Positions 1-64,000 of a DNA stretch of 64,000 nucleotides are shown one piece after another (positions within the stretch are counted from its first letter, which is position 1; each line of letters begins with the position of its first letter). A program made the position numbers and the translations under genes. The notes under the pieces were generated by a model, which saw only the letters and a list, made by a program, of their open reading frames with translations, was not told the origin of the DNA and ran no database searches. This stretch comes from Chloroflexota bacterium. GTDB lineage: Bacteria; Chloroflexota; Anaerolineae; Promineifilales; Promineifilaceae. Where the stretch lies: positions 62,001-126,000 of the forward strand of contig JAGOMA010000008.1 in assembly GCA_017993775.1 (NCBI GenBank), written 5' to 3'.

Positions 1-258
1 CTGGCTGTACTTGTTCATCTCGCCGGCGATTTGCGCCAGGAGCGACTGGTACTGGCTCATCTGCCACAGCTTCCATTGGGGCACGTCCTCGCCCTTCGCC
101 TTCAGGTCGGCGATTTGTTGGGCCAGGCCGGCGACGGCCGTTTGCAGCGCCGATTCTACACCCGTCCAGGCGCGGGTCATGGCCATGATGGCCTGCGCGT
201 CGGCGTGGATGAGCTGGGAGCGGAAGCCCTCGGCGAGGGCGATGACGTTGTCAGCCAT
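1..258 (-). CDS. Phage head morphogenesis (MuF-like) protein, N-terminal part
   Basis: The gene runs off the left edge; only the first 86 codons are present. The ATG at 258-256 opens a helical N-terminus (MADNVIALAEGFRSQ...) with a W-x-LWQMSQYQSLLAQIAGEM stretch resembling the N-terminal helical part of MuF/SPP1 gp7-type minor head proteins, which sit at the portal and help assemble the procapsid. It lies directly after the portal gene on the same strand, where such a gene is expected. The MuF assignment rests on context plus a short N-terminal resemblance; the characteristic C-terminal domain is outside the window. The coding call is much firmer than the product. Confidence 0.5.
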   Translation of the reverse strand, partial: MADNVIALAEGFRSQLIHADAQAIMAMTRAWTGVESALQTAVAGLAQQIADLKAKGEDVPQWKLWQMSQYQSLLAQIAGEMNKYSQ

Positions 259-270
259 AGGGAAATAGAT

Positions 271-309
271 GAATAGATACCGATATCATTAAAGAATCGG
301 TATCTATTC
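271..309. terminator. 14-bp perfect inverted repeat between portal and MuF-like genes
   Basis: Arms 271-284 and 296-309 are perfect 14-bp complements around an 11-nt loop. The TAG stop of the portal gene (306-304) lies inside the right arm. There is no clear U-tract on the minus strand, so it may be an attenuator, an mRNA processing site or a protein-binding site rather than a simple terminator. Confidence 0.5.
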
Positions 310-1902
310 CTCTTTTGGCCGCTCGTCGACGGCCGTGTCGGTCGGGTCTGATTGGTTGGGGTCGTTGGGCCGGCCAACGGCCGTACTCTGCCCCGGCTGC
401 CCGGCGTTGAACTGGCTCTGCGCTTCCAGCAGCGCCGCCGCCATGCCCGCCTGGCTCATAGCCTGCTCGCGGGCGTAATCTTCCTCCAACTGCTCCATTT
501 CCTCGTCGGTCGCTCCGGAGCGGCGCAAGCTGGTGAACAGCGGAATGCCGGCATCCTTTTCGGCTTTGGTGATTTCGGCGTCCTCGTAGCGGTCGGCCGG
601 GATGATCGCCCGCTTCTGGAAGCCGTGTTCCAGGTCGCCGTCATCGTAGCTGCCCAACCCCTTCCAGACGCCGGTGTTCTGGCCGATGGTCAGGGCCATC
701 TTCTGAGCGCGCACCAGGGCGTCCTCCAGGTTGCCGCGCACCTCCTGGGCGGAGGTGATCGCCGGTCCCATCAGCAGCCGGATCGCCCGGCCGGACATCT
801 CGCCCAGGTCGGGCAGGTCGTAGTAGCGCAGCTCCGGCAGGTCGTTTTTGAGTTCGGCCAGGTGGGCGTTGAGCGCCGACAGCGCCGCCTCGTAGTTGAT
901 GTTGGGCACGAGCGTGCTGAGTTTGGCCATGCCCGGCAGGCGGACAAACTTCTCGCCGGCCAGGTCGACGACCTCATTGCCGTCGCCGTCTACGGTGGTG
1001 GGCATGCGCGGCGGGGGCAACGGCCGTCCATCCGCGCCCATCATGTTGCTCTCCAGCGCCCAGGTGACGTCGTTGTGGCGGAAGAGCATGCTGTGCAGCC
1101 GCGTGGCCAGGCGGTTGGCCTCGTCGATTTTGTCCAATTGCAGCAGGTACGCGCCAACGCCGCGGTCTTCGCCGATGTCCAGATGCACGGCGCGCACCCA
1201 GGGGATGAAGTCGATGCCCCAGGTGGCCTTCAGGTCGTAGCTCTGTTTGGGCGCGCCCATCTGCTCGATGGGCGTTTCGGCCGTTTTGTCATGCTCCCAG
1301 ATGCGGCAGCGGCCGTCGGCTTTGTCCCAAACCTCGGTGTGCAGAAAAAAAGTGACCTCGTCGCCGTCGCGCCGGCTGCGGGGCACATCGACACGGATGT
1401 AGGTGATGTTGCCCTGTTCGTCGTCGTCGTAGTCGGTAACGTATTCCGGCCGGTTGAGCTGCAGGTAGACGCGCGGTTTGCCCTCCGGCTGGGCGACCTT
1501 GATGTAGGTTTCGCCGAGAACGGCCGTCCACCTGACCAGCAGCTGCTTCCTTTGCTGCCAGTTGGACCACTTCCACAGTTCCTCCAGCGGGTCGCGCAGC
1601 TGCTTGTTGGCCGTGGCCTCCAGGTCCAGGGGCAGGGCGTCGGGCAGCCGGCCGGGCCAGATGACGTCGGCGTAGAACTTGACCACCCGCTGGGCGGGGC
1701 TGCGGATGGCCTTCAGGTTGGGTTCGTCGAGAAAGTAGCCGGCCAGGCGCAGCTCGTCATAAAGGCCGTTGTTGAGGTAATAGCCCCACAACAGCCGGGC
1801 CACCTCGCGGTACGGCAGTTCGTTTTTGGCTCCTTCGCGGGTGATGGACAGCGTCAGGTTTTTGCCCGTACCGCCGCCGAATAAACTGGTTAAAATCTTC
1901 AT
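304..1902 (-). CDS. Phage portal protein
   Basis: 532 aa. It is a candidate portal, the dodecameric ring through which DNA enters the capsid and to which the terminase docks. Seen: an acidic/aromatic body with the segment RLHSMLFRHNDVTWALESNM and, later, SGRAIRLLMGPAITSAQEVR, typical of the helical stem region of SPP1-like portals, then a low-complexity Q/N/P/D-rich C-terminus. The usual portal size is 400-600 aa. The ATG at 1902 is preceded by AGGAAGAAGAGAT, a good ribosome binding site; an open frame continues upstream without one. It follows the terminase nuclease gene (gap 43 nt) and precedes the MuF-like gene, the canonical order. Confidence 0.7.
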   Translation of the reverse strand: MKILTSLFGGGTGKNLTLSITREGAKNELPYREVARLLWGYYLNNGLYDELRLAGYFLDEPNLKAIRSPAQRVVKFYADVIWPGRLPDALPLDLEATANKQLRDPLEELWKWSNWQQRKQLLVRWTAVLGETYIKVAQPEGKPRVYLQLNRPEYVTDYDDDEQGNITYIRVDVPRSRRDGDEVTFFLHTEVWDKADGRCRIWEHDKTAETPIEQMGAPKQSYDLKATWGIDFIPWVRAVHLDIGEDRGVGAYLLQLDKIDEANRLATRLHSMLFRHNDVTWALESNMMGADGRPLPPPRMPTTVDGDGNEVVDLAGEKFVRLPGMAKLSTLVPNINYEAALSALNAHLAELKNDLPELRYYDLPDLGEMSGRAIRLLMGPAITSAQEVRGNLEDALVRAQKMALTIGQNTGVWKGLGSYDDGDLEHGFQKRAIIPADRYEDAEITKAEKDAGIPLFTSLRRSGATDEEMEQLEEDYAREQAMSQAGMAAALLEAQSQFNAGQPGQSTAVGRPNDPNQSDPTDTAVDERPKEE

Positions 1903-1945
1903 ATCTCTTCTTCCTTTGCTTCTTTGCGTCTTTGCGTTGAAGTTC

Positions 1946-2707
1946 TTAATCCACTTCCCCTCGCGCCTGACGGCCGGCGGCCAGGATATGCTCCAGGTAC
2001 AGAATGAGCTGGGTGAACGAGTCCACGCGGTCGTCGTGGGCCGCCTGGGGGAAGGAAAACAGCTCCTCTTCGAAGTCGATGAGCCAGAATAAATCGGCCG
2101 TGGGATAGGGCAGCAGCACGCAGCCGTTCCTGCACCACACGGCCGCCTGGCTGGCGCGGGTGATTTTGTCGGTGGTGGGGTTGAAGGGGATGAGCAGCCC
2201 TTTGAGCCAGTCGGGGCCGGAGGCGGCCAGCGTTTGCAGGGCGCTCGTGCCGCTGGATTTGTCCTCGATGAGGATGCCGTGCAGCTTTCCGTCAACATTC
2301 CACTGCACGGCCGTTTGCTCGATGACATCGGGCAGGTAAGGGAACTCCAGCCGTTCCTGGCGCACATAGCGCACGCCTAGGCGATAGTCGGGCCACAACT
2401 CGGCCACAGTGTAGCCGGTGTAATCGGTGTCGGCTTCTTCACGGTCTTTGAGGCCGGTGTCCCAGGAGATGTAGCGAGCGTAGGCCAGGTTGCGCAGGCC
2501 GTTGTCGCTCGCGTCGTAGCGACGCTCCTTCGACCACCATTGGCGTTTGAAGACGTAACCGCCGGGCGGCGTGGGCACGCCCTGGTACGTGCCCGACCAG
2601 GTAAGTTCGGGCGTGGTGGCGCGCAGCTCCAAGACTTCCGACAGGGGCTTGTGTTGCGGCCACAGGGCGGGGCCGTCGTTGTGGAGGAGAACCTGGTAAG
2701 CGGGCAA
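1946..2707 (-). CDS. Terminase large subunit, C-terminal nuclease half (separate gene)
   Basis: 253 aa, carrying only the RNase H-like headful/cos nuclease of a large terminase. Seen: N-terminal segment ALWPQHKPLSEVLELRA and TPPGGYVFKRQWW, which in full-length relatives (TIGR01630-type) directly follows the ATPase; then acidic catalytic positions in SWDTGLKD (Asp about 83), ILIEDKSSG (Glu/Asp about 148-149) and HDDRVDS (Asp about 225-229). There is no ATPase domain; that is encoded at 4017-4934. The start is TTG, with GGGGAG 9 nt upstream. The preceding in-frame codon series is GAG TAA CGG CCG TTG, so the upstream 87-codon gene ends in the same frame five codons earlier. Confidence 0.8.
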   Translation of the reverse strand: MPAYQVLLHNDGPALWPQHKPLSEVLELRATTPELTWSGTYQGVPTPPGGYVFKRQWWSKERRYDASDNGLRNLAYARYISWDTGLKDREEADTDYTGYTVAELWPDYRLGVRYVRQERLEFPYLPDVIEQTAVQWNVDGKLHGILIEDKSSGTSALQTLAASGPDWLKGLLIPFNPTTDKITRASQAAVWCRNGCVLLPYPTADLFWLIDFEEELFSFPQAAHDDRVDSFTQLILYLEHILAAGRQARGEVD

Positions 2708-2713
2708 CGGCCG

Positions 2714-2977
2714 TTACTCCCCAAGTGTTGGCGCGCCAACACTGGCCGCAGCCCATGCCTCATCGCGCCGTTTCTGCCAGTCCAGTTCACCCTGGCGCTG
2801 CCGGATCATTTCGTTGAGCCGCCCCATCAGGCGTGACCAGGTGTACGCCTCGGCTTCTGTGCCGCCGGCGATGACGCGCAGCTCCACCAGGTCGGCCAGG
2901 TGGGGGTCGGTGGGCAGAAACGGCCGTAAGTCAGCGGATAGGCCGGGGGTGTCGTAGGTGGGGGTTGGCTCGCTCAT
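2714..2977 (-). CDS. Small phage protein, unknown, in frame with terminase nuclease
   Basis: 87 aa, predicted soluble and helical (LMGRLNEMIRQRQGELDWQ). Function not recognised. Its ATG overlaps the TGA of the upstream 98-aa gene by 4 nt (ATGA), indicating translational coupling. Its last codons (SVGAPTLGE, TAA) contain an 18-bp palindrome found elsewhere in the element. It sits between the two halves of the large terminase and could be a small packaging accessory or head-completion protein; this is inferred from position only. Confidence 0.6.
   Translation of the reverse strand: MSEPTPTYDTPGLSADLRPFLPTDPHLADLVELRVIAGGTEAEAYTWSRLMGRLNEMIRQRQGELDWQKRRDEAWAAASVGAPTLGE
2725..2742. repeat. Palindrome GTGTTGGCGCGCCAACAC, copy 1
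   Basis: Perfect 18-bp palindrome inside the 3' end of the 87-aa gene, just before its stop. The core TGTTGGCGCGCCAACA recurs at 6822-6837 and 20549-20564, with a shorter copy at 20533-20547. Confidence 0.8.
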
Positions 2978-3270
2978 CGCTTCACCCGCCCCGTGAGGAA
3001 GTGTTCGTACACGGCCGTTTCCTCTTGCGCTGCTGGTTTCGGCCGACGATGTTTACGGCCGTGCGCCAGGCCGGCAGCATCGATGGCCGCCAACGCCCCG
3101 TCCCGCGGCATGTCGAACAGCGCGACGATGGCGTCGCGGGTCATGACGTTGAGCTTCCATTGGGGGATGGCCTCAGCGGCCACCAGGTGGGCGACGAGTT
3201 CTTTCTTGGTCAGGTCGGCTGGGGAACGGCCGTCTTCGGGCGCAGGCAGCCGGGGTTCGTTGGGGTCCAT
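2974..3270 (-). CDS. Small phage protein, unknown, with SD-sequestering leader hairpin
   Basis: 98 aa. Seen: an acidic/proline N-terminus (MDPNEPRLPAPEDGRSP), then DLTKKELVAHLVAAEAIPQWKLNVMTRDAIVALFDM, which looks like a SAP- or Rho-N-like helix-extended-helix segment, and a basic tail (GRKHRRPKPAAQEE). Such modules often bind nucleic acid, so a DNA-binding packaging accessory is possible but not shown. The ATG has GGAG at 7-nt spacing. That SD lies in the 3' arm of a hairpin (3274-3305) nearly identical to one ahead of the methyltransferase gene at 8649. It is coupled by ATGA to the 87-aa gene. Confidence 0.6.
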   Translation of the reverse strand: MDPNEPRLPAPEDGRSPADLTKKELVAHLVAAEAIPQWKLNVMTRDAIVALFDMPRDGALAAIDAAGLAHGRKHRRPKPAAQEETAVYEHFLTGRVKR

Positions 3271-3273
3271 GTG

Positions 3274-3305
3274 ATATCTCCTAGAATGTCTGTTCTAAGA
3301 GATAT
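3274..3305 (-). promoter_or_regulatory. 5' leader hairpin burying the Shine-Dalgarno, copy 1
   Basis: Read on the minus strand: ATATCTC, T, TAGAA, loop CAGACA, TTCTA, G, GAGATAT; a 13-bp stem with one T-G wobble. The SD GGAG lies in the 3' arm, and the start codon of the 98-aa gene follows 4 nt after the hairpin. The block ATTTGCTACC immediately 5' is also shared with copy 2 at 8653-8684. Confidence 0.65.
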
Positions 3306-3406
3306 GGTAGCAAATTGGCGAAGTTGGGGTAAAGGGGTATACGAGCGGGCAATATCTGCGCGCAAGGGGCGTATCATTCACCGGTGACTGGCTCAGGCGA
3401 AAGCAG

Positions 3407-3919
3407 TCATTGAACAGGCTGAACCGTGTCTGAGGAAGCGATGGTTTCGCTTTGTACTTTTTCAAAAATAGCGTTGACGTACTGGATGAAGTCTGAATCA
3501 TATTCCACGCCTTGCGTCTGCCATAAATTGCGGAACGTTTCACGTCTTGCATAGTCGTGAATGTACTCATTCCACCCAGACCACTGAGTCTTTTTGATGG
3601 CACTTGATTGATCTTGGTACATGAGAAAAGCTCGTTCCAATAAGGACACAAGAATCTCAAACATGGCATATTGGCGGATTTTTTGCTCAGGCGATAAGGA
3701 GACCTTTTTTTCGAGTGGAATATCGTATAAGTCCAGTTCTGGATTTTCCATGCACAGCCGCAAGTAATCGATGTATTTTTCGTCTAGAGCATCATACGTG
3801 CCGTACTCTCTCTCACGTCTCTCTTTGCTTTTTTCGTTAACGAAAAGAATAATCGCCAGAGGAATACCCAAAATAGTCGCGATTTTTGCCAGCAATTCCA
3901 TTACTTCCATCAAGGACAT
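3407..3919 (-). CDS. Membrane-anchored protein of unknown function, AT-rich insert
   Basis: 170 aa. Seen: one N-terminal transmembrane helix (LLAKIATILGIPLAIILFV), then a charged cytosolic helical domain with W and Y clusters (SGWNEYIHDYARR). It has a very strong ribosome binding site (GGAGGTACG-ATG). Base composition is clearly more AT-rich than its neighbours, and the genome-wide ACGGCCGT motif is absent between about 3.25 and 4.05 kb, so it looks like a later acquisition between terminase genes. A single-TM plus cytosolic helical domain is a layout seen in phage exclusion or defence proteins, but no family was recognised. Confidence 0.7.
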   Translation of the reverse strand: MSLMEVMELLAKIATILGIPLAIILFVNEKSKERREREYGTYDALDEKYIDYLRLCMENPELDLYDIPLEKKVSLSPEQKIRQYAMFEILVSLLERAFLMYQDQSSAIKKTQWSGWNEYIHDYARRETFRNLWQTQGVEYDSDFIQYVNAIFEKVQSETIASSDTVQPVQ

Positions 3920-4016
3920 CGTACCTCCGTTCAGCCTCTATCGTTAGTTGGTTTTTTTACACAATGAAGGAATCTGCTAGAGTATAACACACGGCGGTCG
4001 TTCCTCACCTCCACCT

Positions 4017-4934
4017 TCACTCCTCCAACCCCACTTCAAAATCACCACTCACGGCCGTTCCCAACCGCTCCCCCTCGTACCCCTCCGGATACCACACATC
4101 GGCCGTAACGGCCGTGCCCTCGCTCAGTAGCGGCACATGGCACACCACCCAGTCGCCGCCATTGCGCATCCGCGCATACGTGTCATCGTGATGCCAGGCC
4201 GTGCCGATGACAATGCTGCGGCCGACGCGGCTCATGCGCCGGCTTAGAAAGCTCTTGTGAAACCAGTCGTGGACGATTTCCCGCTGGTGGGCCGTGCGCG
4301 TGTTCTCGTGGTCCAGGATGTCGTCGCCCACGGCCAGACGCGCCCGGCTGCCGATGACGCCGCCCTGCACACCGACGGCAAAGAAGGAGGGGTGAATCCG
4401 GCCGGGCCGTGGCAGCCCGCCGTGCGGCGCGATGCTCCATTCCTCCTGCGTCCATTTGAGGCCGTAGGCGCGCTTCAGGTCGGGGAACGCCGCCTGGAAT
4501 TCCGGCGACTCGACCATTAGCCGCAGCGACTGGCTGCGCTTGGCGGCCACCTCGCCGGACACGGCCGCCATGATGCGCGGCCATTCCGGGTAGAAGGCGA
4601 CATGGGTTCCCAGGTAAGCCAGCAGCCAGGTCGTCTTGGCGCTTTCCGGCGGGGCGACGATCAGCAGCTTCCTGATGTCTTCGTTGCACATCAGGTGCAG
4701 CCACAGCCAATGGTGGGGCGCGGGGCGGATGGGACGGCCGTTATCATCGGTGATGAGCAGGCGGGCGAAGTCGGCGACGACGTCAGGCGTCAGCCGCCCC
4801 ATCTGCCGGGCGGCCAGCAACCGGGTCCGTGTCTGTGCCCGTTCCCGCTGCTCCTGTTCCATCAGCAGCGCCAGGTACTGTTCCAGTTCGACGCGATTCA
4901 TACTCGCGGATGCGGTCGAGGAGTTCGTCATCAT
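4017..4934 (-). CDS. Terminase large subunit, N-terminal ATPase half (separate gene)
   Basis: 305 aa; the DNA-translocating ATPase of the packaging motor. Seen: Walker A-like APPESAKTT (about 94-102), the FYPEWPRIMAAVSGE segment, and Walker B-like RLAVGDDILDHENT (about 199-212). The coupling region GRSIVIGTAWHHDDTY follows at about 240-255. The protein stops at DFEVGLEE, exactly where relatives continue into the linker and nuclease; the missing half is encoded at 1946-2707 with three genes between. No intein motif is seen at the break. The N-terminus overlaps the upstream small-terminase-like gene by 152 nt if the first ATG is used; the internal Met at residue 12 (4901) is an alternative start. 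Confidence 0.8.
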   Translation of the reverse strand: MMTNSSTASASMNRVELEQYLALLMEQEQRERAQTRTRLLAARQMGRLTPDVVADFARLLITDDNGRPIRPAPHHWLWLHLMCNEDIRKLLIVAPPESAKTTWLLAYLGTHVAFYPEWPRIMAAVSGEVAAKRSQSLRLMVESPEFQAAFPDLKRAYGLKWTQEEWSIAPHGGLPRPGRIHPSFFAVGVQGGVIGSRARLAVGDDILDHENTRTAHQREIVHDWFHKSFLSRRMSRVGRSIVIGTAWHHDDTYARMRNGGDWVVCHVPLLSEGTAVTADVWYPEGYEGERLGTAVSGDFEVGLEE

Positions 4935-5535
4935 TGAGGTCCGAGAAATCGTAGCCGGCGGGGCCGGACATGGGTAAAGGACGGCCGTCGGGGCCGCTCA
5001 CTTGCACCTGCTGGGCGGGGACGTCGTCGTATTCGGTGCGCAGTTCGGTGAGGATGGTTTTCATGCCTGCTGTGGCGTCGCGGAAGGAGGGCAGTTCGGG
5101 TTGGGAGAGACGGCCGTCGGGGCCGAGTTTCGGCCGGTAATCCAGTTGGCTCCAGACAAGGGTGAGCTGCGCCAGCGCCCCTTCCAGGACGCGCATGCGC
5201 TGTTGTTTGTTGCGGGCTTTGGCGGCCGCCAGGGCCTTCAGTTCTTCCTGGGCGACGTGGGCGTCGAAGGCGGCGGCGCGTTCGGGCCAGGTGGCCGCGC
5301 CGGGGATGGGGTCGCCAGAGGTAGGATGGCGGCCGCGGGACCAGGCCGACCAGTTGCCGGGCACTTTTGTCGCCGCCTGTTTGCCGCCTGTTTGCCGCCT
5401 ATATTCGCGGTAGGCATTGGCGAGCCGGCCGGGTTCTTCGGCCGGTAGGTAGAATTCCTTAAACGCCTTGTAGCTGGCGTTGGTGTCCCAGGGTTGGCGC
5501 TCCCAGAGGGGCGGACGGCCGTCGGTGCTAATCAT
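4783..5535 (-). CDS. Putative terminase small subunit
   Basis: 250 aa. It would recognise phage DNA and recruit the ATPase. Seen: N-terminal WERQPWDTNASYKAFKEFYL and YREYRRQTG, a segment WSRGRHPTSGDPIPGAATW, then a long helix (DAHVAQEELKALAAAKARN) and a C-terminal DLNDDELLDRIREYESRR helix before a G/A/T-rich tail. This resembles phBC6A51-like small-terminase-like proteins encoded directly upstream of large terminases. No classic HTH is certain by eye. It is first in the leftward packaging operon. The tail overlaps the ATPase gene. The product is inferred mostly from position and general layout. Confidence 0.55.
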   Translation of the reverse strand: MISTDGRPPLWERQPWDTNASYKAFKEFYLPAEEPGRLANAYREYRRQTGGKQAATKVPGNWSAWSRGRHPTSGDPIPGAATWPERAAAFDAHVAQEELKALAAAKARNKQQRMRVLEGALAQLTLVWSQLDYRPKLGPDGRLSQPELPSFRDATAGMKTILTELRTEYDDVPAQQVQVSGPDGRPLPMSGPAGYDFSDLNDDELLDRIREYESRRTGTVPGAADGTGAAGTGTDTDPVAGRPADGAADA

Positions 5536-5589
5536 GGATTCATGGTAGCACAGGCGTTCTGATTAGTTCAATGAGATAACGTATTGGTT

Positions 5590-6660
5590 TTAAGACTTCG
5601 AAGAATGCGTATGCCAATGATGTAAATCAGGCATGTGATGGTGTGTATGCACTAATTTGTTGTGCTCATGGACGTGTGAGTGTTTCTGAGCAAGCACATC
5701 TTCATGGTCATGTTCGTGATGCCCATCATCGTGAGAGTGCGCATGTTCGTGGAGCGTCTTTTCGTGAACATGCGCATGTTCGTGTTCCTCGCTGACTAAA
5801 AACAGAGTCCCAATAACCATAATAGGTAAGGCAATAAAAAATAGCCAATTGGGAAGTTCTTGGAATAGCAAAAACGACAATAACATGCCCGCAAATGGTG
5901 CTGTGCCAAACAGGGCGCTTGTGCGCGCTGCTCCCAGCTCACGCATAGCCTGAATGAATAAAACAATGCTCAGGCCATAACTCAGACTACCTAAAACCAT
6001 TGCGCCTAGAATAATCCCCAAAGCGGGGAACTTGTTACCCAATATCAGGGCTAATCCTAGCGAAAAACTACCGGCGCTGAGGCCTTTTATGGGAACAATC
6101 ATAAAAGGATCTTTCGCCGAAATATTGCGCGTAAAGTTATTATCCAATCCCCAAAAAACACAGGCAATAACAATCCCTAGCGCCCCAACCGATATGCCCC
6201 AGTTAGCGCCTGGCTCTAAGGATAGAAATATACTGGAGAGGGTTGTTAAGGTTATAGCCCACCATGCGCGGCGGCTAATCGATTCTTTAAATGCCAAAGC
6301 AGCAATAAGGGTTGTCGCTACGCCTTCAAAATTTAAGAGTAATGATGCTGTCGCCGCCGGCGTGTTTTGGAGACTAAAGAGGAGTACGATTGGCGCAGCC
6401 ACGCCGCCCGCCAGGATCGCCCCTATCAACCATTTCACATCCGGTTTCTTGATTTGTGCTTCTTTCTCTGATGATTGACGAATCTTGCTCTGATAAAGTT
6501 TTATGCCCAGCAAACTGACGCCCGTGCCAAGATAGAGGAAAGCAGCAAACAAGACAGGCTCTATTTCGCCTAAAAGTAGTTTGGCTACGGGCGCGCTAGC
6601 CCCAAACAACATAGCCGCGAGTAGGGCTTGAATAATAGGGGTCTTGTTTGTTCGAATCAT
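5590..6660 (-). CDS. EamA/DMT-family transporter with histidine-rich metal-binding tail
   Basis: 356 aa. Ten hydrophobic segments span about residues 8-290, in two five-TM repeats typical of the EamA drug/metabolite transporter fold (N-terminal IIQALLAAMLFGASAPVAK is characteristic). The last 60 residues are a cytosolic tail with dozens of His (HEHAHVHEKTLHEHAHSHDD and similar), suited to binding Zn, Ni or Co, so a role in metal export or metal-regulated transport is likely but unproven. The gene is AT-richer than its neighbours and contains no ACGGCCGT copy. It is a transporter lodged between phage genes and looks like horizontally acquired cargo. No strong ribosome binding site is evident. 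Confidence 0.8.
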   Translation of the reverse strand: MIRTNKTPIIQALLAAMLFGASAPVAKLLLGEIEPVLFAAFLYLGTGVSLLGIKLYQSKIRQSSEKEAQIKKPDVKWLIGAILAGGVAAPIVLLFSLQNTPAATASLLLNFEGVATTLIAALAFKESISRRAWWAITLTTLSSIFLSLEPGANWGISVGALGIVIACVFWGLDNNFTRNISAKDPFMIVPIKGLSAGSFSLGLALILGNKFPALGIILGAMVLGSLSYGLSIVLFIQAMRELGAARTSALFGTAPFAGMLLSFLLFQELPNWLFFIALPIMVIGTLFLVSEEHEHAHVHEKTLHEHAHSHDDGHHEHDHEDVLAQKHSHVHEHNKLVHTHHHMPDLHHWHTHSSKS

Positions 6661-6821
6661 GATAGGTGTTGGTTGATCTTACAGAATGGAATAGTTCAAA
6701 CGAGCCAATAAATAGGACGAACCGCAGTACGAGACGCGGCCGTCAATTATTCCCAATATATCACGCCCTCCACGGCCGTCCCACCTGACAAAAGTCACAC
6801 TGCAAACCGCCAACACTCACC

Positions 6822-6837
6822 TGTTGGCGCGCCAACA
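6822..6837. repeat. Palindrome TGTTGGCGCGCCAACA, copy 2
   Basis: Perfect 16-bp palindrome, 2 nt from the stop codon of the methyltransferase remnant at 6839. Same core as 2725-2742 and 20549-20564. Confidence 0.8.
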
Positions 6838-6838
6838 C

Positions 6839-6994
6839 CTATCCACCTATCATCTCCGGCCGCAGCCCCATCAAGCTCATCCGCTCCAACACCATCGCCA
6901 CCATCGCGGGGTCATTGTCCATGCCGTACACCAACCGCCCCAACTGCTCCCCAGCCACATACTGGCTGCCGCTGCTGGCGAAGGGTTCGCTGCC
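6839..6994 (-). pseudogene. Remnant of a second N6-methyltransferase (C-terminal 50 codons)
   Basis: The minus strand reads GSEPFASSGSQYVAGEQLGR, then LVYGMDNDPAMVAMVLERM and a stop. This is collinear with the end of the intact methyltransferase at 7312 (EPFSGSGSQIIAGERLGRKV). Upstream the frame closes at a TAA within a few codons, so only the motif I region to the C-terminus survives. The sequences just past both stops share CCAACACCTA. The rest of the 6.66-7.06 kb interval has no other recognisable feature. Confidence 0.7.
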
Positions 6995-7058
6995 AATACC
7001 GGCGTTTTATCGATTACAATGTAGACATTATCAAAGGGTTGGATAACGGCGGTGGAGC

Positions 7059-7295
7059 ATGTATGACAAGCCCTTGCCCGTGCGAATATTTTTAAGTTTG
7101 CTTCTGGGTCTGGTAGTTGGTACAGGATTTTATGCCATTGCTTTTTTTATATCTTTTATTCCTATTGGGCCTAACAGGAATATTGTTTATTACCTGGGGG
7201 AATCTGCTGTACTCGTGTGGTGGCTCATTTGCGGTCCTATACTGGCGATAGTAGGAGGACTATTCACGGCCTACAAAGCCTTTAAGCACCTATAA
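7059..7295 (+). CDS. Small two-TM membrane protein, unknown
   Basis: 78 aa with two strong hydrophobic helices (FLSLLLGLVVGTGFYAIAFF and VWWLICGPILAIVGGLFTAY) and little else. It is the only rightward gene in this part of the element, is AT-richer than the phage genes, and lacks the ACGGCCGT motif. It lies between the methyltransferase remnant and the intact methyltransferase, so it probably entered with the transporter cargo. Another start 4 nt downstream is in a different frame; the ribosome binding site is unconvincing. Function unknown. Confidence 0.6.
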   Translation: MYDKPLPVRIFLSLLLGLVVGTGFYAIAFFISFIPIGPNRNIVYYLGESAVLVWWLICGPILAIVGGLFTAYKAFKHL

Positions 7296-7311
7296 CAGAT
7301 TTGGCCAACAC

Positions 7312-8649
7312 CTACCCCTCCGCCAACTCCGGCCGTTTCCCGGTCGCATCCAGATACCGCTGCAGCGCCACGGCCACATACTCCGGAGCCAGCTCCATCG
7401 CATACACCTTCCGGCCAAGCCGCTCGCCGGCGATGATCTGGCTGCCACTGCCACTGAACGGCTCATAACACACCTCCCCCACCCGCGTGTGCTGCCGCAT
7501 CGGGATTTCAAACACCGGCAGCGGCTTCGGCGTCGGATGATCCGGCCGCTCGCTGTTGGGGATGCCCGGAATCACCCAGATGGTGGACGGGTAATCGTCG
7601 GCCGTGCGCGGCGGTTTGTTGCCGCGCAGCCAGCCGTACAGGCAAGGCTCGTGCTGCCACATGTACCAGGCGCGGGTCAGTACCGGCCGTTCCTTGACCC
7701 AGATGATTTGTTGGTGCAGGAACGCGCCGTTTTGCAGCCATTTCTCTTCTACCATCTTCTGCCGCTGGGCGGCGTGCCAGCAGTACCAGGCGGCGTGGGG
7801 GTCGATGGCCACCTCAACGGCCGTCTTGATGAACCCATCGTACAGGCCGTCGCCGTTGACGGCCTTGTCCCAATCCTTGTAGGTATCGCTCCAATCCTTG
7901 TTCTTCTTCTCGACTTCCTCCTCGGTAGCGTTCCATTTGTTGGGGTGATTTGTGCCGTCGTAATCCACCAGGTAAGGCGGGTCGGTGGCGAAGAGGATGG
8001 CGCGCTCCCCATCCATGAGCCTGGCCACCTGCTCCGGGTCGGTGCTGTCGCCGCAGAGCAGCCGGTGGTCGCCGAGCAGCCACAATTGGCCGGGTTCCGT
8101 GCCCCACTCGGCGCGCAGCTCCTGGGCGCGGTCCAGCTGCGGCTCGGCGTCTATTTCTTTGGTCGGCGGCTCGACGTAGAGCTGATCTAGTGCCAATTTC
8201 GCCTCGGCCGCCAGGTCTTTGAGGGCGGCGATGAGGGCCGGGTCTTCGGCCAGGCGCGCCGCATCCTCCAGCAGCTGCAGCTGCTTCTCCGGCACGGGCA
8301 CGGCCATCATGGCCAGGGGGTTGATGAGGGCGATGAGCTGCTTCTCTTCGGCCGGTGTCCAGTGGCCAATGAGGGCGGGGATTTCGGCCGCGCCGGCTTG
8401 TTGGGCGACCTCGTCGCGGGCGTGGCCGTCGATGAAGTACGGGCCGCATTGGTCGGCCGGCCAGCCCTGCTCGGCCGTGCGCTGGTTGACGATGACTGCG
8501 CCGGCCCAGCCGGGGGCGTTACGGCCGTACAAAATGCCGCGCAGGGCGTCCATCTGGTGGTCGGGGTGTTCGACGTACTGGTCGGGGTTGACGGCGGCCG
8601 AGCCGGGGGGAATCCAGGCGAGTTCAAAGGGGCGTTGGGTTTGGGTCAT
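7312..8649 (-). CDS. ParB-like domain / DNA N6-adenine methyltransferase fusion
   Basis: 445 aa. The N-terminal ParB/Srx-like part (about 10-110; FIDGHARDEVAQQAG is the ParB box) joins a beta-class methyltransferase. Motif IV DPPY is at about 223-226, and motif I EPFSGSGS lies near the C-terminus (about 396-403), followed by AGERLGRKVYAMEL. This circular order is typical of phage-encoded orphan methylases that modify phage DNA against host restriction. The ATG at 8649 has GGAG at good spacing, but the SD is buried in a hairpin (8653-8684) shared with the gene at 3270. Vestiges of a second copy lie on both sides (6839-6994 and 9455-9500). Confidence 0.85.
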   Translation of the reverse strand: MTQTQRPFELAWIPPGSAAVNPDQYVEHPDHQMDALRGILYGRNAPGWAGAVIVNQRTAEQGWPADQCGPYFIDGHARDEVAQQAGAAEIPALIGHWTPAEEKQLIALINPLAMMAVPVPEKQLQLLEDAARLAEDPALIAALKDLAAEAKLALDQLYVEPPTKEIDAEPQLDRAQELRAEWGTEPGQLWLLGDHRLLCGDSTDPEQVARLMDGERAILFATDPPYLVDYDGTNHPNKWNATEEEVEKKNKDWSDTYKDWDKAVNGDGLYDGFIKTAVEVAIDPHAAWYCWHAAQRQKMVEEKWLQNGAFLHQQIIWVKERPVLTRAWYMWQHEPCLYGWLRGNKPPRTADDYPSTIWVIPGIPNSERPDHPTPKPLPVFEIPMRQHTRVGEVCYEPFSGSGSQIIAGERLGRKVYAMELAPEYVAVALQRYLDATGKRPELAEG

Positions 8650-8652
8650 GGG

Positions 8653-8684
8653 TATCTCCGTAGAATAGGTGTTCTATGGAGATA
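8653..8684 (-). promoter_or_regulatory. 5' leader hairpin burying the Shine-Dalgarno, copy 2
   Basis: Minus strand: TATCTCC, A, TAGAA, loop CACCTA, TTCTA, C, GGAGATA. This is a 12-bp stem with one A-C mismatch, 3 nt before the methyltransferase ATG. Stem, loop size and the upstream TTTGCTACC block match 3274-3305. Confidence 0.65.
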
Positions 8685-8736
8685 GGGTAGCAAATGAGGG
8701 TAATCAAGAGCAAGAGGTGCGTGACGGCCGTTTTGT

Positions 8737-9054
8737 TCAGACGGCCGTATTCTCCAGGCGATGGGGCATGAGTTGGTAACCCATCGCCCGCATAATGGCA
8801 TTGATATTGTCTAGCCGGGGATTGCCCCTGGCTGACAGTGCCTTTTGCAAACCCTGACGGGTCATGCCCACTTCTTCGGCCATCGTCGAGATGCCCTTCA
8901 CGCGGGCAATGATGCGCAGGGCCGAGAGCAGTGCGGCCGAGTCCCTATCTTCGGCGTAATCGGCGAAGGTTTCGTTGAGAAACTCTTCAATCTCATCAGG
9001 GTGTTGGGTGAAGTATTCGATTGTGACGTCATCCAGGGTGCGGTAATCAGTCAT
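8737..9054 (-). CDS. Antitoxin of HigA/HI1420 type (toxin-antitoxin)
   Basis: 105 aa. The helix-turn-helix region ISTMAEEVGMTRQGLQKALS (about 64-83) and the N-terminus TLDDVTIEYFTQHPDEIEEF match the addiction-module antidote family TIGR02684. It should bind and neutralise the upstream toxin and repress the shared promoter. The ATG at 9054 overlaps the toxin stop by 8 nt (ATGACTGA), the reason to prefer it over an in-frame upstream codon. The toxin-first order is usual for HigBA-like loci. Confidence 0.85.
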   Translation of the reverse strand: MTDYRTLDDVTIEYFTQHPDEIEEFLNETFADYAEDRDSAALLSALRIIARVKGISTMAEEVGMTRQGLQKALSARGNPRLDNINAIMRAMGYQLMPHRLENTAV

Positions 9055-9376
9055 GGGTTTGATACTCCTGCCAGTAGGCTTGTGCCTGTAGGATGTCCTG
9101 CCGCTGGCTGCCTTTGTCACCGCCGCAAAGCAGAACGACTATGGTATCGCCGTCTTCGGCAAAGTAGACACGATAACCAGCGCCAAAGAAGAAGCGTAAC
9201 TCGTTTAGGCCTTCACCTAACGGCTTGAAATCGCCGTAGTTGCCCTGCTCCAGCCGCAGCAGCCGCTTCAGAATGCGCCGCCGAGTAGTTGGGTCGCGCA
9301 GGCTGTTGAGCCATTCGGTGAAGGGTTCTTTGCCGGTGGCAGTGCGGAAAACGATGACGTTTTTGGCGTTGGGCAT
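9047..9376 (-). CDS. Toxin of Gp49/HigB (RelE-superfamily) type
   Basis: 109 aa. Seen: FTEWLNSLRDPTTRRRILKR, LEQGNYGDFKPLGEGLNELR, GAGYRVYFAEDG and VLLCGGDKGSQRQDI; this succession is diagnostic of the phage-derived Gp49-like/TIGR02683 killer proteins, ribosome-dependent mRNA interferases of the RelE fold. It is cotranscribed with the antitoxin. The element may use the pair for maintenance. A consensus-like promoter with an embedded palindrome lies upstream (9400-9428), and the ribosome binding site contains AAGG. Confidence 0.85.
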   Translation of the reverse strand: MPNAKNVIVFRTATGKEPFTEWLNSLRDPTTRRRILKRLLRLEQGNYGDFKPLGEGLNELRFFFGAGYRVYFAEDGDTIVVLLCGGDKGSQRQDILQAQAYWQEYQTHD

Positions 9377-9399
9377 GAATAACCTTCTCTCTTGCTGGT

Positions 9400-9428
9400 A
9401 GTATAGCAGCGCAAACTATAGTTTGCAA
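9400..9428 (-). promoter_or_regulatory. Toxin-antitoxin promoter with palindromic operator
   Basis: On the minus strand, -35 TTGCAA (9428-9423) and -10 TATACT (9405-9400) are 17 nt apart. A perfect 16-bp palindrome GCAAACTATAGTTTGC (9411-9426) fills most of the spacer, a natural site for autorepression by the antitoxin. Confidence 0.65.
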
Positions 9429-9454
9429 TAGGTTATGGGGGGGAAACTGAGGGG

Positions 9455-9500
9455 AACGGCCGTAGAGGATGCCGCGCAGGGCGTCTAGCTGGTGTTCACT
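9455..9500 (-). pseudogene. Remnant of a ParB-like domain (second methyltransferase copy)
   Basis: The minus strand encodes SEHQLDALRGILYGR, collinear with HPDHQMDALRGILYGR near the N-terminus of the intact ParB-methyltransferase. The match ends within about 45 bp, next to the start of the 9.5-18 kb defence-like block. It is too short to be functional. Confidence 0.6.
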
Positions 9501-9530
9501 GAATAAAGCTTACCTAGGAATGGACCAACG

Positions 9531-11360
9531 CTAACTTTGACTATCCCTCGATGGTAGTGGAAGATCAAGCGTTTTATATATTAGCTGTTCACTTTGGGTT
9601 ATTGCCTGCCCAAGTGAATTGTGAAGAGCATAAATCAGTGTTTTGGTGAAATCTTCGCGGAGATGTTCTTTCGTGGTCTGCCCTCCACATGCGATAGCTC
9701 TGTTTAAATAGACGAACAATTTAGCAGCAATCAATTCGTCTTTATCACTGCTACCATGTAGGTGCTGTAACATGGTCATCTTGGTTACTACATATAGACG
9801 AATGCTATCTAGCCACTTTAGATCGCTATCTTTTTCTAGCCCTAGTTGAACTGCTTTTTCCGCACTTTCTGCGTCTCCAACAAGATATTCGCAAGCGGCA
9901 AGCCGGTAATAATTGTACGGGTTCTCTGGAGCCAGCATAGCGCACCTGGCAGCAACCTCTCTCAGCGCGTGATGAGATGGCCGTGTCCTATCTCTCCCGA
10001 TTGCATATAGATAGCCGCTCCCGCCCAAATGACGGGATAGCCATCTACCTGCTAAGTCTAATAAAGCATCTTTGGCTGTGACATATAGTGTTTTTTGCGG
10101 CAACGGAGGCTTGAGATCAAACAAGGTCTGCTGAACAAGATGGGTAATTATCAAGAATTCGTCATTGTTGCCATCTGTATAGATTTCGTCGCGTAAACTT
10201 TGCCCCAAGAAAAAGCGCCTTTTCTTTCTGGCTTGCAGGCCAGATACAAAAGCTAGGAGCAAGGCAATGTAAGCGTCTAAAGGGTCTTCCTGATCGATAA
10301 CCAGTGAAGGACTAATCTGAACGCGGGCAAATGAATGAAATGGATCATTCTGCACCAACTGAGCTAAATCGCGGTTTTTCGTTACGGCAAAGTCTCCATG
10401 ATCGAGTGCATGTTCGAGGTTTAACCATATAAGTGATGAATCGGTGTTAAGGTAACTACCCCAAACAATGGCGTCATACCCTAACCACTTTCTGACAAAT
10501 CGCGCCCGGTTGTTAGTATGAATCTTGATGATAGGTGGAAGTATCTGAAAACGCACTCGACCTGTTGAACGGGCAACGTGCAAGTTAAACCGTAATTGTT
10601 CTATAGCGCTGGCGAAAATTTGCATTGGCGCTTTTATTGCCAGTCGTTCTTCGTTGAATGTGTAGCTGTTCAGAGAAGCTAATCCTATGTACCCTCTCGA
10701 CATCAATGCAGTAACGGCTCTATCGAATGGCCCATCCAATTTATCAATAGGCCATAGCGGATCTAATTTGATGTCCTTGCTCAGTGCCTTTCGGATAGCT
10801 ACTTTAAACTCCAGTCCACTTTCAGCGATTTGGTCTTGGATATCTTTTTGTTTTTCGGGGGGCAACTCCTTGAATTTTTTACTGATCAAATAGTTATGAA
10901 TGGGCTGTAAAATAAAGTAAAAAGGCAAGTAGGCTGCACCGAACAAAACAAACAAAAGCTGCAAAAGAACCAGTGCCAGATTTCGAGCAATTCTTTGAAG
11001 AGGTACTGTGATATAGAGATATAGGCCGCTACTAAGAAACCAGATGAAGGCAATAAGAATGGCGCCAAAGATAAAAACACTTGTCAAACGTACATCTCGA
11101 ATTGCTAACTGTCCGCTTTCTATCCAGGGGATACCGATAATGCGTACAGTGTTTTCTGGACCTAGCCTAGCCAGCAGGACCAGAAAAATGGCCCAACTAA
11201 TTTCTATTAAGATCAGTCCTGTAACCTGATCGCCAACGCGGTAAAAAAGGCGAAGAAAATCAAATGCTTCGCCGGCCCACTTACCGGTAGGTTTATAAGT
11301 TGTTGGTTTTTTTTCATCTGCCGGGCCTGCCGAAGATTCTTTTTTGTCTTGATCTGACAT
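9531..11360 (-). CDS. Four-TM membrane protein with large cytosolic domain, unknown
   Basis: 609 aa. A hydrophilic N-terminus is followed by TM segments at about 48-65, 90-115, 125-150 and possibly 150-165. A cytosolic region of about 430 residues follows, with no motif recognised; helices near the C-terminus (CAMLAPENPYNYYRLAACEYLVGDAESAEKA) look TPR-like. It lies 48 nt downstream of the methyltransferase on the same strand, so it is likely the third gene of the helicase-methyltransferase operon; a membrane effector role is inferred from context only. The gene is AT-rich and has no ACGGCCGT copy. Confidence 0.7.
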   Translation of the reverse strand: MSDQDKKESSAGPADEKKPTTYKPTGKWAGEAFDFLRLFYRVGDQVTGLILIEISWAIFLVLLARLGPENTVRIIGIPWIESGQLAIRDVRLTSVFIFGAILIAFIWFLSSGLYLYITVPLQRIARNLALVLLQLLFVLFGAAYLPFYFILQPIHNYLISKKFKELPPEKQKDIQDQIAESGLEFKVAIRKALSKDIKLDPLWPIDKLDGPFDRAVTALMSRGYIGLASLNSYTFNEERLAIKAPMQIFASAIEQLRFNLHVARSTGRVRFQILPPIIKIHTNNRARFVRKWLGYDAIVWGSYLNTDSSLIWLNLEHALDHGDFAVTKNRDLAQLVQNDPFHSFARVQISPSLVIDQEDPLDAYIALLLAFVSGLQARKKRRFFLGQSLRDEIYTDGNNDEFLIITHLVQQTLFDLKPPLPQKTLYVTAKDALLDLAGRWLSRHLGGSGYLYAIGRDRTRPSHHALREVAARCAMLAPENPYNYYRLAACEYLVGDAESAEKAVQLGLEKDSDLKWLDSIRLYVVTKMTMLQHLHGSSDKDELIAAKLFVYLNRAIACGGQTTKEHLREDFTKTLIYALHNSLGQAITQSEQLIYKTLDLPLPSRDSQS

Positions 11361-11408
11361 TGACTGCCTTATGCTGCTTGAAAGCGTTAGAGAGATGGCG
11401 GAATATGT

Positions 11409-14400
11409 TTACTGTATTGGCCAGCCGCCGTGTTTTTCGATGACCTCATCAATTTCGGCCATGATGCGGATGGTTTCATGGATGGCGGTGACGATTTTGC
11501 AATAGTGGAGGATGTCGGCGTCGGTGAGGGTGCGGCCTTTGCGGTCTTTGAGCCATTTGTGGCACACCTGGTAGCCACCTATATGGAAGTCCCACACCTC
11601 TTCCGGCACGCCAATGAAGCTACTCCTGCCGTTTATGGCTACCCGACCATCCTGCCATGCTTTGTTGGCTGATGGGAATTTTTCAATGACACGGTTGCTG
11701 CCGGTGAACTGCGCCAGACGGGGATAATGCGGCCAACCGGTTGGGGTGTCTGTTTCATCCTCCAAGGAAAACTCTAACAGATGCAGTGTCACCAATTTGC
11801 CCCCAAATTGGGCTAAGGCACGAAATAGCAACAAGTTTGAAGTTAAGGGAATGTACGGGAAGTTAACTTTCAAGGAATCTGCATAAAAGTCACGGAAGGT
11901 TGGACTGTACAATACTGCATAAATGTATTGGAAGACATCTTCTGGGACAATGCCATCAGGGAAAATTAAACCTTTCCTTGGTCTTATTTCCAACTTATTG
12001 AACAAGTCTCTTAAAAAACGTTCTGAAAAGTTCAACGATTGGCTTTCTGAAAATCTAAATACTGTTGAACGATTATTTAGGTAAAGTGGAAAAAGATTTG
12101 TTCCTCGATCATGGGATCCAGTTTTCATTTCAATATAATTTCGAGTGACAAATGCGTGGCAAAAGCTTCCATTTGGTACCTGACGTGTCGTTATCAGACC
12201 AAGATTTTTCTTTCCATCCATGTGATTCATTAAGTCTTCACGTGCAAAATCTATTGCAGCAGGATGATAGAAAATCACACGGTTATCAAATGGCCGATAA
12301 TCTATCCGGCGAAAAAAACTCTCTAAATTTTCGGGTTCTTTTTGCAGGATGTGCCTTGCTTTTACTAATGACCAATCACGGTTATCGCCAGGAAGATATC
12401 TCCCCCCTCGATCATGGCCAAAGAAACTTTCTCTAATTTCTCCAACTGTTTTGTCTGGATCAACAAATTCATGAATCCTATCCTTGAGAACTTTAGGGCT
12501 AAAGTCTATCACAAGGTCATCACGATGAGTTTTAATACCGGTGCTTGTAACCGGCATCGCTTTGGTTAGAAGTGTTAAGTCCTGCAAATCACCAATACTC
12601 TTCTGCGATTGGAAAAAATAATTGGGGGATAACGGATTGCATTTTGTCCAATTAATAGAAGAGAATTTCAATTGATTTAATTGTAGTTGCTTTTCTTCAC
12701 GGGTTCCCCAGATATCAAGGAGTCTCACGTTAGCTTGTTCGTGCATCGTTTTAGTTCCAAGTGTAATCGCAACACCTTGCTGAATATCAAAGACATTTTC
12801 ATTTGCTAAACCTTTTGGTGACGGTTCTTGGATATTGGAATCTCCATGAAGATCTATGATCCAGAGCATATCAAAATTATCTAGGAACACTTTACGTATT
12901 CCACGATGTATCAATCCTGGCAAGTAGCCTCGATTTGTAATCATTCCAAAAACAAAACAGGAGACTAGTTTTGCCGAAGATAGCATTAAGCCCAAAAATT
13001 TAATGTAATCGTCAGAAAGAGGTTGGATGTTCCGCTCATTCCGGACATCAGCTTTGAACGCTTCAACCAATTTTTCTGCGGAAATATTACGGTTTGATGA
13101 TATTTTCGCGTATGGTGGATTTCCAACAATGATTGTGAAATGTGTTTTGTTTTTGACCAGATTAACAGCGTTTGCTTCACGAGCCAGAGCTGGTGAAAAA
13201 CCAGGAAGTTGTGGACTAACATTACTAGCCGGTTCCAGCGCATTGGTCAGGTAAATACGTACACGTTCAGTACTGATAAAGCGATAACCGGTTTCGTACA
13301 GTTTTAACCCCATTTTCATATGGGCAATCGCATAGGGAGCCATCATCAGTTCGTAGCCATACAGTCGGGGCAGCAAATGGTGCGGCACATAGTCGTTCCA
13401 GGCCGCTTTGCGTTGGGCGGCGTTTAGCCCAGCCTTTTGCCATTTGGCTGTCAGTGTTTGGTGAATCACATCCACCACTTCCACCAAAAAGGTGGCTGTA
13501 CCCGTTGCCGGGTCTAAAATCACCACGAATGGGCTGTTGGGGCTTGTACCTTCGGGTATTTTCAGGTCAGGCTGGCGCTGAGCCATTTCGCCCCAGGTCG
13601 TCGTGTCGGCCAGCCCATCGGCCAGGCCAAACTCCGTTTGCAGCAACTCATGAACACTGCGCACAATGTAGCTCACCACCGGTTTGGGCGTGTAAAAGAC
13701 GCCGCGCTGCACTTTAAGCTTTTTATCATAGGCCGCCAGGAAATGTTCGTAAAAATGGATGACCGGGTCTTCTCCCTGGGTCTTGTTGCCAAAGTCACGC
13801 AAAACCGCAGGCAGATCGGTTTCATCACCGCGCAGCAGTTCCACCACATCCTGAATACCTAGCTCGTCAAAATCAATGCCCCCTTTCCTCCCGCCCACCT
13901 TGAGAAAAGTTTGCAGCATTTCCTTTAGAAATGGATTGGTCACAGGCACAATATCGGCAATGTTTTCAGCAATCAGCGCCGTGCCATGCACCCCATCGCT
14001 CATCTCCGTGCGCGAAATGGCTGCCGTCAGTAAGCCATAAGTGATCGTCTGGGCATAAGTGTCGGCAAAGTCTGCTTCACTCAGGTCATGGATCAGCGCA
14101 GTTTGGAACGCCTTGTGCAGCGTACGCAGCGTCCCTTTCTCTGTCTCATGTTCCAACAGCAGCAGGGCGGCATCGCGGATGCGCCGCGCCAGCGCCGCCA
14201 ACGCCTCGGCCAAGGCATCGGCCGTGCGAATGACATGCCCCTGCCTATGGCGGAACGCGCCTGCCCAGTTGGTGCGCCAGGCATATTTATCATTGGGGTC
14301 ATCGGGCCAACTCAGCCTGTCTTTAAGCGTAGCGGCCACATGTTCCAGCTTAAGCGGGGTATCGCCGCCATCCCAACCCAACACACGTAAGGTGGGCAAT

Positions 14401-14819
14401 TCGCCGCCTTCCTGATGGAAATGGGCAAAGGCCAGTTCCCGGTTGTTGGCAGCGCTATTACCAAACGCCGAAATAAAGAGGAGATCCCCCGCAGCCCAGG
14501 CGGCGGCGTCAGCTCGGTTGGCCGATGCGCGTTTCTTTATGACCAGATGGCTCAAGATACGGCGCAGTACCACCACGGGCAGTTTCTTGTTCTCAAACTC
14601 CACAAAGAAAATGCCCCACGGCTGCCCCTGCTGTAACGGCCGCAACTGGTGAATGGTTTTGATTTTGACAGCATCGTCATCCTTCAAGCCCAATTCAGCC
14701 GGGGTGTATTCAAAGGTCAAATCGTCAAAGCCATACTGCTGCAAAGGCCAATCAAGTTCATCTTCCAGGTAAGGGATCAATTGGTCAAAGGATTGAATTT
14801 GGCGTAACGGGTTTGTCAT
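11409..14819 (-). CDS. Type ISP-like N6-adenine DNA methyltransferase
   Basis: 1136 aa. Seen: KVQRGVFYTPKPVVSYIVRS (start of the methylase domain), motif I LDPATGTATF (about 435), motif IV NPPY (about 565), and a C-terminal region with FPDGIVPEDVFQYIYAVLYS and SNLLLFRALAQFGGKLV. This matches the type ISP specificity/C-terminal domain. No nuclease or helicase is fused; those roles are probably supplied by the adjacent PLD-helicase. The start at 14819 has GGAGG upstream inside the end of the helicase gene, 2 nt after its stop, indicating coupling. Codons about 520-1000 (11.8-13.25 kb) are conspicuously AT-rich, suggesting exchange of the target-recognition region. Confidence 0.85.
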   Translation of the reverse strand: MTNPLRQIQSFDQLIPYLEDELDWPLQQYGFDDLTFEYTPAELGLKDDDAVKIKTIHQLRPLQQGQPWGIFFVEFENKKLPVVVLRRILSHLVIKKRASANRADAAAWAAGDLLFISAFGNSAANNRELAFAHFHQEGGELPTLRVLGWDGGDTPLKLEHVAATLKDRLSWPDDPNDKYAWRTNWAGAFRHRQGHVIRTADALAEALAALARRIRDAALLLLEHETEKGTLRTLHKAFQTALIHDLSEADFADTYAQTITYGLLTAAISRTEMSDGVHGTALIAENIADIVPVTNPFLKEMLQTFLKVGGRKGGIDFDELGIQDVVELLRGDETDLPAVLRDFGNKTQGEDPVIHFYEHFLAAYDKKLKVQRGVFYTPKPVVSYIVRSVHELLQTEFGLADGLADTTTWGEMAQRQPDLKIPEGTSPNSPFVVILDPATGTATFLVEVVDVIHQTLTAKWQKAGLNAAQRKAAWNDYVPHHLLPRLYGYELMMAPYAIAHMKMGLKLYETGYRFISTERVRIYLTNALEPASNVSPQLPGFSPALAREANAVNLVKNKTHFTIIVGNPPYAKISSNRNISAEKLVEAFKADVRNERNIQPLSDDYIKFLGLMLSSAKLVSCFVFGMITNRGYLPGLIHRGIRKVFLDNFDMLWIIDLHGDSNIQEPSPKGLANENVFDIQQGVAITLGTKTMHEQANVRLLDIWGTREEKQLQLNQLKFSSINWTKCNPLSPNYFFQSQKSIGDLQDLTLLTKAMPVTSTGIKTHRDDLVIDFSPKVLKDRIHEFVDPDKTVGEIRESFFGHDRGGRYLPGDNRDWSLVKARHILQKEPENLESFFRRIDYRPFDNRVIFYHPAAIDFAREDLMNHMDGKKNLGLITTRQVPNGSFCHAFVTRNYIEMKTGSHDRGTNLFPLYLNNRSTVFRFSESQSLNFSERFLRDLFNKLEIRPRKGLIFPDGIVPEDVFQYIYAVLYSPTFRDFYADSLKVNFPYIPLTSNLLLFRALAQFGGKLVTLHLLEFSLEDETDTPTGWPHYPRLAQFTGSNRVIEKFPSANKAWQDGRVAINGRSSFIGVPEEVWDFHIGGYQVCHKWLKDRKGRTLTDADILHYCKIVTAIHETIRIMAEIDEVIEKHGGWPIQ

Positions 14820-14821
14820 GA

Positions 14822-17800
14822 TTAATTGACCTCCATCCAACATTTCAACACCGGCGTTATGCCTATGGGCGCTTGCAACGGCTTCAAATAATTCGTAACC
14901 ACCTGTTTTTCCGCCTTCTGGCGAATCTCGCTGAGCAAAGCGCGGCCTAAAACACAATGGCGGGGCGTTTTCGGTGTAGAGCGGATAAAACGAGCAATAG
15001 CCGCCGGTTCAGTCAGCACCTGGTCGCCAGCCAGGTCATAACAGGCCCATAAGGTAAACCCGGCCGAATCGCTCCAACGGGGCTGCCCGGACTCCGCTTC
15101 AATCAAATCCGGGTCTGGCCGGGGAATGCGGAAACAAAAGAAAACGGCTTGCGTGCCTGCCTTGGGTGCTGCTTTACCAGAAAAAGTCTTCAAGGGTAGA
15201 TTGGGCAGTGCTGCCGCCAGTTCGGGGTGCGCCTGCACCAAATCGGTGTATTCCAGCCGCAGTTGTTCCACCTCTGACAGCGTCCCATCGAACTGCTCAT
15301 TCAGTTCCTTGATGGGATCGAAAGTATCATCGGGCGTCAACAACTTGCGCCCCTCAATACCTAACGTGCGCGAAATGACCATCGTCTTTTTGGTCACCCG
15401 CTGGAAGAGACGCAGCAGTTCATCTAATTCGTCGGGTGGTAAAAAGTTCCAGAAGGCGATTTGGCCGCGCAGCTTCGCCTGTTCTGGGTGATCAGCAATC
15501 AGCCGCGCTTCCACTGCCGGATTCATGCGGCGGTCTACACGGCCAATACGCTGCATCAGCCGCACCGGATTCCAGTGCAAGTCATAATTAATCATGCGGG
15601 TAGCGTCTTGCAAGTTCAGCCCTTCAGACAGCACGTCGGTGGCAATTAATATGCGGATTTCCTCTTTGTTTTTGGCTGCCAATTGGGCCGAACTGGAGTC
15701 GTTGTAATAAGGGGAAAAGCGGGTGATGACGTCGCTGCGCTGTTTCTGGTTACTGCTGCCATCAATCCGACAAATGCCCGTTAAGCCAGCGCGGGTCAAT
15801 TCCTGTTCCAGATAACGCGCCGTATCAGCAAATTCTGAAAAGAGAATAACCTTCTCTTTTTTCAGCACCGGATCAGTTTTTAGCAGTCTGATTAGTGCCT
15901 TGAGCTTATCATCTTGTTCTGGTTTGACTTTGGCGACTTCGGCCAGAAACTCGGCCAATTGGTCCAGGTCGTCCAGGGTATCGTCAATGATCTCGCCCAC
16001 CTTGAACAGCGCTGGATCCAGGCGTTCAACGGCATTTAAAATATCTTCAGAGAGAAAGTCTTCTACCAAGTCTTCATCGGCGTCATTCGGCCAAAGCTCT
16101 AACTGATGAGCATGAACGTAGCCAATTAACTCAGCATTTTTGATTTTCCACCGCTCCAGGCGGCGTTCGTCATGTTCGGATTCAGCATGAACAGTCACCC
16201 AGGCCAGCAACTTTTGCAGCAGTCGCCAGCAGGAGCCTTCAAAGGCACGGGCGGAGCTTTCAAATCGTTTCAAGAACAGGGTGCGGATGAGAGTAACAAC
16301 CTGTTTCTGCCGCCCTACATCGAATGATTTCAAGGCAGGATGATCGTCTGGTCCCTGCCAGTAAGCCAGAGGGTAGTAAATTCCCAAAACAAAAAGAGGG
16401 CGCTCTTTATTAAAAGCTTTGCGCACACTTTCTAGTAGGTTGCCATATGTCTTGCGTAAATTGTAAGTAGCCACTTGGGGCGGCTGACGTTGTGGGAACA
16501 GGACTGTGGTTGCGCCTTGTTGAAGTTGACTTTGCTTGACGTAGGCACGGCTGCGCTGCACCACCAATGCCTCAAAAGCAGGATCGGTGCGTAATGTTTT
16601 TTCGGCCATCACCAACGCCTCGGTTTCCAAACTAAGCGCTAGCGGCTCACCATTGGCAGGCAGTCCACTGAGAAGGCGTTTTTCGAGCTGGATAAAGTGA
16701 GAGCGCAGATTGTGGATAGGAATATTATGCGTACCTCGGGCAAAATAACCATCATCACCACCGGTAAACAGTTCGATCATGTGGCGGAAATCATGGACAG
16801 AGTTGTTAACAGGTGTGGCGGTAAGCATGAATACTTGCTTGGGACGGCCGTTTTGCAGATATTCTTGCAACAGGCGGTAGCGGGACGGCCGTTTCACCCC
16901 CTCCCCTTTAATGCCCGGATTGCGGAAATGGTGGGCCTCGTCGATGATCACTGCGTCGGCCTGGGCCAGGGTCAGGGCGATGTCGCGGGGCCATTTCCCC
17001 TGCCTCTGCAAATCGGTGTGATTGTAGACAACCAAATTCACAAAGCCGCTGAACACCTCTGGTAGATATTTTTGCAAATCACGTTCCCATACATCTTCGC
17101 GCACTGCTTTTGGGGCGAACAAAACGACCTGTTTGGCATCTTTGAAAACCAGCCGCTCGATGAGCATAAGCCCCACAAAGGTCTTACCCAAGCCAACGCC
17201 ATCACACAAGAATGCGCCGTTGTTACGGCCAGCTAGCATCAACAGGTTACGGTAAGCGTCTTGCTGGTACTTATCGAGCAGGGGGAAAATGCGTGACTTT
17301 TGTTCATCCCAGGCATCCGGCTCTAATTCACGGCCTCGGAAATATTCGTCCAGCGCCTTGAACCAGACTTCAAAGGGCGTGCGCGGTGCGGTATGCCGCT
17401 CCATAGTGCGCAAAATGTCGGCAGTAATATCTTCAGCGTCTTGCCAGTGGCGTTCGTACCAATCCTGCAGCAACTGCACGTCGTTGCCGCGAATTTGAAC
17501 GTTCAGTTCGATGTTGTCTGCCAGACCAGGATAGGTGAAGTTGGAGGAACCAACCAGGGCAAAGGAACCAATGACAGCGGAACGGCCGTGAGTGAGATAG
17601 GCTTTAGCGTGGAACTTATCGTGGCGATAAACACGACATTCAATCTTGCCCGAACGAATAGCTTCGACGATGGCGGGAACACCGGTAAGGAAATCGTTCT
17701 GAATCTTCTCGCTTTCCAGGCTGGCATCAAGGCGCTGGGTGGCTTTTTGCAGCCCTTCGGTGAAGGCGCGTTTGGTGCGGTATGACACCTCGTCTCCCAT

Positions 17801-18001
17801 TAGAATGCGGATGTGGTCCAGCTTTTGCCAATAACCGTCGAGGGCTAAGAGGGAGCCGATCTCAAAGTAGCCAGTAGCAATGTCAATTCGGTGAGCGTAT
17901 TCGGTCCAATCACGTAAATACTGGGCGACTTTCCAGTCTGCATCACTATTATCGACGATAAAGAGGTCTCCACCGGTTCTTGTGAGTTTGGGATTGGTCA
18001 T
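14822..18001 (-). CDS. PLD-family nuclease / SNF2-like helicase fusion (defence)
   Basis: 1059 aa. The N-terminal phospholipase D-like domain holds HDKFHAKAYLTHG and GSFALVGSSNFT (about 125-160). A SNF2/DEAD-type ATPase follows: Walker A GVGLGKT (about 272), DEAH box IIDEAHHFRNP (about 350), TATPVNN, and helicase C motifs LIATDVLSEGLNLQ and RLMQRIGRVDRR (about 785-820). PLD-helicases paired with adenine methylases occur in DISARM-like and type ISP-related restriction systems, so cleavage or translocation on unmodified DNA is likely. The start is taken at the second ATG (18001); the first is 7 codons upstream. It is first gene of the trio. Confidence 0.85.
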   Translation of the reverse strand: MTNPKLTRTGGDLFIVDNSDADWKVAQYLRDWTEYAHRIDIATGYFEIGSLLALDGYWQKLDHIRILMGDEVSYRTKRAFTEGLQKATQRLDASLESEKIQNDFLTGVPAIVEAIRSGKIECRVYRHDKFHAKAYLTHGRSAVIGSFALVGSSNFTYPGLADNIELNVQIRGNDVQLLQDWYERHWQDAEDITADILRTMERHTAPRTPFEVWFKALDEYFRGRELEPDAWDEQKSRIFPLLDKYQQDAYRNLLMLAGRNNGAFLCDGVGLGKTFVGLMLIERLVFKDAKQVVLFAPKAVREDVWERDLQKYLPEVFSGFVNLVVYNHTDLQRQGKWPRDIALTLAQADAVIIDEAHHFRNPGIKGEGVKRPSRYRLLQEYLQNGRPKQVFMLTATPVNNSVHDFRHMIELFTGGDDGYFARGTHNIPIHNLRSHFIQLEKRLLSGLPANGEPLALSLETEALVMAEKTLRTDPAFEALVVQRSRAYVKQSQLQQGATTVLFPQRQPPQVATYNLRKTYGNLLESVRKAFNKERPLFVLGIYYPLAYWQGPDDHPALKSFDVGRQKQVVTLIRTLFLKRFESSARAFEGSCWRLLQKLLAWVTVHAESEHDERRLERWKIKNAELIGYVHAHQLELWPNDADEDLVEDFLSEDILNAVERLDPALFKVGEIIDDTLDDLDQLAEFLAEVAKVKPEQDDKLKALIRLLKTDPVLKKEKVILFSEFADTARYLEQELTRAGLTGICRIDGSSNQKQRSDVITRFSPYYNDSSSAQLAAKNKEEIRILIATDVLSEGLNLQDATRMINYDLHWNPVRLMQRIGRVDRRMNPAVEARLIADHPEQAKLRGQIAFWNFLPPDELDELLRLFQRVTKKTMVISRTLGIEGRKLLTPDDTFDPIKELNEQFDGTLSEVEQLRLEYTDLVQAHPELAAALPNLPLKTFSGKAAPKAGTQAVFFCFRIPRPDPDLIEAESGQPRWSDSAGFTLWACYDLAGDQVLTEPAAIARFIRSTPKTPRHCVLGRALLSEIRQKAEKQVVTNYLKPLQAPIGITPVLKCWMEVN

Positions 18002-18014
18002 AGTGTAATTAAAA

Positions 18015-18159
18015 AAAGCCACCCAAAATGGTTACCTAGAGTGTGTGAGTTCCGGTAACGGCCGTTTCGGGTGGCTTTATAAATTCAATTGTACTGTAAA
18101 TAATTGCTTAGGCACCACTTTCGGTAACCTGGCCGCGTTCCTCTCGATGGAACTCACAC
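18015..18159. promoter_or_regulatory. Inverted repeats upstream of the helicase operon
   Basis: Two nested inverted repeats: AAAGCCACCC (18015-18024) with GGGTGGCTTT (18069-18078), and GTGTGAGTTCC (18043-18053) with GGAACTCACAC (18149-18159). GGTTACC at 18030-18036 also pairs with GGTAACC at 18123-18129. This is the only sizeable non-coding gap before the defence operon, so it is a candidate operator region; no convincing -35/-10 pair was fixed. Confidence 0.45.
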
Positions 18160-18220
18160 GGCTTTAAAGATAACATAATTAAATCCGGTTGCCTACCAGA
18201 ACCAATGTACTAACTAACAA

Positions 18221-18257
18221 AAAACGGCCGTTTCCCCCTCTTGGAAACGGCCGTTTT
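18221..18257 (-). terminator. Rho-independent terminator of the early operon
   Basis: Perfect 15-bp arms (18221-18235 and 18243-18257) around a 7-nt loop; on the minus strand the stem is followed by a run of six T. Each arm contains an AACGGCCGTT palindrome. It lies 34 nt past the last leftward gene. Confidence 0.8.
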
Positions 18258-18290
18258 GCCTTAACCTCTCAGTTGAACCAAGCGCCCGAT

Positions 18291-18995
18291 TTAGAATGCA
18301 ACCTCCGCATGCAGGTCCACACAGATTTTCCCGCGCAGCGTCACCTGCTTCGCCTCGGCCAGCCCCAGCAGCTCCTGGATAACGCCCAACTGCTCGCGCA
18401 GGTCGGTGGGCTGCGCGTGGCCATTGGCGGCAACGGCCGTTGCCGCCACGGCCGTTGCCTGCACCGGCACAACGGCCGTTTCCACCTTCACCGCCGCCCC
18501 AGGCGGCTTAGGCTTCGCGGTTCCTTGCCGACCCTCAGCCAGCCCATACCGCCGAAACTGCGCCCGCAGCGACTGCCACGGCACACCCAGCTCCACGGCC
18601 AGAACTTTCACGCTCTCGCCTTTGACAAACCGACCATGCGCCTCGCGCACGGCCGTTTCCGTTAATTCCACGTTTGTACTCTGTTCTGCCACAATCAACT
18701 CCTTGTCTTTTTCATTTTCCGCCGCGGCCAGCGCCTTCGCTCGCGCACGGGCCGCCAGTTCATTCACCTTTCGCTGTAAATCGGCGTCCAAACGGCCGCT
18801 TTGCTTCTGCCGCTGGCTGCTTATGGCCTGCGGCTTGCGCGGCGGCTGGCTGGCCAACACCGCCTTCAGGTGGGCCACGGCCGCCGGGTCCACCGGGTAC
18901 AGCCTGCCGCCGCCGTGGCTCTCTTCATCACCGCCGGTGCGCAGGGTAAACTCGCGCTGGTTGATGCCCACCACACGGCCGTTTATCAGGGTCAT
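18291..18995 (-). CDS. Early-operon protein with possible helix-turn-helix, unknown
   Basis: 234 aa. Seen: MTLINGRVVGINQREFTLRT at the start, a basic helical middle (RKVNELAARARAKALAAAE), a probable HTH (GESVKVLAVELGVPWQSLRA, about 120-140), then an alanine/valine-rich linker with repeated TAV caused by three ACGGCCGT motifs in about 50 bp. The start at 18995 overlaps the previous stop as ATGA, which rules out the longer reading. It is the last gene of the operon. A DNA-binding role is possible; no family recognised. Confidence 0.65.
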   Translation of the reverse strand: MTLINGRVVGINQREFTLRTGGDEESHGGGRLYPVDPAAVAHLKAVLASQPPRKPQAISSQRQKQSGRLDADLQRKVNELAARARAKALAAAENEKDKELIVAEQSTNVELTETAVREAHGRFVKGESVKVLAVELGVPWQSLRAQFRRYGLAEGRQGTAKPKPPGAAVKVETAVVPVQATAVAATAVAANGHAQPTDLREQLGVIQELLGLAEAKQVTLRGKICVDLHAEVAF

Positions 18996-19582
18996 GGCTG
19001 CGCCTCCAATCCGTGGCGACGGCCGTAGCTCTTCATCCACTGCGTCAGCCATCTGGCCGCCGTGTCTCGGTCAAAGCCGAAGGTCTCCTGCAGATACGGC
19101 CGTGCGCCAAACATATTGGTCACGCCGCTGTCGCGCAGCGTGTCCAGGAAATCAAAGACCTCGTCCTCGTCCCATTCTTCCGGCTCGTCTTCAGTCGCGT
19201 CATCTTCCGAAACGTCAAACGGCCGTGTGTCAATTATCACCATGCGCACCCCCGGATCAGCCTGGGAGAGCATCGCGGTAGCGGTAAGTGGGGTCACTTC
19301 ATCGCCAACGGCGACGATTAGTTTAAAGTCGAAGTAATCAATTTCCGCCGCCAACTCGCCGCCCAGCCGAGTCCAATCAGGCCGGGGCATGAAGATGCGG
19401 CAGCAGTAATCATGATCGGCCGTCGGCGTCATGACAATGTCGGGAATGGGGATGTCCCGTCCCTGGGCGAAGCCGCGCAGGTGTTCCAGGGCGACACGGC
19501 TGCGAGCGCGCACCTGCACCAGGTCATGGTCCTGCGGATGGGCCACCACGCTAAAGAATCCATACTTGGTTACGAGCCACAT
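18992..19582 (-). CDS. Early-operon protein, unknown (acidic)
   Basis: 196 aa. The N-terminal half has short hydrophobic strands (LVTKYGFFSVVAHP, IVMTPTADHDYCCRIFM, FDFKLIVAVGDE). It is followed by an acidic stretch (SEDDATEDEPEEWDEDEVFD) and a C-terminal FGFDRDTAARWLTQWMKSYGR. Not recognised; the alpha/beta feel and acidic loop suggest a small enzyme or inhibitor but nothing more can be said. It overlaps the upstream gene by 13 nt and the downstream gene by 4 nt. AGGAG lies upstream. Confidence 0.65.
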   Translation of the reverse strand: MWLVTKYGFFSVVAHPQDHDLVQVRARSRVALEHLRGFAQGRDIPIPDIVMTPTADHDYCCRIFMPRPDWTRLGGELAAEIDYFDFKLIVAVGDEVTPLTATAMLSQADPGVRMVIIDTRPFDVSEDDATEDEPEEWDEDEVFDFLDTLRDSGVTNMFGARPYLQETFGFDRDTAARWLTQWMKSYGRRHGLEAQP

Positions 19583-19818
19583 AGTGTCAAAATCTCCTCG
19601 TCGTTGTGGGCTTGCAGGGCCGCATCCAACGCATCAATCCGGCGCGCCGTGCGAAGGCAGGCTCGCTCCCACACCTGGTCCGCCCGCTTGTCGAAGGGGG
19701 GGAAATCCTCAAGCCACGCCTCCAGCTCCAGCGCCTCATTGGCCAGCGCGAACAGCCGCTGGATGTGGGCTGGCACGTCCACGGCCGTGCCCTGAAGTAA
19801 ACCATTCACGTCAATCAT
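19570..19818 (-). CDS. Small early-operon protein, unknown
   Basis: 82 aa, mostly helical and acidic (RLFALANEALELEAWLEDFP; RIDALDAALQAHNDEEIL). No family recognised. It overlaps both neighbours (4 nt ATGA upstream, 13 nt downstream), so expression depends on coupled translation. Confidence 0.6.
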   Translation of the reverse strand: MIDVNGLLQGTAVDVPAHIQRLFALANEALELEAWLEDFPPFDKRADQVWERACLRTARRIDALDAALQAHNDEEILTLCGS

Positions 19819-20018
19819 TCCGTTGCCCCACCTGGCCGCAGGAAGCCGATGACTTCCTTCAGCCGCTCTTCCACGTGCGCCAGGTCACCCACGTAGCCCC
19901 AATCTGACGGCCGTTTGGCCTGCTGCTGCCAATGGGCCTCGGCCAGACTGCCTAACTCAACCAGCAGTTGGGCCACGGCCGTTTGTTTTTCCTCGTAGAC
20001 GTCGTTGGCTGCGCTCAT
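19815..20018 (-). CDS. Small early-operon protein, unknown
   Basis: 67 aa, helical (YEEKQTAVAQLLVELGSLAE). The start at 20018 forms an ATGA overlap with the preceding stop and is preferred over the Met two codons earlier. No family recognised. Confidence 0.55.
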   Translation of the reverse strand: MSAANDVYEEKQTAVAQLLVELGSLAEAHWQQQAKRPSDWGYVGDLAHVEERLKEVIGFLRPGGATE

Positions 20019-20512
20019 GGCCAATCCACCCCGCTGTACCCATCATCATCCCGTTCGTAGCCGGCGTACCAGCACGCCTCGCAGTAGTCGCCGCCGCTCA
20101 CGGCGTCCAGTTCCTCAACCGGCGTCAGCTTGCCGCAGCCGGCGCAGACGCGCAGCACCTGGGCCAACTGGGGCACGGCCGTGGGTGACACTGCGTCAGC
20201 CACCGGCGCGTCCAGCACCAGCCAGTAAGCCGGGCCGACCACATGCTGCGTCTCGCCTTCCGTCAGGCGCAGCGCCCCGCATACGTCAAAGAGCAGGCAG
20301 GCGTCGGCGGCCGCCAGGCCATGCTCGTCTGCTTCCAACATCCGCCGCAGGGTGGCCAGCCGCGCCAGGTCCACCGTGCGCAGCATCGCCTTGCCGTCGT
20401 TGTAGGCCATCGACAGCGCCGCTTTCTGGTCACGAGTGGCCAACAGCCAGCCCGCCAGGAAAAGCATCAGCCCTACGGCCGTTATCCCTAAAAGTGCAGT
20501 CGCTAATGTCAT
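20015..20512 (-). CDS. Membrane-anchored protein with C-terminal zinc ribbon
   Basis: 165 aa. One N-terminal TM helix (ALLGITAVGLMLFLAGWLLA) is followed by a helical region (TVDLARLATLRRMLEADEHG). The C-terminal CAGCGKL...DYCEACW treble-clef/ribbon (four cysteines, about 127-150) probably binds Zn. The start at 20512 follows AAGGA at good spacing; the in-frame upstream extension would run through the palindromic repeat. Function unknown. Confidence 0.65.
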   Translation of the reverse strand: MTLATALLGITAVGLMLFLAGWLLATRDQKAALSMAYNDGKAMLRTVDLARLATLRRMLEADEHGLAAADACLLFDVCGALRLTEGETQHVVGPAYWLVLDAPVADAVSPTAVPQLAQVLRVCAGCGKLTPVEELDAVSGGDYCEACWYAGYERDDDGYSGVDWP

Positions 20513-20532
20513 GGTTGGTTCCTTGTTGATGG

Positions 20533-20564
20533 ATGTTGGCGCGCCATGTGTTGGCGCGCCAACA
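20533..20564. repeat. Paired copies of the TTGGCGCGCCAA palindrome
   Basis: A shorter copy (20533-20547, core TGGCGCGCCA) and a full TGTTGGCGCGCCAACA copy (20549-20564) lie almost adjacent in the intergenic space between two early genes. Same core as 2725-2742 and 6822-6837. Confidence 0.75.
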
Positions 20565-20573
20565 TCTGCTTGT

Positions 20574-21239
20574 CTACTCGCCAAAACTGCGCAGAGCGGC
20601 CGTTGCCCACTCCGCGATAAATTCCAGGGCCGCCGCCACCGTGTCGCCGGTACTGCGGTCGAGCAGCCATTTCCGGTACGTGGGGTCGGAGTTGCCTTGC
20701 GCCGCGTTCCGGATGCTGGTCAGTCGCCCTTTCACCGTCTGGCTGCTCACCTCACCCGGCACACCCATCTCGGTCAGCGCCGACAGCGCCGCCATCGCCG
20801 TGGCCTTGGGCGTCGTTTCCGCTTGCCCGGACCAGGAGTTGGTCTGCGACGAGAAAGTGGCGTACGCCGGCCGGTCGGGTGCAGCGAAGTTGCTGCCCTT
20901 CCACCAGAAGCCGCGCAGCCGCATCTGCTCGATGCACGTCGCCATCGCCCGCCAATCGGACGAGAAGCGGGGTACGCCCATGCGGTTGGGGCCATCGCTG
21001 CTGTGGAAGCCGCCCACGTTCCAGGCGGGCATCAGCTTGTGCTCGCCGGGGCCGTCCACCCGCTCGGCCTGGTCGGGGAAGTTGTAGCGCACCCACTGCG
21101 GATCATCGGGCGGCCACATGCCCACCCAATCCCACTGCGGGTCGCGGTACCACTGCCAGCCGAGCAGGAGTTCGGCCAGAGCGGCATCGAATACAAAGCG
21201 GTCGTCGTGGCGCTGCGCGCTTTCTTGCTGCTCGCTCAT
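20574..21239 (-). CDS. Phage ABA-sandwich domain protein
   Basis: 221 aa. Seen: YRDPQWDWVGMWPPDDPQW in the N-terminal half, then VPRFSSDWRAMATCIEQMRL. The latter, strand-helix with S-D-W, is the hallmark of the phage ABA-sandwich domain found in many phage accessory proteins of unknown role. The C-terminus is helical. The start overlaps the previous stop as ATGA, with GGTG upstream. Function unknown. Confidence 0.65.
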   Translation of the reverse strand: MSEQQESAQRHDDRFVFDAALAELLLGWQWYRDPQWDWVGMWPPDDPQWVRYNFPDQAERVDGPGEHKLMPAWNVGGFHSSDGPNRMGVPRFSSDWRAMATCIEQMRLRGFWWKGSNFAAPDRPAYATFSSQTNSWSGQAETTPKATAMAALSALTEMGVPGEVSSQTVKGRLTSIRNAAQGNSDPTYRKWLLDRSTGDTVAAALEFIAEWATAALRSFGE

Positions 21240-21442
21240 GCTTCACCACCGTTCAGCTTCGCTTCGAGAGCCTCAATGCGCGGCAGCAGCTTGTTGACCG
21301 ATTCTTTCACGGCCGCATCAATGATCATGTCGATGATGTTTTCAACTTCCGCCCGGTTATCGCCTTCGAAGTGAAAAGCGCCGTTGGAGGCCAGCCGAAA
21401 ATACCAGACGAGCAGTTCCTTTGCTTTGGCTTCTTTGTTCAT
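21236..21442 (-). CDS. Small helical early-operon protein, unknown
   Basis: 68 aa: KEAKAKELLVWYFRLAS, then a helix DNRAEVENIIDMIIDAAVKE and a coiled-coil-like LLPRIEALEAKL. ATGA overlaps on both sides fix the start at 21442 against a longer arginine-rich reading. No family recognised. Confidence 0.6.
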   Translation of the reverse strand: MNKEAKAKELLVWYFRLASNGAFHFEGDNRAEVENIIDMIIDAAVKESVNKLLPRIEALEAKLNGGEA

Positions 21443-22371
21443 GCGGCCACCCCGTCCACGACCTGGCGAAAGGCCACCAATGCGGCGGATTTGGCCTGCG
21501 CAAACACGGCCGTTCCCGGCTCGCCGGCGGCCTGTAGGTCTGTACGTACAATGACGTACTTCTTCAGGCCGGCCAGGTAAGCGGCGGCCGCGCCGTTCCA
21601 TTCGCCAAACAGGCCGGTGCGCGCTTTCTCGGCGTGGTCGGCCGTCTCGAAGTAGGTGGCATTGCCCACGTACAGACCGCGAGCCACGCAGGTATCAAAG
21701 TCGAATGGGTCGGTGGCTACCCGTGCCCGCTCCAGCCATTCGGCCGGGGTAACGCCCGCCGCGGATTTGGCAGCCGGGGCGTGGATGTTCACGCCGGCTT
21801 CAGCCAGCATCTGGTCGGCGTGGATTTTCTGGTTGGGCGCTAGTGGGCGCTGCGGGCTGCCGTTGGGCGTGGGGCCGCTGGCGGCCTGGCCATTGGCGGC
21901 GGGTTGGGTAACGGCCGTAGGCTGTGGCTGGGCCATCCGCCCCTGGCGCGCCTTCGGGCTGGCCAGGTAGCGCAGGATGAGGGTCTTGGCATTGTTGCCA
22001 TTGTCATCGGTGCGCGGCTGCACCATCAGGCGGAATGGCTGCACGGCCGTTTCGCAGCGGTGGGGTTGGCCGAAGCGGCGCACCAGCGCCGTCTGGCCGT
22101 CGTAAATGGGTAAACTGTCCAAGGCGACGCCGGCATACTTCTCGAAGCGCTGCCGCTGCCAGTCCTCGTCGAGGTACTCGTGGCAGAGCTTCATTTTGCC
22201 GTATGTCCCAAAGGCGTTCCATTCCGGGTAAAAGTCGACGACGTCCACGATACGGCCGTCTTCCGGCGCGACGTGTTGGCGGCGCATCACCGCCGCCACT
22301 TCGTCAATTCTGTAGACGCCCAGGTGAGCGGCTACCAGGTCAAGTTTGTACTCAAGCAAGCTGTCGTTCAT
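21439..22371 (-). CDS. Early-operon protein with P/A/Q-rich linker, unknown
   Basis: 310 aa. The N-terminal domain (about 1-145) contains DVVDFYPEWNAFGTYGKMKL and LPIYDGQTALVRRFGQP. A low-complexity linker follows (QPQPTAVTQPAANGQAASG, about 155-190). The C-terminal domain (about 200-310) contains TPAEWLERARVATDPFDFDT and FGEWNGAAAAYLAGLKKY. A two-domain layout with a flexible linker is common in phage ssDNA-binding or recombination proteins, but no motif supports that. ATG at 22371 with AGAGGGAAC upstream. It is the largest gene of the early operon. Confidence 0.65.
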   Translation of the reverse strand: MNDSLLEYKLDLVAAHLGVYRIDEVAAVMRRQHVAPEDGRIVDVVDFYPEWNAFGTYGKMKLCHEYLDEDWQRQRFEKYAGVALDSLPIYDGQTALVRRFGQPHRCETAVQPFRLMVQPRTDDNGNNAKTLILRYLASPKARQGRMAQPQPTAVTQPAANGQAASGPTPNGSPQRPLAPNQKIHADQMLAEAGVNIHAPAAKSAAGVTPAEWLERARVATDPFDFDTCVARGLYVGNATYFETADHAEKARTGLFGEWNGAAAAYLAGLKKYVIVRTDLQAAGEPGTAVFAQAKSAALVAFRQVVDGVAA

Positions 22372-22386
22372 AGTTCCCTCTTGAAA

Positions 22387-22418
22387 AACGGCCGTTCCGA
22401 CCAATCAGAACGGCCGTT
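22387..22418 (-). terminator. Intra-operon hairpin with U-run
   Basis: Arms AACGGCCGTTC (22387-22397) and GAACGGCCGTT (22408-22418), loop 10 nt; TTTTT follows on the minus strand, 16 nt before the start at 22371. It probably attenuates transcription between the first five and later early genes. Confidence 0.55.
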
Positions 22419-22430
22419 CTAAACATTGTA

Positions 22431-22700
22431 CTAAAGCGCGAGTTTTGCCGTCCACGTCCATTCGCAGGACGCTGGCCCAAAGTCCACACGGCCGGTAACA
22501 TGCTGCTGCGCGTCGGCGTTGGCCTCATAGATGTCCTGGGCGCGCTGCGGGCTGATCCGCTGGGCATTGACGACGCTGCGGCCGTTTTCGCGCCGGTTGT
22601 AAAAGTAGAAATGCTCGTGGCGGACAAGGTCGATTTCCACAACGGCCGTTTCGCTGGGTGCGATGGGCAGGGTGGCGGTTGGCATGGTTACAGTACCCAC
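22431..22700 (-). CDS. Small early-operon protein, unknown
   Basis: 89 aa using GTG at 22700, which has AGAGGTGA at good spacing; an ATG five codons in (22685) lacks a comparable site. Beta-rich with EIDLVRHEHFYFYNRRENGR and DFGPASCEWTWTAKL. It overlaps the upstream gene by 13 nt. No family recognised. Confidence 0.6.
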   Translation of the reverse strand: MGTVTMPTATLPIAPSETAVVEIDLVRHEHFYFYNRRENGRSVVNAQRISPQRAQDIYEANADAQQHVTGRVDFGPASCEWTWTAKLAL

Positions 22701-22951
22701 AGCGTCACCTCTTGGGGCGGCCGGACGATTTCGCCGATGCCGGATTCATCCAGCCAGATGGTCGCGCCGCTGGCGTACTGGCCGCCATAGCGCAGGCTGC
22801 CGCGCTCTTGCTTCACCAGGTAGTCGGCCGCGGCGGCGATGCGCCGGTGGTATTTGTCGGACTGCAGTTCGACTGCAGCAATAGCCTCGGCCGTCTGCAC
22901 GGCCAGGTCGTTGACATGATGTTGGGTGGGGGTTGCGGTTTTGAGAGTCAT
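22688..22951 (-). CDS. Small early-operon protein, unknown
   Basis: 87 aa: helical N-terminus (VQTAEAIAAVELQSDKYHRR), then SLRYGGQYASGATIWLDESG. GAGGTAAACCC precedes the ATG. No family recognised. Confidence 0.6.
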   Translation of the reverse strand: MTLKTATPTQHHVNDLAVQTAEAIAAVELQSDKYHRRIAAAADYLVKQERGSLRYGGQYASGATIWLDESGIGEIVRPPQEVTLWVL

Positions 22952-22955
22952 GGGT

Positions 22956-23513
22956 TTACCTCATCAAGCCAGGCTGTGGCTGCGCATTGCGCCGGGCAAT
23001 CTCTCGGCGCAGGTTACGCGCACTGCGGAACTGGCCCAGGCGTTCTTCTTTTTCCCGGTCGTAGGGTTTGCGATAACCTGCCTGCACCATCCAATCCGCT
23101 GGCGGCTGAAGCGGCGCTTTGTAATCGCCTGCTTCCTTTACACACTGGTCGCGGTCGGCGCAGTCGCCGTCTCTGGCGATAACTTCGAACGGCAGAAATG
23201 TGCGGCCGCAGCGCGGGCACACCTGGCTGGGCTGAGCGAAACGGCTGCCCTGGCGGTTGGCGATGCCGAAACCGTAGAGGGTGGTTTCGCTGCCCTTCTC
23301 GCGCACTTGCACGCCCACCACCGGCCAACCGCCAATAATTTCCAGGCGGATGGACTCGGCCGTGTGGTTGTTCCAGGCGACCAGGTGGGCTTCGGGTTGG
23401 GCGGCGCGAGCGCCGGCCGGTACTTCCACCACCATGTCGATGGCGTGGGTACGGCCGTCGTATTGGGCTTTGGCGAGGATGGTCTCAAATTGGGCCGGGG
23501 TGATGGGGGTCAC
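22956..23513 (-). CDS. Early-operon protein with cysteine cluster, unknown
   Basis: 185 aa from a GTG at 23513 that overlaps the upstream TGA (GTGA) and follows GGAGGT, so the longer reading is unlikely. The N-terminal alpha/beta part (ITPAQFETILAKAQYDGRTH, then AHLVAWNNHTAESIRLEIIG) precedes a zinc-finger-like CPRCGRTFLPFEVI...CADRDQC (about 98-125). The C-terminus is basic (KEERLGQFRSARNLRREIAR). Nucleic acid binding is plausible from the cysteines and basic tail; no family recognised. Confidence 0.65.
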   Translation of the reverse strand: MTPITPAQFETILAKAQYDGRTHAIDMVVEVPAGARAAQPEAHLVAWNNHTAESIRLEIIGGWPVVGVQVREKGSETTLYGFGIANRQGSRFAQPSQVCPRCGRTFLPFEVIARDGDCADRDQCVKEAGDYKAPLQPPADWMVQAGYRKPYDREKEERLGQFRSARNLRREIARRNAQPQPGLMR

Positions 23514-23845
23514 TGGGTCACCTCCACGAGGTGCTGCGCCAGCCCATTCGAGCCGATGAACTCGTAGACCCACCATTTCCGCCCGCCGTCTGTCGCGCCC
23601 CAGCGCTGCAGCCGGTAAACTGTGCGGTACTCGTCGCCGGCCATGCGCATGTCGCGGGCCAGGTCCAGGACCAGGCGGGCGCTGGCCGGGGTAACGTTGC
23701 GCCGACGGCCGTCAATCGTTGCCATCCACTGTTCAGGGTGGAAGCGGCCTTTGGGCCGGTAGGCGATGCGCTCGACGCTGGGGCTTTCGGCCGTTGGGGC
23801 TTTCGGATCAGGTTCCATCTGTGTTACAATTTGCTTAAGTTTCAT
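23510..23845 (-). CDS. Early-operon protein with conserved leader hairpin, unknown
   Basis: 111 aa: a charged N-terminus (MKLKQIVTQMEPDPKAP) then a beta-rich body (GRFHPEQWMATIDGRRRNV, RTVYRLQRWG, KWWVYEFIG). ATG at 23845, with GGAG upstream and a stem-loop (23866-23897) in the leader like that of the preceding gene. Not recognised. Confidence 0.6.
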   Translation of the reverse strand: MKLKQIVTQMEPDPKAPTAESPSVERIAYRPKGRFHPEQWMATIDGRRRNVTPASARLVLDLARDMRMAGDEYRTVYRLQRWGATDGGRKWWVYEFIGSNGLAQHLVEVTQ

Positions 23846-23865
23846 GGGGACTATGTCTCCTTGGT

Positions 23866-23897
23866 GGCCGTCCAACTTTGCGAGAGTTTGGACGGCC
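23866..23897 (-). promoter_or_regulatory. Early-gene leader hairpin, copy 1
   Basis: Arms GGCCGTCCAA and TTGGACGGCC (10 bp) with a 12-nt loop containing TCGCAAAG, placed just before the SD of the 111-aa gene. The loop block and lower stem recur at 24174-24205 before the first operon gene. Confidence 0.6.
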
Positions 23898-23904
23898 TTT
23901 TTGT

Positions 23905-24159
23905 TTAGCTGGCCACGTGTACCGAGTCGGCCAGCATGTCGCCGATGTAAAGTTCCGTTAACGCATCCACTTCATCGCCTTCCCGATCAATCAAAGAAAT
24001 CCAAGTTACCGAGACGACCGGGTCGCCCTGGAGCATCTCGGCATTTCCTTCCCCGAACTGGACCAGGGCAAGGTTCTGGTTTCTGGTGAAAAAGTCCTGG
24101 GTAAGGCTGTTTCCACTCTCTAAAACTGCTATCACTCTGGTCTTAAAATCTTTGTCCAT
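23905..24159 (-). CDS. First gene of the leftward early operon, unknown
   Basis: 84 aa from ATG 24159 (GGAAGGTGCAG upstream). Seen: DKDFKTRVIAVLESGNSLTQ and a beta-rich remainder (NLALVQFGEGNAEMLQGDPV; VTWISLIDREGD). No HTH is evident, so it is not an obvious repressor. It is the first gene after the consensus promoter at 24241-24269 and probably among the earliest expressed. Confidence 0.6.
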   Translation of the reverse strand: MDKDFKTRVIAVLESGNSLTQDFFTRNQNLALVQFGEGNAEMLQGDPVVSVTWISLIDREGDEVDALTELYIGDMLADSVHVAS

Positions 24160-24173
24160 CTGCACCTTCCTTT

Positions 24174-24205
24174 GGCCGTTCGACTTTGCGATGGTCTGGA
24201 CGGCC
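24174..24205 (-). promoter_or_regulatory. Early-gene leader hairpin, copy 2
   Basis: Arms GGCCGT / ACGGCC (6 bp plus partial extension) with the same TCGCAAAG loop block as 23866-23897, directly before the SD of the first early gene. Confidence 0.55.
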
Positions 24206-24240
24206 TTATTGCTGCCGGCTAACCAAAAAATCATACGGGA

Positions 24241-24269
24241 ATTATAATCAACTTGTGAACAAATGTCAA
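24241..24269 (-). promoter_or_regulatory. Leftward early promoter PL, perfect sigma-70 consensus
   Basis: Minus strand -35 TTGACA (24269-24264), 17-nt spacer, -10 TATAAT (24246-24241). The spacer contains TGTTCACAA (plus strand 24253-24261) starting 2 nt after the -35, the same geometry as both rightward promoters. Confidence 0.8.
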
Positions 24270-24275
24270 TAATTG

Positions 24276-24304
24276 TTGACGTATGTTCACAAAGATGATA
24301 CTAT
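24276..24304 (+). promoter_or_regulatory. Rightward promoter PR1 with shared operator
   Basis: -35 TTGACG (24276-24281), 17-nt spacer, -10 TACTAT (24299-24304); TGTTCACAA at 24284-24292. Its -35 lies only 6 bp from that of PL, so the two promoters are back to back. Confidence 0.7.
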
Positions 24305-24310
24305 TCCGGT

Positions 24311-24391
24311 ATGAAATTGAACCAAACGAACGGCACAGAATCGCAACTTGTCATGGCAACTCTTGTTGACAAGTGTTCACAAGGATATTAG
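24311..24391 (+). CDS. Possible 26-codon leader peptide
   Basis: ATG at 24311, about 7 nt after the PR1 -10 box, opens a 26-codon frame that reads through the PR2 operator and stops at 24391 within the PR2 -10 region. No good ribosome binding site; if used it would be nearly leaderless. Low confidence. Confidence 0.2.
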   Translation: MKLNQTNGTESQLVMATLVDKCSQGY

Positions 24392-24394
24392 AAT
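24366..24394 (+). promoter_or_regulatory. Rightward promoter PR2 with shared operator
   Basis: -35 TTGACA (24366-24371), 17-nt spacer, -10 TAGAAT (24389-24394); TGTTCACAA at 24374-24382. Faces the RHH-like gene. Confidence 0.75.
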
Positions 24395-24452
24395 GGAGCG
24401 CATCATGGGAATAGCTTTAGCAGAGATAGTTGGAACTAATGGAGGTGGCACG

Positions 24453-24632
24453 GTGCAAAAGAAAAACCGTGAGCGCCTCACGGTTTATCTTGATGAGCAA
24501 CTTTACCAACGCTTTGTAACCGAGGCTGAGGAAAATTATCGTAGCCTAACTGACCACATGAATGCGATTATTGCTGCTCATTTCGAGGCCGTTGACGCGC
24601 AGATTGCCGCCTCGACCAGTAAAAGGGAATGA
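24453..24632 (+). CDS. Small RHH-like DNA-binding protein, candidate switch regulator
   Basis: 59 aa: RERLTVYLDEQLYQRFVTEA then YRSLTDHMNAIIAAHFEA. The pattern of a short strand, helix and helix resembles ribbon-helix-helix (Arc/MetJ-type) repressors, which bind short repeats as dimers. The GTG at 24453 has GGAGGTGG 7 nt upstream and lies past the PR2 start site; the upstream in-frame ATGs overlap or crowd the -10 box and lack an SD. It sits opposite the early operon and is the obvious candidate to bind TGTTCACAA; this link is inferred. Confidence 0.65.
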   Translation: MQKKNRERLTVYLDEQLYQRFVTEAEENYRSLTDHMNAIIAAHFEAVDAQIAASTSKRE

Positions 24633-24655
24633 CGGCGGCAAAAAAAAAAGCCGCC
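24633..24655 (+). terminator. Hairpin after the RHH gene
   Basis: CGGCGGC (24633-24639) and GCCGCC (24650-24655) separated by ten A, immediately after the stop codon. The poly-A loop is unusual and there is no U-tract; likely a terminator or 3' stabiliser. Confidence 0.5.
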
Positions 24656-24682
24656 CCATTTCTGAGACGACCTTTACCTTTT

Positions 24683-24717
24683 AACCCCGCTCCATCCGCC
24701 AAGATTAATGCGGGGTT
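24683..24717. terminator. Hairpin AACCCCGC/GCGGGGTT
   Basis: 8-bp arms (24683-24690 and 24710-24717); a T-rich stretch follows on the plus strand. It is one of three consecutive hairpins separating the element from the tRNA gene. Confidence 0.5.
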
Positions 24718-24772
24718 TGCATTTTTGGCCAATCACGGCCGTTAACACAACAAATTTCAAGGAAATAAAAAC

Positions 24773-24811
24773 GGGGTCATCGCCCAAGCCTAGACAGCCA
24801 GCGATGACCCC
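24773..24811. terminator. 11-bp inverted repeat, probable bidirectional terminator
   Basis: GGGGTCATCGC (24773-24783) and GCGATGACCCC (24801-24811), loop 17 nt, preceded by AAAAA and followed by TTAAA. It separates the phage-like region from the tRNA. Confidence 0.5.
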
Positions 24812-24871
24812 TTAAACGCACCTTATTAACTGAATAACAAGGATTTTTTCAGCCTCGCGGCTACTTTGAAA

Positions 24872-24944
24872 CGGGAGCGACGGGGATCGAACCCGCGATC
24901 TTCGGCTTGACAGGCCGACGTGTTAACCACTACACCACGCCCCC
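24872..24944 (-). tRNA. tRNA-Asp (GTC)
   Basis: The minus strand folds as a cloverleaf: acceptor GGGGGCG pairs with CGCTCCC, D-arm TGTAGTGGTTAACA, anticodon stem TCGGC/GCCGA with loop CTGTCAA (anticodon GTC), T-arm GCGGGTTCGATCCCCGT, discriminator G. CCA is not encoded. The 3' end faces the accessory region on its left, the usual orientation for an integration target. Confidence 0.95.
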
Positions 24945-25019
24945 TAGAGCGACTGGGATATTATCAAAAACCGCGTATGCTGTCAATATCATATGCTAGC
25001 AATTTCACAATCTGCTCCG

Positions 25020-26165
25020 CTAGCTTACGGCCGTTTTCGCCCGCCGCAACAACTGATCAACGGCCGTTACCGCCTCTGCCACCGTCACCCCCTCCTCCCA
25101 TGTAAACGGCCGTTCGTCAGCCACCGCCGCCAAATCATGCCAAAGCGCCACCACCTGCCCCTTCGTCCCATACGGCCGTGATACAGCCGGGTCGCTCGGA
25201 CCAAAAATCGCCAACGTCGGGCAGCCAACGGCCGCCGCCACATGCGTGGGACCAGTGTCATTGCCAATGTACAAATCCGCCACCTCGCACAAACCGCCCA
25301 ACTCGCCCAGGCTGATGCTGCCCACCCAATCAACCAACGGCGCGGCTGTCATGCCGATGATCGCTCTGGCTATGTCGCGATCTTGGTCGGCGCCAACCAG
25401 TAACACGCGCGCGCCATGCTCGCGCACAATATGGTTGGCCAGTCTGGCATACCGCTCCGCCGGCCACAATTTGCCAGGCGTCGTTTGTATCGGATTGCTC
25501 GCCCCGCCCGGATGGATAACCACCAACGGGCAGTCGCCCAACCAATCCACATCTTCTACCAGCCGATGGGTAACGGCCGTACGATCATTGTCCGGTGGAT
25601 AAAATTCCATGCCCACCCGGTTTTGCACGTCCGAACCGACCTCTACGCCCATGCTCGCCGCTAACGACAAGGAGATTTCGGCGGCGTGCCGGATGTTTTG
25701 TGCTGGTTTCACCGCCACCGTATGCGCGAAACCACGGCCGTCAATATTCAGTCCAATCCGCTGTGGAATACTCGCTTCCCAGGCCAATAAGGCCAGGGTG
25801 CTGGAGCGACTGGGAATGATGCATGTATCGTAGGCTTCTTCATGCAATTGATGCGCCAATCGACGAATTGCCCCCCACCCTGCGGCTTTCAGGTTGCCGG
25901 AACCGGCGTCGATCAACTCTGTAATGCGTGGGTTGCCGATGATGGCCGGCCGGCCCCAAGAACTGACAACCCAATCAAAACGTGTTTGCGGATAGGCGTT
26001 GCTGAGCGCCGCCAACAGCGGGGTGGTTAACATAATCTGGCTCACGCAGCAGGGCTGCAAGATGACCGCTTTTTGAGGTGGGGTAAACGGCCGTCGGCTA
26101 AGAAACCAAAACGGGATGCGCGCCGTTCGCGCTGCAGCAACAGTCAGCCAATTATCACGAGGCAT
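25020..26165 (-). CDS. Glycosyltransferase family 9 (heptosyltransferase-like)
   Basis: 381 aa. Seen: N-terminal KAVILQPCCVSQIMLTTPLL, then VVIHPGGASNPIQTTPGKLW and the GT9 signature region LYIGNDTGPTHVAAAVGCPT with IFGPSDPAVSRPYG near the C-terminus. GT9 enzymes transfer heptose or related sugars in the cytosol to lipid-linked or cell-surface glycans. In a lineage without typical LPS the acceptor is uncertain. It stands alone next to the tRNA, downstream of the ComEA-like gene on the same strand (gap 43 nt). First clear chromosomal gene right of the element. Confidence 0.85.
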   Translation of the reverse strand: MPRDNWLTVAAARTARIPFWFLSRRPFTPPQKAVILQPCCVSQIMLTTPLLAALSNAYPQTRFDWVVSSWGRPAIIGNPRITELIDAGSGNLKAAGWGAIRRLAHQLHEEAYDTCIIPSRSSTLALLAWEASIPQRIGLNIDGRGFAHTVAVKPAQNIRHAAEISLSLAASMGVEVGSDVQNRVGMEFYPPDNDRTAVTHRLVEDVDWLGDCPLVVIHPGGASNPIQTTPGKLWPAERYARLANHIVREHGARVLLVGADQDRDIARAIIGMTAAPLVDWVGSISLGELGGLCEVADLYIGNDTGPTHVAAAVGCPTLAIFGPSDPAVSRPYGTKGQVVALWHDLAAVADERPFTWEEGVTVAEAVTAVDQLLRRAKTAVS

Positions 26166-26208
26166 AGTGGCCTAAAGATAACAGAAACAACCCATCGCGC
26201 CCAAAGGG

Positions 26209-26841
26209 TTAATTTCCGCTCACAATGATCAGCTCTTTAATCTGGCCAAATTTGGCTTCGCCAATTCCTGGCACGTTCATAATCTCTTCGATGGTCTTAA
26301 ACAGCCCCACGCTGGTGCGATAAGCGATGATTTTTTCGGCCGTGCTGGGGCCAATTCCCGGCAAAGAATCCAGTTCAGCGATGTCAGCCTGGTTGATATC
26401 GATCAGGCCGCCAGGTGAGGAGGCGCTGAGTTCGACGGCCGTTCCCCCACGAGACAGCGCACTCACCACGGCCGTTGGCGTGGCCGCCAATTCGCTCATC
26501 GTAGGCACATACACCTGCGCGCCATCAAACAACGGTTGCGCCAGATTGATAACGGCCGTATTCGCATCCGGCGCAAACCCACCGGCGGCGGCGATCGCCT
26601 GTTCAACCGCGCTGTCCGGCGGCAACAAGTAAACGGCCGCCGCAGCTACCGCGCCGTTCACAAAAACGCGAATCGGGCCGGGTGTTGCGGTTGGTTCAGG
26701 CGTGGCCAGCGGCGCGGGAGCAATAATTTCGATTGGCGCGGGCTGCGTCTGGCGCATCAACCCCACGCCCAAGAGCGTCAGCGCCACCCCCAAAATCGAC
26801 CCCAAAACGATGTACCCTAAACTGCTCTGGGTAATTTTCAT
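26209..26841 (-). CDS. comEA: ComEA-like DNA-binding protein (SLBB plus helix-hairpin-helix)
   Basis: 210 aa. One N-terminal TM helix (GYIVLGSILGVALTLLGVGL) with a P/T/A-rich linker is followed by an SLBB-like domain (IRVFVNGAVAAAAVYLLPPD, about 55-115). The C-terminal helix-hairpin-helix pair is DINQADIAELDSLPGIGPST and IMNVPGIGEAKFGQIKEL. This is the ComEA layout: a membrane-anchored receptor that binds incoming dsDNA during natural transformation. No other competence gene is nearby. The ATG follows GGAGGG. Confidence 0.85.
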   Translation of the reverse strand: MKITQSSLGYIVLGSILGVALTLLGVGLMRQTQPAPIEIIAPAPLATPEPTATPGPIRVFVNGAVAAAAVYLLPPDSAVEQAIAAAGGFAPDANTAVINLAQPLFDGAQVYVPTMSELAATPTAVVSALSRGGTAVELSASSPGGLIDINQADIAELDSLPGIGPSTAEKIIAYRTSVGLFKTIEEIMNVPGIGEAKFGQIKELIIVSGN

Positions 26842-26912
26842 TCCTGCCCTCCATCAGAAAAGAATGCTGACAATCGGCGCTCCTTGTGTTGTTAACCGAA
26901 GGAACGCATCCT

Positions 26913-26974
26913 AAACCCTAAAGGTTTCTTGATCTCTGGACAACGATCTTGATTCAGCCAAACCCTTAGGGTTT
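26913..26974. repeat. Dispersed CCCTAAGGG-type hairpin, copy 1
   Basis: Left arm 26913-26927 (AAACCCTAAAGGTTT, one base off) and right arm 26960-26974 (AAACCCTTAGGGTTT). The spacer shares GATCTTGATTCAGC with the copy at 32173-32237. Confidence 0.7.
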
Positions 26975-27005
26975 GCACCTGTGGAACCATATAACTTGGA
27001 TATTT

Positions 27006-28454
27006 TTACCCTTTGACGACGGCTACCGGCACAATTCGGGCCACCTTGCGGGCAATGCCGGCGCCATGTACAACCTCGATCACCTTGTCCACATCTTTGT
27101 AAGCCGATGGCGCTTCTTCTGCCAGGCCGGGCAGGCTGCCGGCGCGCACATGAATGCCCTCGGCTTCCAGTTCTTCGCGCAGCTCATCGCCGCGAATGGT
27201 GCGCTTGGCCTGGCTGCGGCTCATGGTGCGGCCCGCCCCATGGCAGGTCGAGCCAAAGCTTTGGGCCATAGACTTTTCCGTGCCGACCAACACCCAGCTT
27301 GCCGTGCCCATCGAGCCGGGCACCAGCACCGGCTGGCCGATGTCGCGGTAGGCGTCTGGCAGAACGGCCGAACCTGGGCCAAAGGCGCGGGTAGCGCCTT
27401 TACGATGGACGCACAATTTGCGTTTACGGCCGTCTACCTCATGCTCCTCAATTTTAGCCATGTTGTGGGCGATGTCGTAAATCTGGTAGACGGTATCCCG
27501 CAGGCCGGTTCCGGCCAATACCTGCGTAAAACTTTGGCGGATGAGGTGCGTCAGAACCTGACGGTTGACGAAGGCATAATTGGCCGCCGCGTGCATTGCC
27601 GCCTGGTAATCTTGACCTTCCGGGCTGCTGAGCGGCGCGCACACCAATTCCCGATCCGGCAGTTTGATGCCGTATTGGTGGACCGATTTTTGAAATCGCT
27701 TAACATAATCGGTGCAAACCTGATGGCCGAAACCGCGTGATCCGCAGTGAATTTGCACCACAATCTGGCCGGGAAAGAGGCCCATGCGCTGCGCGGCCTC
27801 GTCGTAAAAAATCTCGTCTACCACGTCTACTTCGATGAAATGGTTGCCCGCGCCCAACGTGCCAATCTGATCCAGACCTCGTTTTTTGGCGCGTTCGCTC
27901 ACTTTGCTGGCGTCGGCGTGGGGAAGACGGCCGTTTTCCTCCGTGCGCTCCAGGTCCATTTTGGTGGCGTACCCGTTTTTCAACGCCCAATCTGCGCCCT
28001 GTTCCACCAATCGGTCTAAATCCTGCCGCTTCAGGCGCACGCTGCCGCCCCGGCCAACGCCGCTGGGGCAGTTGGCTTGCAGCGCCGAAGCGAGACGATC
28101 CAGGTGCGGCGCAATATCATCGCGGTGCAGATGGGTCGCCAGCAGGCGCACGCCGCAGTTGATGTCGTAGCCCACGCCGCCGGGAGAAATAACGCCATCA
28201 GGCAGTTCGGTAGCGATGACACTGCCAATGGGAAAGCCGTAACCCTGGTGAATGTCGGGCATGGCCAGTGCGTATTTGACAATGCCCGGCAGCGTGGCGG
28301 TGTTGACCAGTTGATCCAGGCTTTTGTCGCCCAGAGCAGCTTCCAACAGCTCGCCATCGGCGTAAAACCGCGCCGGCACGCGCATGTCGGCGCGGAAAGT
28401 GGCTGGTATTTCGTGTACGTAGGGAGTGATTTGTTTGAAATCGCTGCGTTTCAT
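27006..28454 (-). CDS. rtcB: RNA-splicing ligase RtcB
   Basis: 482 aa, full length. It joins RNA ends bearing 2',3'-cyclic or 3'-phosphate to 5'-OH using GTP and Mn2+. Seen: [28 protein letters not shown] (metal cysteine), [25 protein letters not shown], and [12 protein letters not shown] with the histidine that is guanylylated. All metal and nucleotide motifs are present. It is cotranscribed with archease 15 nt upstream, which supplies turnover of the RtcB-GMP intermediate. GGAGG precedes the ATG. No tRNA intron or RtcA gene is visible nearby, so the substrate could be RNA repair. Confidence 0.95.
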
Positions 28455-28469
28455 GGCTGCCTCCAGAAT

Positions 28470-28880
28470 TTATACGTCAAAGACAATCGTCGTTTCCAGG
28501 CCGTTTTCGGTTGGAGTGATGGCTAAATTGTGGTAGGTGACGGCTTTGATGTGTTTAAGCAGTTGGGCGACCGGGCCGCCGTGGAGGGTGGCCTGGAGGT
28601 GGGTGGGGGTGACGGCCGTTAAGGCAAACTCCGGAAACACCACCTGCTCCATCTCCGCCCAGTAAGCCAGTTCGCTCAACCAATCGACCAGCAGGCTCTC
28701 GGCGTCGTCGGCGTCCAGAGTAAGGCGGCGGGTAATGGTGGGAAGGGAAACGGCCGTGTCCTCCCCAATCATCAGCGTGTTCATGGCCAGAGCCGCCTGC
28801 CGCAGCAAGTCCGCCAGATCGCGCCCCCAAACCCGAATCGACCAATCGGCCGTATGATCGATAACTGCAAAACCAGCCAT
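28470..28880 (-). CDS. Archease, RtcB cofactor
   Basis: 136 aa, the usual size. Seen: VIDHTADWSIRVWG (metal-binding region), ESLLVDWLSELAYWAEM and HIKAVTYHNLAITPTENGLE ending in IVFDV. These are the three conserved blocks of archease, which speeds RtcB guanylylation and allows multiple turnovers. It is the first gene of the two-gene operon. Confidence 0.9.
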   Translation of the reverse strand: MAGFAVIDHTADWSIRVWGRDLADLLRQAALAMNTLMIGEDTAVSLPTITRRLTLDADDAESLLVDWLSELAYWAEMEQVVFPEFALTAVTPTHLQATLHGGPVAQLLKHIKAVTYHNLAITPTENGLETTIVFDV

Positions 28881-29117
28881 CCCGTCGCGGCTCCTGTCTT
28901 GGCAATATTGGCGATTAACCTGTGGATAATCGCCGCCATAACCATAGAAAAATCAACTCGAAATGCCCCTATTTGTGGTAAATTCTTTCTTTCTCAACCC
29001 GTTTGGGACACGTGTCCATTGTAACATAGAAGCAAATTCCATAGCATCTTACGACGGCTGACGGTATGATTAGGTATCTGGGCACAGGCTCAGTCATTGT
29101 GAGAAAAGGAGCGAATC

Positions 29118-29483
29118 ATGAGCGAGCAACCACAGCCACAACCCCCTCAACCAGGCAAACGAATCAACATCGACATCCCCAAAGATTTACAGGCCGTCTA
29201 TGCCAACGTCGCCTTTATCAGCCATACGCCGGCAGAAGTCGTTTTGGATTTTGCTCAGGTGCTGCCAAGAATGCCGCGTGGTTCGGTTCAGGCGCGAGTG
29301 ATTATGTCGCCGATGCACGCGAAAATGTTGCAGCAAGCTCTGGCGCAAAATATCGCCAATTACGAACGGCAGTTTGGCGAAATTCGCCTGCCGCAGCAGA
29401 TGAACCTGGCGGATCAATTCTTTCGCTTTCCGCAGCAAGACAGCGACGACGACAACAAAGAGAACAAAAGTGACCCCGAATAG
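29118..29483 (+). CDS. DUF3467 protein
   Basis: 121 aa: IDIPKDLQAVYANVAFISHT, EVVLDFAQVLPRMPRGSVQA, VIMSPMHAKMLQQALAQNI; this is the DUF3467 pattern. The acidic/Q-rich tail is variable. Function unknown in the family. GGAG 8 nt before the ATG. It is followed after 12 nt by the translin-like gene, so the two are probably one transcript. The 237 bp upstream (28881-29117) show no other gene and should contain its promoter. Confidence 0.85.
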   Translation: MSEQPQPQPPQPGKRINIDIPKDLQAVYANVAFISHTPAEVVLDFAQVLPRMPRGSVQARVIMSPMHAKMLQQALAQNIANYERQFGEIRLPQQMNLADQFFRFPQQDSDDDNKENKSDPE

Positions 29484-29495
29484 GAGATACCATTC

Positions 29496-30134
29496 ATGGA
29501 TCAATTAGAACTGCTGGCCGAAGAAATCCGCCAGGAATTTGAGCGGGTAAATGCGGCGCGAGATCAGGCGTATCAACGATCGCGCGAGTTGATCAGCTTG
29601 TGCGCTCGTTCTATCCGCGCTATGCACCGCAGCGAATGGGACACGGCCGATGCGCTGCTGGTTGAATTGGGCCGGGCAAAGGATACGTTTGTGGCCGATG
29701 TGCAAGATTTTCCCGACCTTTATTTCGCTGGTTATACGCAGGACGCTATCAAGGAATATGTGGAGGCGCACCTGACGTATGCCATTATGCGGGCACGGCC
29801 GTTGCCCACCCCCACCGACCTGGGCGCAGAATCGAACACCTGGCTGAATGGTCTGGCGGAAGCGGCCACGGAACTGCGCCGCCGCATTCTGGACATTATC
29901 CGTCACGGCCACAGCGACGAAGCGGAACGCCTGCTGGATGTGATGGACGCCATTTACAGCATCCTGGTGACCTTTGACTTTAACGATTCGATTACCGGCG
30001 GGCTGCGCCGGCGCACAGACACGGTGCGCGCCGTGCTGGAACGGACACGCGGCGACGTAACTACCAGTTTGCGCCAGGCAAAATTGGAAGAAGCGCTGGA
30101 AGCGTTGGAAGCGAAGTTTAACGATGAACGGTAA
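29496..30134 (+). CDS. Translin-family protein
   Basis: 212 aa, all-helical. Seen: RSRELISLCARSIRAMHRSE, PDLYFAGYTQDAIKEYVEAH, WLNGLAEAATELRRRILDII, VMDAIYSILVTFDF and GGLRRRTDTVRAVLERTRGD; this succession is that of bacterial and archaeal translin homologues. Eukaryotic translin/TRAX form RNA-binding and RNase octamers (C3PO); prokaryotic functions are poorly defined. The RtcB-archease operon lies about 0.6 kb away on the other strand, an RNA-themed neighbourhood. Confidence 0.75.
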   Translation: MDQLELLAEEIRQEFERVNAARDQAYQRSRELISLCARSIRAMHRSEWDTADALLVELGRAKDTFVADVQDFPDLYFAGYTQDAIKEYVEAHLTYAIMRARPLPTPTDLGAESNTWLNGLAEAATELRRRILDIIRHGHSDEAERLLDVMDAIYSILVTFDFNDSITGGLRRRTDTVRAVLERTRGDVTTSLRQAKLEEALEALEAKFNDER

Positions 30135-30139
30135 TTAAT

Positions 30140-30183
30140 AACGGCAAACGGAGATCCGACGCGCCGGATCAGCGTTTGCCGTT
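30140..30183. terminator. Bidirectional terminator between translin and membrane gene
   Basis: Outer arms 30140-30150 and 30173-30183 (AACGGCAAACG type), inner arms GATCCG/CGGATC; it lies between convergent genes and overlaps the end of the minus-strand gene. Confidence 0.65.
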
Positions 30184-30576
30184 TGCCATTATCATGCCTA
30201 TTCCCAGACCGGCCAGCAGCCCAACGGCTGCCCACACGGGGGTTTGCTGCCAGACCCAGGCGATTTGTTGGGGGGTAAATTCAGGGCCGTGGGCATGAAG
30301 GCCGGTTTTGACGGCCATAAACACCAGTGTCAGCAGCCCGCTGCTCAGGCCAAACATTAAGCCGAGCACGGCCGTTGCGCCTAACCACGCCCGTAAAGAC
30401 CAGGACCGCCCGCCCAGATAGCGCTGCGCGAGATAAGCCAGGGAAACGGCCGTTGTGCCTGTCCCCATGATGACCACCCCGACCAGTGATCCTTCCAAAC
30501 TAATCCAGACCAGGGCATAGAGGATGTAGACGGCCGTTAGCCATTTTAGATACGGCCGTTTTTCAGGCAAACCCAT
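30169..30576 (-). CDS. Four-TM membrane protein, unknown
   Basis: 135 aa from ATG 30576 (GGAGAGTG upstream). Four hydrophobic helices: LKWLTAVYILYALVWISLEG, then GVVIMGTGTTAVSLAYLAQ, ATAVLGLMFGLSSGLLTLVF and AAVGLLAGLGIGMIMANGK. A proline-tryptophan loop lies between helices 3 and 4. No family recognised. Confidence 0.65.
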   Translation of the reverse strand: MGLPEKRPYLKWLTAVYILYALVWISLEGSLVGVVIMGTGTTAVSLAYLAQRYLGGRSWSLRAWLGATAVLGLMFGLSSGLLTLVFMAVKTGLHAHGPEFTPQQIAWVWQQTPVWAAVGLLAGLGIGMIMANGKR

Positions 30577-30707
30577 ACCTGCACTCTCCTTGCCTGGCAG
30601 CTTACCCATTGTGAAAAAAACATGAGCCAATACAATGGTAACTGGACTTTTGTCCGGTTTTCGCCATAATCAGAAATGACTTACAATCCTCAAATAGGAG
30701 TACAACC

Positions 30708-31199
30708 ATGTCAAACGATCCCATCAAACAAGCTCTCAATCGCCTTCCCTACGGCTTCTACAGCATCACTTCGCGCAACGGCGACGATGTAAACGCCATG
30801 GTAGCGAACTGGGTCACGCAGGCTTCCTTTACTCCCCGGCTAATGGCCGTTGGCCTGCAAAAAAAATCATACACCCACAGCGTCATCAGCGCAGGCGGCG
30901 TATTTGCCATCAACATCTTCAACCAGGAAGACCAGGACGACATGATGCCCTTCACCAAAGGGCGCGCCAAAAAACCGGATAAGATGGCCGAAGCCACCTT
31001 TACGGCCGCGCCGGAAACCGGCTGCCCTATTTTGGCGGGAGCGGCGGCTTACCTGGAGTGCAAAGTTGTAAACATGGTGGATGTCGGCGGCGACCACGAC
31101 ATCCTGATTGGCGAAGTGATCGGCGGCGACATCCTCAAAGAAGGCGATGTCGATGATACCCTGACACTGCCTCAACTCGGCTGGAGCTACGCGGGTTAA
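30708..31199 (+). CDS. Flavin reductase-like FMN-binding protein
   Basis: 163 aa. Seen: LPYGFYSITSRNGDDVNAMV, ANWVTQASFTPRLMAVGLQ and FAINIFNQEDQDDM; this is the FMN-binding split barrel of the flavin reductase family (DIM6/NTAB). These reduce FMN with NAD(P)H or act as small flavoprotein oxidoreductases. AGGAG precedes the ATG. Monocistronic, closed by a strong terminator. The specific partner is unknown. Confidence 0.85.
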   Translation: MSNDPIKQALNRLPYGFYSITSRNGDDVNAMVANWVTQASFTPRLMAVGLQKKSYTHSVISAGGVFAINIFNQEDQDDMMPFTKGRAKKPDKMAEATFTAAPETGCPILAGAAAYLECKVVNMVDVGGDHDILIGEVIGGDILKEGDVDDTLTLPQLGWSYAG

Positions 31200-31205
31200 T
31201 GAACA

Positions 31206-31242
31206 AAACAGGGAACAGCAAGTTGTTCGCTGTTCCCTGTTT
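31206..31242. terminator. Bidirectional terminator, 14-bp perfect stem
   Basis: AAACAGGGAACAGC (31206-31219) and GCTGTTCCCTGTTT (31229-31242), loop 9 nt, T-rich 3' side, between convergent genes. Confidence 0.85.
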
Positions 31243-31250
31243 AATCTTTT

Positions 31251-32036
31251 CTACGGGGCTTCCGGAGTGGCTGTGACCAGGATGTAACCTTTGGGCACTT
31301 CCTGCGTGTAGGGCGCGGGCGGCGGTGGCGGGGTGGTTTCCGTGAAGGTCACGTTGGTGAAACCCAGACTCATTAAAAAGTCGCGCATATAGTTTTCGGC
31401 ATTGTTCCTGGCCAAATCGAGCAAACCACTTTCCTGGGCTGCTTCACGAATCTTTTGTTCGGCCAGGCGGCGTACTTCTGTTTCCATATCCGCGTCAGGG
31501 CTGGACAACAGACCGCTGTCTCGGCTGGCGACGTAGGATTGGCCGGTATCCAGCGCCGGTAAATCATCAAAGATTTTGACCGCCGGCAGGTGAACCATCA
31601 CCGTATCTGGGCCATAAACTTGAATATCCTCAACAGACATTTCGGCAAAATCGACGCCGGCTACCACTTTGCCGTGGGCGACAAACACCAGCGATTCCCC
31701 TAGCAAGCCCCACAGAGCATCCTGGTTGCGCTCGGCCGTTACCACTTTTTCCAGTTCGATGGAGGCGGTTTCCAGGCGAGACAAATCGTTGATTTGAGTG
31801 ACAATGGTGGTCGGGCTGGGAACGTAGACCGGCGTTGCCGGAATAATGAGACTGCGTACCAGGTCGCTTACCGGCTGCACCACATTTTGGTCTACCTTAT
31901 TTGCGCCAGCGATAACGGCATAGGCAGCTACCGATCCCATCACCATAAAGACAATCAGCACCACAAACACGATATTGCGCAGGATAACGCCTACGCTGCT
32001 GCCTTCTCTTACGTTTACGTTCTCTTGTTTTGTCAT
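31251..32036 (-). CDS. DUF4230 membrane-anchored protein
   Basis: 261 aa. One N-terminal TM (GVILRNIVFVVLIVFMVMGS); extracytoplasmic body with LETASIELEKVVTAERN, FVAHGKVVAGVDFAEMSVED and VMVHLPAVKIFDD, the DUF4230 pattern; proline-rich C-terminus. Family function unknown. Monocistronic. The 360-bp gap beyond its start (32037-32396) contains only a dispersed hairpin repeat and probably the promoters for both flanking genes. Confidence 0.8.
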   Translation of the reverse strand: MTKQENVNVREGSSVGVILRNIVFVVLIVFMVMGSVAAYAVIAGANKVDQNVVQPVSDLVRSLIIPATPVYVPSPTTIVTQINDLSRLETASIELEKVVTAERNQDALWGLLGESLVFVAHGKVVAGVDFAEMSVEDIQVYGPDTVMVHLPAVKIFDDLPALDTGQSYVASRDSGLLSSPDADMETEVRRLAEQKIREAAQESGLLDLARNNAENYMRDFLMSLGFTNVTFTETTPPPPPAPYTQEVPKGYILVTATPEAP

Positions 32037-32172
32037 ACTTAATTATTCCTATCACACCATCAATTCTATCGGGGTCCAAATACCCCTAACTGTGTGTTAG
32101 TATAAATCCTTACGCTGATATTAAACCTTATCTAAACCTCAAGACCATCTTATCGGCGAATGTAATATCCTC

Positions 32173-32237
32173 AAAACCCCAAGGGTTTTATTTGACCTCC
32201 GGAAAATGATCTTGATTCAGCAAAACCCTTGGGGTTT
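32173..32237. repeat. Dispersed CCCCAAGGGTTT-type hairpin, copy 2
   Basis: Left arm 32173-32189 and right arm 32222-32237 are complementary. The spacer has GATCTTGATTCAGC as in copy 1 at 26913-26974. Confidence 0.75.
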
Positions 32238-32396
32238 CCGCCAGAGGCGCCGGGTAACTGGAGTTATCAATTGTTCTCTATACGTGATTTAAAACAAAAC
32301 GCGTCAAGATAAGATGCGCCCATGACGCGAAAATTTATATCAGGCTCATCAATTTCCAGATTTGCATCCTCGCGGGTCTGGTGGACAATTGGCGAT

Positions 32397-32681
32397 ATGG
32401 TTGTTGCGGCTTGTGTGATTAGCCTGAACTTACGCGGCGTTTCTTCTCTTAAGGAGAAGCGGCGCATTGTAAAATCGATTTTGGCGCGGTTGACCCAGCA
32501 ATTTAATGTGGCGGGCGCAGAAATTGAACACCAGGATGTGTGGCAAACGGCCGTTATCGCCCTGGTCACTGTGGGTAATGATACGCGCAACCTGCACAGT
32601 CTGTTAGAAAAATCTGTTGCCTGGCTGGAAACCAATCGCCCAGACGTCCCCATCGACGCTTATACGATTGAATTTCTTTAG
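32397..32681 (+). CDS. DUF503 (YlxP-like) protein
   Basis: 94 aa: VVAACVISLNLRGVSSLKEK, RRIVKSILARL, NVAGAEIEHQDVWQTAVIAL and LETNRPDVPIDAYTIEFL. This is the complete DUF503/YlxP fold; members are usually encoded near nusA-infB-rbfA, but here it stands alone. The start at 32397 matches the family N-terminus; a longer in-frame extension is not conserved-looking. Confidence 0.85.
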   Translation: MVVAACVISLNLRGVSSLKEKRRIVKSILARLTQQFNVAGAEIEHQDVWQTAVIALVTVGNDTRNLHSLLEKSVAWLETNRPDVPIDAYTIEFL

Positions 32682-32716
32682 CGCAACAAACTCTCTCTGC
32701 AAAGCGTAAGACCTGT

Positions 32717-35128
32717 ATGTCAATCCGGCGCCATCTCATCATTTTACTGCTCTTATTCATCTCGCTGTGGGGGGTGGACACGGCCGTTGCCCACGCCCAA
32801 TCCGACAATGGCCTTACCCTGGACGCGCGCGCCGGCTACGATGGCATCTACAAGCCAAACCGGTGGGTTCCGGTGCAAATCACTGTGGCCAATAATGGGC
32901 CTGCCGTGGAAGGGCAGATTAGCATCACCGTGGGCAGTGACGCCTACAAAGTAGTCCAAAACACCCTCATCTCCCTGCCCACGCAATCCAACAAACAGGT
33001 AACGCTTTATGTCTACCTGCCGCAGTTTACCGGCAATGTAACAGTTGAACTGCACGACGCCGACGGCCGTCTGCTGGCCACGGCCACCAGCAACAAACTC
33101 ACCCCATTGACCACTGATGGTGTTTTGTACGGCGTTGTGACCCCATCGCCGGGCAACCTGGACTATTTACAAGATGTTACCGGCGGGCGCTCGGAAGCGG
33201 CCGTCGCTTACCTCTCTCTGGACGAACTGCCCGATGCGCCGTCCGCCTGGAATGCCCTGGATGTGCTGGTTTTTCACGATGTCGATACCGCCCAATTATC
33301 GGGCGCGCAGCAAGCGGCGCTGGACGCCTGGGTGGACATGGGCGGCCAATTGGTTGTCGTTGGTTCACCTAACTGGCAAAAAACGGCCGTTCCCCTGGCC
33401 GACCGCCTGCCCGTAACCCTCATCGGCAGCGAATCGGTGGCCGATTTACCGGCGCTCAGCACGGCCGTCGGGCAGCCATTCCGCGACCCGGGACCCTATC
33501 TGGTCGCTACCAGCAGCCTGCGCAGCGGCGAGCTGCTGCTGCACCAGGATGGCCTGCCGCTGTTGGCCCGCCAAGCGCAAGGACGCGGAGCTGCATATTT
33601 TCTGGCGCTCGACCCGGCCCTGGCTCCTTTGGTCGATTGGGATGGCAGCCCGCTGGTTTGGGCGGAACTCGCCAACCGGCTGCCACAACCTTCGCCGTGG
33701 GCGGATGGGGTCAGGAATGTGTATGCGGCAAGCACGGCCGTTTCCAGCCTGCCATCACTCGCCCTGCCCTCTGTGCTTCAGCTCGTTTTTTATCTGCTGC
33801 TCTACATTATTGTGATTGGACCGGTCAATTATCTGGTTCTCAAACGCCGCAACCGGCGCGAACTGGCCTGGGCAACCATTCCAGCCCTGGTCGTCTTGTT
33901 TAGCGGCATTGCCTATCTCACCGGCTTCCAGCTCAAGGGCAACGAGGCCATCATCAACCAGATGTCTGTCGCCATTGGCGCCATTGACAGCGACAACCTT
34001 CAGGTACAGTCGATTTTAGGTCTCTATTCGCCGCGCCGGAACACCTACGACATCGTTTTGCCTGCCAGCGCAATGGCCCGACCGCTTACAAACGGCTTTG
34101 GCGATGCGCCAACTGTCCAGGCCATTACTCGCGGCAGCAATCTGACGCTGACCAATGTCCGGGTGGATGTGAGCGGCATCGAGTCTTTCCTGGTCGACAG
34201 TGTACAGCCATCACCGGCCGTGTCTGGCCAGGCGGCGCTGAATGTGCGCGATGGCAACCTGGAATTGGCAGCTACGGTGCGCAACGAGAGCGATTTGCTG
34301 CTGGAAAATGCGACGCTGCTGGTAGGCGATACGGCCGTTACACTGGGCAACATCCCGCCCAACACCGAGGTTTCCCAAACCCAAATCATCGGCGTGGCCA
34401 GTCTGGCAGGCACAGCTACTGGCGCGCCCGCCCTCAGCTTTGGTCCCAGCATTGGCTCGCCGCTCAGCACCAATGCAGCCATCATTTTAGGAACCTCAGA
34501 TTATTACAACGATCCGGTTGTTTACCCCCGCTGGCAAATCTTGCAGGCGCTAGAAGCTGAATACCCCGGCGGACCGACCGTAACGACGGTTCCGGCGGTC
34601 ACTTTGCTGGCCTGGTCGGACCGGCCACAAATCGAGACCACCTTGAATACCGGCAGCGATACCGGGCAGGTAGCCACCACCTTCTATATGCTCGAAATCC
34701 CCCTCATTCGCCAGCTTGCCGATGAGCAAATCACCATCCCCGCGACGCTGCTCAACTGGAAAATCACGGCCGACAGTGGTCTGGGTTTGCAAACGATTCA
34801 AAATTTTTATCTCGCGCCGTCTTCCTGGGTGGAAGTGATTTATCAGCCCTGGCCGGAATTACAGACGATGGACATTACTGCCCTTGTAGTGATGGTGCAA
34901 GGAAGCGGGACCAGCGGCAGTCCGGCTCCGACAATCGCCGTCTGGGACTGGTCCATGGAAACATGGATACGCCTGCCCGAAACGACCTGGGGGGAAACGG
35001 CCGTTTCCAACTTCCAACCATTTATTGGCCCACAGAACGAGTTTCGCCTGCGCCTGGAAAACAACAGCCCAGACGGCCTGGAAATCGCCACTTTCTATCC
35101 AATTCTACAGGGGAAATTACGGCCGTAA
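32717..35128 (+). CDS. Large exported membrane protein of MoxR-type surface cluster
   Basis: 803 aa. Signal peptide (HLIILLLLFISLWGVDTAVA), then beta-sandwich-like domains (RWVPVQITVANNGPAVEGQI). A class I glutamine-amidotransferase-like region follows (WVDMGGQLVVVGSPNWQKTA, about 205-225). Two TM helices lie at about 355-375 and 385-405 (LVFYLLLYIIVIGPVNYLVL), and a long extracytoplasmic C-terminus. This layout recurs in proteins next to MoxR/DUF58/ABC-2 genes, as here. Probably part of an envelope maintenance or assembly complex; function not established. Confidence 0.75.
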   Translation: MSIRRHLIILLLLFISLWGVDTAVAHAQSDNGLTLDARAGYDGIYKPNRWVPVQITVANNGPAVEGQISITVGSDAYKVVQNTLISLPTQSNKQVTLYVYLPQFTGNVTVELHDADGRLLATATSNKLTPLTTDGVLYGVVTPSPGNLDYLQDVTGGRSEAAVAYLSLDELPDAPSAWNALDVLVFHDVDTAQLSGAQQAALDAWVDMGGQLVVVGSPNWQKTAVPLADRLPVTLIGSESVADLPALSTAVGQPFRDPGPYLVATSSLRSGELLLHQDGLPLLARQAQGRGAAYFLALDPALAPLVDWDGSPLVWAELANRLPQPSPWADGVRNVYAASTAVSSLPSLALPSVLQLVFYLLLYIIVIGPVNYLVLKRRNRRELAWATIPALVVLFSGIAYLTGFQLKGNEAIINQMSVAIGAIDSDNLQVQSILGLYSPRRNTYDIVLPASAMARPLTNGFGDAPTVQAITRGSNLTLTNVRVDVSGIESFLVDSVQPSPAVSGQAALNVRDGNLELAATVRNESDLLLENATLLVGDTAVTLGNIPPNTEVSQTQIIGVASLAGTATGAPALSFGPSIGSPLSTNAAIILGTSDYYNDPVVYPRWQILQALEAEYPGGPTVTTVPAVTLLAWSDRPQIETTLNTGSDTGQVATTFYMLEIPLIRQLADEQITIPATLLNWKITADSGLGLQTIQNFYLAPSSWVEVIYQPWPELQTMDITALVVMVQGSGTSGSPAPTIAVWDWSMETWIRLPETTWGETAVSNFQPFIGPQNEFRLRLENNSPDGLEIATFYPILQGKLRP

Positions 35129-35144
35129 CCCGACCGCCGGGTTT

Positions 35145-35300
35145 CAGACCCTAAGGGTTTGGCTTCAAGAAGCTAGCCCATTGGAACCTCAAACCCTTAG
35201 GGTCCTCCCAGAGAAATTTACACAGACCCTAAGGGTTTGGCTTCGAGAAGCTAGCCCATTGGAACCTCAAACCCTTAGGGTCTTCCCAGAGAAATTTACA
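35145..35300. repeat. Tandem 2 x 78-bp repeat with CCCTAAGGG hairpins, copy 3
   Basis: Two direct units (35145-35222, 35223-35300) differ at a few positions. Each contains ACCCTAAGGGTTT and AAACCCTTAGGGT arms (35148-35160/35191-35203 and 35226-35238/35269-35281). Located just before the ABC transporter genes. Confidence 0.85.
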
Positions 35301-35313
35301 CAGCGAAAATCTT

Positions 35314-36267
35314 ATGTCAACAATCATTGAAATTCAAGGACTAACCAAACAATACGGCGAGTTAACCGCCCTCAACGACCTGTATCTGACGCTAGAAGAA
35401 GGCGCGGTCTTTGGCTTCATCGGGCCGAACGGCGCAGGCAAAACCACCACCATGCGCATCCTCACCACCCTGCTCAAGCCCACCAGTGGCAAAGCTTGGG
35501 TGGCCGGCCACTCCGTCACCGATGACCCACGCGCCGTCAGGCGGGCCATCGGCTACATGCCAGACTTTTTCGGCGTGTACGACGACATGAAGGTTTGGGA
35601 ATACCTGGATTTCTTTGGCGCGTGTTACGACATTCCCCCGAATGTCCGCGCCGGCATGATCGACGATTTGTTGGCTCTGGTAGACCTGGGGCATAAAAAA
35701 GACGCCTATGTCGAAGGCCTGAGCCGCGGCATGAAACAGCGCCTGTGCCTGGCCCGCACCCTGACGCACGATCCGCAAATCCTTATTCTGGACGAACCGG
35801 CCAGCGGTCTGGACCCACGCGCCCGCATTGAAATGCGCGAACTGCTGCGTGAACTGAAAAACATGGGCAAAACCATCTTTTTCTCCTCGCACATTTTGTC
35901 GGAGGTGGCCGATATTTGCACCAGCATCGGCATCATCGAGGCGGGGCGGCTCATCGCGCATGGCGACATGGCGGAAATGAAGCGGCAGCTGCGCACGCAT
36001 CGGCTCATCCAGTTACGCGCGTTGGGCGATACGCTGCCATTACAAGCGTTTTTGCTCAGCCGCCCGGAGGTCCACAACGTCACCCTTGGCGGCGACGCCG
36101 ATTTACCGCCGGGCACGCTGCGCGTCGATTTTAGCGGCGACGACAACGCACTCGGCCAACTTCTGGCCGACATCGTGGCCCAAAAACTACCATTGGTCGG
36201 TTTTTTTGAGGAAACGGGCGATCTGGAAGACGTTTTCTTGCACGTTACGCAAGGAATTATCAATTGA
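35314..36267 (+). CDS. ABC transporter ATP-binding protein
   Basis: 317 aa. Walker A GPNGAGKTTT (about 38-47), Q-loop region GYMPDFFGVYDDM, signature LSRGMKQRL, Walker B ILILDEPASGLDP, switch histidine in FFSSHILSEVAD. CcmA/YhaQ-type ABC-2 exporter ATPase. It is followed with a 4-nt overlap by the permease and then a second permease, so the three likely form one exporter. It sits upstream of the DUF4175-like, MoxR and DUF58 genes in one rightward run. Confidence 0.95.
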   Translation: MSTIIEIQGLTKQYGELTALNDLYLTLEEGAVFGFIGPNGAGKTTTMRILTTLLKPTSGKAWVAGHSVTDDPRAVRRAIGYMPDFFGVYDDMKVWEYLDFFGACYDIPPNVRAGMIDDLLALVDLGHKKDAYVEGLSRGMKQRLCLARTLTHDPQILILDEPASGLDPRARIEMRELLRELKNMGKTIFFSSHILSEVADICTSIGIIEAGRLIAHGDMAEMKRQLRTHRLIQLRALGDTLPLQAFLLSRPEVHNVTLGGDADLPPGTLRVDFSGDDNALGQLLADIVAQKLPLVGFFEETGDLEDVFLHVTQGIIN

Positions 36268-37064
36268 ATTGGTGGCGATGGTGGCAAGCGCTGCGGGCGA
36301 ACCCGGTTTATTTGCGCGAAAAGGGTACGTGGGGAAACCCAAATCCGTTTTACGCCCAGTTGATGCGCTATTCGCCGTTTATGGTGATTGGCGCAGTGCT
36401 GTTGGGCGTTTGCGCCGGTTCGACAAACACCACATTATTTTCCGGCAACGAGGATTTGATTGCGGCGGCTTGTTTTTTGTGTTTACCGGGGTTTTTGTTA
36501 ACGGCCGTTTCCCTCTACGCCCAGTTTTTGGCTCCTGCGCTTACCGCGCCCACCATCAGCCAGGAGCGCGCGCAAGGAACCTGGGACATTTTACGCCTGA
36601 CACCCCTGTCGATGCGCCTGATCCTGGCCGGAAAATTGTTTGGCTCGCTCTCGCGGCTGCGCATCTGGCCGATTTTATTTGCGCTCAGCCTGCTGCAAGG
36701 CGGCATTTTGGCCCTTTCGGTCAGCGTGTTTGGCGGCGAACGAGCGCTCTGGGGCTGGCTGTTGGGGCTGACAACCATGCTGCGGCCATGGGCAGAAGTG
36801 ATGTTTGCCGCGTTGATTGGTTTATACACGTCGACGATAGTGGAATCGGCAATGATGGCCCTGGTGAGTGCGTATACGGCCGTTATCCTGCTAAAAATCT
36901 TCAACAACAGCGGCCTATGGCTGGCTTTACTGCTCCTCAACAATGCCAACGAAACCATGTCGCTGGTGCTGCCAACCTTCGGACCACTGCTGATTTATGG
37001 GCTGGTGATAACGGCCGTGTGGTTTGGCCTCTTTCACCAGGCCAAAAAATTAAGCTACGGGTAA
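36264..37064 (+). CDS. ABC-2 type permease
   Basis: 266 aa. The start is TTG (TTGA overlap with the ATPase stop; AAGGA 8 nt upstream), giving NWWRWWQALRANPVYLREKG. About six TM helices, beginning with YSPFMVIGAVLLGVCAG. The segment TISQERAQGTWDILRLTPLS is the E-R-x-x-G-T motif typical of ABC-2 permeases. Partner of the neighbouring ATPase; substrate unknown. Confidence 0.85.
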   Translation: MNWWRWWQALRANPVYLREKGTWGNPNPFYAQLMRYSPFMVIGAVLLGVCAGSTNTTLFSGNEDLIAAACFLCLPGFLLTAVSLYAQFLAPALTAPTISQERAQGTWDILRLTPLSMRLILAGKLFGSLSRLRIWPILFALSLLQGGILALSVSVFGGERALWGWLLGLTTMLRPWAEVMFAALIGLYTSTIVESAMMALVSAYTAVILLKIFNNSGLWLALLLLNNANETMSLVLPTFGPLLIYGLVITAVWFGLFHQAKKLSYG

Positions 37065-37109
37065 CAATCGGCCAAGGCGAACAAACTCGCCTCTCCGGCA
37101 TGAATAATT

Positions 37110-38036
37110 ATGAGCGAAATAACCGAACTCCCTAAAAAACGCCTGCGCGCCCTAAGGCAAAATCCGGTCACGATGAAAGAACTACGCAGCCGCATGCGCG
37201 GCCGTCGCGCCTTTGTCGTGCTAACCGTGTACCTGATCGCCATGAGCGCCTTCGTCACCCTCATTTATGCCGCTTACGCCGCAGCCGCCAACGACCCATT
37301 TGGCTCCACCGATTCCCGCCAGGCGGGCAAAGCCGTGTTTGGCGGCGTATTAACCATTCAAACCTTCATGGTCATTTTTGTCGGTCCATCGTTCACGCTG
37401 GGAGCCATCAGCGGCGAAAAAGAACGCCAAACGTACGATCTGCTGCGCACGACGCTGCTCTCCGCCAAAACGTTGGTCACGGGCAAACTTATTTCCGCCC
37501 TCAGCTATGTCTTCTTGCTGATTATTGCCTCTATTCCGTTGCAAAGCATTGCCTTTTTGCTGGGCGGCGTGGCCGTAGAGGAATTGATCGTCTCGCAGCT
37601 CGTCATTTTGGTGGGCGCGGTTACGTTTGCATTGTGGGGGCTTTATTGCTCCAGTATGATGCGCAGCACGCAGGCCGCCAGTGTGGCTACTTTCGCCGGT
37701 ATCTTGTTTATGATCGCCGGTATTCCCATGGTGGTGGTCTTGTTCAGCCTGTTTGCCAGCCCGATCATGGCCGGTATGTCGGTCAGTTGGGTGGGCGAAG
37801 TGATTTTGTTGTATCTTGGCGTGTTTTTGGCGGCGACCAACCTCCCGGCAACTTTAATTGTGAGCGACATCGTTTTACAACAAGAGAACGCGGTTTTCTT
37901 TTTCCAATCCTCTTTTTCCGGCTCAACCTTCTGGTATCCATCACCCTGGCCGATTTTTCTGCTGCTTTACAGTTTGCTGGCTCTGTTGTTGTATTCACTT
38001 AGCGTGCGCCGCGTGCGGCGGATTGCCAACAAATGA
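37110..38036 (+). CDS. ABC-2 type permease
   Basis: 308 aa. N-terminal ALRQNPVTMKELRSRMRGRR (a pattern seen in YhaP/NatB-like permeases), six TM helices, and the coupling motif SGEKERQTYDLLRTTLLSAK after TM2. Second membrane subunit of the exporter. No specific SD is evident. 45 nt after the first permease. Confidence 0.85.
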   Translation: MSEITELPKKRLRALRQNPVTMKELRSRMRGRRAFVVLTVYLIAMSAFVTLIYAAYAAAANDPFGSTDSRQAGKAVFGGVLTIQTFMVIFVGPSFTLGAISGEKERQTYDLLRTTLLSAKTLVTGKLISALSYVFLLIIASIPLQSIAFLLGGVAVEELIVSQLVILVGAVTFALWGLYCSSMMRSTQAASVATFAGILFMIAGIPMVVVLFSLFASPIMAGMSVSWVGEVILLYLGVFLAATNLPATLIVSDIVLQQENAVFFFQSSFSGSTFWYPSPWPIFLLLYSLLALLLYSLSVRRVRRIANK

Positions 38037-38067
38037 TGGGCATTGGGCGTTTGCCGCTTAGAACTTT

Positions 38068-39699
38068 ATGGACATGAATTTTCAAGACCTTGTTGCGCAA
38101 TTACGCCGCTGGCACGGCCGTCGCCGTGTGCGCGATGGCCTGTTGTGGCTGCCAAAGGGCCTGCTGGCCGGATTGATGCTGGCGGTGATCGTGGCGACAG
38201 CGGCGCGGTTACGGCCGTTATTGGACAATCGGCAGATGGCTTATGTGGCGGTTGGGGCCGGGCTGGTTGGTTTGGTGGTTGGTTTGGTGGTTGTACTGGG
38301 GCGGCGGGCCACGCTGGTGGAGCGGGCGCGGTTTGCCGACCGGCAGTTTGGGCTGAAAGAGCGAGCGGGAACGGCCGTCGAAATCTATGCAGGCGCGCTG
38401 ATTGTCCCGCCAGAGATTGCCGAGGAACAGTTGGCGGACACGTTAACGGCCGTGGCCCGTGTCGACGCCGCCCGCGATCTGCCTTTGCGCCTGAACGGCC
38501 GTGATTGGGCCTTTATTTTGATAGCCACAGTGGTGCTGGCAACGGCCGTGCTGCTGCCCAATCCCCAGGAAACCATCCTCAAAAAAGCACGCGCCGTCCA
38601 ACAAGCCATCGCCGAACAAATCCAAACCCTGGAAGCCTTGCAAGAAGAAATCCAACAAAACGACAGCCTGGCCGACGAGCAGCAGCAAGAACTGCTCCAA
38701 CCCATCGCAGGCGCTTTACAAGATTTGCAAGCGGGCAACATGTCGCCGGAACAAGCCGTGGCCACCCTCTCGGAAGCGGAAGCCGATCTGCGGCAGTTAG
38801 CCGCCGACAACAATACCAGCGCGCTGCAGCAGCGTCTGCAAGAAGCCGGCCAAGCGCTGGCCGAAAACAGCGCCGGGCAGCAGCTTGGCCAAAGCCTGCA
38901 AAACGGCGATTTGTTCGGCGCGGCCGCAGCCGCCGCCCAACTGGCCGATGATTTGCCCGCCCTTAGCCCCGAAGAGCGGCAGGCGCTGGCCAATGATTTG
39001 GCCGCCACGGCCGCCGCGCTGCAAGGCGTAGACGAGCAACTGGCCCAACAGTTGGCCGACGCGGCCGAGGCTTTGCAAAACGGCGACACGGCCGCCGCGC
39101 AAGAAGCGCTGCGCGACGCGGCCAGCACGCTGCAACAGCGGGCGCAGGAAAACGCCGCCAGCCAACAAGCCCAAGCCGCAGCCGGTCAATTGGCGAACGG
39201 CCGTCAGGAAATCGCTCAGGCCGGGCAATCCGGGCAAGGCCAGGAACAAACAGCCCAGGGAAATCAAACCGGGCAGGGGCAAAGTCAAGGCCAACAAGGC
39301 CAGGGAAACGGCGACGGACAAGGAGAAGGACAAGGAGAAGGACAGGGTGAAGGGCCAGCATTGGGACAGGGCGCGGGCAATGATCAGGGCCAAGGAACCG
39401 GTGGCCCCGGTCCCGGCGGCGGTCATGCCGAGAACGTTTTTGTGCCGGAAGTCCGCGACCTTAGCGGCGAGCAAGGGGTAGACGTAGAATTGCCCGCCGA
39501 ATGCGCCGCCAATCCGGCTAACTGCGGGGCGCTGCTCAGCGAAACGCCCACGCAATTTGGCACAGAAGGCAGCACCGTTCCCTACAACCAGGTCTTCGGC
39601 GACTACCGCAACGCCGCCTCAGAAGCCCTCTCCGGAGATTACATTCCCCTGGGCATGAAAAGCTACATCCGCAATTATTTTTCGTCTCTTGAACCATAA
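38068..39699 (+). CDS. DUF4175-like membrane protein with coiled-coil and Q/G-rich domain
   Basis: 543 aa. Two TM helices near the N-terminus and one at about 149-167 (AFILIATVVLATAVLLPNP). A 190-residue Ala/Gln-rich coiled-coil region (about 175-370) contains LQDLQAGNMSPEQAVATLSE, followed by a Gly/Gln low-complexity block (about 390-450) and a short C-terminal domain ending YIPLGMKSYIRNYFSSLEP. Such proteins lie with MoxR and DUF58 genes in many Chloroflexota. The low-complexity run carries GQGEGQGEGQGEG repeats. Function unknown. Confidence 0.75.
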   Translation: MDMNFQDLVAQLRRWHGRRRVRDGLLWLPKGLLAGLMLAVIVATAARLRPLLDNRQMAYVAVGAGLVGLVVGLVVVLGRRATLVERARFADRQFGLKERAGTAVEIYAGALIVPPEIAEEQLADTLTAVARVDAARDLPLRLNGRDWAFILIATVVLATAVLLPNPQETILKKARAVQQAIAEQIQTLEALQEEIQQNDSLADEQQQELLQPIAGALQDLQAGNMSPEQAVATLSEAEADLRQLAADNNTSALQQRLQEAGQALAENSAGQQLGQSLQNGDLFGAAAAAAQLADDLPALSPEERQALANDLAATAAALQGVDEQLAQQLADAAEALQNGDTAAAQEALRDAASTLQQRAQENAASQQAQAAAGQLANGRQEIAQAGQSGQGQEQTAQGNQTGQGQSQGQQGQGNGDGQGEGQGEGQGEGPALGQGAGNDQGQGTGGPGPGGGHAENVFVPEVRDLSGEQGVDVELPAECAANPANCGALLSETPTQFGTEGSTVPYNQVFGDYRNAASEALSGDYIPLGMKSYIRNYFSSLEP

Positions 39700-39700
39700 G

Positions 39701-39747
39701 GGAGATTGGAGATTAGAGATCGGTCCAATCTCTAATCTCCAATCTCC
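39701..39747. repeat. GGAGATT-unit hairpin, copy 1 (20-bp perfect stem)
   Basis: Arms 39701-39720 and 39728-39747, perfect over 20 bp, loop 7 nt; each arm is three 7-bp units. It lies between the DUF4175-like and MoxR genes and could attenuate or protect mRNA. Confidence 0.8.
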
Positions 39748-39761
39748 ACAGGAATTTACCA

Positions 39762-40739
39762 ATGACTGATCTCCCTCTAGAAAAATTTCGAGAAACGGCC
39801 GTAGCCATCGAAACCGAAGTCGCCAAAGTCATCGTCGGGCAGCGGGATGTGGTGCGGCATGTGCTGATCGGCATTCTGAGCGGCGGGCATGTGCTGCTGG
39901 AGGGTGTGCCTGGGCTGGGCAAAACCATGCTGGTGCGCACCTTCGCCCAGGCGATGAGCCTGGACTTCAGCCGCATCCAGTTTACGCCCGACCTGATGCC
40001 GGCCGACATCACCGGCACGGACATTATGGAAGAAGTAGGCGACGGCCGTCGCCAATTCCGCTTCCAACAAGGCCCCGTCTTCGCCAACCTGATTTTGGCC
40101 GACGAAATCAACCGCGCCACGCCCAAAACCCAATCGGCGCTGCTGGAGGCCATGCAAGAACACACGGTCACTGTGTCTACTCACACCTACACGCTGCCGG
40201 AACCGTTTTTTGTGCTGGCAACGCAAAACCCCATCGAGCAAGAAGGCACGTATCCGCTGCCAGAAGCGCAGTTAGACCGCTTCCTGTTCAAAATCAACGT
40301 CGGCTTCCCTTCGCCTGACGAATTAACGGAAATTTTGACGCGTACAACCGGCAAAGAGATCATGGCAGCCAGCACGGCCGTTTCCGGCCCCACCATCAGC
40401 GCCATGCAGCAGCTTGCCCGCCAAATTCCCATCCCCAGCCACGTCACCGACTACGTCAGCCGTCTGGTAGTTGCCACGCATCCCGGCGGCAGCCCGGCTC
40501 CGCGCGTCAACAATTACGTGCGTTATGGCTCCAGCCCGCGCGGCGCGCAGGCGTTGGTGCTGGGCGGGAAAATTACGGCGCTGTTAGACGGCCGTCTCAA
40601 CGTCGCCTTCGACGACATTGCCGCCGTCGCCCCCGCCGCCTTGCGCCACCGCCTGCTCCTCAACTTCGAGGGCCAGGCCGAAGGTATCCAGCCGGACGAC
40701 GTGGTGGCGGATTTGCTGGATAAGGTGAAAAGAGATTAG
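39762..40739 (+). CDS. MoxR-family AAA+ ATPase
   Basis: 325 aa. Walker A GVPGLGKT (about 46-53), Walker B ILADEINRATPKTQ, sensor LATQNPIEQEGTYPLPEAQL, and the MoxR stretch LDRFLFKINVGFPSPDE. MoxR ATPases act as chaperones assembling or activating metal- and VWA/DUF58-containing partners, here the DUF58 gene immediately downstream. Same rightward run as the ABC genes. Confidence 0.95.
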   Translation: MTDLPLEKFRETAVAIETEVAKVIVGQRDVVRHVLIGILSGGHVLLEGVPGLGKTMLVRTFAQAMSLDFSRIQFTPDLMPADITGTDIMEEVGDGRRQFRFQQGPVFANLILADEINRATPKTQSALLEAMQEHTVTVSTHTYTLPEPFFVLATQNPIEQEGTYPLPEAQLDRFLFKINVGFPSPDELTEILTRTTGKEIMAASTAVSGPTISAMQQLARQIPIPSHVTDYVSRLVVATHPGGSPAPRVNNYVRYGSSPRGAQALVLGGKITALLDGRLNVAFDDIAAVAPAALRHRLLLNFEGQAEGIQPDDVVADLLDKVKRD

Positions 40740-40784
40740 AGATTAAAGATTGGAGATGGTTCAATCTCCAGTCTCCCATCTCCT
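40731..40784. repeat. GGAGATT-unit hairpin, copy 2 (imperfect)
   Basis: AGAGATTAGAGATTAAAGAT-type units on the left and TCTCC-rich complementary units on the right, between the MoxR and DUF58 genes. Confidence 0.6.
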
Positions 40785-40791
40785 TCTGCCC

Positions 40792-41691
40792 ATGAACCTC
40801 TTCGACGAACCCACCCTGCGCAAGCTGGAACAACTCACCCTTGTGGCCGAGCAGGTGCGCGTGGGGGTGATGAAGGGCGACCGGCGCAGCCGCAAACGTG
40901 GCACGTCGATCGAGTTTGCCGATTATCGCAACTATGTGAAGGGCGATGATTTGCGGCGGCTGGATTGGAATGTGTATGCGCGGCTGGAACGGCCGTTCAT
41001 CAAACTGCTCGAAGAAGAAGAAGACCTCTCCGTCCACCTGCTTGTCGACGCCAGCGCCAGCATGGATTGGCCCCTCACCAACCAACCACCCAACGATCCC
41101 ACTAACAAACTGGCTTACGCCCTCCGCCTGGCCGGCGCGCTCGGCCATATTGCCCTCATGTCCGGCGACTTGCTAACAGTGACCCTGCTCACCAGCCAGG
41201 GCAACCGCCGTTGGGGGCCATTTCGCGGCCAGCAAACCAGCCTGCGCCTGCTGCAATTTTTAGAAACCGGCACAGCCAGCGGCCCGACCGATTTGAATCT
41301 ATCGCTGCGGAATTATGCGCTGCACGGCCGTCGCCCTGGCCTGCTTTTCGTCATCAGCGATTTGCTCTCGCCGAGCGGCTATAAAGATGGGTTAACGGCC
41401 GTGCTCTCCCGTGGCTACGAAATCGGACTTATTCACCTGCTCAGCCCCGACGAAGTCGATCCGCCTCTCAGCGGCGACCTGAAACTGGTGGATGTAGAAA
41501 CCGGTCAGGACGCCGAAATCAGCCTGGATGGGGCTACGCTGGCCGCCTACCGCCAGCGCTTGCAAGCCTGGCAGGCGGAAATCGCCGCCTTTTGCGCCGG
41601 TCGGGCCAGCCACTACATTCCCCTCGTCACCGATACGCCGTGGGAAAAAGTGGTAATGCAAACCCTGCGCCTGAAGGGCGTTGTCAAATAA
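40792..41691 (+). CDS. DUF58 protein (MoxR partner)
   Basis: 299 aa from ATG 40792. Seen: GDRRSRKRGTSIEFADYRNY, GDDLRRLDWNVYARLERPF (the DUF58 core) and a VWA-like LLVDASASMDWP with a MIDAS-type DxSxS. DUF58 proteins associate with MoxR ATPases; roles in envelope integrity are reported for some. The longer in-frame reading would include the repeat hairpin and is rejected. Confidence 0.9.
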   Translation: MNLFDEPTLRKLEQLTLVAEQVRVGVMKGDRRSRKRGTSIEFADYRNYVKGDDLRRLDWNVYARLERPFIKLLEEEEDLSVHLLVDASASMDWPLTNQPPNDPTNKLAYALRLAGALGHIALMSGDLLTVTLLTSQGNRRWGPFRGQQTSLRLLQFLETGTASGPTDLNLSLRNYALHGRRPGLLFVISDLLSPSGYKDGLTAVLSRGYEIGLIHLLSPDEVDPPLSGDLKLVDVETGQDAEISLDGATLAAYRQRLQAWQAEIAAFCAGRASHYIPLVTDTPWEKVVMQTLRLKGVVK

Positions 41692-41699
41692 CGATCTGT

Positions 41700-42344
41700 A
41701 TGCGCTGGCGCAAAGTGGTAAAAACGGCCGTCTTCTTCTCTTTATTCCTGGTCTGCTTGATGGTGGCCGGGGCTGCCTGGCAGGTGTATGCCTTCGCCCG
41801 CGTAGACGAAACCCGCCCGGCAGACGCGGCGATTGTGTTGGGCGCGGCGGTGTTTGGCGAACGGCCGTCACCCGTCTTGCGCGAACGCATCAACCACGCC
41901 ATTCGCCTGTACCAGGCCGGAACCGTGCATTACCTCCTCTTCACCGGCGGGCAGGGTCGCCCCGGCGAACCCACCGAGGCCGACGTTGCGGCCCAGTATG
42001 CGCTGGCGCAGGGCGTGCCGCCAGAAGCCATTTTGCGCGAGACCACATCCACCAACACCCTGGAAAACCTGAGGCATGCGCGGGAAACGGCCGTGGCCCA
42101 GCACCTCAACACCTTCCTCATCGTCAGCACGCCCTTCCACATGAAACGCGCCATGGCCATCGCCGCCGATCTGGACATGCAAGCCTACAGCTCGCCCACA
42201 CGGAGCATTCAATGGATCAGTTGGCGGACAAAACTGCGGGCTTTTGGGCAGGAAGTGGCCAGCTACCTGTTATTCGAGGGGCGATCGGCAGCCAATGCGG
42301 TTTGCAAGGCCGTCACGATTTGTTCCACTTCAAACGGTTTCTGA
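41700..42344 (+). CDS. YdcF/SanA-like DUF218 protein
   Basis: 214 aa. N-terminal TM (TAVFFSLFLVCLMVAGAAW), then PADAAIVLGAAVFGERPSPV, LLFTGGQGRPGEPTEADVAA and ETTSTNTLENLRHA. This is the DUF218 fold, near SanA, a family linked to envelope barrier function. Its last 82 nt overlap the 3' end of the convergent histidine kinase gene, so the two transcripts are antisense there. Confidence 0.85.
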   Translation: MRWRKVVKTAVFFSLFLVCLMVAGAAWQVYAFARVDETRPADAAIVLGAAVFGERPSPVLRERINHAIRLYQAGTVHYLLFTGGQGRPGEPTEADVAAQYALAQGVPPEAILRETTSTNTLENLRHARETAVAQHLNTFLIVSTPFHMKRAMAIAADLDMQAYSSPTRSIQWISWRTKLRAFGQEVASYLLFEGRSAANAVCKAVTICSTSNGF

Positions 42345-45295
42345 ATCCAGCCGACGATGCCGTGGCGCAAAGCCGCCCGATCTTCCTCGCCAAATGGATA
42401 GCCGGTCAGAATGATCATCTTAATTTCTGGTTGCATCGCCTGGAGCCGCGAATACAGCGTCGCGCCGCTGATGTCCGGCATAACCATGTCGCTTAGAACC
42501 AGGGCAATTTCATCGCTGAAGGCCTGAAAGAGGCGAATGGCTTCTTCACCATTGGCCGCCGAATAGGTGCGGTAATTGAAAGATTCCAGGGTAGTACAGA
42601 TGGCTTCGCGGGTGATTTGTTCATCTTCCACCACCAAAATCACCTGACCTTCGCCTCTTTGCGCGGCCATACGAGAGGCTTCAGCCATAAAAGGCGTCGA
42701 GCGTGCCTGGGCGGTAAAGTAAAGATAAAAAGTCGTGCCTTCGCCGGGCGTACTGTCGACGTCGATATATCCCTGATGGTGTTTGATGATGTTGTACACC
42801 TGCGACAAGCCCAGGCCCGTGCCTTTGCTGCGCGCTTTGGTGGTAAACAATGGCTCGAAGATGCGCCGCCGAATTTCCGGCGACATGCCCTCGCCTGTAT
42901 CGCTGACCTGCAAACAAACCCATTCGCCAGGAGGCATATCGGGTAACGGCCGTGTCCCACCATCGGCTTCCACCACCAACCGCGTCAACCCCAGGCGCAA
43001 ATTGCCGCCATCCGGCATTGCATCCCGCGCATTGACCACCAGGTTCATCACCGCCTGCTGCAGCCGCGTCAGATCCGCGCTGATCACATAGTCGCCTTCT
43101 TCATATTCCAGGTGCAACTCAATCATTTCCGGCAGCATTCGGCGTAACAAATGGAAAAATTCCTTCAAAAACGGCAGTAAGGATAGGGGACGACGCTGCA
43201 CATCCGATTGGCGGCTAAAGTCCAGAATCTGGCTGATGAGGCTCGCGGCCAGCTTAGATTGTTGAAAAACAGTTTCCAGACGCCCGGTCAAATAAATGGG
43301 GAGTTCCGGCGTCTTTAAAAGCATCTGGGTATACAGCAGAATGACCGTCATGATATTGTTAAAATCATGGGCAATACCGGCGGCCAGTTGGCCAATCATC
43401 ACCAATCTTTCCTGCGCCTGAAGATATTGCTGCTGTTTGCGCGCCTCGGTGGTATCGCGCAAGACCAATACCCAGCCGCCAGACTGCGTTTGCATGGGCT
43501 GTGCGCGTACTTCAAAGGTACGGGCAACTTGCGGTACGACAACATCGTGCCAGAGAGCATCGGCTGGCGGCGTTTGCAGCAATTCGTAGATTGGACGGCC
43601 GCCTACTGATTTGATCGGCTGGCTCAATGGCGTATGGACCAGGACGGTGAGGTAATTTTGGGCGGCTGGGTTGGCGAGTTCGACCTTGAGGTGTGCGTCC
43701 AGGAGCAAAATGCCGTCCTGAACCGTATTTAATATATGCTGCACTCGTTGGGCAATTTGCTGGGTTTCTTGCAACAGCCTGGAGTTTTGTAACGCAATGG
43801 CGATGGTCGCGGCGAGATGCTGCAATCGTTGGGCGTCTTGATCGTCAAACTCTCCCGGTTCGTCGCCATCCAGGCGCAGCAGGCCCAGAACGTTGTCTTG
43901 TTGCAAAATGGGCACGACAAGGTGGGACCGCACCCAGGCGGTATCAGTATAAACAATCCAGCGGGGGTCCTGGTAGGTGTCGGGAATTACGGCCGTTTGC
44001 CGACTGTCCACCACTTGCCGTTCTAAAGGCATGGCCGCTAACGATTGCTCCAGATTGGTCACCAGGGCTTCGCCGCCCAGTTGGTCATACCCCTGCCAAC
44101 GGGCAATCTGAAGAATATCGTCGTTGAGAAGCATAATGTGGGCTGCTTTGAAAGGCACAATGCGCTGCACCTGGCGCAAAATCTGGTCGAGCAGATCTTC
44201 TGGTTGGGTTTGGGAAGTAAGAGAAAGGGTGGCTTCCGCCAGAGTCTCGGCCAGAAGACGTTGTTCGTGTTCGGCCGCCAGGAGAAGGCTTCGTTCGGCT
44301 ACGGTTAGTTCTTGCTGCGTGATGTCGATGCCCGTGCTGATGATGTGTTGGACACGGCCGTCTTCGGCCAATAACACCGCGCTGGTCCATTCAATCAACC
44401 GGCGCTGACCGGTGCGCGTCAGCCAATTGCTCTGATAATGTACGGGGTGTAAATCTTGCCGCAGTTGGGCCAGAATGGGTTCAAGTTCAGCCGCTCCTTC
44501 GGGTGTCAGCAAATAGTTGGCGACAGATTGACCGACCATTTCTGCGGCTGTGTAACCGGATACGGCCATACAGGCGCGGTTGAATCGTTCGATACGGCCG
44601 TCAACATCACACACCATCACCAACGCCCCCGATGTATCCAGCACGGTGGTCGCAAAATCTCGCTCTCTACGAGATTCAGCTACACTGCTGTCCAGACTGC
44701 TGATCAGATAGGAGACCGAAATAACCAGGGTGACGGAAATTGCCAAAAAGATGGCGCTGCTGTTCACCCAATCCACCAGTCGGACCCCGTTGTTCATATC
44801 GGTTAGCAGCAGAAAGGAGAGATGGCCATTCAACTGGAGAAAAGCCATGACCGCCAGCGTGCCAACGCCAACGAGCAAAGCGAGCGAACTGCGCTTAAAA
44901 TTAAAAAATATAGCTGTCAGGATGGCAAACGCGAGCAAAAAGACACGGCCGTCACCGCTGTATCCACGGAAGGCAAAATCGGCCAGGCCAAACAGGTACA
45001 TGAGCAGTAAAAATGCGGTGACGCGCGCCGAATAACCCAACCGCGGCAAGAAAGTAACCGCCAACATCGCCGCCGCCACAAGCAAATAAAACCCAATAAC
45101 CAACCAACTGGTCAGCATATGGTTGGTCTGACGGCCGATTTGAAAGATGGTGACCAGTCCTACCGCCATACCGGCCACCCAAAAGACCAAAATGCCCCGA
45201 AGCACCCCATTCAACAAATGTTCGCGCCACTCTTCCAGGGTTTGCGGCGGAGCGGCATTTAAATCAAAGTTGCGTGGGAGTTGAGAAAAGGACAT
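42263..45295 (-). CDS. Hybrid histidine kinase (7TM, PAS, GAF, PAS, HisKA, HATPase, REC)
   Basis: 1010 aa. N-terminal membrane region with about six or seven helices (about 30-205); PAS (about 225-335; FNRACMAVSGYTAAEMVG); GAF (about 360-510); second PAS-like; HisKA with phospho-acceptor in AGIAHDFNNIMTVILLY (about 655). HATPase N and G boxes are NLVVNARDAMPDGG and GTGLGLSQVYNII; the C-terminal receiver has LVLSDMVMPDISG (phospho-Asp) and LTGYP. A membrane sensor with internal phosphorelay. The signal is unknown. No Hpt or output regulator is adjacent. Confidence 0.9.
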   Translation of the reverse strand: MSFSQLPRNFDLNAAPPQTLEEWREHLLNGVLRGILVFWVAGMAVGLVTIFQIGRQTNHMLTSWLVIGFYLLVAAAMLAVTFLPRLGYSARVTAFLLLMYLFGLADFAFRGYSGDGRVFLLAFAILTAIFFNFKRSSLALLVGVGTLAVMAFLQLNGHLSFLLLTDMNNGVRLVDWVNSSAIFLAISVTLVISVSYLISSLDSSVAESRRERDFATTVLDTSGALVMVCDVDGRIERFNRACMAVSGYTAAEMVGQSVANYLLTPEGAAELEPILAQLRQDLHPVHYQSNWLTRTGQRRLIEWTSAVLLAEDGRVQHIISTGIDITQQELTVAERSLLLAAEHEQRLLAETLAEATLSLTSQTQPEDLLDQILRQVQRIVPFKAAHIMLLNDDILQIARWQGYDQLGGEALVTNLEQSLAAMPLERQVVDSRQTAVIPDTYQDPRWIVYTDTAWVRSHLVVPILQQDNVLGLLRLDGDEPGEFDDQDAQRLQHLAATIAIALQNSRLLQETQQIAQRVQHILNTVQDGILLLDAHLKVELANPAAQNYLTVLVHTPLSQPIKSVGGRPIYELLQTPPADALWHDVVVPQVARTFEVRAQPMQTQSGGWVLVLRDTTEARKQQQYLQAQERLVMIGQLAAGIAHDFNNIMTVILLYTQMLLKTPELPIYLTGRLETVFQQSKLAASLISQILDFSRQSDVQRRPLSLLPFLKEFFHLLRRMLPEMIELHLEYEEGDYVISADLTRLQQAVMNLVVNARDAMPDGGNLRLGLTRLVVEADGGTRPLPDMPPGEWVCLQVSDTGEGMSPEIRRRIFEPLFTTKARSKGTGLGLSQVYNIIKHHQGYIDVDSTPGEGTTFYLYFTAQARSTPFMAEASRMAAQRGEGQVILVVEDEQITREAICTTLESFNYRTYSAANGEEAIRLFQAFSDEIALVLSDMVMPDISGATLYSRLQAMQPEIKMIILTGYPFGEEDRAALRHGIVGWIQKPFEVEQIVTALQTALAADRPSNNR

Positions 45296-45315
45296 GTTTT
45301 GTTTGGGCGCCGTTT

Positions 45316-46122
45316 TCAGGTATCAAACGGATCGATCTGATAAAGCTGGGGCCGGCGATCCGCAAAAACAGGGATTTTTTGGCGGACAGCCTCTACCTGC
45401 GACAAATCCAAAGTGGCGATCAGCAGTTCTTCCGTTTCGCCGCCTTCGGTGAGCAGGTCGCCCCAGGGGTCAATGATGGCTGAATGACCCAAAAATGTGC
45501 TGTCGCCCGATTGGCCGACACGATTGCAAGCGACGATAAACATCTGGTTTTCGATGGCCCGGGCGCGCAGCAAGGTTTGCCAATGGGTCAGGCGCGGATG
45601 AGGCCATTCGGCGGGCAGCACAACCAGGCGCGCGCCAGCCAGAGCATAGGCGCGAAATTGCTCCGGGAAGCGTAAATCGTAACAAATGGCCAGCCCAACC
45701 CGGCCCCAGGCTGTGTCCGCCAGAGTAAGTTTGTCGCCGGGAGTCAGGTATTGGTGTTCGTCCATCAGACGGAAGAGGTGGATTTTGCTGTAGTCGGCCA
45801 GAATTCGGCCGTGATCGTCCCAAAATACGGCCGTATTCCCCACCCGCTCATTACCCAACCGGGAAAGGCAAGAGCCGATGATGTGCAAATGGTGGGTGCG
45901 AGCGAGAACGGCCGTGGCCGCAAAAATACCTTCATCCAGACGCGCCGCATGGTGCGCCGCATTCATCAAATCATACCCCGTAGACCACAACTCCGGCAGC
46001 ACCAGCCAATCGGCCGACTGCCCGGCGGCGGCCGCCGCCAGCCGCGCCACGCGCGCCAAATTTTGCGCCGGATCGCCCAGCGTGACATCCATTTGTCCCA
46101 CAGCAATGGTTACTTGCGTCAT
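45316..46122 (-). CDS. Carbon-nitrogen hydrolase (nitrilase superfamily)
   Basis: 268 aa. Catalytic triad Glu in LVLPELWSTGYD, Lys in YSKIHLFRLM, Cys in GLAICYDLRFPE. Size and motifs fit the omega-amidase/NIT2-like branch, which hydrolyses alpha-keto acid amides; a broader amidase role is possible. It lies just upstream of the histidine kinase on the same strand (gap 20 nt) and could be cotranscribed. Confidence 0.9.
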   Translation of the reverse strand: MTQVTIAVGQMDVTLGDPAQNLARVARLAAAAAGQSADWLVLPELWSTGYDLMNAAHHAARLDEGIFAATAVLARTHHLHIIGSCLSRLGNERVGNTAVFWDDHGRILADYSKIHLFRLMDEHQYLTPGDKLTLADTAWGRVGLAICYDLRFPEQFRAYALAGARLVVLPAEWPHPRLTHWQTLLRARAIENQMFIVACNRVGQSGDSTFLGHSAIIDPWGDLLTEGGETEELLIATLDLSQVEAVRQKIPVFADRRPQLYQIDPFDT

Positions 46123-46309
46123 AAACGGTATCTTTTCCCGCTAACACGGCCAAACCAAGCGGACCTGACCCGACGCAAATATAGTATCACGTCAGACAAG
46201 GATTCCCAATAAAAAACGACCACAGTAAGGGGATGGCTCAGAAATTGGGGAGGATGGGGTAACAACACTTTGTGGTCTTGATGAAAGGATCAGGCAGCGC
46301 CTTTTTGCA

Positions 46310-46379
46310 GCGTGAAGCGTGAAACGTGAAATGTGAAACGTGAGGCGTGAGGCACGAGGCGCGAGGCGTGAGACGTGAA
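46310..46379. repeat. Ten tandem 7-bp units (RYGTGAR)
   Basis: Ten consecutive heptamers of the type GCGTGAA / ACGTGAG, slightly diverged, in the 308-bp gap between the nitrilase and WYL genes. The rest of the gap holds nothing recognisable. Confidence 0.8.
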
Positions 46380-46430
46380 TAGGAGAGCGTCAACCGTGGC
46401 CAAACCCACAAATGCAGAAGGCTCAACACC

Positions 46431-47408
46431 TCAATCCATAGGCACGGAAACCGCCTGAGGAAAATAGAGGGCGGCCGCCTGGCGCATTTCCACAGCCAGG
46501 TCTGCCCGCAGCCAGCCAGGCGCTAATACTTCTACCTGCGCGCCCCAACTACGAATCCACGGCTTCATTTCCAATGGTTCCGCCACCTGTACACGCAGCA
46601 GGCAGCCGCCGACCGACGTGGCTTCAAGCGTCTGCGAGGGATGCCACTGGCGCTCGCGCACCTGGGCGTTTACTTCCGGCGCAAAACGCAAGACCACTTC
46701 ATTCACTTCGTCGCCAGCCATAATTCGCCAGCCAGAAGCCAGCCGCGCTTCCAGATCAAAATCTTCCGGGATGGTGAATTTTTTCTTCAAGACAGCCGCG
46801 CTTTCCAGCCGATCCAGCTTAAAAGTGCGAATTTCGTCCGACCAACTGTCGTGGCCAATAACGTAGATGCCTGAGGGGGTCGGCTCCAGGGCGTAGGGGC
46901 AGATGACACGCTGGCGCAGCACCCCGCTGCGTGGTGACCGGTAGCCGATTTTCACCTGTTGGCCGGTTCCCCAGCCTTCGGCAACGGCTTCCAGAACGGC
47001 GCCCTGGCTGCTCGTTTCGCGTTGGTCCACGCGGTCGGCGGCGCGCTGGAGGTGGTTGCTGAGGGGTTTGGGCAGGGTGGAGGCCAGCTTGCGCAAGGCA
47101 GCCATGACATGAGGATTACGATCTTCAACGGTACGAGAGAGGAGAAGCCCGGCCAGTACGAGGGCGATGGCTTCCTGAAACGAGAGCCGGATACTGGCTA
47201 AATAACGGCTGCGATTGATCCCGAAACGGCCGTTTTCCTGCCACACAGGCACACCCTGATCACATAAAAACTCTACGTCCCGGTACACCGTACGCCGATC
47301 AACCCCCAAATCATCCGCCAGATCAATCGCCGTCAGACCTTCTGGCGCTAACAACAATAAAGACTCAATCTCGCGCAGCCGCGCTGTCCGTGTCGCTAAT
47401 CGTGCCAT
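46431..47408 (-). CDS. WYL-domain transcriptional regulator
   Basis: 325 aa. N-terminal winged HTH (LREIESLLLLAPEGLTAIDL, DLGVDRRTVYRDVEFLCDQG) and a WYL domain (about 140-230; VKIGYRSPRSGVLRQRVICP, YVIGHDSWSDEIRTFKLDRL), then the WCX extension. WYL proteins sense ligands, often nucleic acids or nucleotides, and regulate defence, DNA-damage or stress genes. No cognate target is evident next to it; the divergent 194-bp region to the signalling operon could be one. Confidence 0.9.
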   Translation of the reverse strand: MARLATRTARLREIESLLLLAPEGLTAIDLADDLGVDRRTVYRDVEFLCDQGVPVWQENGRFGINRSRYLASIRLSFQEAIALVLAGLLLSRTVEDRNPHVMAALRKLASTLPKPLSNHLQRAADRVDQRETSSQGAVLEAVAEGWGTGQQVKIGYRSPRSGVLRQRVICPYALEPTPSGIYVIGHDSWSDEIRTFKLDRLESAAVLKKKFTIPEDFDLEARLASGWRIMAGDEVNEVVLRFAPEVNAQVRERQWHPSQTLEATSVGGCLLRVQVAEPLEMKPWIRSWGAQVEVLAPGWLRADLAVEMRQAAALYFPQAVSVPMD

Positions 47409-47602
47409 CGCTTGTACCCCAGAATATAGACCATACGTTCTACAAGAAATTATAACACAAATTATGCTAAAATGTGCCTACACAGAAACCAAAACACAAC
47501 CCTGTGCAGCTCTATCCACTGAATGGAAATACTTGAAACTTGTTTGTCGGTTTTACCAGACAGTGCAAACGAATATTCACCAACGCGACAAGGCAAAAAG
47601 AC

Positions 47603-49459
47603 ATGACCCAAACCAGGGAGCCAACCTCACCAAAACAACCTAGCAGCGCAGAACAAATTGCGGCCCTAACAAGAACCGTCCAACGGTTAGAAGCCGAACT
47701 GGCTACTTACAAAGAAACCGGGGCGCAGATATCTCGTTTTGCCAACCAACTGCGGACGGCGGCCGAAGTTTCCAAACAACTCAGCTCGATTTTGGAGTTA
47801 GACCCGCTCTTGCGTGAGGTTGTCACCTTACTAAAGGAACGGTTCGAGCTTTACCATGTCCATGTATATTTACTGGACGATGCCAATGGTGTCTTACGCA
47901 TGGTGGCCGGTTCTGGCTCCGTTGGCGAGCGCCTGCGTGATCGTCGCCACATGATTGCGCTGGAAACCGAACACAGCCTGGTCGCTCGCGCCGCCCGCGA
48001 CGGCTACACCATTCTGGTAGATGATGTTAGCCTGGAGCCAGACTTTCTGCCCAACCCGCTGCTGCCCAATACGCGCTGCGAGTTGGCCGTGCCGCTGATT
48101 CTTGGCCGGCATGTTCTGGGCGTTCTGGATGTGCAAGACGATCGGTCCCATCGGTTTGACCAATTGGACCTGGCGACTTTTAGCAGCATATCCGGACACA
48201 TCGCCACTGCCATCCAAAACGCCTATTTGTTTGAAGAACAAAAAGAGGCGGAAAATGTGCTGCGCCGGTATGCGGAGCGACTGCAAAGCTTGCACCAGAT
48301 CGACCAGGCGATTTTGACGGCCCAATCGCCGGAAAGCATCGCCAGGAAAGCCATCGAATGTTTGAAGACTATTGTGCCTTACCACCGGGCAAGTTTTACG
48401 ATGTTTGATTATGAGAACAGCCGGGCGCACGTTGTATCGGTGACCAATGGTGACGAAACTTCTCTGATGGAGGGCGATTATCCGCTGGATCCCAACACCG
48501 AGACTTTGGCGTTGATAAACGAGAGGCCAATTTTTGGCGACCTGGATAAATTGCAGCCTATTTTGCCATTTTTTAACACGCTGATGAATGGGGGTACGCG
48601 ATCTATTTTGATTTATCCGCTGCACACGCACGGAAAGTTAATGGGCACGTTAAACCTGGGTCGTGATACGGCGGATACGTTTGATGAAAGTGAGGTTACG
48701 GCCGTTGGCGAAATCGCCGCCCCCTTAGCCATTGCCATCGAACAAGCCCGTCTCTACGAACAGGTCAAGCAGCACGCCCAGGTTTTGGAAGAACAAAATC
48801 TGGAATTGGCGCAGTTTGCTTACGTGGCCTCGCATGATCTTCAGGAGCCGCTGCGCATTGTGATCAGCTATGTACAACTGCTGCAGCGGCGCTACGGAGG
48901 CCAGTTTGATGAAGACGCCGACCTGTTTTTTCATTATATCGTCGATGGCGCGCTGCGGATGCGCGACCTGATCAACGGACTGTTAGATTATTCTTATCTG
49001 GGTCGATCTGGGTCGCCATTCGCCATAACAAACTGCAATGACGTTTTGACGGAAGCGCTGGCAAATCTTCAGGTAACAATCGAAGAAACCAGGGCGATTA
49101 TCCATGCCGACCCTTTGCCAACCCTGTTGGGCGACACCGTTCAACTGCGGCAGTTATGGCAAAACCTGATCAGCAACGCAATTAAGTTTAGTGCGGCCCA
49201 ACCAGAAATTTTTATTGGCTGCCGTAACGAGGGGCGGGAGTGGCTGTTCTGGGTTCAGGACAATGGCATTGGATTAGACCTTGAGTATGCCGAACGGATT
49301 TTTGCGATTTTCCAGCGCTTGCATACCCTGGAAGAATACCCCGGAACCGGGATTGGGCTGGCCATTTGCAAGAAGATTGTGGAACGACATAACGGCCGTA
49401 TCTGGGTCGAATCTCAACCCGGAGAAGGCGCCACGTTTTATTTCACGCTGCCCACATAA
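47603..49459 (+). CDS. GAF-GAF histidine kinase (phytochrome-like kinase core)
   Basis: 618 aa from ATG 47603. N-terminal coiled coil (AALTRTVQRLEAELATYK), GAF1 (about 55-210), GAF2 (about 230-385), HisKA with ASHDLQEPLRIVISYVQLL, and HATPase with NLISNAIKFS, DNGIGLD and GTGIGLAICKKIV. No chromophore cysteine or PHY domain was identified. The kinase core is of the phytochrome/Cph1 type that signals to CheY-like Rcp1 regulators, which fits the response regulator 17 nt downstream. Soluble. Confidence 0.9.
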   Translation: MTQTREPTSPKQPSSAEQIAALTRTVQRLEAELATYKETGAQISRFANQLRTAAEVSKQLSSILELDPLLREVVTLLKERFELYHVHVYLLDDANGVLRMVAGSGSVGERLRDRRHMIALETEHSLVARAARDGYTILVDDVSLEPDFLPNPLLPNTRCELAVPLILGRHVLGVLDVQDDRSHRFDQLDLATFSSISGHIATAIQNAYLFEEQKEAENVLRRYAERLQSLHQIDQAILTAQSPESIARKAIECLKTIVPYHRASFTMFDYENSRAHVVSVTNGDETSLMEGDYPLDPNTETLALINERPIFGDLDKLQPILPFFNTLMNGGTRSILIYPLHTHGKLMGTLNLGRDTADTFDESEVTAVGEIAAPLAIAIEQARLYEQVKQHAQVLEEQNLELAQFAYVASHDLQEPLRIVISYVQLLQRRYGGQFDEDADLFFHYIVDGALRMRDLINGLLDYSYLGRSGSPFAITNCNDVLTEALANLQVTIEETRAIIHADPLPTLLGDTVQLRQLWQNLISNAIKFSAAQPEIFIGCRNEGREWLFWVQDNGIGLDLEYAERIFAIFQRLHTLEEYPGTGIGLAICKKIVERHNGRIWVESQPGEGATFYFTLPT

Positions 49460-49476
49460 CAAAGGACACAAATACA

Positions 49477-49923
49477 ATGACCGATTCACAAAGCCCGACC
49501 AAAACGCTGACCAACATTTTATTGGTGGAAGACAATCCGGCCGATATCCGCCTGACCCAGGAAGCCTTCAAAGAAACCAAACAAAACATCATCCTGCATG
49601 TGGTGCGCGATGGCACAGAAGCGTTGGCGTTTTTGCGCCAGACCGGCCGGTTTACGGCCGTTCCCCGCCCCGATATGATCTTGTTAGACCTGAACTTGCC
49701 AAAGAAAGACGGCCGTCAGGTCCTCGAGGAAATCAAAAAAACACCCGACATCAAACGCATCCCCATCGTCATCCTCACCAACTCGAAAGCCGCCGAAGAT
49801 ATTCGCCAGACCTACGACCACCACGCCAACAGCTACATCACCAAACCCGCCAACCTCGACGAATTCATCGCCGTCATCAAACAAATCGAACAATTCTGGT
49901 TAAGTATTGTTCAACTACCATGA
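49477..49923 (+). CDS. CheY-like response regulator (Rcp1 type)
   Basis: 148 aa, receiver only. Acidic pocket LLVEDNPADIR, phospho-Asp in MILLDLNLPKKDGRQVL, Thr in VILTNS, Lys in ITKPANLDEF. This Rcp1-like subfamily partners bacteriophytochrome kinases. AAAGGACAC precedes the ATG. Between the GAF kinase and a receiver-kinase hybrid. Confidence 0.95.
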   Translation: MTDSQSPTKTLTNILLVEDNPADIRLTQEAFKETKQNIILHVVRDGTEALAFLRQTGRFTAVPRPDMILLDLNLPKKDGRQVLEEIKKTPDIKRIPIVILTNSKAAEDIRQTYDHHANSYITKPANLDEFIAVIKQIEQFWLSIVQLP

Positions 49924-49978
49924 ACGACACCTCATTTTCTCAACTTCCTTACTATCCACAGCATCACGGGAGTCTGGT

Positions 49979-51190
49979 ATGAGCCAACCGGTCATCAACA
50001 TTCTCCTGATTGAGGACAACCAGGCCGACGCCGACCTCATCCGTTACCTGCTCAACAGTCTGGCAGTCATTTCAACCCCTCACACCGAAGAGATAACCAT
50101 TCATCAAGCCAAACGTGTTTCCGAAGCTGTCGGCTTATTGGCCCGAAATGCGTATCAAACCATTCTGCTCGACCTTTCCTTGCCAGACAGCCAGAGCCTG
50201 GACACCTTCAAAAAAATCAAGATCAACGCCCCCGGCACCCCAATCATCGTCCTGAGCGGCCTGGACGATCAAACCATCACCTCCAAAGCCATGAAGGAAG
50301 GCGCGCAAGATTACCTGGTAAAAGGCAGCATCGACGCACAGCTTCTAATCCACGCCATACGCCACGCCATCGAACGCCAGCATCTGATCAACGACCACCT
50401 TCAGGCCAAAAACAAGTTGGCCCAGCAAACCATCGAACTGCAAACGCGCAACGAAGAATTAGACCAATTTGCCCACACCGTCGCCCATCAGGTCCAGGGG
50501 CTGCTGGGGCAAGTCATCGGGTATGGCAGCTATTTGCACATGGTTTATTTGGATCAAATGGACGCCGAAGGACAGTTGGCACTAAAACGCATTTTGCAAA
50601 GCGGCCACAAAATGAACAATGTTCTCAACGAAATTTTGCTGCTGGCCAGCGTAGACAGAGAAGAAGCGATGCTGATCCCGCTGAATATGCAGCGGATTGT
50701 GGCCGAAGCGTGTAAACGGCTCGTCTTTGAAATTCAGGAAAGCGGCGCGCACATCAGCCAGCCAGATGATTGGCCCACGGCCGTTGGCTACCCCTCATGG
50801 ATCGAAGAAGTGTGGGTAAACTACATTAGCAACGGCCTGAAATATGGGGGGGCGACGCCCGTTTTGGAATTGGGAGCCCACATCACCCCAGACAACGCCA
50901 TCTGCTTTTGGGTAAAAGACAATGGCGACGGCATTACCGAGGCCGACCAGATTCGATTATTCAAAACCCACACCCGCCTCAATCCGCAGCGCACACAAGG
51001 CAAAGGGCTGGGTCTCTCCATCGTTCGCCGCATCATAGAAAAGTGCGGCGGGCATGTCGGCGTAGACAGCCAGTTGGGCGAAGGCAGCACGTTTTGGTTT
51101 ACCTTGCCCCAGACGTCGCCGCCAACAGACACAGTCGCTGCCTTCCAGTCCATTAAGACCGGCTCTGTCCCCACACCACCCGCCGCATAA
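49979..51190 (+). CDS. Receiver-histidine kinase hybrid
   Basis: 403 aa. N-terminal receiver (LLIEDNQADADLIRYLLNSL; phospho-Asp in ILLDLSLPDSQSL; Lys in YLVKGS), then a coiled linker, HisKA with HTVAHQVQGLLGQVIGYG, and HATPase with NYISNGLKYGG, DNGDGI, GKGLGLSIVRRII. Probably the last step of the three-gene signalling set. Its 3' end overlaps the convergent nucleotidyltransferase gene by 38 nt. Confidence 0.9.
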   Translation: MSQPVINILLIEDNQADADLIRYLLNSLAVISTPHTEEITIHQAKRVSEAVGLLARNAYQTILLDLSLPDSQSLDTFKKIKINAPGTPIIVLSGLDDQTITSKAMKEGAQDYLVKGSIDAQLLIHAIRHAIERQHLINDHLQAKNKLAQQTIELQTRNEELDQFAHTVAHQVQGLLGQVIGYGSYLHMVYLDQMDAEGQLALKRILQSGHKMNNVLNEILLLASVDREEAMLIPLNMQRIVAEACKRLVFEIQESGAHISQPDDWPTAVGYPSWIEEVWVNYISNGLKYGGATPVLELGAHITPDNAICFWVKDNGDGITEADQIRLFKTHTRLNPQRTQGKGLGLSIVRRIIEKCGGHVGVDSQLGEGSTFWFTLPQTSPPTDTVAAFQSIKTGSVPTPPAA

Positions 51191-52250
51191 TCCACACCCC
51201 CACTTGCAGTGGATGGCGCAGCCACCGCTGCCGGGCCAGTTCATTCTTGCTCTTTACGCCATAATACAGGCTCAACGAGGCTGGCTGTGGAAAAAACAAC
51301 GCCCGCGCCTGCTGCCCACGCCCCATCTGCGCCCAGTGCGCATCGCCGAAAGGCGGCCAATCGCCGGGGATTTCGGTCAGCGCCAGCGTAAAGGTGGGGT
51401 TGATGCCGGCCCTGGCCTGCAGCTGCGCCGACAATGGCGTGATGCCGTGTAGCAGCGCCAGCGCCGGTACTACCAGCGGGTAACGCCGCCGCAAACGCGC
51501 CCAATCGATCCGCCCCGAAAATTTTTCCGCGTAAGTCACCAGGTCCACCACGCGAATCAACCGCCATGGCTCGACGATCATGTGTCGATACAGATGCCAC
51601 AACATGACTTCATGGTCTAAGGTGAAGGCTTCTTGATCGCCCAGGTGAAACGGCCGTAACCAGGCCGCCACATCCGCCAATGTTAACGAATCTCCGGCCA
51701 TAAAACCGCTAAACAAATTGTGATGCAGTTCCAACTGCACCACCGCGCCATCTACCGTTCGCGCCAACCCCACGCCATGCCGGTGGTCAGGAGGAATGGG
51801 GCCACGTGCCAGCGGCGAAAACCCCCAATCGGCCAGCGCTCGGCGCAAGCGCGGCTCGTCGGCGGAGCTTACCAGCACATCCACATCGCGCATGGGGCGC
51901 AGCGCGGGTTCCGGGTAGGCCATGCTGGCCAACGCCATCCCCTTCAACACGACCAGCGGCACATCGGCTTGTCGGGCGGCCTGCAAGGCGTCACCAAAGA
52001 CGGCCTGGGCTACCTCATGCCAATGCCGGGCGCGTAAAAACATCCCTTGCAGGCCCAATCGCACAGCCGGCGGCGGGTCGAAAGCTGCGCGCCGTGTATG
52101 GGCGTAGAGCAGCGGCCCCAATCCCTGGGTCTCGGCTGCCGGCAGCAGCGCGTCCCAGGCAGCAAAAGAGGCCAGATGTTGGGCTAAGCGGGAGTCGTCA
52201 TTCTGGGGGAGGTGGGCGCAGGCCAGCAGCAGGCCATCCACGTTACTCAT
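51153..52250 (-). CDS. Nucleotidyltransferase-family protein (NTP_transf_5)
   Basis: 365 aa. Seen: LVVLKGMALASMAYPEPALR, PMRDVDVLVSS (D-x-D of the nucleotidyltransferase fold) and LELHHNLFSGFM. This is the NTP_transf_5 pattern, frequent in peptide and polysaccharide modification clusters with PqqD and HPr-kinase-like genes, exactly the neighbours here. ATGA overlap with the kinase-like gene. The catalytic activity has not been defined. Confidence 0.85.
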   Translation of the reverse strand: MSNVDGLLLACAHLPQNDDSRLAQHLASFAAWDALLPAAETQGLGPLLYAHTRRAAFDPPPAVRLGLQGMFLRARHWHEVAQAVFGDALQAARQADVPLVVLKGMALASMAYPEPALRPMRDVDVLVSSADEPRLRRALADWGFSPLARGPIPPDHRHGVGLARTVDGAVVQLELHHNLFSGFMAGDSLTLADVAAWLRPFHLGDQEAFTLDHEVMLWHLYRHMIVEPWRLIRVVDLVTYAEKFSGRIDWARLRRRYPLVVPALALLHGITPLSAQLQARAGINPTFTLALTEIPGDWPPFGDAHWAQMGRGQQARALFFPQPASLSLYYGVKSKNELARQRWLRHPLQVGVWIMRRVVWGQSRS

Positions 52251-53089
52251 AGGCGGAGAGATTGATCGTGAATCCAGGCGGCGACGGCCGTCGCTTCGTC
52301 GTAAGCGATCTGGTAGGCAGGCACATGGCGGGCTATATTGGCCGCCGGGGAGACGCCCTTATCAGGCAAATTGCGGGCGTTGACCAGATTTTGCAACAGA
52401 TGAAAAGCGGCTTCGGCAGGGGTTAACGGCCGTATATCCAACGACACGTCCGCGCGATAAGTGGGAAACAGCAGCAGACGCAGCGGCGCTGAGCCGGCCG
52501 TCACACCTGCGCCCATCCAGGCCGGCAAAATCCAATGCGTGCCATCGGTCATCGCCGCCAGCGGCGGCGAGGTTGGGTCCGGCAGCCAGGGCGCCCAGGC
52601 TGGCGGCAGCGCTTCTTTCAGCACCAACGGGCGGGCCAATCCCATCATAGTCGGCGGGTCGCCGGGCGACAGGGCGGCGACTTCGTCGCTGAGATAGGTC
52701 GCCCCGTTGGCCAGCAGGCAGGCCGTGAGGGTGGATTTGCCACTGCCGGTTGGTCCGCCAAGGAAAACGCCCATTTCTTCAACTATCACGCCGCCCGCGT
52801 GAAATATCAGGTGGTTGGCTTGCGCTTCGATGAGCGCGGACACTAAATCTTGCATTAACCAGGGCAGCAGGGCGACGGCCGTCGGGCCGGTTTGCAAGCT
52901 GTGTCCGTCGCGGCGCAGGGTGAAACGGCCGTGATCGTTTTGGCTGATGTGGTAGGTGGCGCGTGGGGGGTAACGGCCGTCCAAACTATGCCGGAACATC
53001 TCGGCCAGATAGGCGGCCATCTCCAGATCATCGCATTGGAGAGAGACTGCCTGGTCGCCAAAGTGAATGAGCAGCGGCGACGGGTTCAT
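52247..53089 (-). CDS. HPr kinase/phosphorylase-like P-loop protein
   Basis: 280 aa. P-loop GGPTGSGKSTLTACLL (about 112-127) followed by ATYLSDEVAALSPG (HPr-kinase-type acidic site). The N-terminal part (about 1-90) is beta-rich. It resembles the HprK-related proteins found in PqqD-containing clusters rather than true HPr kinase (no HPr or CcpA nearby). The start at 53089 overlaps the PqqD stop as ATGA; the longer upstream reading is arginine-rich and rejected. Confidence 0.8.
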   Translation of the reverse strand: MNPSPLLIHFGDQAVSLQCDDLEMAAYLAEMFRHSLDGRYPPRATYHISQNDHGRFTLRRDGHSLQTGPTAVALLPWLMQDLVSALIEAQANHLIFHAGGVIVEEMGVFLGGPTGSGKSTLTACLLANGATYLSDEVAALSPGDPPTMMGLARPLVLKEALPPAWAPWLPDPTSPPLAAMTDGTHWILPAWMGAGVTAGSAPLRLLLFPTYRADVSLDIRPLTPAEAAFHLLQNLVNARNLPDKGVSPAANIARHVPAYQIAYDEATAVAAWIHDQSLRL

Positions 53090-53364
53090 TGCCAGCGAAT
53101 TGCTCCGTGGCTGGCAAAACTGGCCAGAATATCGGGCACGTCGGTGGTGATGGCTGACGCGTCGTCGGGGTAAGCAGCGGCCAGAACAGCGGTGATGTCG
53201 GCGATGGTGCGACGGCCGTCGCACAACTGCCAGACCAACGCGCCGCTCTGGTTGGTTTGCAAAATCTGGTCGCTGGCCGGGTTAAACAGAAGGAGTTCGC
53301 CGTCCAGAGTTTCGATGCGAAAGTTGGGGGTGGGTAACGGCCGTTTTTGCAAATCCACTCTCAA
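53086..53364 (-). CDS. PqqD-family peptide-recognition protein
   Basis: 92 aa. Seen: NFRIETLDGELLLFNPASDQ, SGALVWQLCDGRRTIADITA and VPDILASFASHGAI: the winged-helix PqqD (RiPP recognition element) fold. In RiPP pathways PqqD binds the leader peptide and presents it to a modifying enzyme. The start is probably TTG at 53364 (AAGG 7 nt upstream); GTG two codons later is possible. First gene of a coupled three-gene operon. Confidence 0.8.
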   Translation of the reverse strand: MRVDLQKRPLPTPNFRIETLDGELLLFNPASDQILQTNQSGALVWQLCDGRRTIADITAVLAAAYPDDASAITTDVPDILASFASHGAIRWQ

Positions 53365-53433
53365 TCCATGCCTTCAAAAAAAATTAAGCACCATTCGCAG
53401 TTGGCGTCTGGCGAAAATCTAAAATCAATCGAG

Positions 53434-53463
53434 GGTTAGAGTAGGGCGCGCCCTGCTCTAACC
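53434..53463 (-). terminator. Hairpin after the Tat-exported protein gene
   Basis: GGTTAGAG-T-AGGGCG and CGCCCT-G-CTCTAACC form a 15-bp stem with one mismatch and almost no loop, 31 nt past the stop of the Tat gene. Probably a terminator or processing site separating it from the PqqD operon. Confidence 0.55.
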
Positions 53464-53493
53464 GGCAAAGAACCGATAATCGCGTTTCCCCAC

Positions 53494-54195
53494 TCAGGGA
53501 ATCAACCAGCTAATTGTCCCGGCCGGGTAAGTCACATCGGCGACATGGATTGTGCTGTTGCTGGCCGGGGGCGCATCAAACGAAATCCCCCGATTTTCAT
53601 TGGTCACATTGACCGTCACATCAATAGAAGCAAAAATCAGAAAGCCCTGCTGGGAGTTGGTCGAAACGATTCGCAGCCAAATCTGGTAAGTTCCCGCCAC
53701 GACGCCAGTCGTCGAATCCACGGTCTCTACACCTGAGCCGCCTAAACCGGCGTCGCCGCCGTGTACCAGCGTCAGGGTAGACAGATTGGCAGGCGTGGCC
53801 CAGGAGTTGTCGCCTGGATCAAACACCTCCAGGTCCAAATCAATCTCGCCAACCTCAAATCCCCAATCCAAAACAACGCCCAGCAAGCCCTGGATAATTT
53901 GCGGGGTCGCTGTGGCTGTGGGCGTGGCTGTGCTGGTAGGCGTGGCTGTGGGTGTGCTGGTAGCCGTACCGGTAGGCGTAGAAGATGGCGTAGAGGATGG
54001 TAAACCGGATGTTTGGGCATGCGCCGGCAGCACGCCGACGCGCAAGACAGGCTTCATCCACTGCCCCATCACGCTGGTCAGAGTGACTGTCCCCGCAGCC
54101 GCAGCCAAAATTTGCAACGCCTTACGTCGGGAGATAGGCGGCACCTCAGGATCGTGTTCTTGTTTTGATTCTTGTGAGTTATCAGGATGTGCCAT
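53494..54195 (-). CDS. Tat-exported protein with T/P-rich linker, unknown
   Basis: 233 aa. Twin-arginine signal SRRKALQILAAAAGTVTLTS (about 22-41), cleavage after AHA, then a Thr/Pro/Ser linker with the unit TPT repeated (about 65-98), and a beta-rich domain (about 100-233; LDWGFEVGEIDLDLEVFDPG, GTYQIWLRIVS) like an Ig or carbohydrate/lipid-binding fold. It is exported folded. It lies upstream of the PqqD/kinase/NTase operon on the same strand and is a candidate substrate or partner; that link is inferred. Confidence 0.8.
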   Translation of the reverse strand: MAHPDNSQESKQEHDPEVPPISRRKALQILAAAAGTVTLTSVMGQWMKPVLRVGVLPAHAQTSGLPSSTPSSTPTGTATSTPTATPTSTATPTATATPQIIQGLLGVVLDWGFEVGEIDLDLEVFDPGDNSWATPANLSTLTLVHGGDAGLGGSGVETVDSTTGVVAGTYQIWLRIVSTNSQQGFLIFASIDVTVNVTNENRGISFDAPPASNSTIHVADVTYPAGTISWLIP

Positions 54196-54288
54196 GTCAA
54201 TTCCTGCTGATTTTTATCTGGTATGGATTGATGACGCCGCTAACTATACTATGCTCACCCATGCCTGACAATGCGCAGTTCATTGCGC

Positions 54289-54338
54289 TCTCAACGAAGA
54301 ATTGGTCGTTGAGACGAAGGGATTGGTCGTTGAGACAT
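54289..54338. repeat. Short repeats upstream of the decarboxylase gene
   Basis: ATTGGTCGTTGAGAC occurs at 54301-54315 and 54324-54338; CTCAACGA at 54289-54296 is the inverted half. The divergent intergenic space (54196-54454) is otherwise without features. Confidence 0.5.
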
Positions 54339-54454
54339 GAAATCGAACAGCAGCCTGTTTTTTAATTGACAGGTTGTTTGTGTGTCCGGGGTTATGATCC
54401 CGTTTTGTTCTCTTGTATAATGTTTTTACATTCTGCAACTGGGAGAAAACATCT

Positions 54455-55894
54455 ATGACACAACCTGTGGTTGGTTGGGAAAGCAGCGAGGCTGTCCCGG
54501 AAGGCACTCACTTTAACCGCTATTTGAATGTGCGGAACGGCCGTCTCCACCTGGAAGACCTGGATCTGGCGCAATTATTCCTGAGCGGCAGCAGCCCGGG
54601 CATTGGCCGCACGCTGCCCAGCCCGCTGGAAATTGTCTACCTGCCGATCATCAGCCGCCAGATTGAGTTTATGAATGCCGTCTTTGCGCAGGCGATAGAA
54701 GACGTGGGGTATCACGGCCGTTTCATCTACACCTACGCCTCCAAAGCCAACGCCGCCGAAGAAGTCATCCGCACCACCCTCGCCGCCGGCGCCCACCACG
54801 AAATGTCCTCCACCGTCGACGTGGACATCGCCCGCTTAATGATCCGACGCGGCCTGCTGTCGCAAGATCGGCTCATCGTGTGCAATGGGTTCAAAACCAA
54901 TGGCAGCGCCTACGCCGACAACATCCTGCGCCTCAAAGACGAACACCCCAACGTCATCCCGGTCATCGAAGATCTGAGCGAAATCGCGCCCTTCCTGAAC
55001 AGCCGCCACCCCTTTGAAGTAGGTTTACGCCAAAAAAGCTACGGCCCCAATACCACTCTGGCCGAAATGGACGCCGCCAATTCCCGCTTTGGCCTGGACA
55101 GCAAAAGCATGTGGAAAGCCGCCGACTACATCGCCGCCGCCCCTAACCTGACGCTCAAATTGTTCCACAACATGGTCGGCAGCCAGCTCACAGACAAAGC
55201 CTCTTTTGTCGACTACCTGAAACCAGGCATCGAATTGTACGCCCAACTGCGCCAGCGCCATCCCAGCCTGTCCATCTTCGATTTTGGCGGGGGTATGCCC
55301 GTGGCGATGACCCTAAATTTCGATTTTGACTACGCCGCCTTCACCCGCCAACTCCTGACCACGCTCAAAGAAACCTGCGCCCGGTATCATGTGCCAGAGC
55401 CAGACGTGATGGGTGAATTCGGCCGTTACACCACCTCGGAACATGGCGCGCATCTCTTCAAAATCATCGCCGACAAAGAAAACGACTCAGAAACGCCCTG
55501 GTACATCATCGACGGTTCGATTATGAGTTCGTTTCCCGATAGTTGGGCGCTGGGCGAGCATTTTATTGTCTTGCCGCTGAACCACCTGGACAAACCATTC
55601 CAACGGGTGCAGCTTGGCGGCATCACCTGCGACAGCGATGATGTGTATCCGCCGAAAAAGAGCCACGCGCCGCTCTATCTGCCGGTGGAAACAGACAATT
55701 TGTATATCGGCTTTTTTAGCATTGGCGCGTACCAGGAAATGTTGGGCGGGGTGCGTGGCAGCAAACATTGCGTGCTGCCAGAAGCGATGGAGTTGGTGGT
55801 GTATAAGGATGAAAACGGCCGTTACCAATTCGACCTCCTCCCCGGCCAAACCACCGCCGATGTCCTGCGCAACCTCGGTTATCAGCTCATCTAA
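54455..55894 (+). CDS. Pyridoxal-phosphate decarboxylase, arginine/ornithine type (fold III)
   Basis: 479 aa from ATG 54455 (GGGAG upstream). PLP lysine region FIYTYASKANAAEE (about 90-103), EMSSTVDVDIARLMI, and IFDFGGGMPVAMTL, the glycine loop that binds PLP phosphate. GEFGRYTTSEHGAHL follows, and GGITCDSDDVYPPKK contains the active-site Cys donated across the dimer. The family decarboxylates arginine, ornithine, DAP or carboxynorspermidine; length and motifs fit an arginine decarboxylase (speA-like) making agmatine for polyamines. No other polyamine genes are adjacent. Substrate choice is uncertain. Confidence 0.8.
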   Translation: MTQPVVGWESSEAVPEGTHFNRYLNVRNGRLHLEDLDLAQLFLSGSSPGIGRTLPSPLEIVYLPIISRQIEFMNAVFAQAIEDVGYHGRFIYTYASKANAAEEVIRTTLAAGAHHEMSSTVDVDIARLMIRRGLLSQDRLIVCNGFKTNGSAYADNILRLKDEHPNVIPVIEDLSEIAPFLNSRHPFEVGLRQKSYGPNTTLAEMDAANSRFGLDSKSMWKAADYIAAAPNLTLKLFHNMVGSQLTDKASFVDYLKPGIELYAQLRQRHPSLSIFDFGGGMPVAMTLNFDFDYAAFTRQLLTTLKETCARYHVPEPDVMGEFGRYTTSEHGAHLFKIIADKENDSETPWYIIDGSIMSSFPDSWALGEHFIVLPLNHLDKPFQRVQLGGITCDSDDVYPPKKSHAPLYLPVETDNLYIGFFSIGAYQEMLGGVRGSKHCVLPEAMELVVYKDENGRYQFDLLPGQTTADVLRNLGYQLI

Positions 55895-56073
55895 CACGCA
55901 ACTTCACGGCCGTTTCCACGTAATATCACCCAGACGTGGACCCGCAAATATGGATAAATCAGGATAATTTTCCTTCATTCACCCATATTTTGGAAATAGT
56001 CTAATTTCAGAAGCAAAAAGGCCAAACCGCTGCGCCCACGCTTCTGCGCCAATTTCTTATCAGGAGAAGAGCA

Positions 56074-57702
56074 ATGCAAATGGATCGTACCCGCGTCATT
56101 TTTATAGCAATCGTCGGCCTGGCCCTCATCGTCGCCTGTGTGGCCGGCGCTGTAACCATGTTCTCCAACAACGCCGCTACCCCCACGCCAGTAGCCCAGG
56201 TCGCCACAGCCGCCGCCACGACTGCCAGCCCTACACGGCCGTCTACCAATCTCCAATCGCCAGAACCCATTTGGGGTCCCAACTACGACGCCACCGATGG
56301 CCTGCCCACCTACATCTGCGGCGCAGACGCCTTCGGCAGCTATTTCACCCTGCAACAAATGCAAATGTCCGGCATCGACAAAGCCAACGGCTTCCATCTG
56401 GGCATCGTACCCTTCGCCCTGGATGGCGACCCCAAGTATGAAATCTCCGAAGAGCAGCGGACTGCGCTGCTCAACAGCGGCGTTTGGGACTGCCTGTTAA
56501 CCACCCTGGACTCGGTAGCCCTCACCAGCCCCGGCGTCATCACCGCCATCGTCGATGAAAGCGCCGGCGCCGACCAGCTTTGGGGCCGTAACATCGAGAC
56601 CATCAACGACATGCAGGGCAAGCGCATCGCCTTTTCACGCGGCAGCGTCGGCGAATACTTCGTCTACTACACCCTCTCCATCGCCCAACTCAGCCCGCGC
56701 TCCGATGTCACCCTGGTCCCTCAGGACACCGTCGCCGACGCCATCGCCGCCTTCAACAGCGGCCAGGCCGACGCCGTCTCCGGCTGGGAACCAGACATCT
56801 ACGACGCCGAATCCAGCGGCGGGCTGCCCCTGCTCAGTTCCGCCCAACTGCGCATCGTCATCGACACCATCGTCACCTCGCGCGATTCCATCCAAAACCA
56901 ACCCGACCTGGTACAAAACTTCCACAACGCCTGGTTTGCCACCCTGAAAGCCCAGGTAGAAGATTTTGATACGGCCGCCAGCCAGATCGCCGCCTGGGGC
57001 CACAACGATTGGAGCTTTATTTACCCAGAAACCGCCAGCGGCGACTTTAACGCCTGGCTGGAAAGCGTCGCCCAGGCAGATTTAGGCGACAATGCCTTTG
57101 TGATGCGCGACATGCGCCCCATCATCGACCGGCTCAACATCGCCCGGCGCGTTTGGGCCGCCTCCGACGTACCCGTCCCCTCCGACACCGTAGACAATCT
57201 GGTCAATCCCGGCTTCGTGATCCGCGCCGCCGAGCAAGCTGGCTTGCAGCCCAATGGCAACCCGGTTAATAACACCTTTTCCATTTCGCAGCAGCTAGAC
57301 CTGAGCGGCGTCACTTCTTCAGCCTCAGAAACTCTGGTTGTGCTGCCCTGCCGCACCTTCACCTTCCTACCCGAATCGACCGAGCTAACGCTGGAGTCGC
57401 GACGCATTTTGGATAATTGTGTTGTGCCCACGTTGTCCCAAAGCGTGGGTTTGTTCCTAAAAGTGGTAGGCTCCTCGGCGTGGCCGGCCAACAACCCACC
57501 CTACACCGAAACCGATATTTTAGAAGTAGCCGAAGGGCGCGCGCAGTCGGTTGTCGATTATTTGGTGAGCAAGGGCATTGATCCGGCCCGCTTCATCATC
57601 GAGGCCGCTCTGCCGCCAGAAGACCACCGCAACACCAGCGATGCGAATCTGCAAGCCGCCGACCGCTACGTGGAACTGACTCTGATTACGGTGGGACGCT
57701 AA
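56074..57702 (+). CDS. Solute-binding protein fused to OmpA-like domain
   Basis: 542 aa. N-terminal membrane anchor (VIFIAIVGLALIVACVAGAV), a T/P/A linker, then a periplasmic-binding domain of NMT1/TauA type (about 65-390; GKRIAFSRGSVGEYFVYYTL, AIAAFNSGQADAVSGWEPDI). The C-terminal OmpA-like peptidoglycan-binding domain (about 420-540) has FLPESTELTLESRRILDN, VAEGRAQSVVDYLVSKGI and RFIIEAA. A binding protein that can hold peptidoglycan is unusual. It is followed by the VWA/solute-binding lipoprotein, likely one functional unit. AGGAG precedes the ATG. Confidence 0.8.
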   Translation: MQMDRTRVIFIAIVGLALIVACVAGAVTMFSNNAATPTPVAQVATAAATTASPTRPSTNLQSPEPIWGPNYDATDGLPTYICGADAFGSYFTLQQMQMSGIDKANGFHLGIVPFALDGDPKYEISEEQRTALLNSGVWDCLLTTLDSVALTSPGVITAIVDESAGADQLWGRNIETINDMQGKRIAFSRGSVGEYFVYYTLSIAQLSPRSDVTLVPQDTVADAIAAFNSGQADAVSGWEPDIYDAESSGGLPLLSSAQLRIVIDTIVTSRDSIQNQPDLVQNFHNAWFATLKAQVEDFDTAASQIAAWGHNDWSFIYPETASGDFNAWLESVAQADLGDNAFVMRDMRPIIDRLNIARRVWAASDVPVPSDTVDNLVNPGFVIRAAEQAGLQPNGNPVNNTFSISQQLDLSGVTSSASETLVVLPCRTFTFLPESTELTLESRRILDNCVVPTLSQSVGLFLKVVGSSAWPANNPPYTETDILEVAEGRAQSVVDYLVSKGIDPARFIIEAALPPEDHRNTSDANLQAADRYVELTLITVGR

Positions 57703-57717
57703 GTAATAAGTGAGCAG

Positions 57718-57751
57718 AAACCCCAAGGGTTTCGGAAAACCCTTGGGGTTT
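57718..57751. repeat. CCCCAAGGG hairpin, copy 4 (compact)
   Basis: AAACCCCAAGGGTTT (57718-57732) and AAACCCTTGGGGTTT (57737-57751), 4-nt loop, between the two solute-binding genes. Could act as an attenuator. Confidence 0.8.
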
Positions 57752-57765
57752 GTGGAGACCAAACT

Positions 57766-59439
57766 ATGAAACGTTTGCAACGTTATCGCGGGCTGTGGCT
57801 GTTTGTTGGGTTATTGGGACTCACGGCCGTTGCCTGCCAGCTAGGCGGCGTCGGCCAATCTGATACGCCCGACACACCCAACATCCCCAACAACGCGACC
57901 ATCGTCACCGTGGTCGCCAACAACAGCCTCGTCCCCTGGCTGAACCAGGCCGCCGCCGAGTTTAATGCCAGCGAACCGAAAACGGCCGTCGACCAACCCG
58001 TTTACGTCACAATCCAGGGTCAGGAATCTGGCCAATTCATCACCGACCTGGCCAATGGGGCCATCGAACCGCCGGCCATTTGGATACCCGACAGCCCGGT
58101 CTGGACCAACGTCCTGGCCGACAAGGGCAACGACGCCTATCAGAGCAACTGCGTCAGCATCGCCGAAAGCCCATTGGTCATCGCCACCTGGCGTAACGTG
58201 GCCGAATCGCTGGGCTGGCCCGGGTACGCGCTGGGCTGGTTGGACTTTGGCAGCCTGGCCCAGGACCCATCAGCCTGGAATTACTACACCGGCGGCGATT
58301 ATGGCGCTAATTTGCGCCTGAGCCACACGCATCCCGGTCTTTCCGGCGCAGGCGCGAGTACGCTGCTGGCCTTGGTACAGTCGGCGCAGCGACAAGCGCG
58401 AGCCGTTACCGTGGACGAGATCAATTTGCCCATTGTGCAGGCGTCCGTAGGGGCATTTGAGAGCGCAGTGACCTCGTTTGCCAGCGACCCATACACGCTG
58501 GCGCGAACCATGCAAGAACGCGGCCCCAGCTATTTGGGCGCAGCAGTGATGTATGAAAGTGATGCGGTAAGCAGCGGTCAGGGGGAAATCGTGCCGATTT
58601 ACCCGTTGGAAGGCACGTTTGTAGCCACCCATCCGGCCTGCCTCAACCAGCAGTCGGCAGAACAGGAGGCGGCTAAATTGTTTCGGGATTATTTATTGAG
58701 TGATGCGGGTCAGGTGACGGCCGTTTCCCATGCGCTGCGTCCCGTCAAAGCCAACACCCCCATCACCGCGCCGCTCACCGCCGACAACGGCGTAGACATG
58801 GCCCAACCGGCCATCATTTTTGGCGAACCCAATGTGCAGACTGTCTACGCCATTCAAGATGTCTGGCAAAACGCCCGCAAAGACGTCAATCTGGTCATGC
58901 TGCTAGACACCTCCGGCAGTATGCGCGGCAGCAAAATCGACAGCATGCGCGAAGCGGCCGTGCAATTTGTGGCGCAAATGGGTGATGAAGACCGCCTGAC
59001 CATCATCGCCTTCAGCACCGAACCAAATTTGTTGGTGGAAGGTATTCAAGTCGGGCCAAACCGCAACAAATTGACCAACGCCATTCGTGATCTGGATGCC
59101 TACGGCGATACAACCCTGTTCGATGCCATCGGCGACGGGGCGACCAGTATTGCGCGCACCAACAATTCATCCATGACCAACGCCATGGTAGTTTTGTCTG
59201 ATGGGCAAGATACACGCAGCTACCGTTACAGCTTCAACCAGGATTTGATCGACACCGCGACCGGCAACAACACGACCATTTTCACCATCGCCTACGGCGG
59301 CGACGCCGACGAAGGCGTGTTAGGCCAACTGGCCATCAGCGGCAACGGCAACTTTTACCGGGGCGATGAGGCAAGTATCGCCGCCATTTACGATGAGATG
59401 TCGGCTGCTTTTGGCGGCAGCGTGGGAGTGGGGCGGTAG
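57766..59439 (+). CDS. Lipoprotein with solute-binding and VWA domains
   Basis: 557 aa. Lipobox LTAVAC (about 20-25) predicts a lipid-anchored, exported protein. Solute-binding-like domain (about 40-330; VTVVANNSLVPWLNQAAAEF, GEIVPIYPLEGTFVATHP), then a VWA domain (about 370-540) with MIDAS DTSGSMRGSK and VLSDGQDTRSYR. Similar SBP-VWA proteins are found beside SBP-OmpA proteins and sometimes TelA genes; function unknown. GGAG precedes the ATG. Confidence 0.85.
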   Translation: MKRLQRYRGLWLFVGLLGLTAVACQLGGVGQSDTPDTPNIPNNATIVTVVANNSLVPWLNQAAAEFNASEPKTAVDQPVYVTIQGQESGQFITDLANGAIEPPAIWIPDSPVWTNVLADKGNDAYQSNCVSIAESPLVIATWRNVAESLGWPGYALGWLDFGSLAQDPSAWNYYTGGDYGANLRLSHTHPGLSGAGASTLLALVQSAQRQARAVTVDEINLPIVQASVGAFESAVTSFASDPYTLARTMQERGPSYLGAAVMYESDAVSSGQGEIVPIYPLEGTFVATHPACLNQQSAEQEAAKLFRDYLLSDAGQVTAVSHALRPVKANTPITAPLTADNGVDMAQPAIIFGEPNVQTVYAIQDVWQNARKDVNLVMLLDTSGSMRGSKIDSMREAAVQFVAQMGDEDRLTIIAFSTEPNLLVEGIQVGPNRNKLTNAIRDLDAYGDTTLFDAIGDGATSIARTNNSSMTNAMVVLSDGQDTRSYRYSFNQDLIDTATGNNTTIFTIAYGGDADEGVLGQLAISGNGNFYRGDEASIAAIYDEMSAAFGGSVGVGR

Positions 59440-59461
59440 GGAAGATTTGCGATTTACAATT

Positions 59462-59505
59462 AGAGACTGGAGAGTGGTGATTTCAGTTACCACTCTCCAG
59501 TCTCT
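59462..59505. terminator. GGAGA-type hairpin, copy 3 (17-bp perfect stem)
   Basis: Arms 59462-59478 and 59489-59505, loop 10 nt, T-run on the plus side, between convergent genes: a probable bidirectional terminator from the GGAGATT-unit family. Confidence 0.75.
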
Positions 59506-59517
59506 TTACCTTCTGCC

Positions 59518-60090
59518 TTATTCCTGCACTTCCAATTTAACCCACTGCACCACGGCCGTTTCCCCCTCCCCATAATTTTCTCCCACCAACCCCACCTGGC
59601 TGGTCATGTTACCCACTTCGCCGGCCCATAACAGCTCGCGGTTGATGCGCACGGATACACCGCCGTGGCCTTCCACCCCGCCCACATTCAACCAGATCTC
59701 GTTCGGTTCTGCGCCGGTGTGTACATGCGGCCAGGGCTGCCAGGGCACCACGGCCGTTTCCCCCACACGCACCGCTACAAACCCCAACGGCGAAACCAAC
59801 ACCGTCACCGCGTCGCCAATGATCAGGCCATAAGCCACATCCGGTTCGCCGAATTTGTGAACGGCCGTCAGGCGCACGGTGTAATTGGTAGTCGGCAACG
59901 GTTCGTCCAGCCAGGTCAGGAACGGGCGGTCAGGGGAGAGCGTTGTGGGGGATGGCAACGGCCGTTCTCCCACCATCACCCCATTCACCGGCGGATCAAA
60001 CACACCGGCGCTGATCAGGGCAGCCCCAATCGCCAGCGCCGCCAGCAGCAGCAGCGCCAGCCAGGGCAGCGAGCGCCCACGCTCAGACAA
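59518..60090 (-). CDS. Single-TM exported protein, unknown
   Basis: About 190 aa. TM helix WLALLLLAALAIGAALISAG near the N-terminus, then a beta-rich extracytoplasmic region (PLPTTNYTVRLTAVHKFGEP, then VSPLGFVAVRVGETAV and HVHTGAEPNEIWLNVGGVEG). The start is uncertain: all nearby candidates are TTG; 60090 overlaps the oxidoreductase stop by 8 nt with GAGG upstream, and 60117 is the alternative. No family recognised. Confidence 0.65.
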   Translation of the reverse strand: MSERGRSLPWLALLLLAALAIGAALISAGVFDPPVNGVMVGERPLPSPTTLSPDRPFLTWLDEPLPTTNYTVRLTAVHKFGEPDVAYGLIIGDAVTVLVSPLGFVAVRVGETAVVPWQPWPHVHTGAEPNEIWLNVGGVEGHGGVSVRINRELLWAGEVGNMTSQVGLVGENYGEGETAVVQWVKLEVQE

Positions 60091-61291
60091 AACGCGCCTC
60101 AAACAACGCTCGCTCAAACGCCAACGGCCAGCCGCCGGTTTGCATCAAATTAGCCGCCAGCCAGCCCAACGTGTCTGAGCTTTTGGCCGATGTGCCATTG
60201 CCCCCGGCGGCCACATACACCCGATCCGTCAGTTGGTCCACGTAGGGTTTGCCGTGCGCCGTGTAAGCCACCAGGCAGCGGTGCGTCGTGGCAGCCTCAA
60301 TCTGCAAGCCGGGGATCATCTCTTCCAGGGCGGCGCGAATCGGCTCTTCCATGACGGCGCTGTCTCCGGCGATCATCCACTTGCGCATGGCCTCCAGGTC
60401 GGGCAACCATTGATCGGCCCGCGTGTTGCAGCCGATTTTCAGGTAAGCACGGCCGTCTGGATACACAATCGGCGGCAGCAAATAAATACTGTCAATATCT
60501 GGCGAATCAATCTGGTACAGCACGGTGGGCAAGCCGCGCAGGCGGGCCGCCTCCGCTTCCGACAGCCGCGCCAGCAAAATCGTCTCGCTTTTTACGCGCA
60601 AATCCAACTTACGCGGCAGCAGATCGTAGCAGTTGGCAAAGGCTCCGGCGGCAATGAGGGCTTTGCGCGCCCACAAGACGCGCCCGGTTTCGGTCAAGAT
60701 TTCCACAGCGTGGGCATGGGGCATCACGGCCGTTACCGTCTCGGCCACCACCCACGCGCCTTGCTGCGCGGCGATGGTCACCTGGGCTTGCAGCAGCCCG
60801 CGCGGATTAATGTACCCGGCCGGCGGCGGCTCTAACAAGCCATGACAATTCGGTGGAAAGTGCAAACGGCCGTCCGCCTGTTCCAGTTCCAGGGATGTGG
60901 CGTAGAGAGAAAAATCAAGGCTAAAGCGCTGGCCAACAGCCGCCACAGCAGCCAGAAAAGCCACGTCACGGCCGTGCGGCGCGACATACAATCCGCCAAC
61001 AGGCCAATAAAATGACACGCCGCTGGTTTTTTCCAGGTAGGCATACTGGCCGATGGCCCGTTGCGCCAGCGCCGACCAGACGGCATCTTCGCTCAGGCGG
61101 CGGGTGATGCGTCCCTGGTCGTAATGGCTGGCAAAAACGCCGCGATGATTAGCCCAATCGGCCGGTTCGTCAGGGCCAACAAGGGCCACGTTGGGCGTAA
61201 CCTGGCTCAGATACCGCGCCGCCGCCGCGCCCATCAGCCCTTTGCCAATGACCAGATAATCAAAAATATGGGAATTTGACCGGGTGTGCAT
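60083..61291 (-). CDS. FAD-dependent amine/glycine oxidase-like oxidoreductase (DAO family)
   Basis: 402 aa. Dinucleotide motif YLVIGKGLMGAAAARYLS (about 12-29), substrate domain with PPIVYPDGRAYLKIGCNTRA, and the C-terminal FAD motif VYVAAGGNGTSAKSSDTLGW. This is the DAO/sarcosine-oxidase fold; substrate unknown. Upstream of the TM gene it is coupled to. No SD is obvious. Confidence 0.85.
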   Translation of the reverse strand: MHTRSNSHIFDYLVIGKGLMGAAAARYLSQVTPNVALVGPDEPADWANHRGVFASHYDQGRITRRLSEDAVWSALAQRAIGQYAYLEKTSGVSFYWPVGGLYVAPHGRDVAFLAAVAAVGQRFSLDFSLYATSLELEQADGRLHFPPNCHGLLEPPPAGYINPRGLLQAQVTIAAQQGAWVVAETVTAVMPHAHAVEILTETGRVLWARKALIAAGAFANCYDLLPRKLDLRVKSETILLARLSEAEAARLRGLPTVLYQIDSPDIDSIYLLPPIVYPDGRAYLKIGCNTRADQWLPDLEAMRKWMIAGDSAVMEEPIRAALEEMIPGLQIEAATTHRCLVAYTAHGKPYVDQLTDRVYVAAGGNGTSAKSSDTLGWLAANLMQTGGWPLAFERALFEARFV

Positions 61292-61466
61292 GAATGTTGT
61301 CTCCAGTAACGGCCGTTCTCCATTAAAATCTCGCCCTAAACAGCATCCTGACGGCCCATCTCAGCGCCAAGAATAGTCTAGCACTCCTACGGCTGGCGAT
61401 AAACGGCCGTTTCCCTTTTTTACGATTGTTTCACTCTTGCCCCTGTTTTTGTTACACTCGGAAGTT

Positions 61467-62255
61467 ATGAAGAAGCCAATCGAGTATCATGTTCAGGAAA
61501 ATGGCACGGCCGTGCTGCGAATCAATCGACCAGAAGCGCGAAATGCGCTGAATTGGGCGGCCCAAGAAGCGTTTGCCGCCGCGGTGGACCAGGCCGCCCA
61601 CAATGCCCGCCTCCGGGTGTTGATTGTTACCGGCAGCGGCGAGCGGGCGTTTGCCGCCGGAGCCGATCTGAAAGAACTGAGCCGCCATCCGGAAGCGGCC
61701 GCCGGTGAACGGTTAAACCGGATCATGAGCGGCGCGTTGGCGCAGTTAGCCGAACTGCCGCTGCCGGTGATTGCCGCCATCAACGGCGATGCCTTTGGCG
61801 GCGGCTGCGAAATCATCACCGCCTGCGATCTGCGCATCGCTGCCGCCCATGTGCGCTTCAGCTTTGCTCAGGTGAAAAACGCGCTGACCAGCGGTTGGGG
61901 CGGCACAGGCCGGCTGGTGCAGCTTATTGGTCAGAGCCGGGCCATCGAACTGATGTTGACGGCGCGGCTTTTTGACGTGGAGGAAGCGCGCCAAATCGGC
62001 CTGGTACACCGCGTCACGCCGCCCGGCACAGATGTCCTGGCCGCCGCTCTGGCCTGGGCCGACGACCTGATACAGTTCTCGCGCGGGGCGTTGGCCGCGA
62101 ATAAGGCGTTGGCGCATACGGCCGTTCACCAATCCCTCGCCGACACCAACCGCCTGGAAAGCGAGCTGTTTGTGTCTCTTTGGCCCCAACCCGATCACCT
62201 GGAAGCGCTGCAAGCCTTCATGGAAAAACGCAAACCGGAATTTAATCGGGAGTAG
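61467..62255 (+). CDS. Crotonase-fold (enoyl-CoA hydratase/isomerase-like) protein
   Basis: 262 aa from ATG 61467. CoA/oxyanion motifs ERAFAAGADLKEL and GDAFGGGCEIITACDLRI (Glu of the first catalytic position present). The segment where hydratases have the second glutamate reads FAQVKNALTSGWGGTGRL, without it, so this may be a decarboxylase- or isomerase-like member. The S-G-W-G-G run resembles ethylmalonyl/methylmalonyl-CoA decarboxylase relatives. Standalone. Upstream gap (61292-61466) has no gene. Confidence 0.8.
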   Translation: MKKPIEYHVQENGTAVLRINRPEARNALNWAAQEAFAAAVDQAAHNARLRVLIVTGSGERAFAAGADLKELSRHPEAAAGERLNRIMSGALAQLAELPLPVIAAINGDAFGGGCEIITACDLRIAAAHVRFSFAQVKNALTSGWGGTGRLVQLIGQSRAIELMLTARLFDVEEARQIGLVHRVTPPGTDVLAAALAWADDLIQFSRGALAANKALAHTAVHQSLADTNRLESELFVSLWPQPDHLEALQAFMEKRKPEFNRE

Positions 62256-62300
62256 GGGATTAAGGGTTGGGAGAATCTCCAATCTCCAATCCCCAGTCCC
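62256..62300. repeat. GGAGATT-unit hairpin, copy 4 (imperfect)
   Basis: GGGGATTAAGGGTTGGGAG on the left, complementary TCTCCAATCCCC-type units on the right, between the crotonase and methyltransferase genes. Confidence 0.6.
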
Positions 62301-62317
62301 AAAAGTTCTTGAAATCT

Positions 62318-63100
62318 ATGTACAATCAAATTGCCCACTACTACGATTTAACCCACGATAATTTAGCCGACGATGTGGCATTGGTCCTGGCGCTGGCGCG
62401 GGCAGCCGACGGGCCGATCTTGGAATTGGGCTGTGGCAGTGGGCGGCTGTTACGGCCGTTAGCCAGCGCCGGTTTCACCGTAACCGGCATCGATAATTCG
62501 CCGGTTATGTTGGCGCGAGCAGAAGCGCGATTTGCAGAGGAAGAAACGGCCGTGCGCCAGCGCGTCACTCTGGCGGCCGGCGACATGACCAACCTTTCGC
62601 TGCCCGACGACGCAAAATTTTCTCTGGCGATCATCCCTTACAACACCCTGCTCCACCTGGATTCTGACCAAACAGCGCTGGCGCTGCGGGGGATTCGCAG
62701 GGTGTTGGCGGGAAACGGCCGTCTCTTCATCGACCTCATCAACCCCCTGGCCATCGCCAGCACGCCCAACGACCAGACGTTAACGCTGGAAACCATCTTC
62801 ACCGACCCGGCCAATGGGCGCACGGTGCTTCAGATGGCCGCCAACCGCCTGGACGAAGCCGCCCAAACACTGCACGTCACCTGGATTTATGACGCCTCGC
62901 CGCCGGAAGGCGGCCCCATCCACCGCACCATCGCCCAGGCAGATTACCATTACCTCTATCCCCACCAGTTGGAGCTGCTGCTGCAAGAAGCCGGATTCCG
63001 CCTCCACAGCCTGACCGGCAGCTACGATGGCGACCCATTCGACGAAGAGAGCGAACGGTTGCTCATTTTGGCGCAGTTTGCGGCGCAAAAAAAGCCGTAA
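62318..63100 (+). CDS. Class I SAM-dependent methyltransferase
   Basis: 260 aa from ATG 62318. Motif I ILELGCGSGRLLRPLA, motif II VTGIDNSPVML, motif III region VTLAAGDMTNLSLPDDAKFS, then AIIPYNTLLHL. Typical small-molecule or tRNA/protein-independent methylase; substrate unknown. The start is chosen for the YNQIAHYYDLTH N-terminus common in this family. Confidence 0.85.
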   Translation: MYNQIAHYYDLTHDNLADDVALVLALARAADGPILELGCGSGRLLRPLASAGFTVTGIDNSPVMLARAEARFAEEETAVRQRVTLAAGDMTNLSLPDDAKFSLAIIPYNTLLHLDSDQTALALRGIRRVLAGNGRLFIDLINPLAIASTPNDQTLTLETIFTDPANGRTVLQMAANRLDEAAQTLHVTWIYDASPPEGGPIHRTIAQADYHYLYPHQLELLLQEAGFRLHSLTGSYDGDPFDEESERLLILAQFAAQKKP

Positions 63101-63120
63101 GCCATGCCTGGCCTACGGCT
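63093..63120 (+). terminator. Terminator of the methyltransferase gene
   Basis: AGCCGTAAGCC (63093-63103) and GGCCTACGGCT (63110-63120), one mismatch; the stop codon lies in the left arm. Confidence 0.65.
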
Positions 63121-63134
63121 GATAATTTATAAGA

Positions 63135-63194
63135 AGACCCCAAGGGTTTGACACCCAAATAATCCAAATTCTCAGGAGCAAACCCTTGGGGTCT
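63135..63194. repeat. CCCCAAGGG hairpin, copy 5
   Basis: AGACCCCAAGGGTTT (63135-63149) and AAACCCTTGGGGTCT (63180-63194), 30-nt spacer, between convergent genes. Confidence 0.8.
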
Positions 63195-63198
63195 ATCG

Positions 63199-64000
63199 TT
63201 ACGATATCGTCAGGTCAATGCCCGGTTTAGGGTCGGCCGCAGCCAATTTGAAGCGTACAAAGACCAGGGGAGCGTAATACGTGATCCAGATACCCACCAG
63301 AAAATAACGCAAAATGCGCAGGGGAACGGCTAACCACAAGGGATCGCTGGGGAAAATTGCGTCTAACCCAGCCCACAGGGCAATGGCCACAGCCATCCCC
63401 AGCACGTATCGGCCAATCCGCCGCCCGATATCACCCTCACTGCGGAAGCGAATCCGGCTGGACTCCAATAACAAACCAATGCCCGCGCCGAGTAACACGC
63501 CAACGGCCGTAGCCACGCCTTCCAATCCCGCCAATTCCGCCTCTGGAATATACGCTGCCCAGGACACCGTCAGATCCGGCGCTCCAATGATGAGGCGTAC
63601 AACCACATAAATCGCCGCGTAAACCACCGGAACCAATACGGCAACCATCAGCTTAAAGCCTAAAATACGCTGACCGAAATTTTTCGCAAAGTATTGCTGC
63701 CAAAATAAAAAGCCCAGCAGCAGCAAGCCACTGACCAAAAAACCGACGATGACATCGTGGATAAAATGAGAACCCAGATACACACGGCTCACAGCCATCA
63801 GGATAATCATAATGACGGCCAGCAGCCAGGCCCACCAGCGCCGAATCCAACCGGCCATAAATAAATAAGTTAATGTTGCCAACTGCACATGCCCACTGGG
63901 CACGCCGTAACTCGTTTCTTCCCATAACATGACGTTGGGATCAAACCAGAACGGCCGTGGCCCGCGAAAAGCATGTTTCAGCAGCGGGTTCAAAGCGTTG
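63199..64000 (-). CDS. PAP2-family phosphatase-like membrane protein (5' end outside window)
   Basis: At least 267 codons; the reading frame is open to the right edge. Conserved PAP2 blocks: RGPRPFW, SYGVPSGHVQLATL and SRVYLGSHFIHDVIVG, with the catalytic His residues, followed by five or more TM helices. The family dephosphorylates lipid phosphates (phosphatidate, undecaprenyl-PP). The long C-terminal extension with extra TM helices is unusual. The true start lies beyond 64000. Confidence 0.8.
   Translation of the reverse strand, partial: NALNPLLKHAFRGPRPFWFDPNVMLWEETSYGVPSGHVQLATLTYLFMAGWIRRWWAWLLAVIMIILMAVSRVYLGSHFIHDVIVGFLVSGLLLLGFLFWQQYFAKNFGQRILGFKLMVAVLVPVVYAAIYVVVRLIIGAPDLTVSWAAYIPEAELAGLEGVATAVGVLLGAGIGLLLESSRIRFRSEGDIGRRIGRYVLGMAVAIALWAGLDAIFPSDPLWLAVPLRILRYFLVGIWITYYAPLVFVRFKLAAADPKPGIDLTIS

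Follow-up and report, generated by a model that had tools for sequence, protein, structure and literature searches.

A putative RHH repressor with operators in the promoter spacers of a Chloroflexota prophage

Dimers of RHH proteins place a two-stranded sheet into the major groove of DNA and usually bind in pairs. In lambda-like heteroimmune phages, the repressor gene and its operators are exchanged together between phages that are otherwise nearly identical. The 55-aa viral RHH protein F55 of SSV1 represses several early promoters as well as its own, and does so via a short repeated site (PMC5569661, PMC9608457). Arc and Mnt of phage P22 are small RHH phage repressors from a region with divergent promoters, and Arc is autoregulatory (PMC2629481). 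A further case is E. coli RelB on relO, where RHH dimers sit on the same face of the DNA at TTGT...ACAA dyads, with half-sites such as TTGTAATTACAA that are close to the TTGTTCACAA of the locus described here (PMC2812701). In the literature that we searched, no tailed bacterial phage is described with an RHH immunity repressor, and prophage control in the Chloroflexota appears to be little studied. Here we describe a promoter region at one end of a Chloroflexota prophage in which a small RHH protein is predicted to act on operators placed within promoter spacers. The window, that is, the whole 64-kb stretch of DNA that was analysed, comprises positions 62001-126000 of contig C14; its features are collected in Table 1.

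The prophage and its early operon

The switch region belongs to a complete prophage of 56.9 kb that lies between two copies of an exact 46-bp att repeat in tRNA-Asp, the repeat being located in the 3' half of the tRNA gene. A tyrosine integrase (Pfam Phage_integrase, E=1.9e-11) is encoded just inside attL, and the switch is found just inside attR, at the opposite end. With att repeats, an integrase, and terminase and capsid genes, the element has the features of a temperate tailed prophage; the labels capsid-like and terminase-like reflect context and a reading of the sequence, as neither protein matched Pfam. The terminase-like ORF is 58% identical to one in Longilinea, and the capsid-like protein has counterparts, conserved at 49-52%, in other genomes and in a viral contig. 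Most relatives recognized by their capsid are fragments; one element on a long contig was examined further, that of Longilinea arvoryzae, and it is short and has no early region in common with the window prophage. Since early genes, restriction-type cargo, a methyltransferase, and the terminase-like, capsid-like and further structural-type genes are all encoded on the leftward strand, the promoter PL heads the lytic arm.

According to the preliminary description, PL faces a 13-gene early operon. PL does head a leftward early operon, in which we count 12 clear ORFs from 24234 to 18291. The product of early gene 1 is 92% identical in a second prophage of the same genome (the sibling, described below). 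A search for the early-operon proteins that covered viral contigs and about 400 genomes of the class or phylum recovered them only from these two prophages. Early genes 1 and 2 are each preceded by a hairpin of the GGCCGTCCAAC...GTTTGGACGGCC type. These hairpins, at window positions 23863-23899 and 24173-24207, are similar to each other; that upstream of early gene 1 has an identical sequence in the sibling and has the mosaic break described below at its edge.

Several other genes of the element deserve mention. Between the early and the late genes, positions 9531-18022 of the window hold a PLD-helicase, a Type IIG/ISP restriction-methyltransferase and a 609-aa protein without assignment; the sibling carries other genes at the matching place, and the region looks like a defence hotspot. 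A GmrSD and Schlafen/AlbA_2 fusion protein is encoded in the structural region (L013:12335-14110, minus strand; C14:54335-56110) and is absent from the corresponding DNA of the sibling. The prophage also encodes a sortase (L012:14090-14647, plus strand; Pfam E=3.4e-16) and a protein whose N-terminal domain is HTH_36 and whose C-terminal domain is DnaA_N (L012:10489-11862, plus strand), possibly a replication loader. To the left of attL, a large serine recombinase gene (L012:6359-8254, plus strand) spans the att repeat, which suggests a second element or a remnant in tandem at the same tRNA site.

Table 1. Features of the switch region and its surroundings, in window coordinates.
Feature	Position	Strand	Remarks
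Leftward early operon, PL-driven	18291..24234	-	tightly packed minus-strand ORFs; 83-94% DNA identity in sibling prophage
Early gene 1	23905..24159	-	84 aa from ATG 24159; ORF open to in-frame ATG 24234 just past PL -10 box
Mosaic boundary	about 24207		sibling identity ends; all rightward to prophage end replaced
PL -10 box	24241..24246	-	TATAAT
Operator OL	24253..24261	-	TGTTCACAA, within TTGTTCACAA, in PL spacer
PL -35 box	24264..24269	-	TTGACA
PR1 -35 box	24276..24281	+	TTGACG
Operator OR1	24284..24292	+	TGTTCACAA, in PR1 spacer
PR1 -10 box	24299..24304	+	TACTAT
PR2 -35 box	24366..24371	+	TTGACA
Operator OR2	24374..24382	+	TGTTCACAA, in PR2 spacer
PR2 -10 box	24389..24394	+	TAGAAT
Putative 59-aa RHH-type repressor gene	24453..24632	+	GTG start, GGAGG ribosome site; weak PHROG/Pfam profile matches
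attR	24870..24915		46-bp exact repeat of attL (contig C14:30006-30051), inside tRNA-Asp
tRNA-Asp (GTC)	24872..24944	-	integration target

Three promoters and the RHH gene

The proposal that three promoters carry an identical operator at an identical position is borne out by an exact search: TGTTCACAA occurs exactly three times in the window, against 0.36 matches expected by chance from shuffles, and in PL, PR1 and PR2 alike it begins 2 nt after the -35 box, within a 17-nt spacer. Leftward PL (TTGACA-N17-TATAAT) is a perfect promoter with a consensus score of 12/12, as had been claimed; the rightward promoters PR1 (TTGACG-N17-TACTAT) and PR2 (TTGACA-N17-TAGAAT) score 9/12 and 11/12, respectively. 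PL and PR1 do stand back to back, and 6 bp separate their -35 boxes. The probability that three 17-nt spacers of such base composition share a 9-mer at one offset by chance is about 6e-10 under a formula that assumes their independent origin. With the -35 box added to the 9-mer, the combined word TTGACANNTGTTCACAA has no match at 0-1 mismatch outside these three places in the 6.0-Mb genome. When about 400 kb were scanned blind for neighbouring promoters with a common spacer word of at least 9 bases, the scan yielded the window switch, the switch of the sibling prophage, one pair on contig C14 and one direct repeat in G358. In viral contigs, the exact divergent promoter pattern was absent.

PR1 and PR2 read toward the 59-aa RHH-type gene, whose most likely start is the GTG at 24453 with GGAGG upstream. 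The profile matches of its putative RHH product are weak but consistently of the Arc/TraY type: the Arc-like repressor of PHROG at E=0.002 and, below the cut-off, TraY of Pfam at E=0.009. A single-sequence AlphaFold model of the protein is one long helix, which is uninformative for an obligate dimer. No relatives were found in viral contigs, phage records, genome contigs (close-relative search) or 52 genomes of the family, and sequence searches of the PDB gave no RHH match.

An ATG occurs 6 nt past the -10 box of PL (window 24234, minus strand), of PR1 (24311, plus strand) and of the rightward promoter of the sibling (contig C45 near 125504, minus strand), and because of this spacing the messages from these three promoters may be leaderless. 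The ATG of PL is in frame with early gene 1, that of PR1 opens a 26-codon ORF that ends within PR2, and that of the sibling promoter is in frame with the sibling RHH gene. The geometry of the prophage operators is also encountered at the lexA gene of the host, where the LexA box GAACACCTGTTC (L058, about 1385-1410) lies in the promoter spacer 2 nt after TTGACA.

The sibling prophage

The sibling prophage, with an integrase of its own and an att repeat of 20 bp, extends over C45:125076-144033 and C107:1-40729, two contig segments joined by an exact 127-bp overlap. The capsid-like proteins of the sibling and the window prophage are 97% identical, and the DNA of the two is mostly 90-93% identical. 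The early operon reaches 94% identity over its last 1.86 kb, and 74 of the 74 nt adjoining the switch are identical. Past the mosaic boundary the identity falls to background, from which it does not recover. In the replaced part the sibling has divergent promoters of the same design: the leftward one reads TTGACA-CACAGTGTAACACTGTG-TTATAC and the rightward one TTGACA-CAGTGTAACACTCTGTG-TTATTAT, so that their spacers contain CACAGTGTAACACTGTG or a 16/17 copy of it. There is one rightward promoter in the sibling; PR2 is an extra of the window prophage. The sibling promoters read a 64-aa protein with a Pfam RHH_5 match above the cut-off (E=8.3e-11) and no meaningful similarity to the window RHH protein. 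Its single-sequence AlphaFold model has a strand plus helices and found no fold match in the PDB with Foldseek. In our searches the protein was found only in this genome.

Because the operator and the RHH gene both differ in the sibling while the early operon beside them is kept, the two are, to judge from the aligned sequences, exchanged as one cassette, as in heteroimmune phages. The known carriers of this early operon are the two prophages of this one genome, and the swap is therefore read from a single comparison. The design is conserved, the operator word has changed and so has the repressor gene; at the level of sequence, this links the operator to the RHH gene. Two properties expected of an autoregulated phage immunity repressor are thus present at this locus: the operator and the putative repressor gene change together between related phages, and the same operator stands at the repressor's own promoter and at the early lytic promoter.

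In both prophages the operator can be divided into two short dyads with a spacing of 10 bp. At PR2 these are TGTTGACA-ag-TGTTCACA, with less perfect versions at PL and PR1, and in the sibling CACAGTG-taa-CACTGTG; the first dyad of the window operator overlaps the -35 box and is confounded with the promoter consensus. Such spacing would suit a pair of RHH dimers bound to the same face of the DNA. In an alignment to Arc made by eye, the residues predicted to contact bases are R8/T10/Y12 in the window protein and R9/Y11/T13 in that of the sibling, a difference that would be consistent with the differing operator words. The pair amounts to a natural experiment, with two small proteins and two operators that could be swapped to study immunity specificity and RHH recognition.

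Predicted repression, alternatives and known systems

We consider it probable that the predicted RHH protein is an autoregulated repressor of early promoters and of immunity that binds in promoter spacers. Paired dimers of the protein would occupy the operators between the -35 and -10 boxes and block RNA polymerase at PL, PR1 and PR2. Thereby the protein would shut off PL, the head of the lytic arm, and, at PR1 and PR2, also restrict its own production. Lysogeny would last as long as PL is stably repressed; upon loss of the protein PL would open and lytic growth would start. An incoming phage with matching operators would be blocked by the same protein. That the switch is under one small RHH repressor, as had been suggested, is strongly favoured by the joint replacement in the sibling; we infer that the operators are bound by the RHH protein, that binding means repression and that repression maintains lysogeny. 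Almost as likely as not is the wider reading of a tailed phage lineage in which an RHH mini-protein is the sole immunity repressor, acting on spacer operators, and in which the cassette swap evades cross-immunity and lets two near-identical prophages coexist in one cell.

The main rival reading sees in the RHH protein a Cro/Arc-like modulator that damps early transcription during lytic growth, with lysogeny held by another repressor elsewhere in the prophage. The Xre-type HTH gene of the related Longilinea arvoryzae element agrees with this reading, as does the example of P22 Arc, an autoregulated RHH protein on immI that is not the main prophage repressor (PMC2629481). However, no CI/Xre-type repressor was found among the early-operon and left-arm proteins scanned, whose sole HTH belongs to the replication-type protein with HTH_36 and DnaA_N. 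Moreover, PL stands at the head of the leftward lytic arm, and the swap of the cassette resembles that of an immunity region. We regard such a modulator as unlikely, though it is the strongest of the alternatives.

It is very improbable that TGTTCACAA is the target of a host regulator (LexA or DnaA) or of a different phage protein and that the RHH gene merely adjoins the sites. This reading could draw on the spacer of the host lexA promoter, with its LexA box 2 nt after TTGACA (TTGACAtcGAACACCTGTTC), on the GTTC half contained in the three sites, and on the frequency of TTGTTCACAA, which occurs 16 times in the genome versus 3 times for the reversed control; TTGTTCACA, too, may resemble high-GC DnaA boxes. 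Yet none of the three sites is GAAC-N4-GTTC, and the combination of -35 box and operator is, at 0-1 mismatch, confined to the switch. DnaA or another host factor fits poorly because the sibling, in the same host and with the same early operon, lacks TGTTCACAA altogether. LexA control was considered as a candidate and rejected, as GAACACCTGTTC is present at the host lexA and absent from the switch.

We give even less credence to the RHH gene being the antitoxin of a toxin-antitoxin pair, a TraY-like part of a relaxosome, or an excisionase. RHH folds are common among antitoxins, the weak Pfam match is to TraY, and attR is no more than about 240 bp away from the gene; however, neither prophage has a toxin-sized partner gene beside its RHH gene, which led us to reject a toxin-antitoxin module. 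Terminase-like, capsid-like and integrase genes are present in the element, and no relaxase was seen among the genes scanned. The excision switch considered in the preliminary description finds no footing either, as no copy of the operator is located near either att site or the integrase promoter.

Least credible is that the common word is a relic of promoter duplication without regulatory role: PL and PR1 are alike past the operator too (21 of 46 positions, for example TTCCSGTATGA after the -10 box), and part of this likeness may be an old duplication, but the -35/operator block is identical at 14-15 of 17 positions in every promoter pair versus 15-21 of 46 outside it, and the sibling has retained the design although its word is another, which argues that the sharing is maintained and not just inherited.

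The reading of an RHH repressor that acts on its own and on the early promoters can be set beside the known systems. RelB is an antitoxin with a toxin partner and 12-bp half-sites, a context that is absent at the window switch. Heteroimmune exchange in lambda-like phages differs from the present case in that an RHH mini-protein is found here and no pair of HTH-type CI and Cro. P22 Arc and Mnt are the next closest analogue after F55, and their logic matches in part. Their operators likewise lie in a region with divergent promoters; however, immI controls an antirepressor and is secondary to C2, whereas in the window it is the main early operon itself that the operators would govern. In its logic the window switch comes closest to SSV1 F55, an analogy of working that implies no claim of kinship. 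F55 acts on archaeal TATA/BRE promoters through the tandem site ATAGATAGAGT, whereas the promoters of the window switch are of the sigma-70 type, stand back to back, belong to a tailed prophage and have the operator within the spacer. To call the switch undescribed-looking was therefore too strong, as F55 represses early promoters and its own gene, and Arc and Mnt are RHH repressors. Nearby promoters with a common spacer word beside the gene of an RHH protein of about 60 aa provide a search rule for other prophages. While the logic itself is known from F55 of SSV1 and partly from Arc and Mnt of P22, the novelty of this locus lies in its host lineage, its sequence family and the natural swap of alleles.
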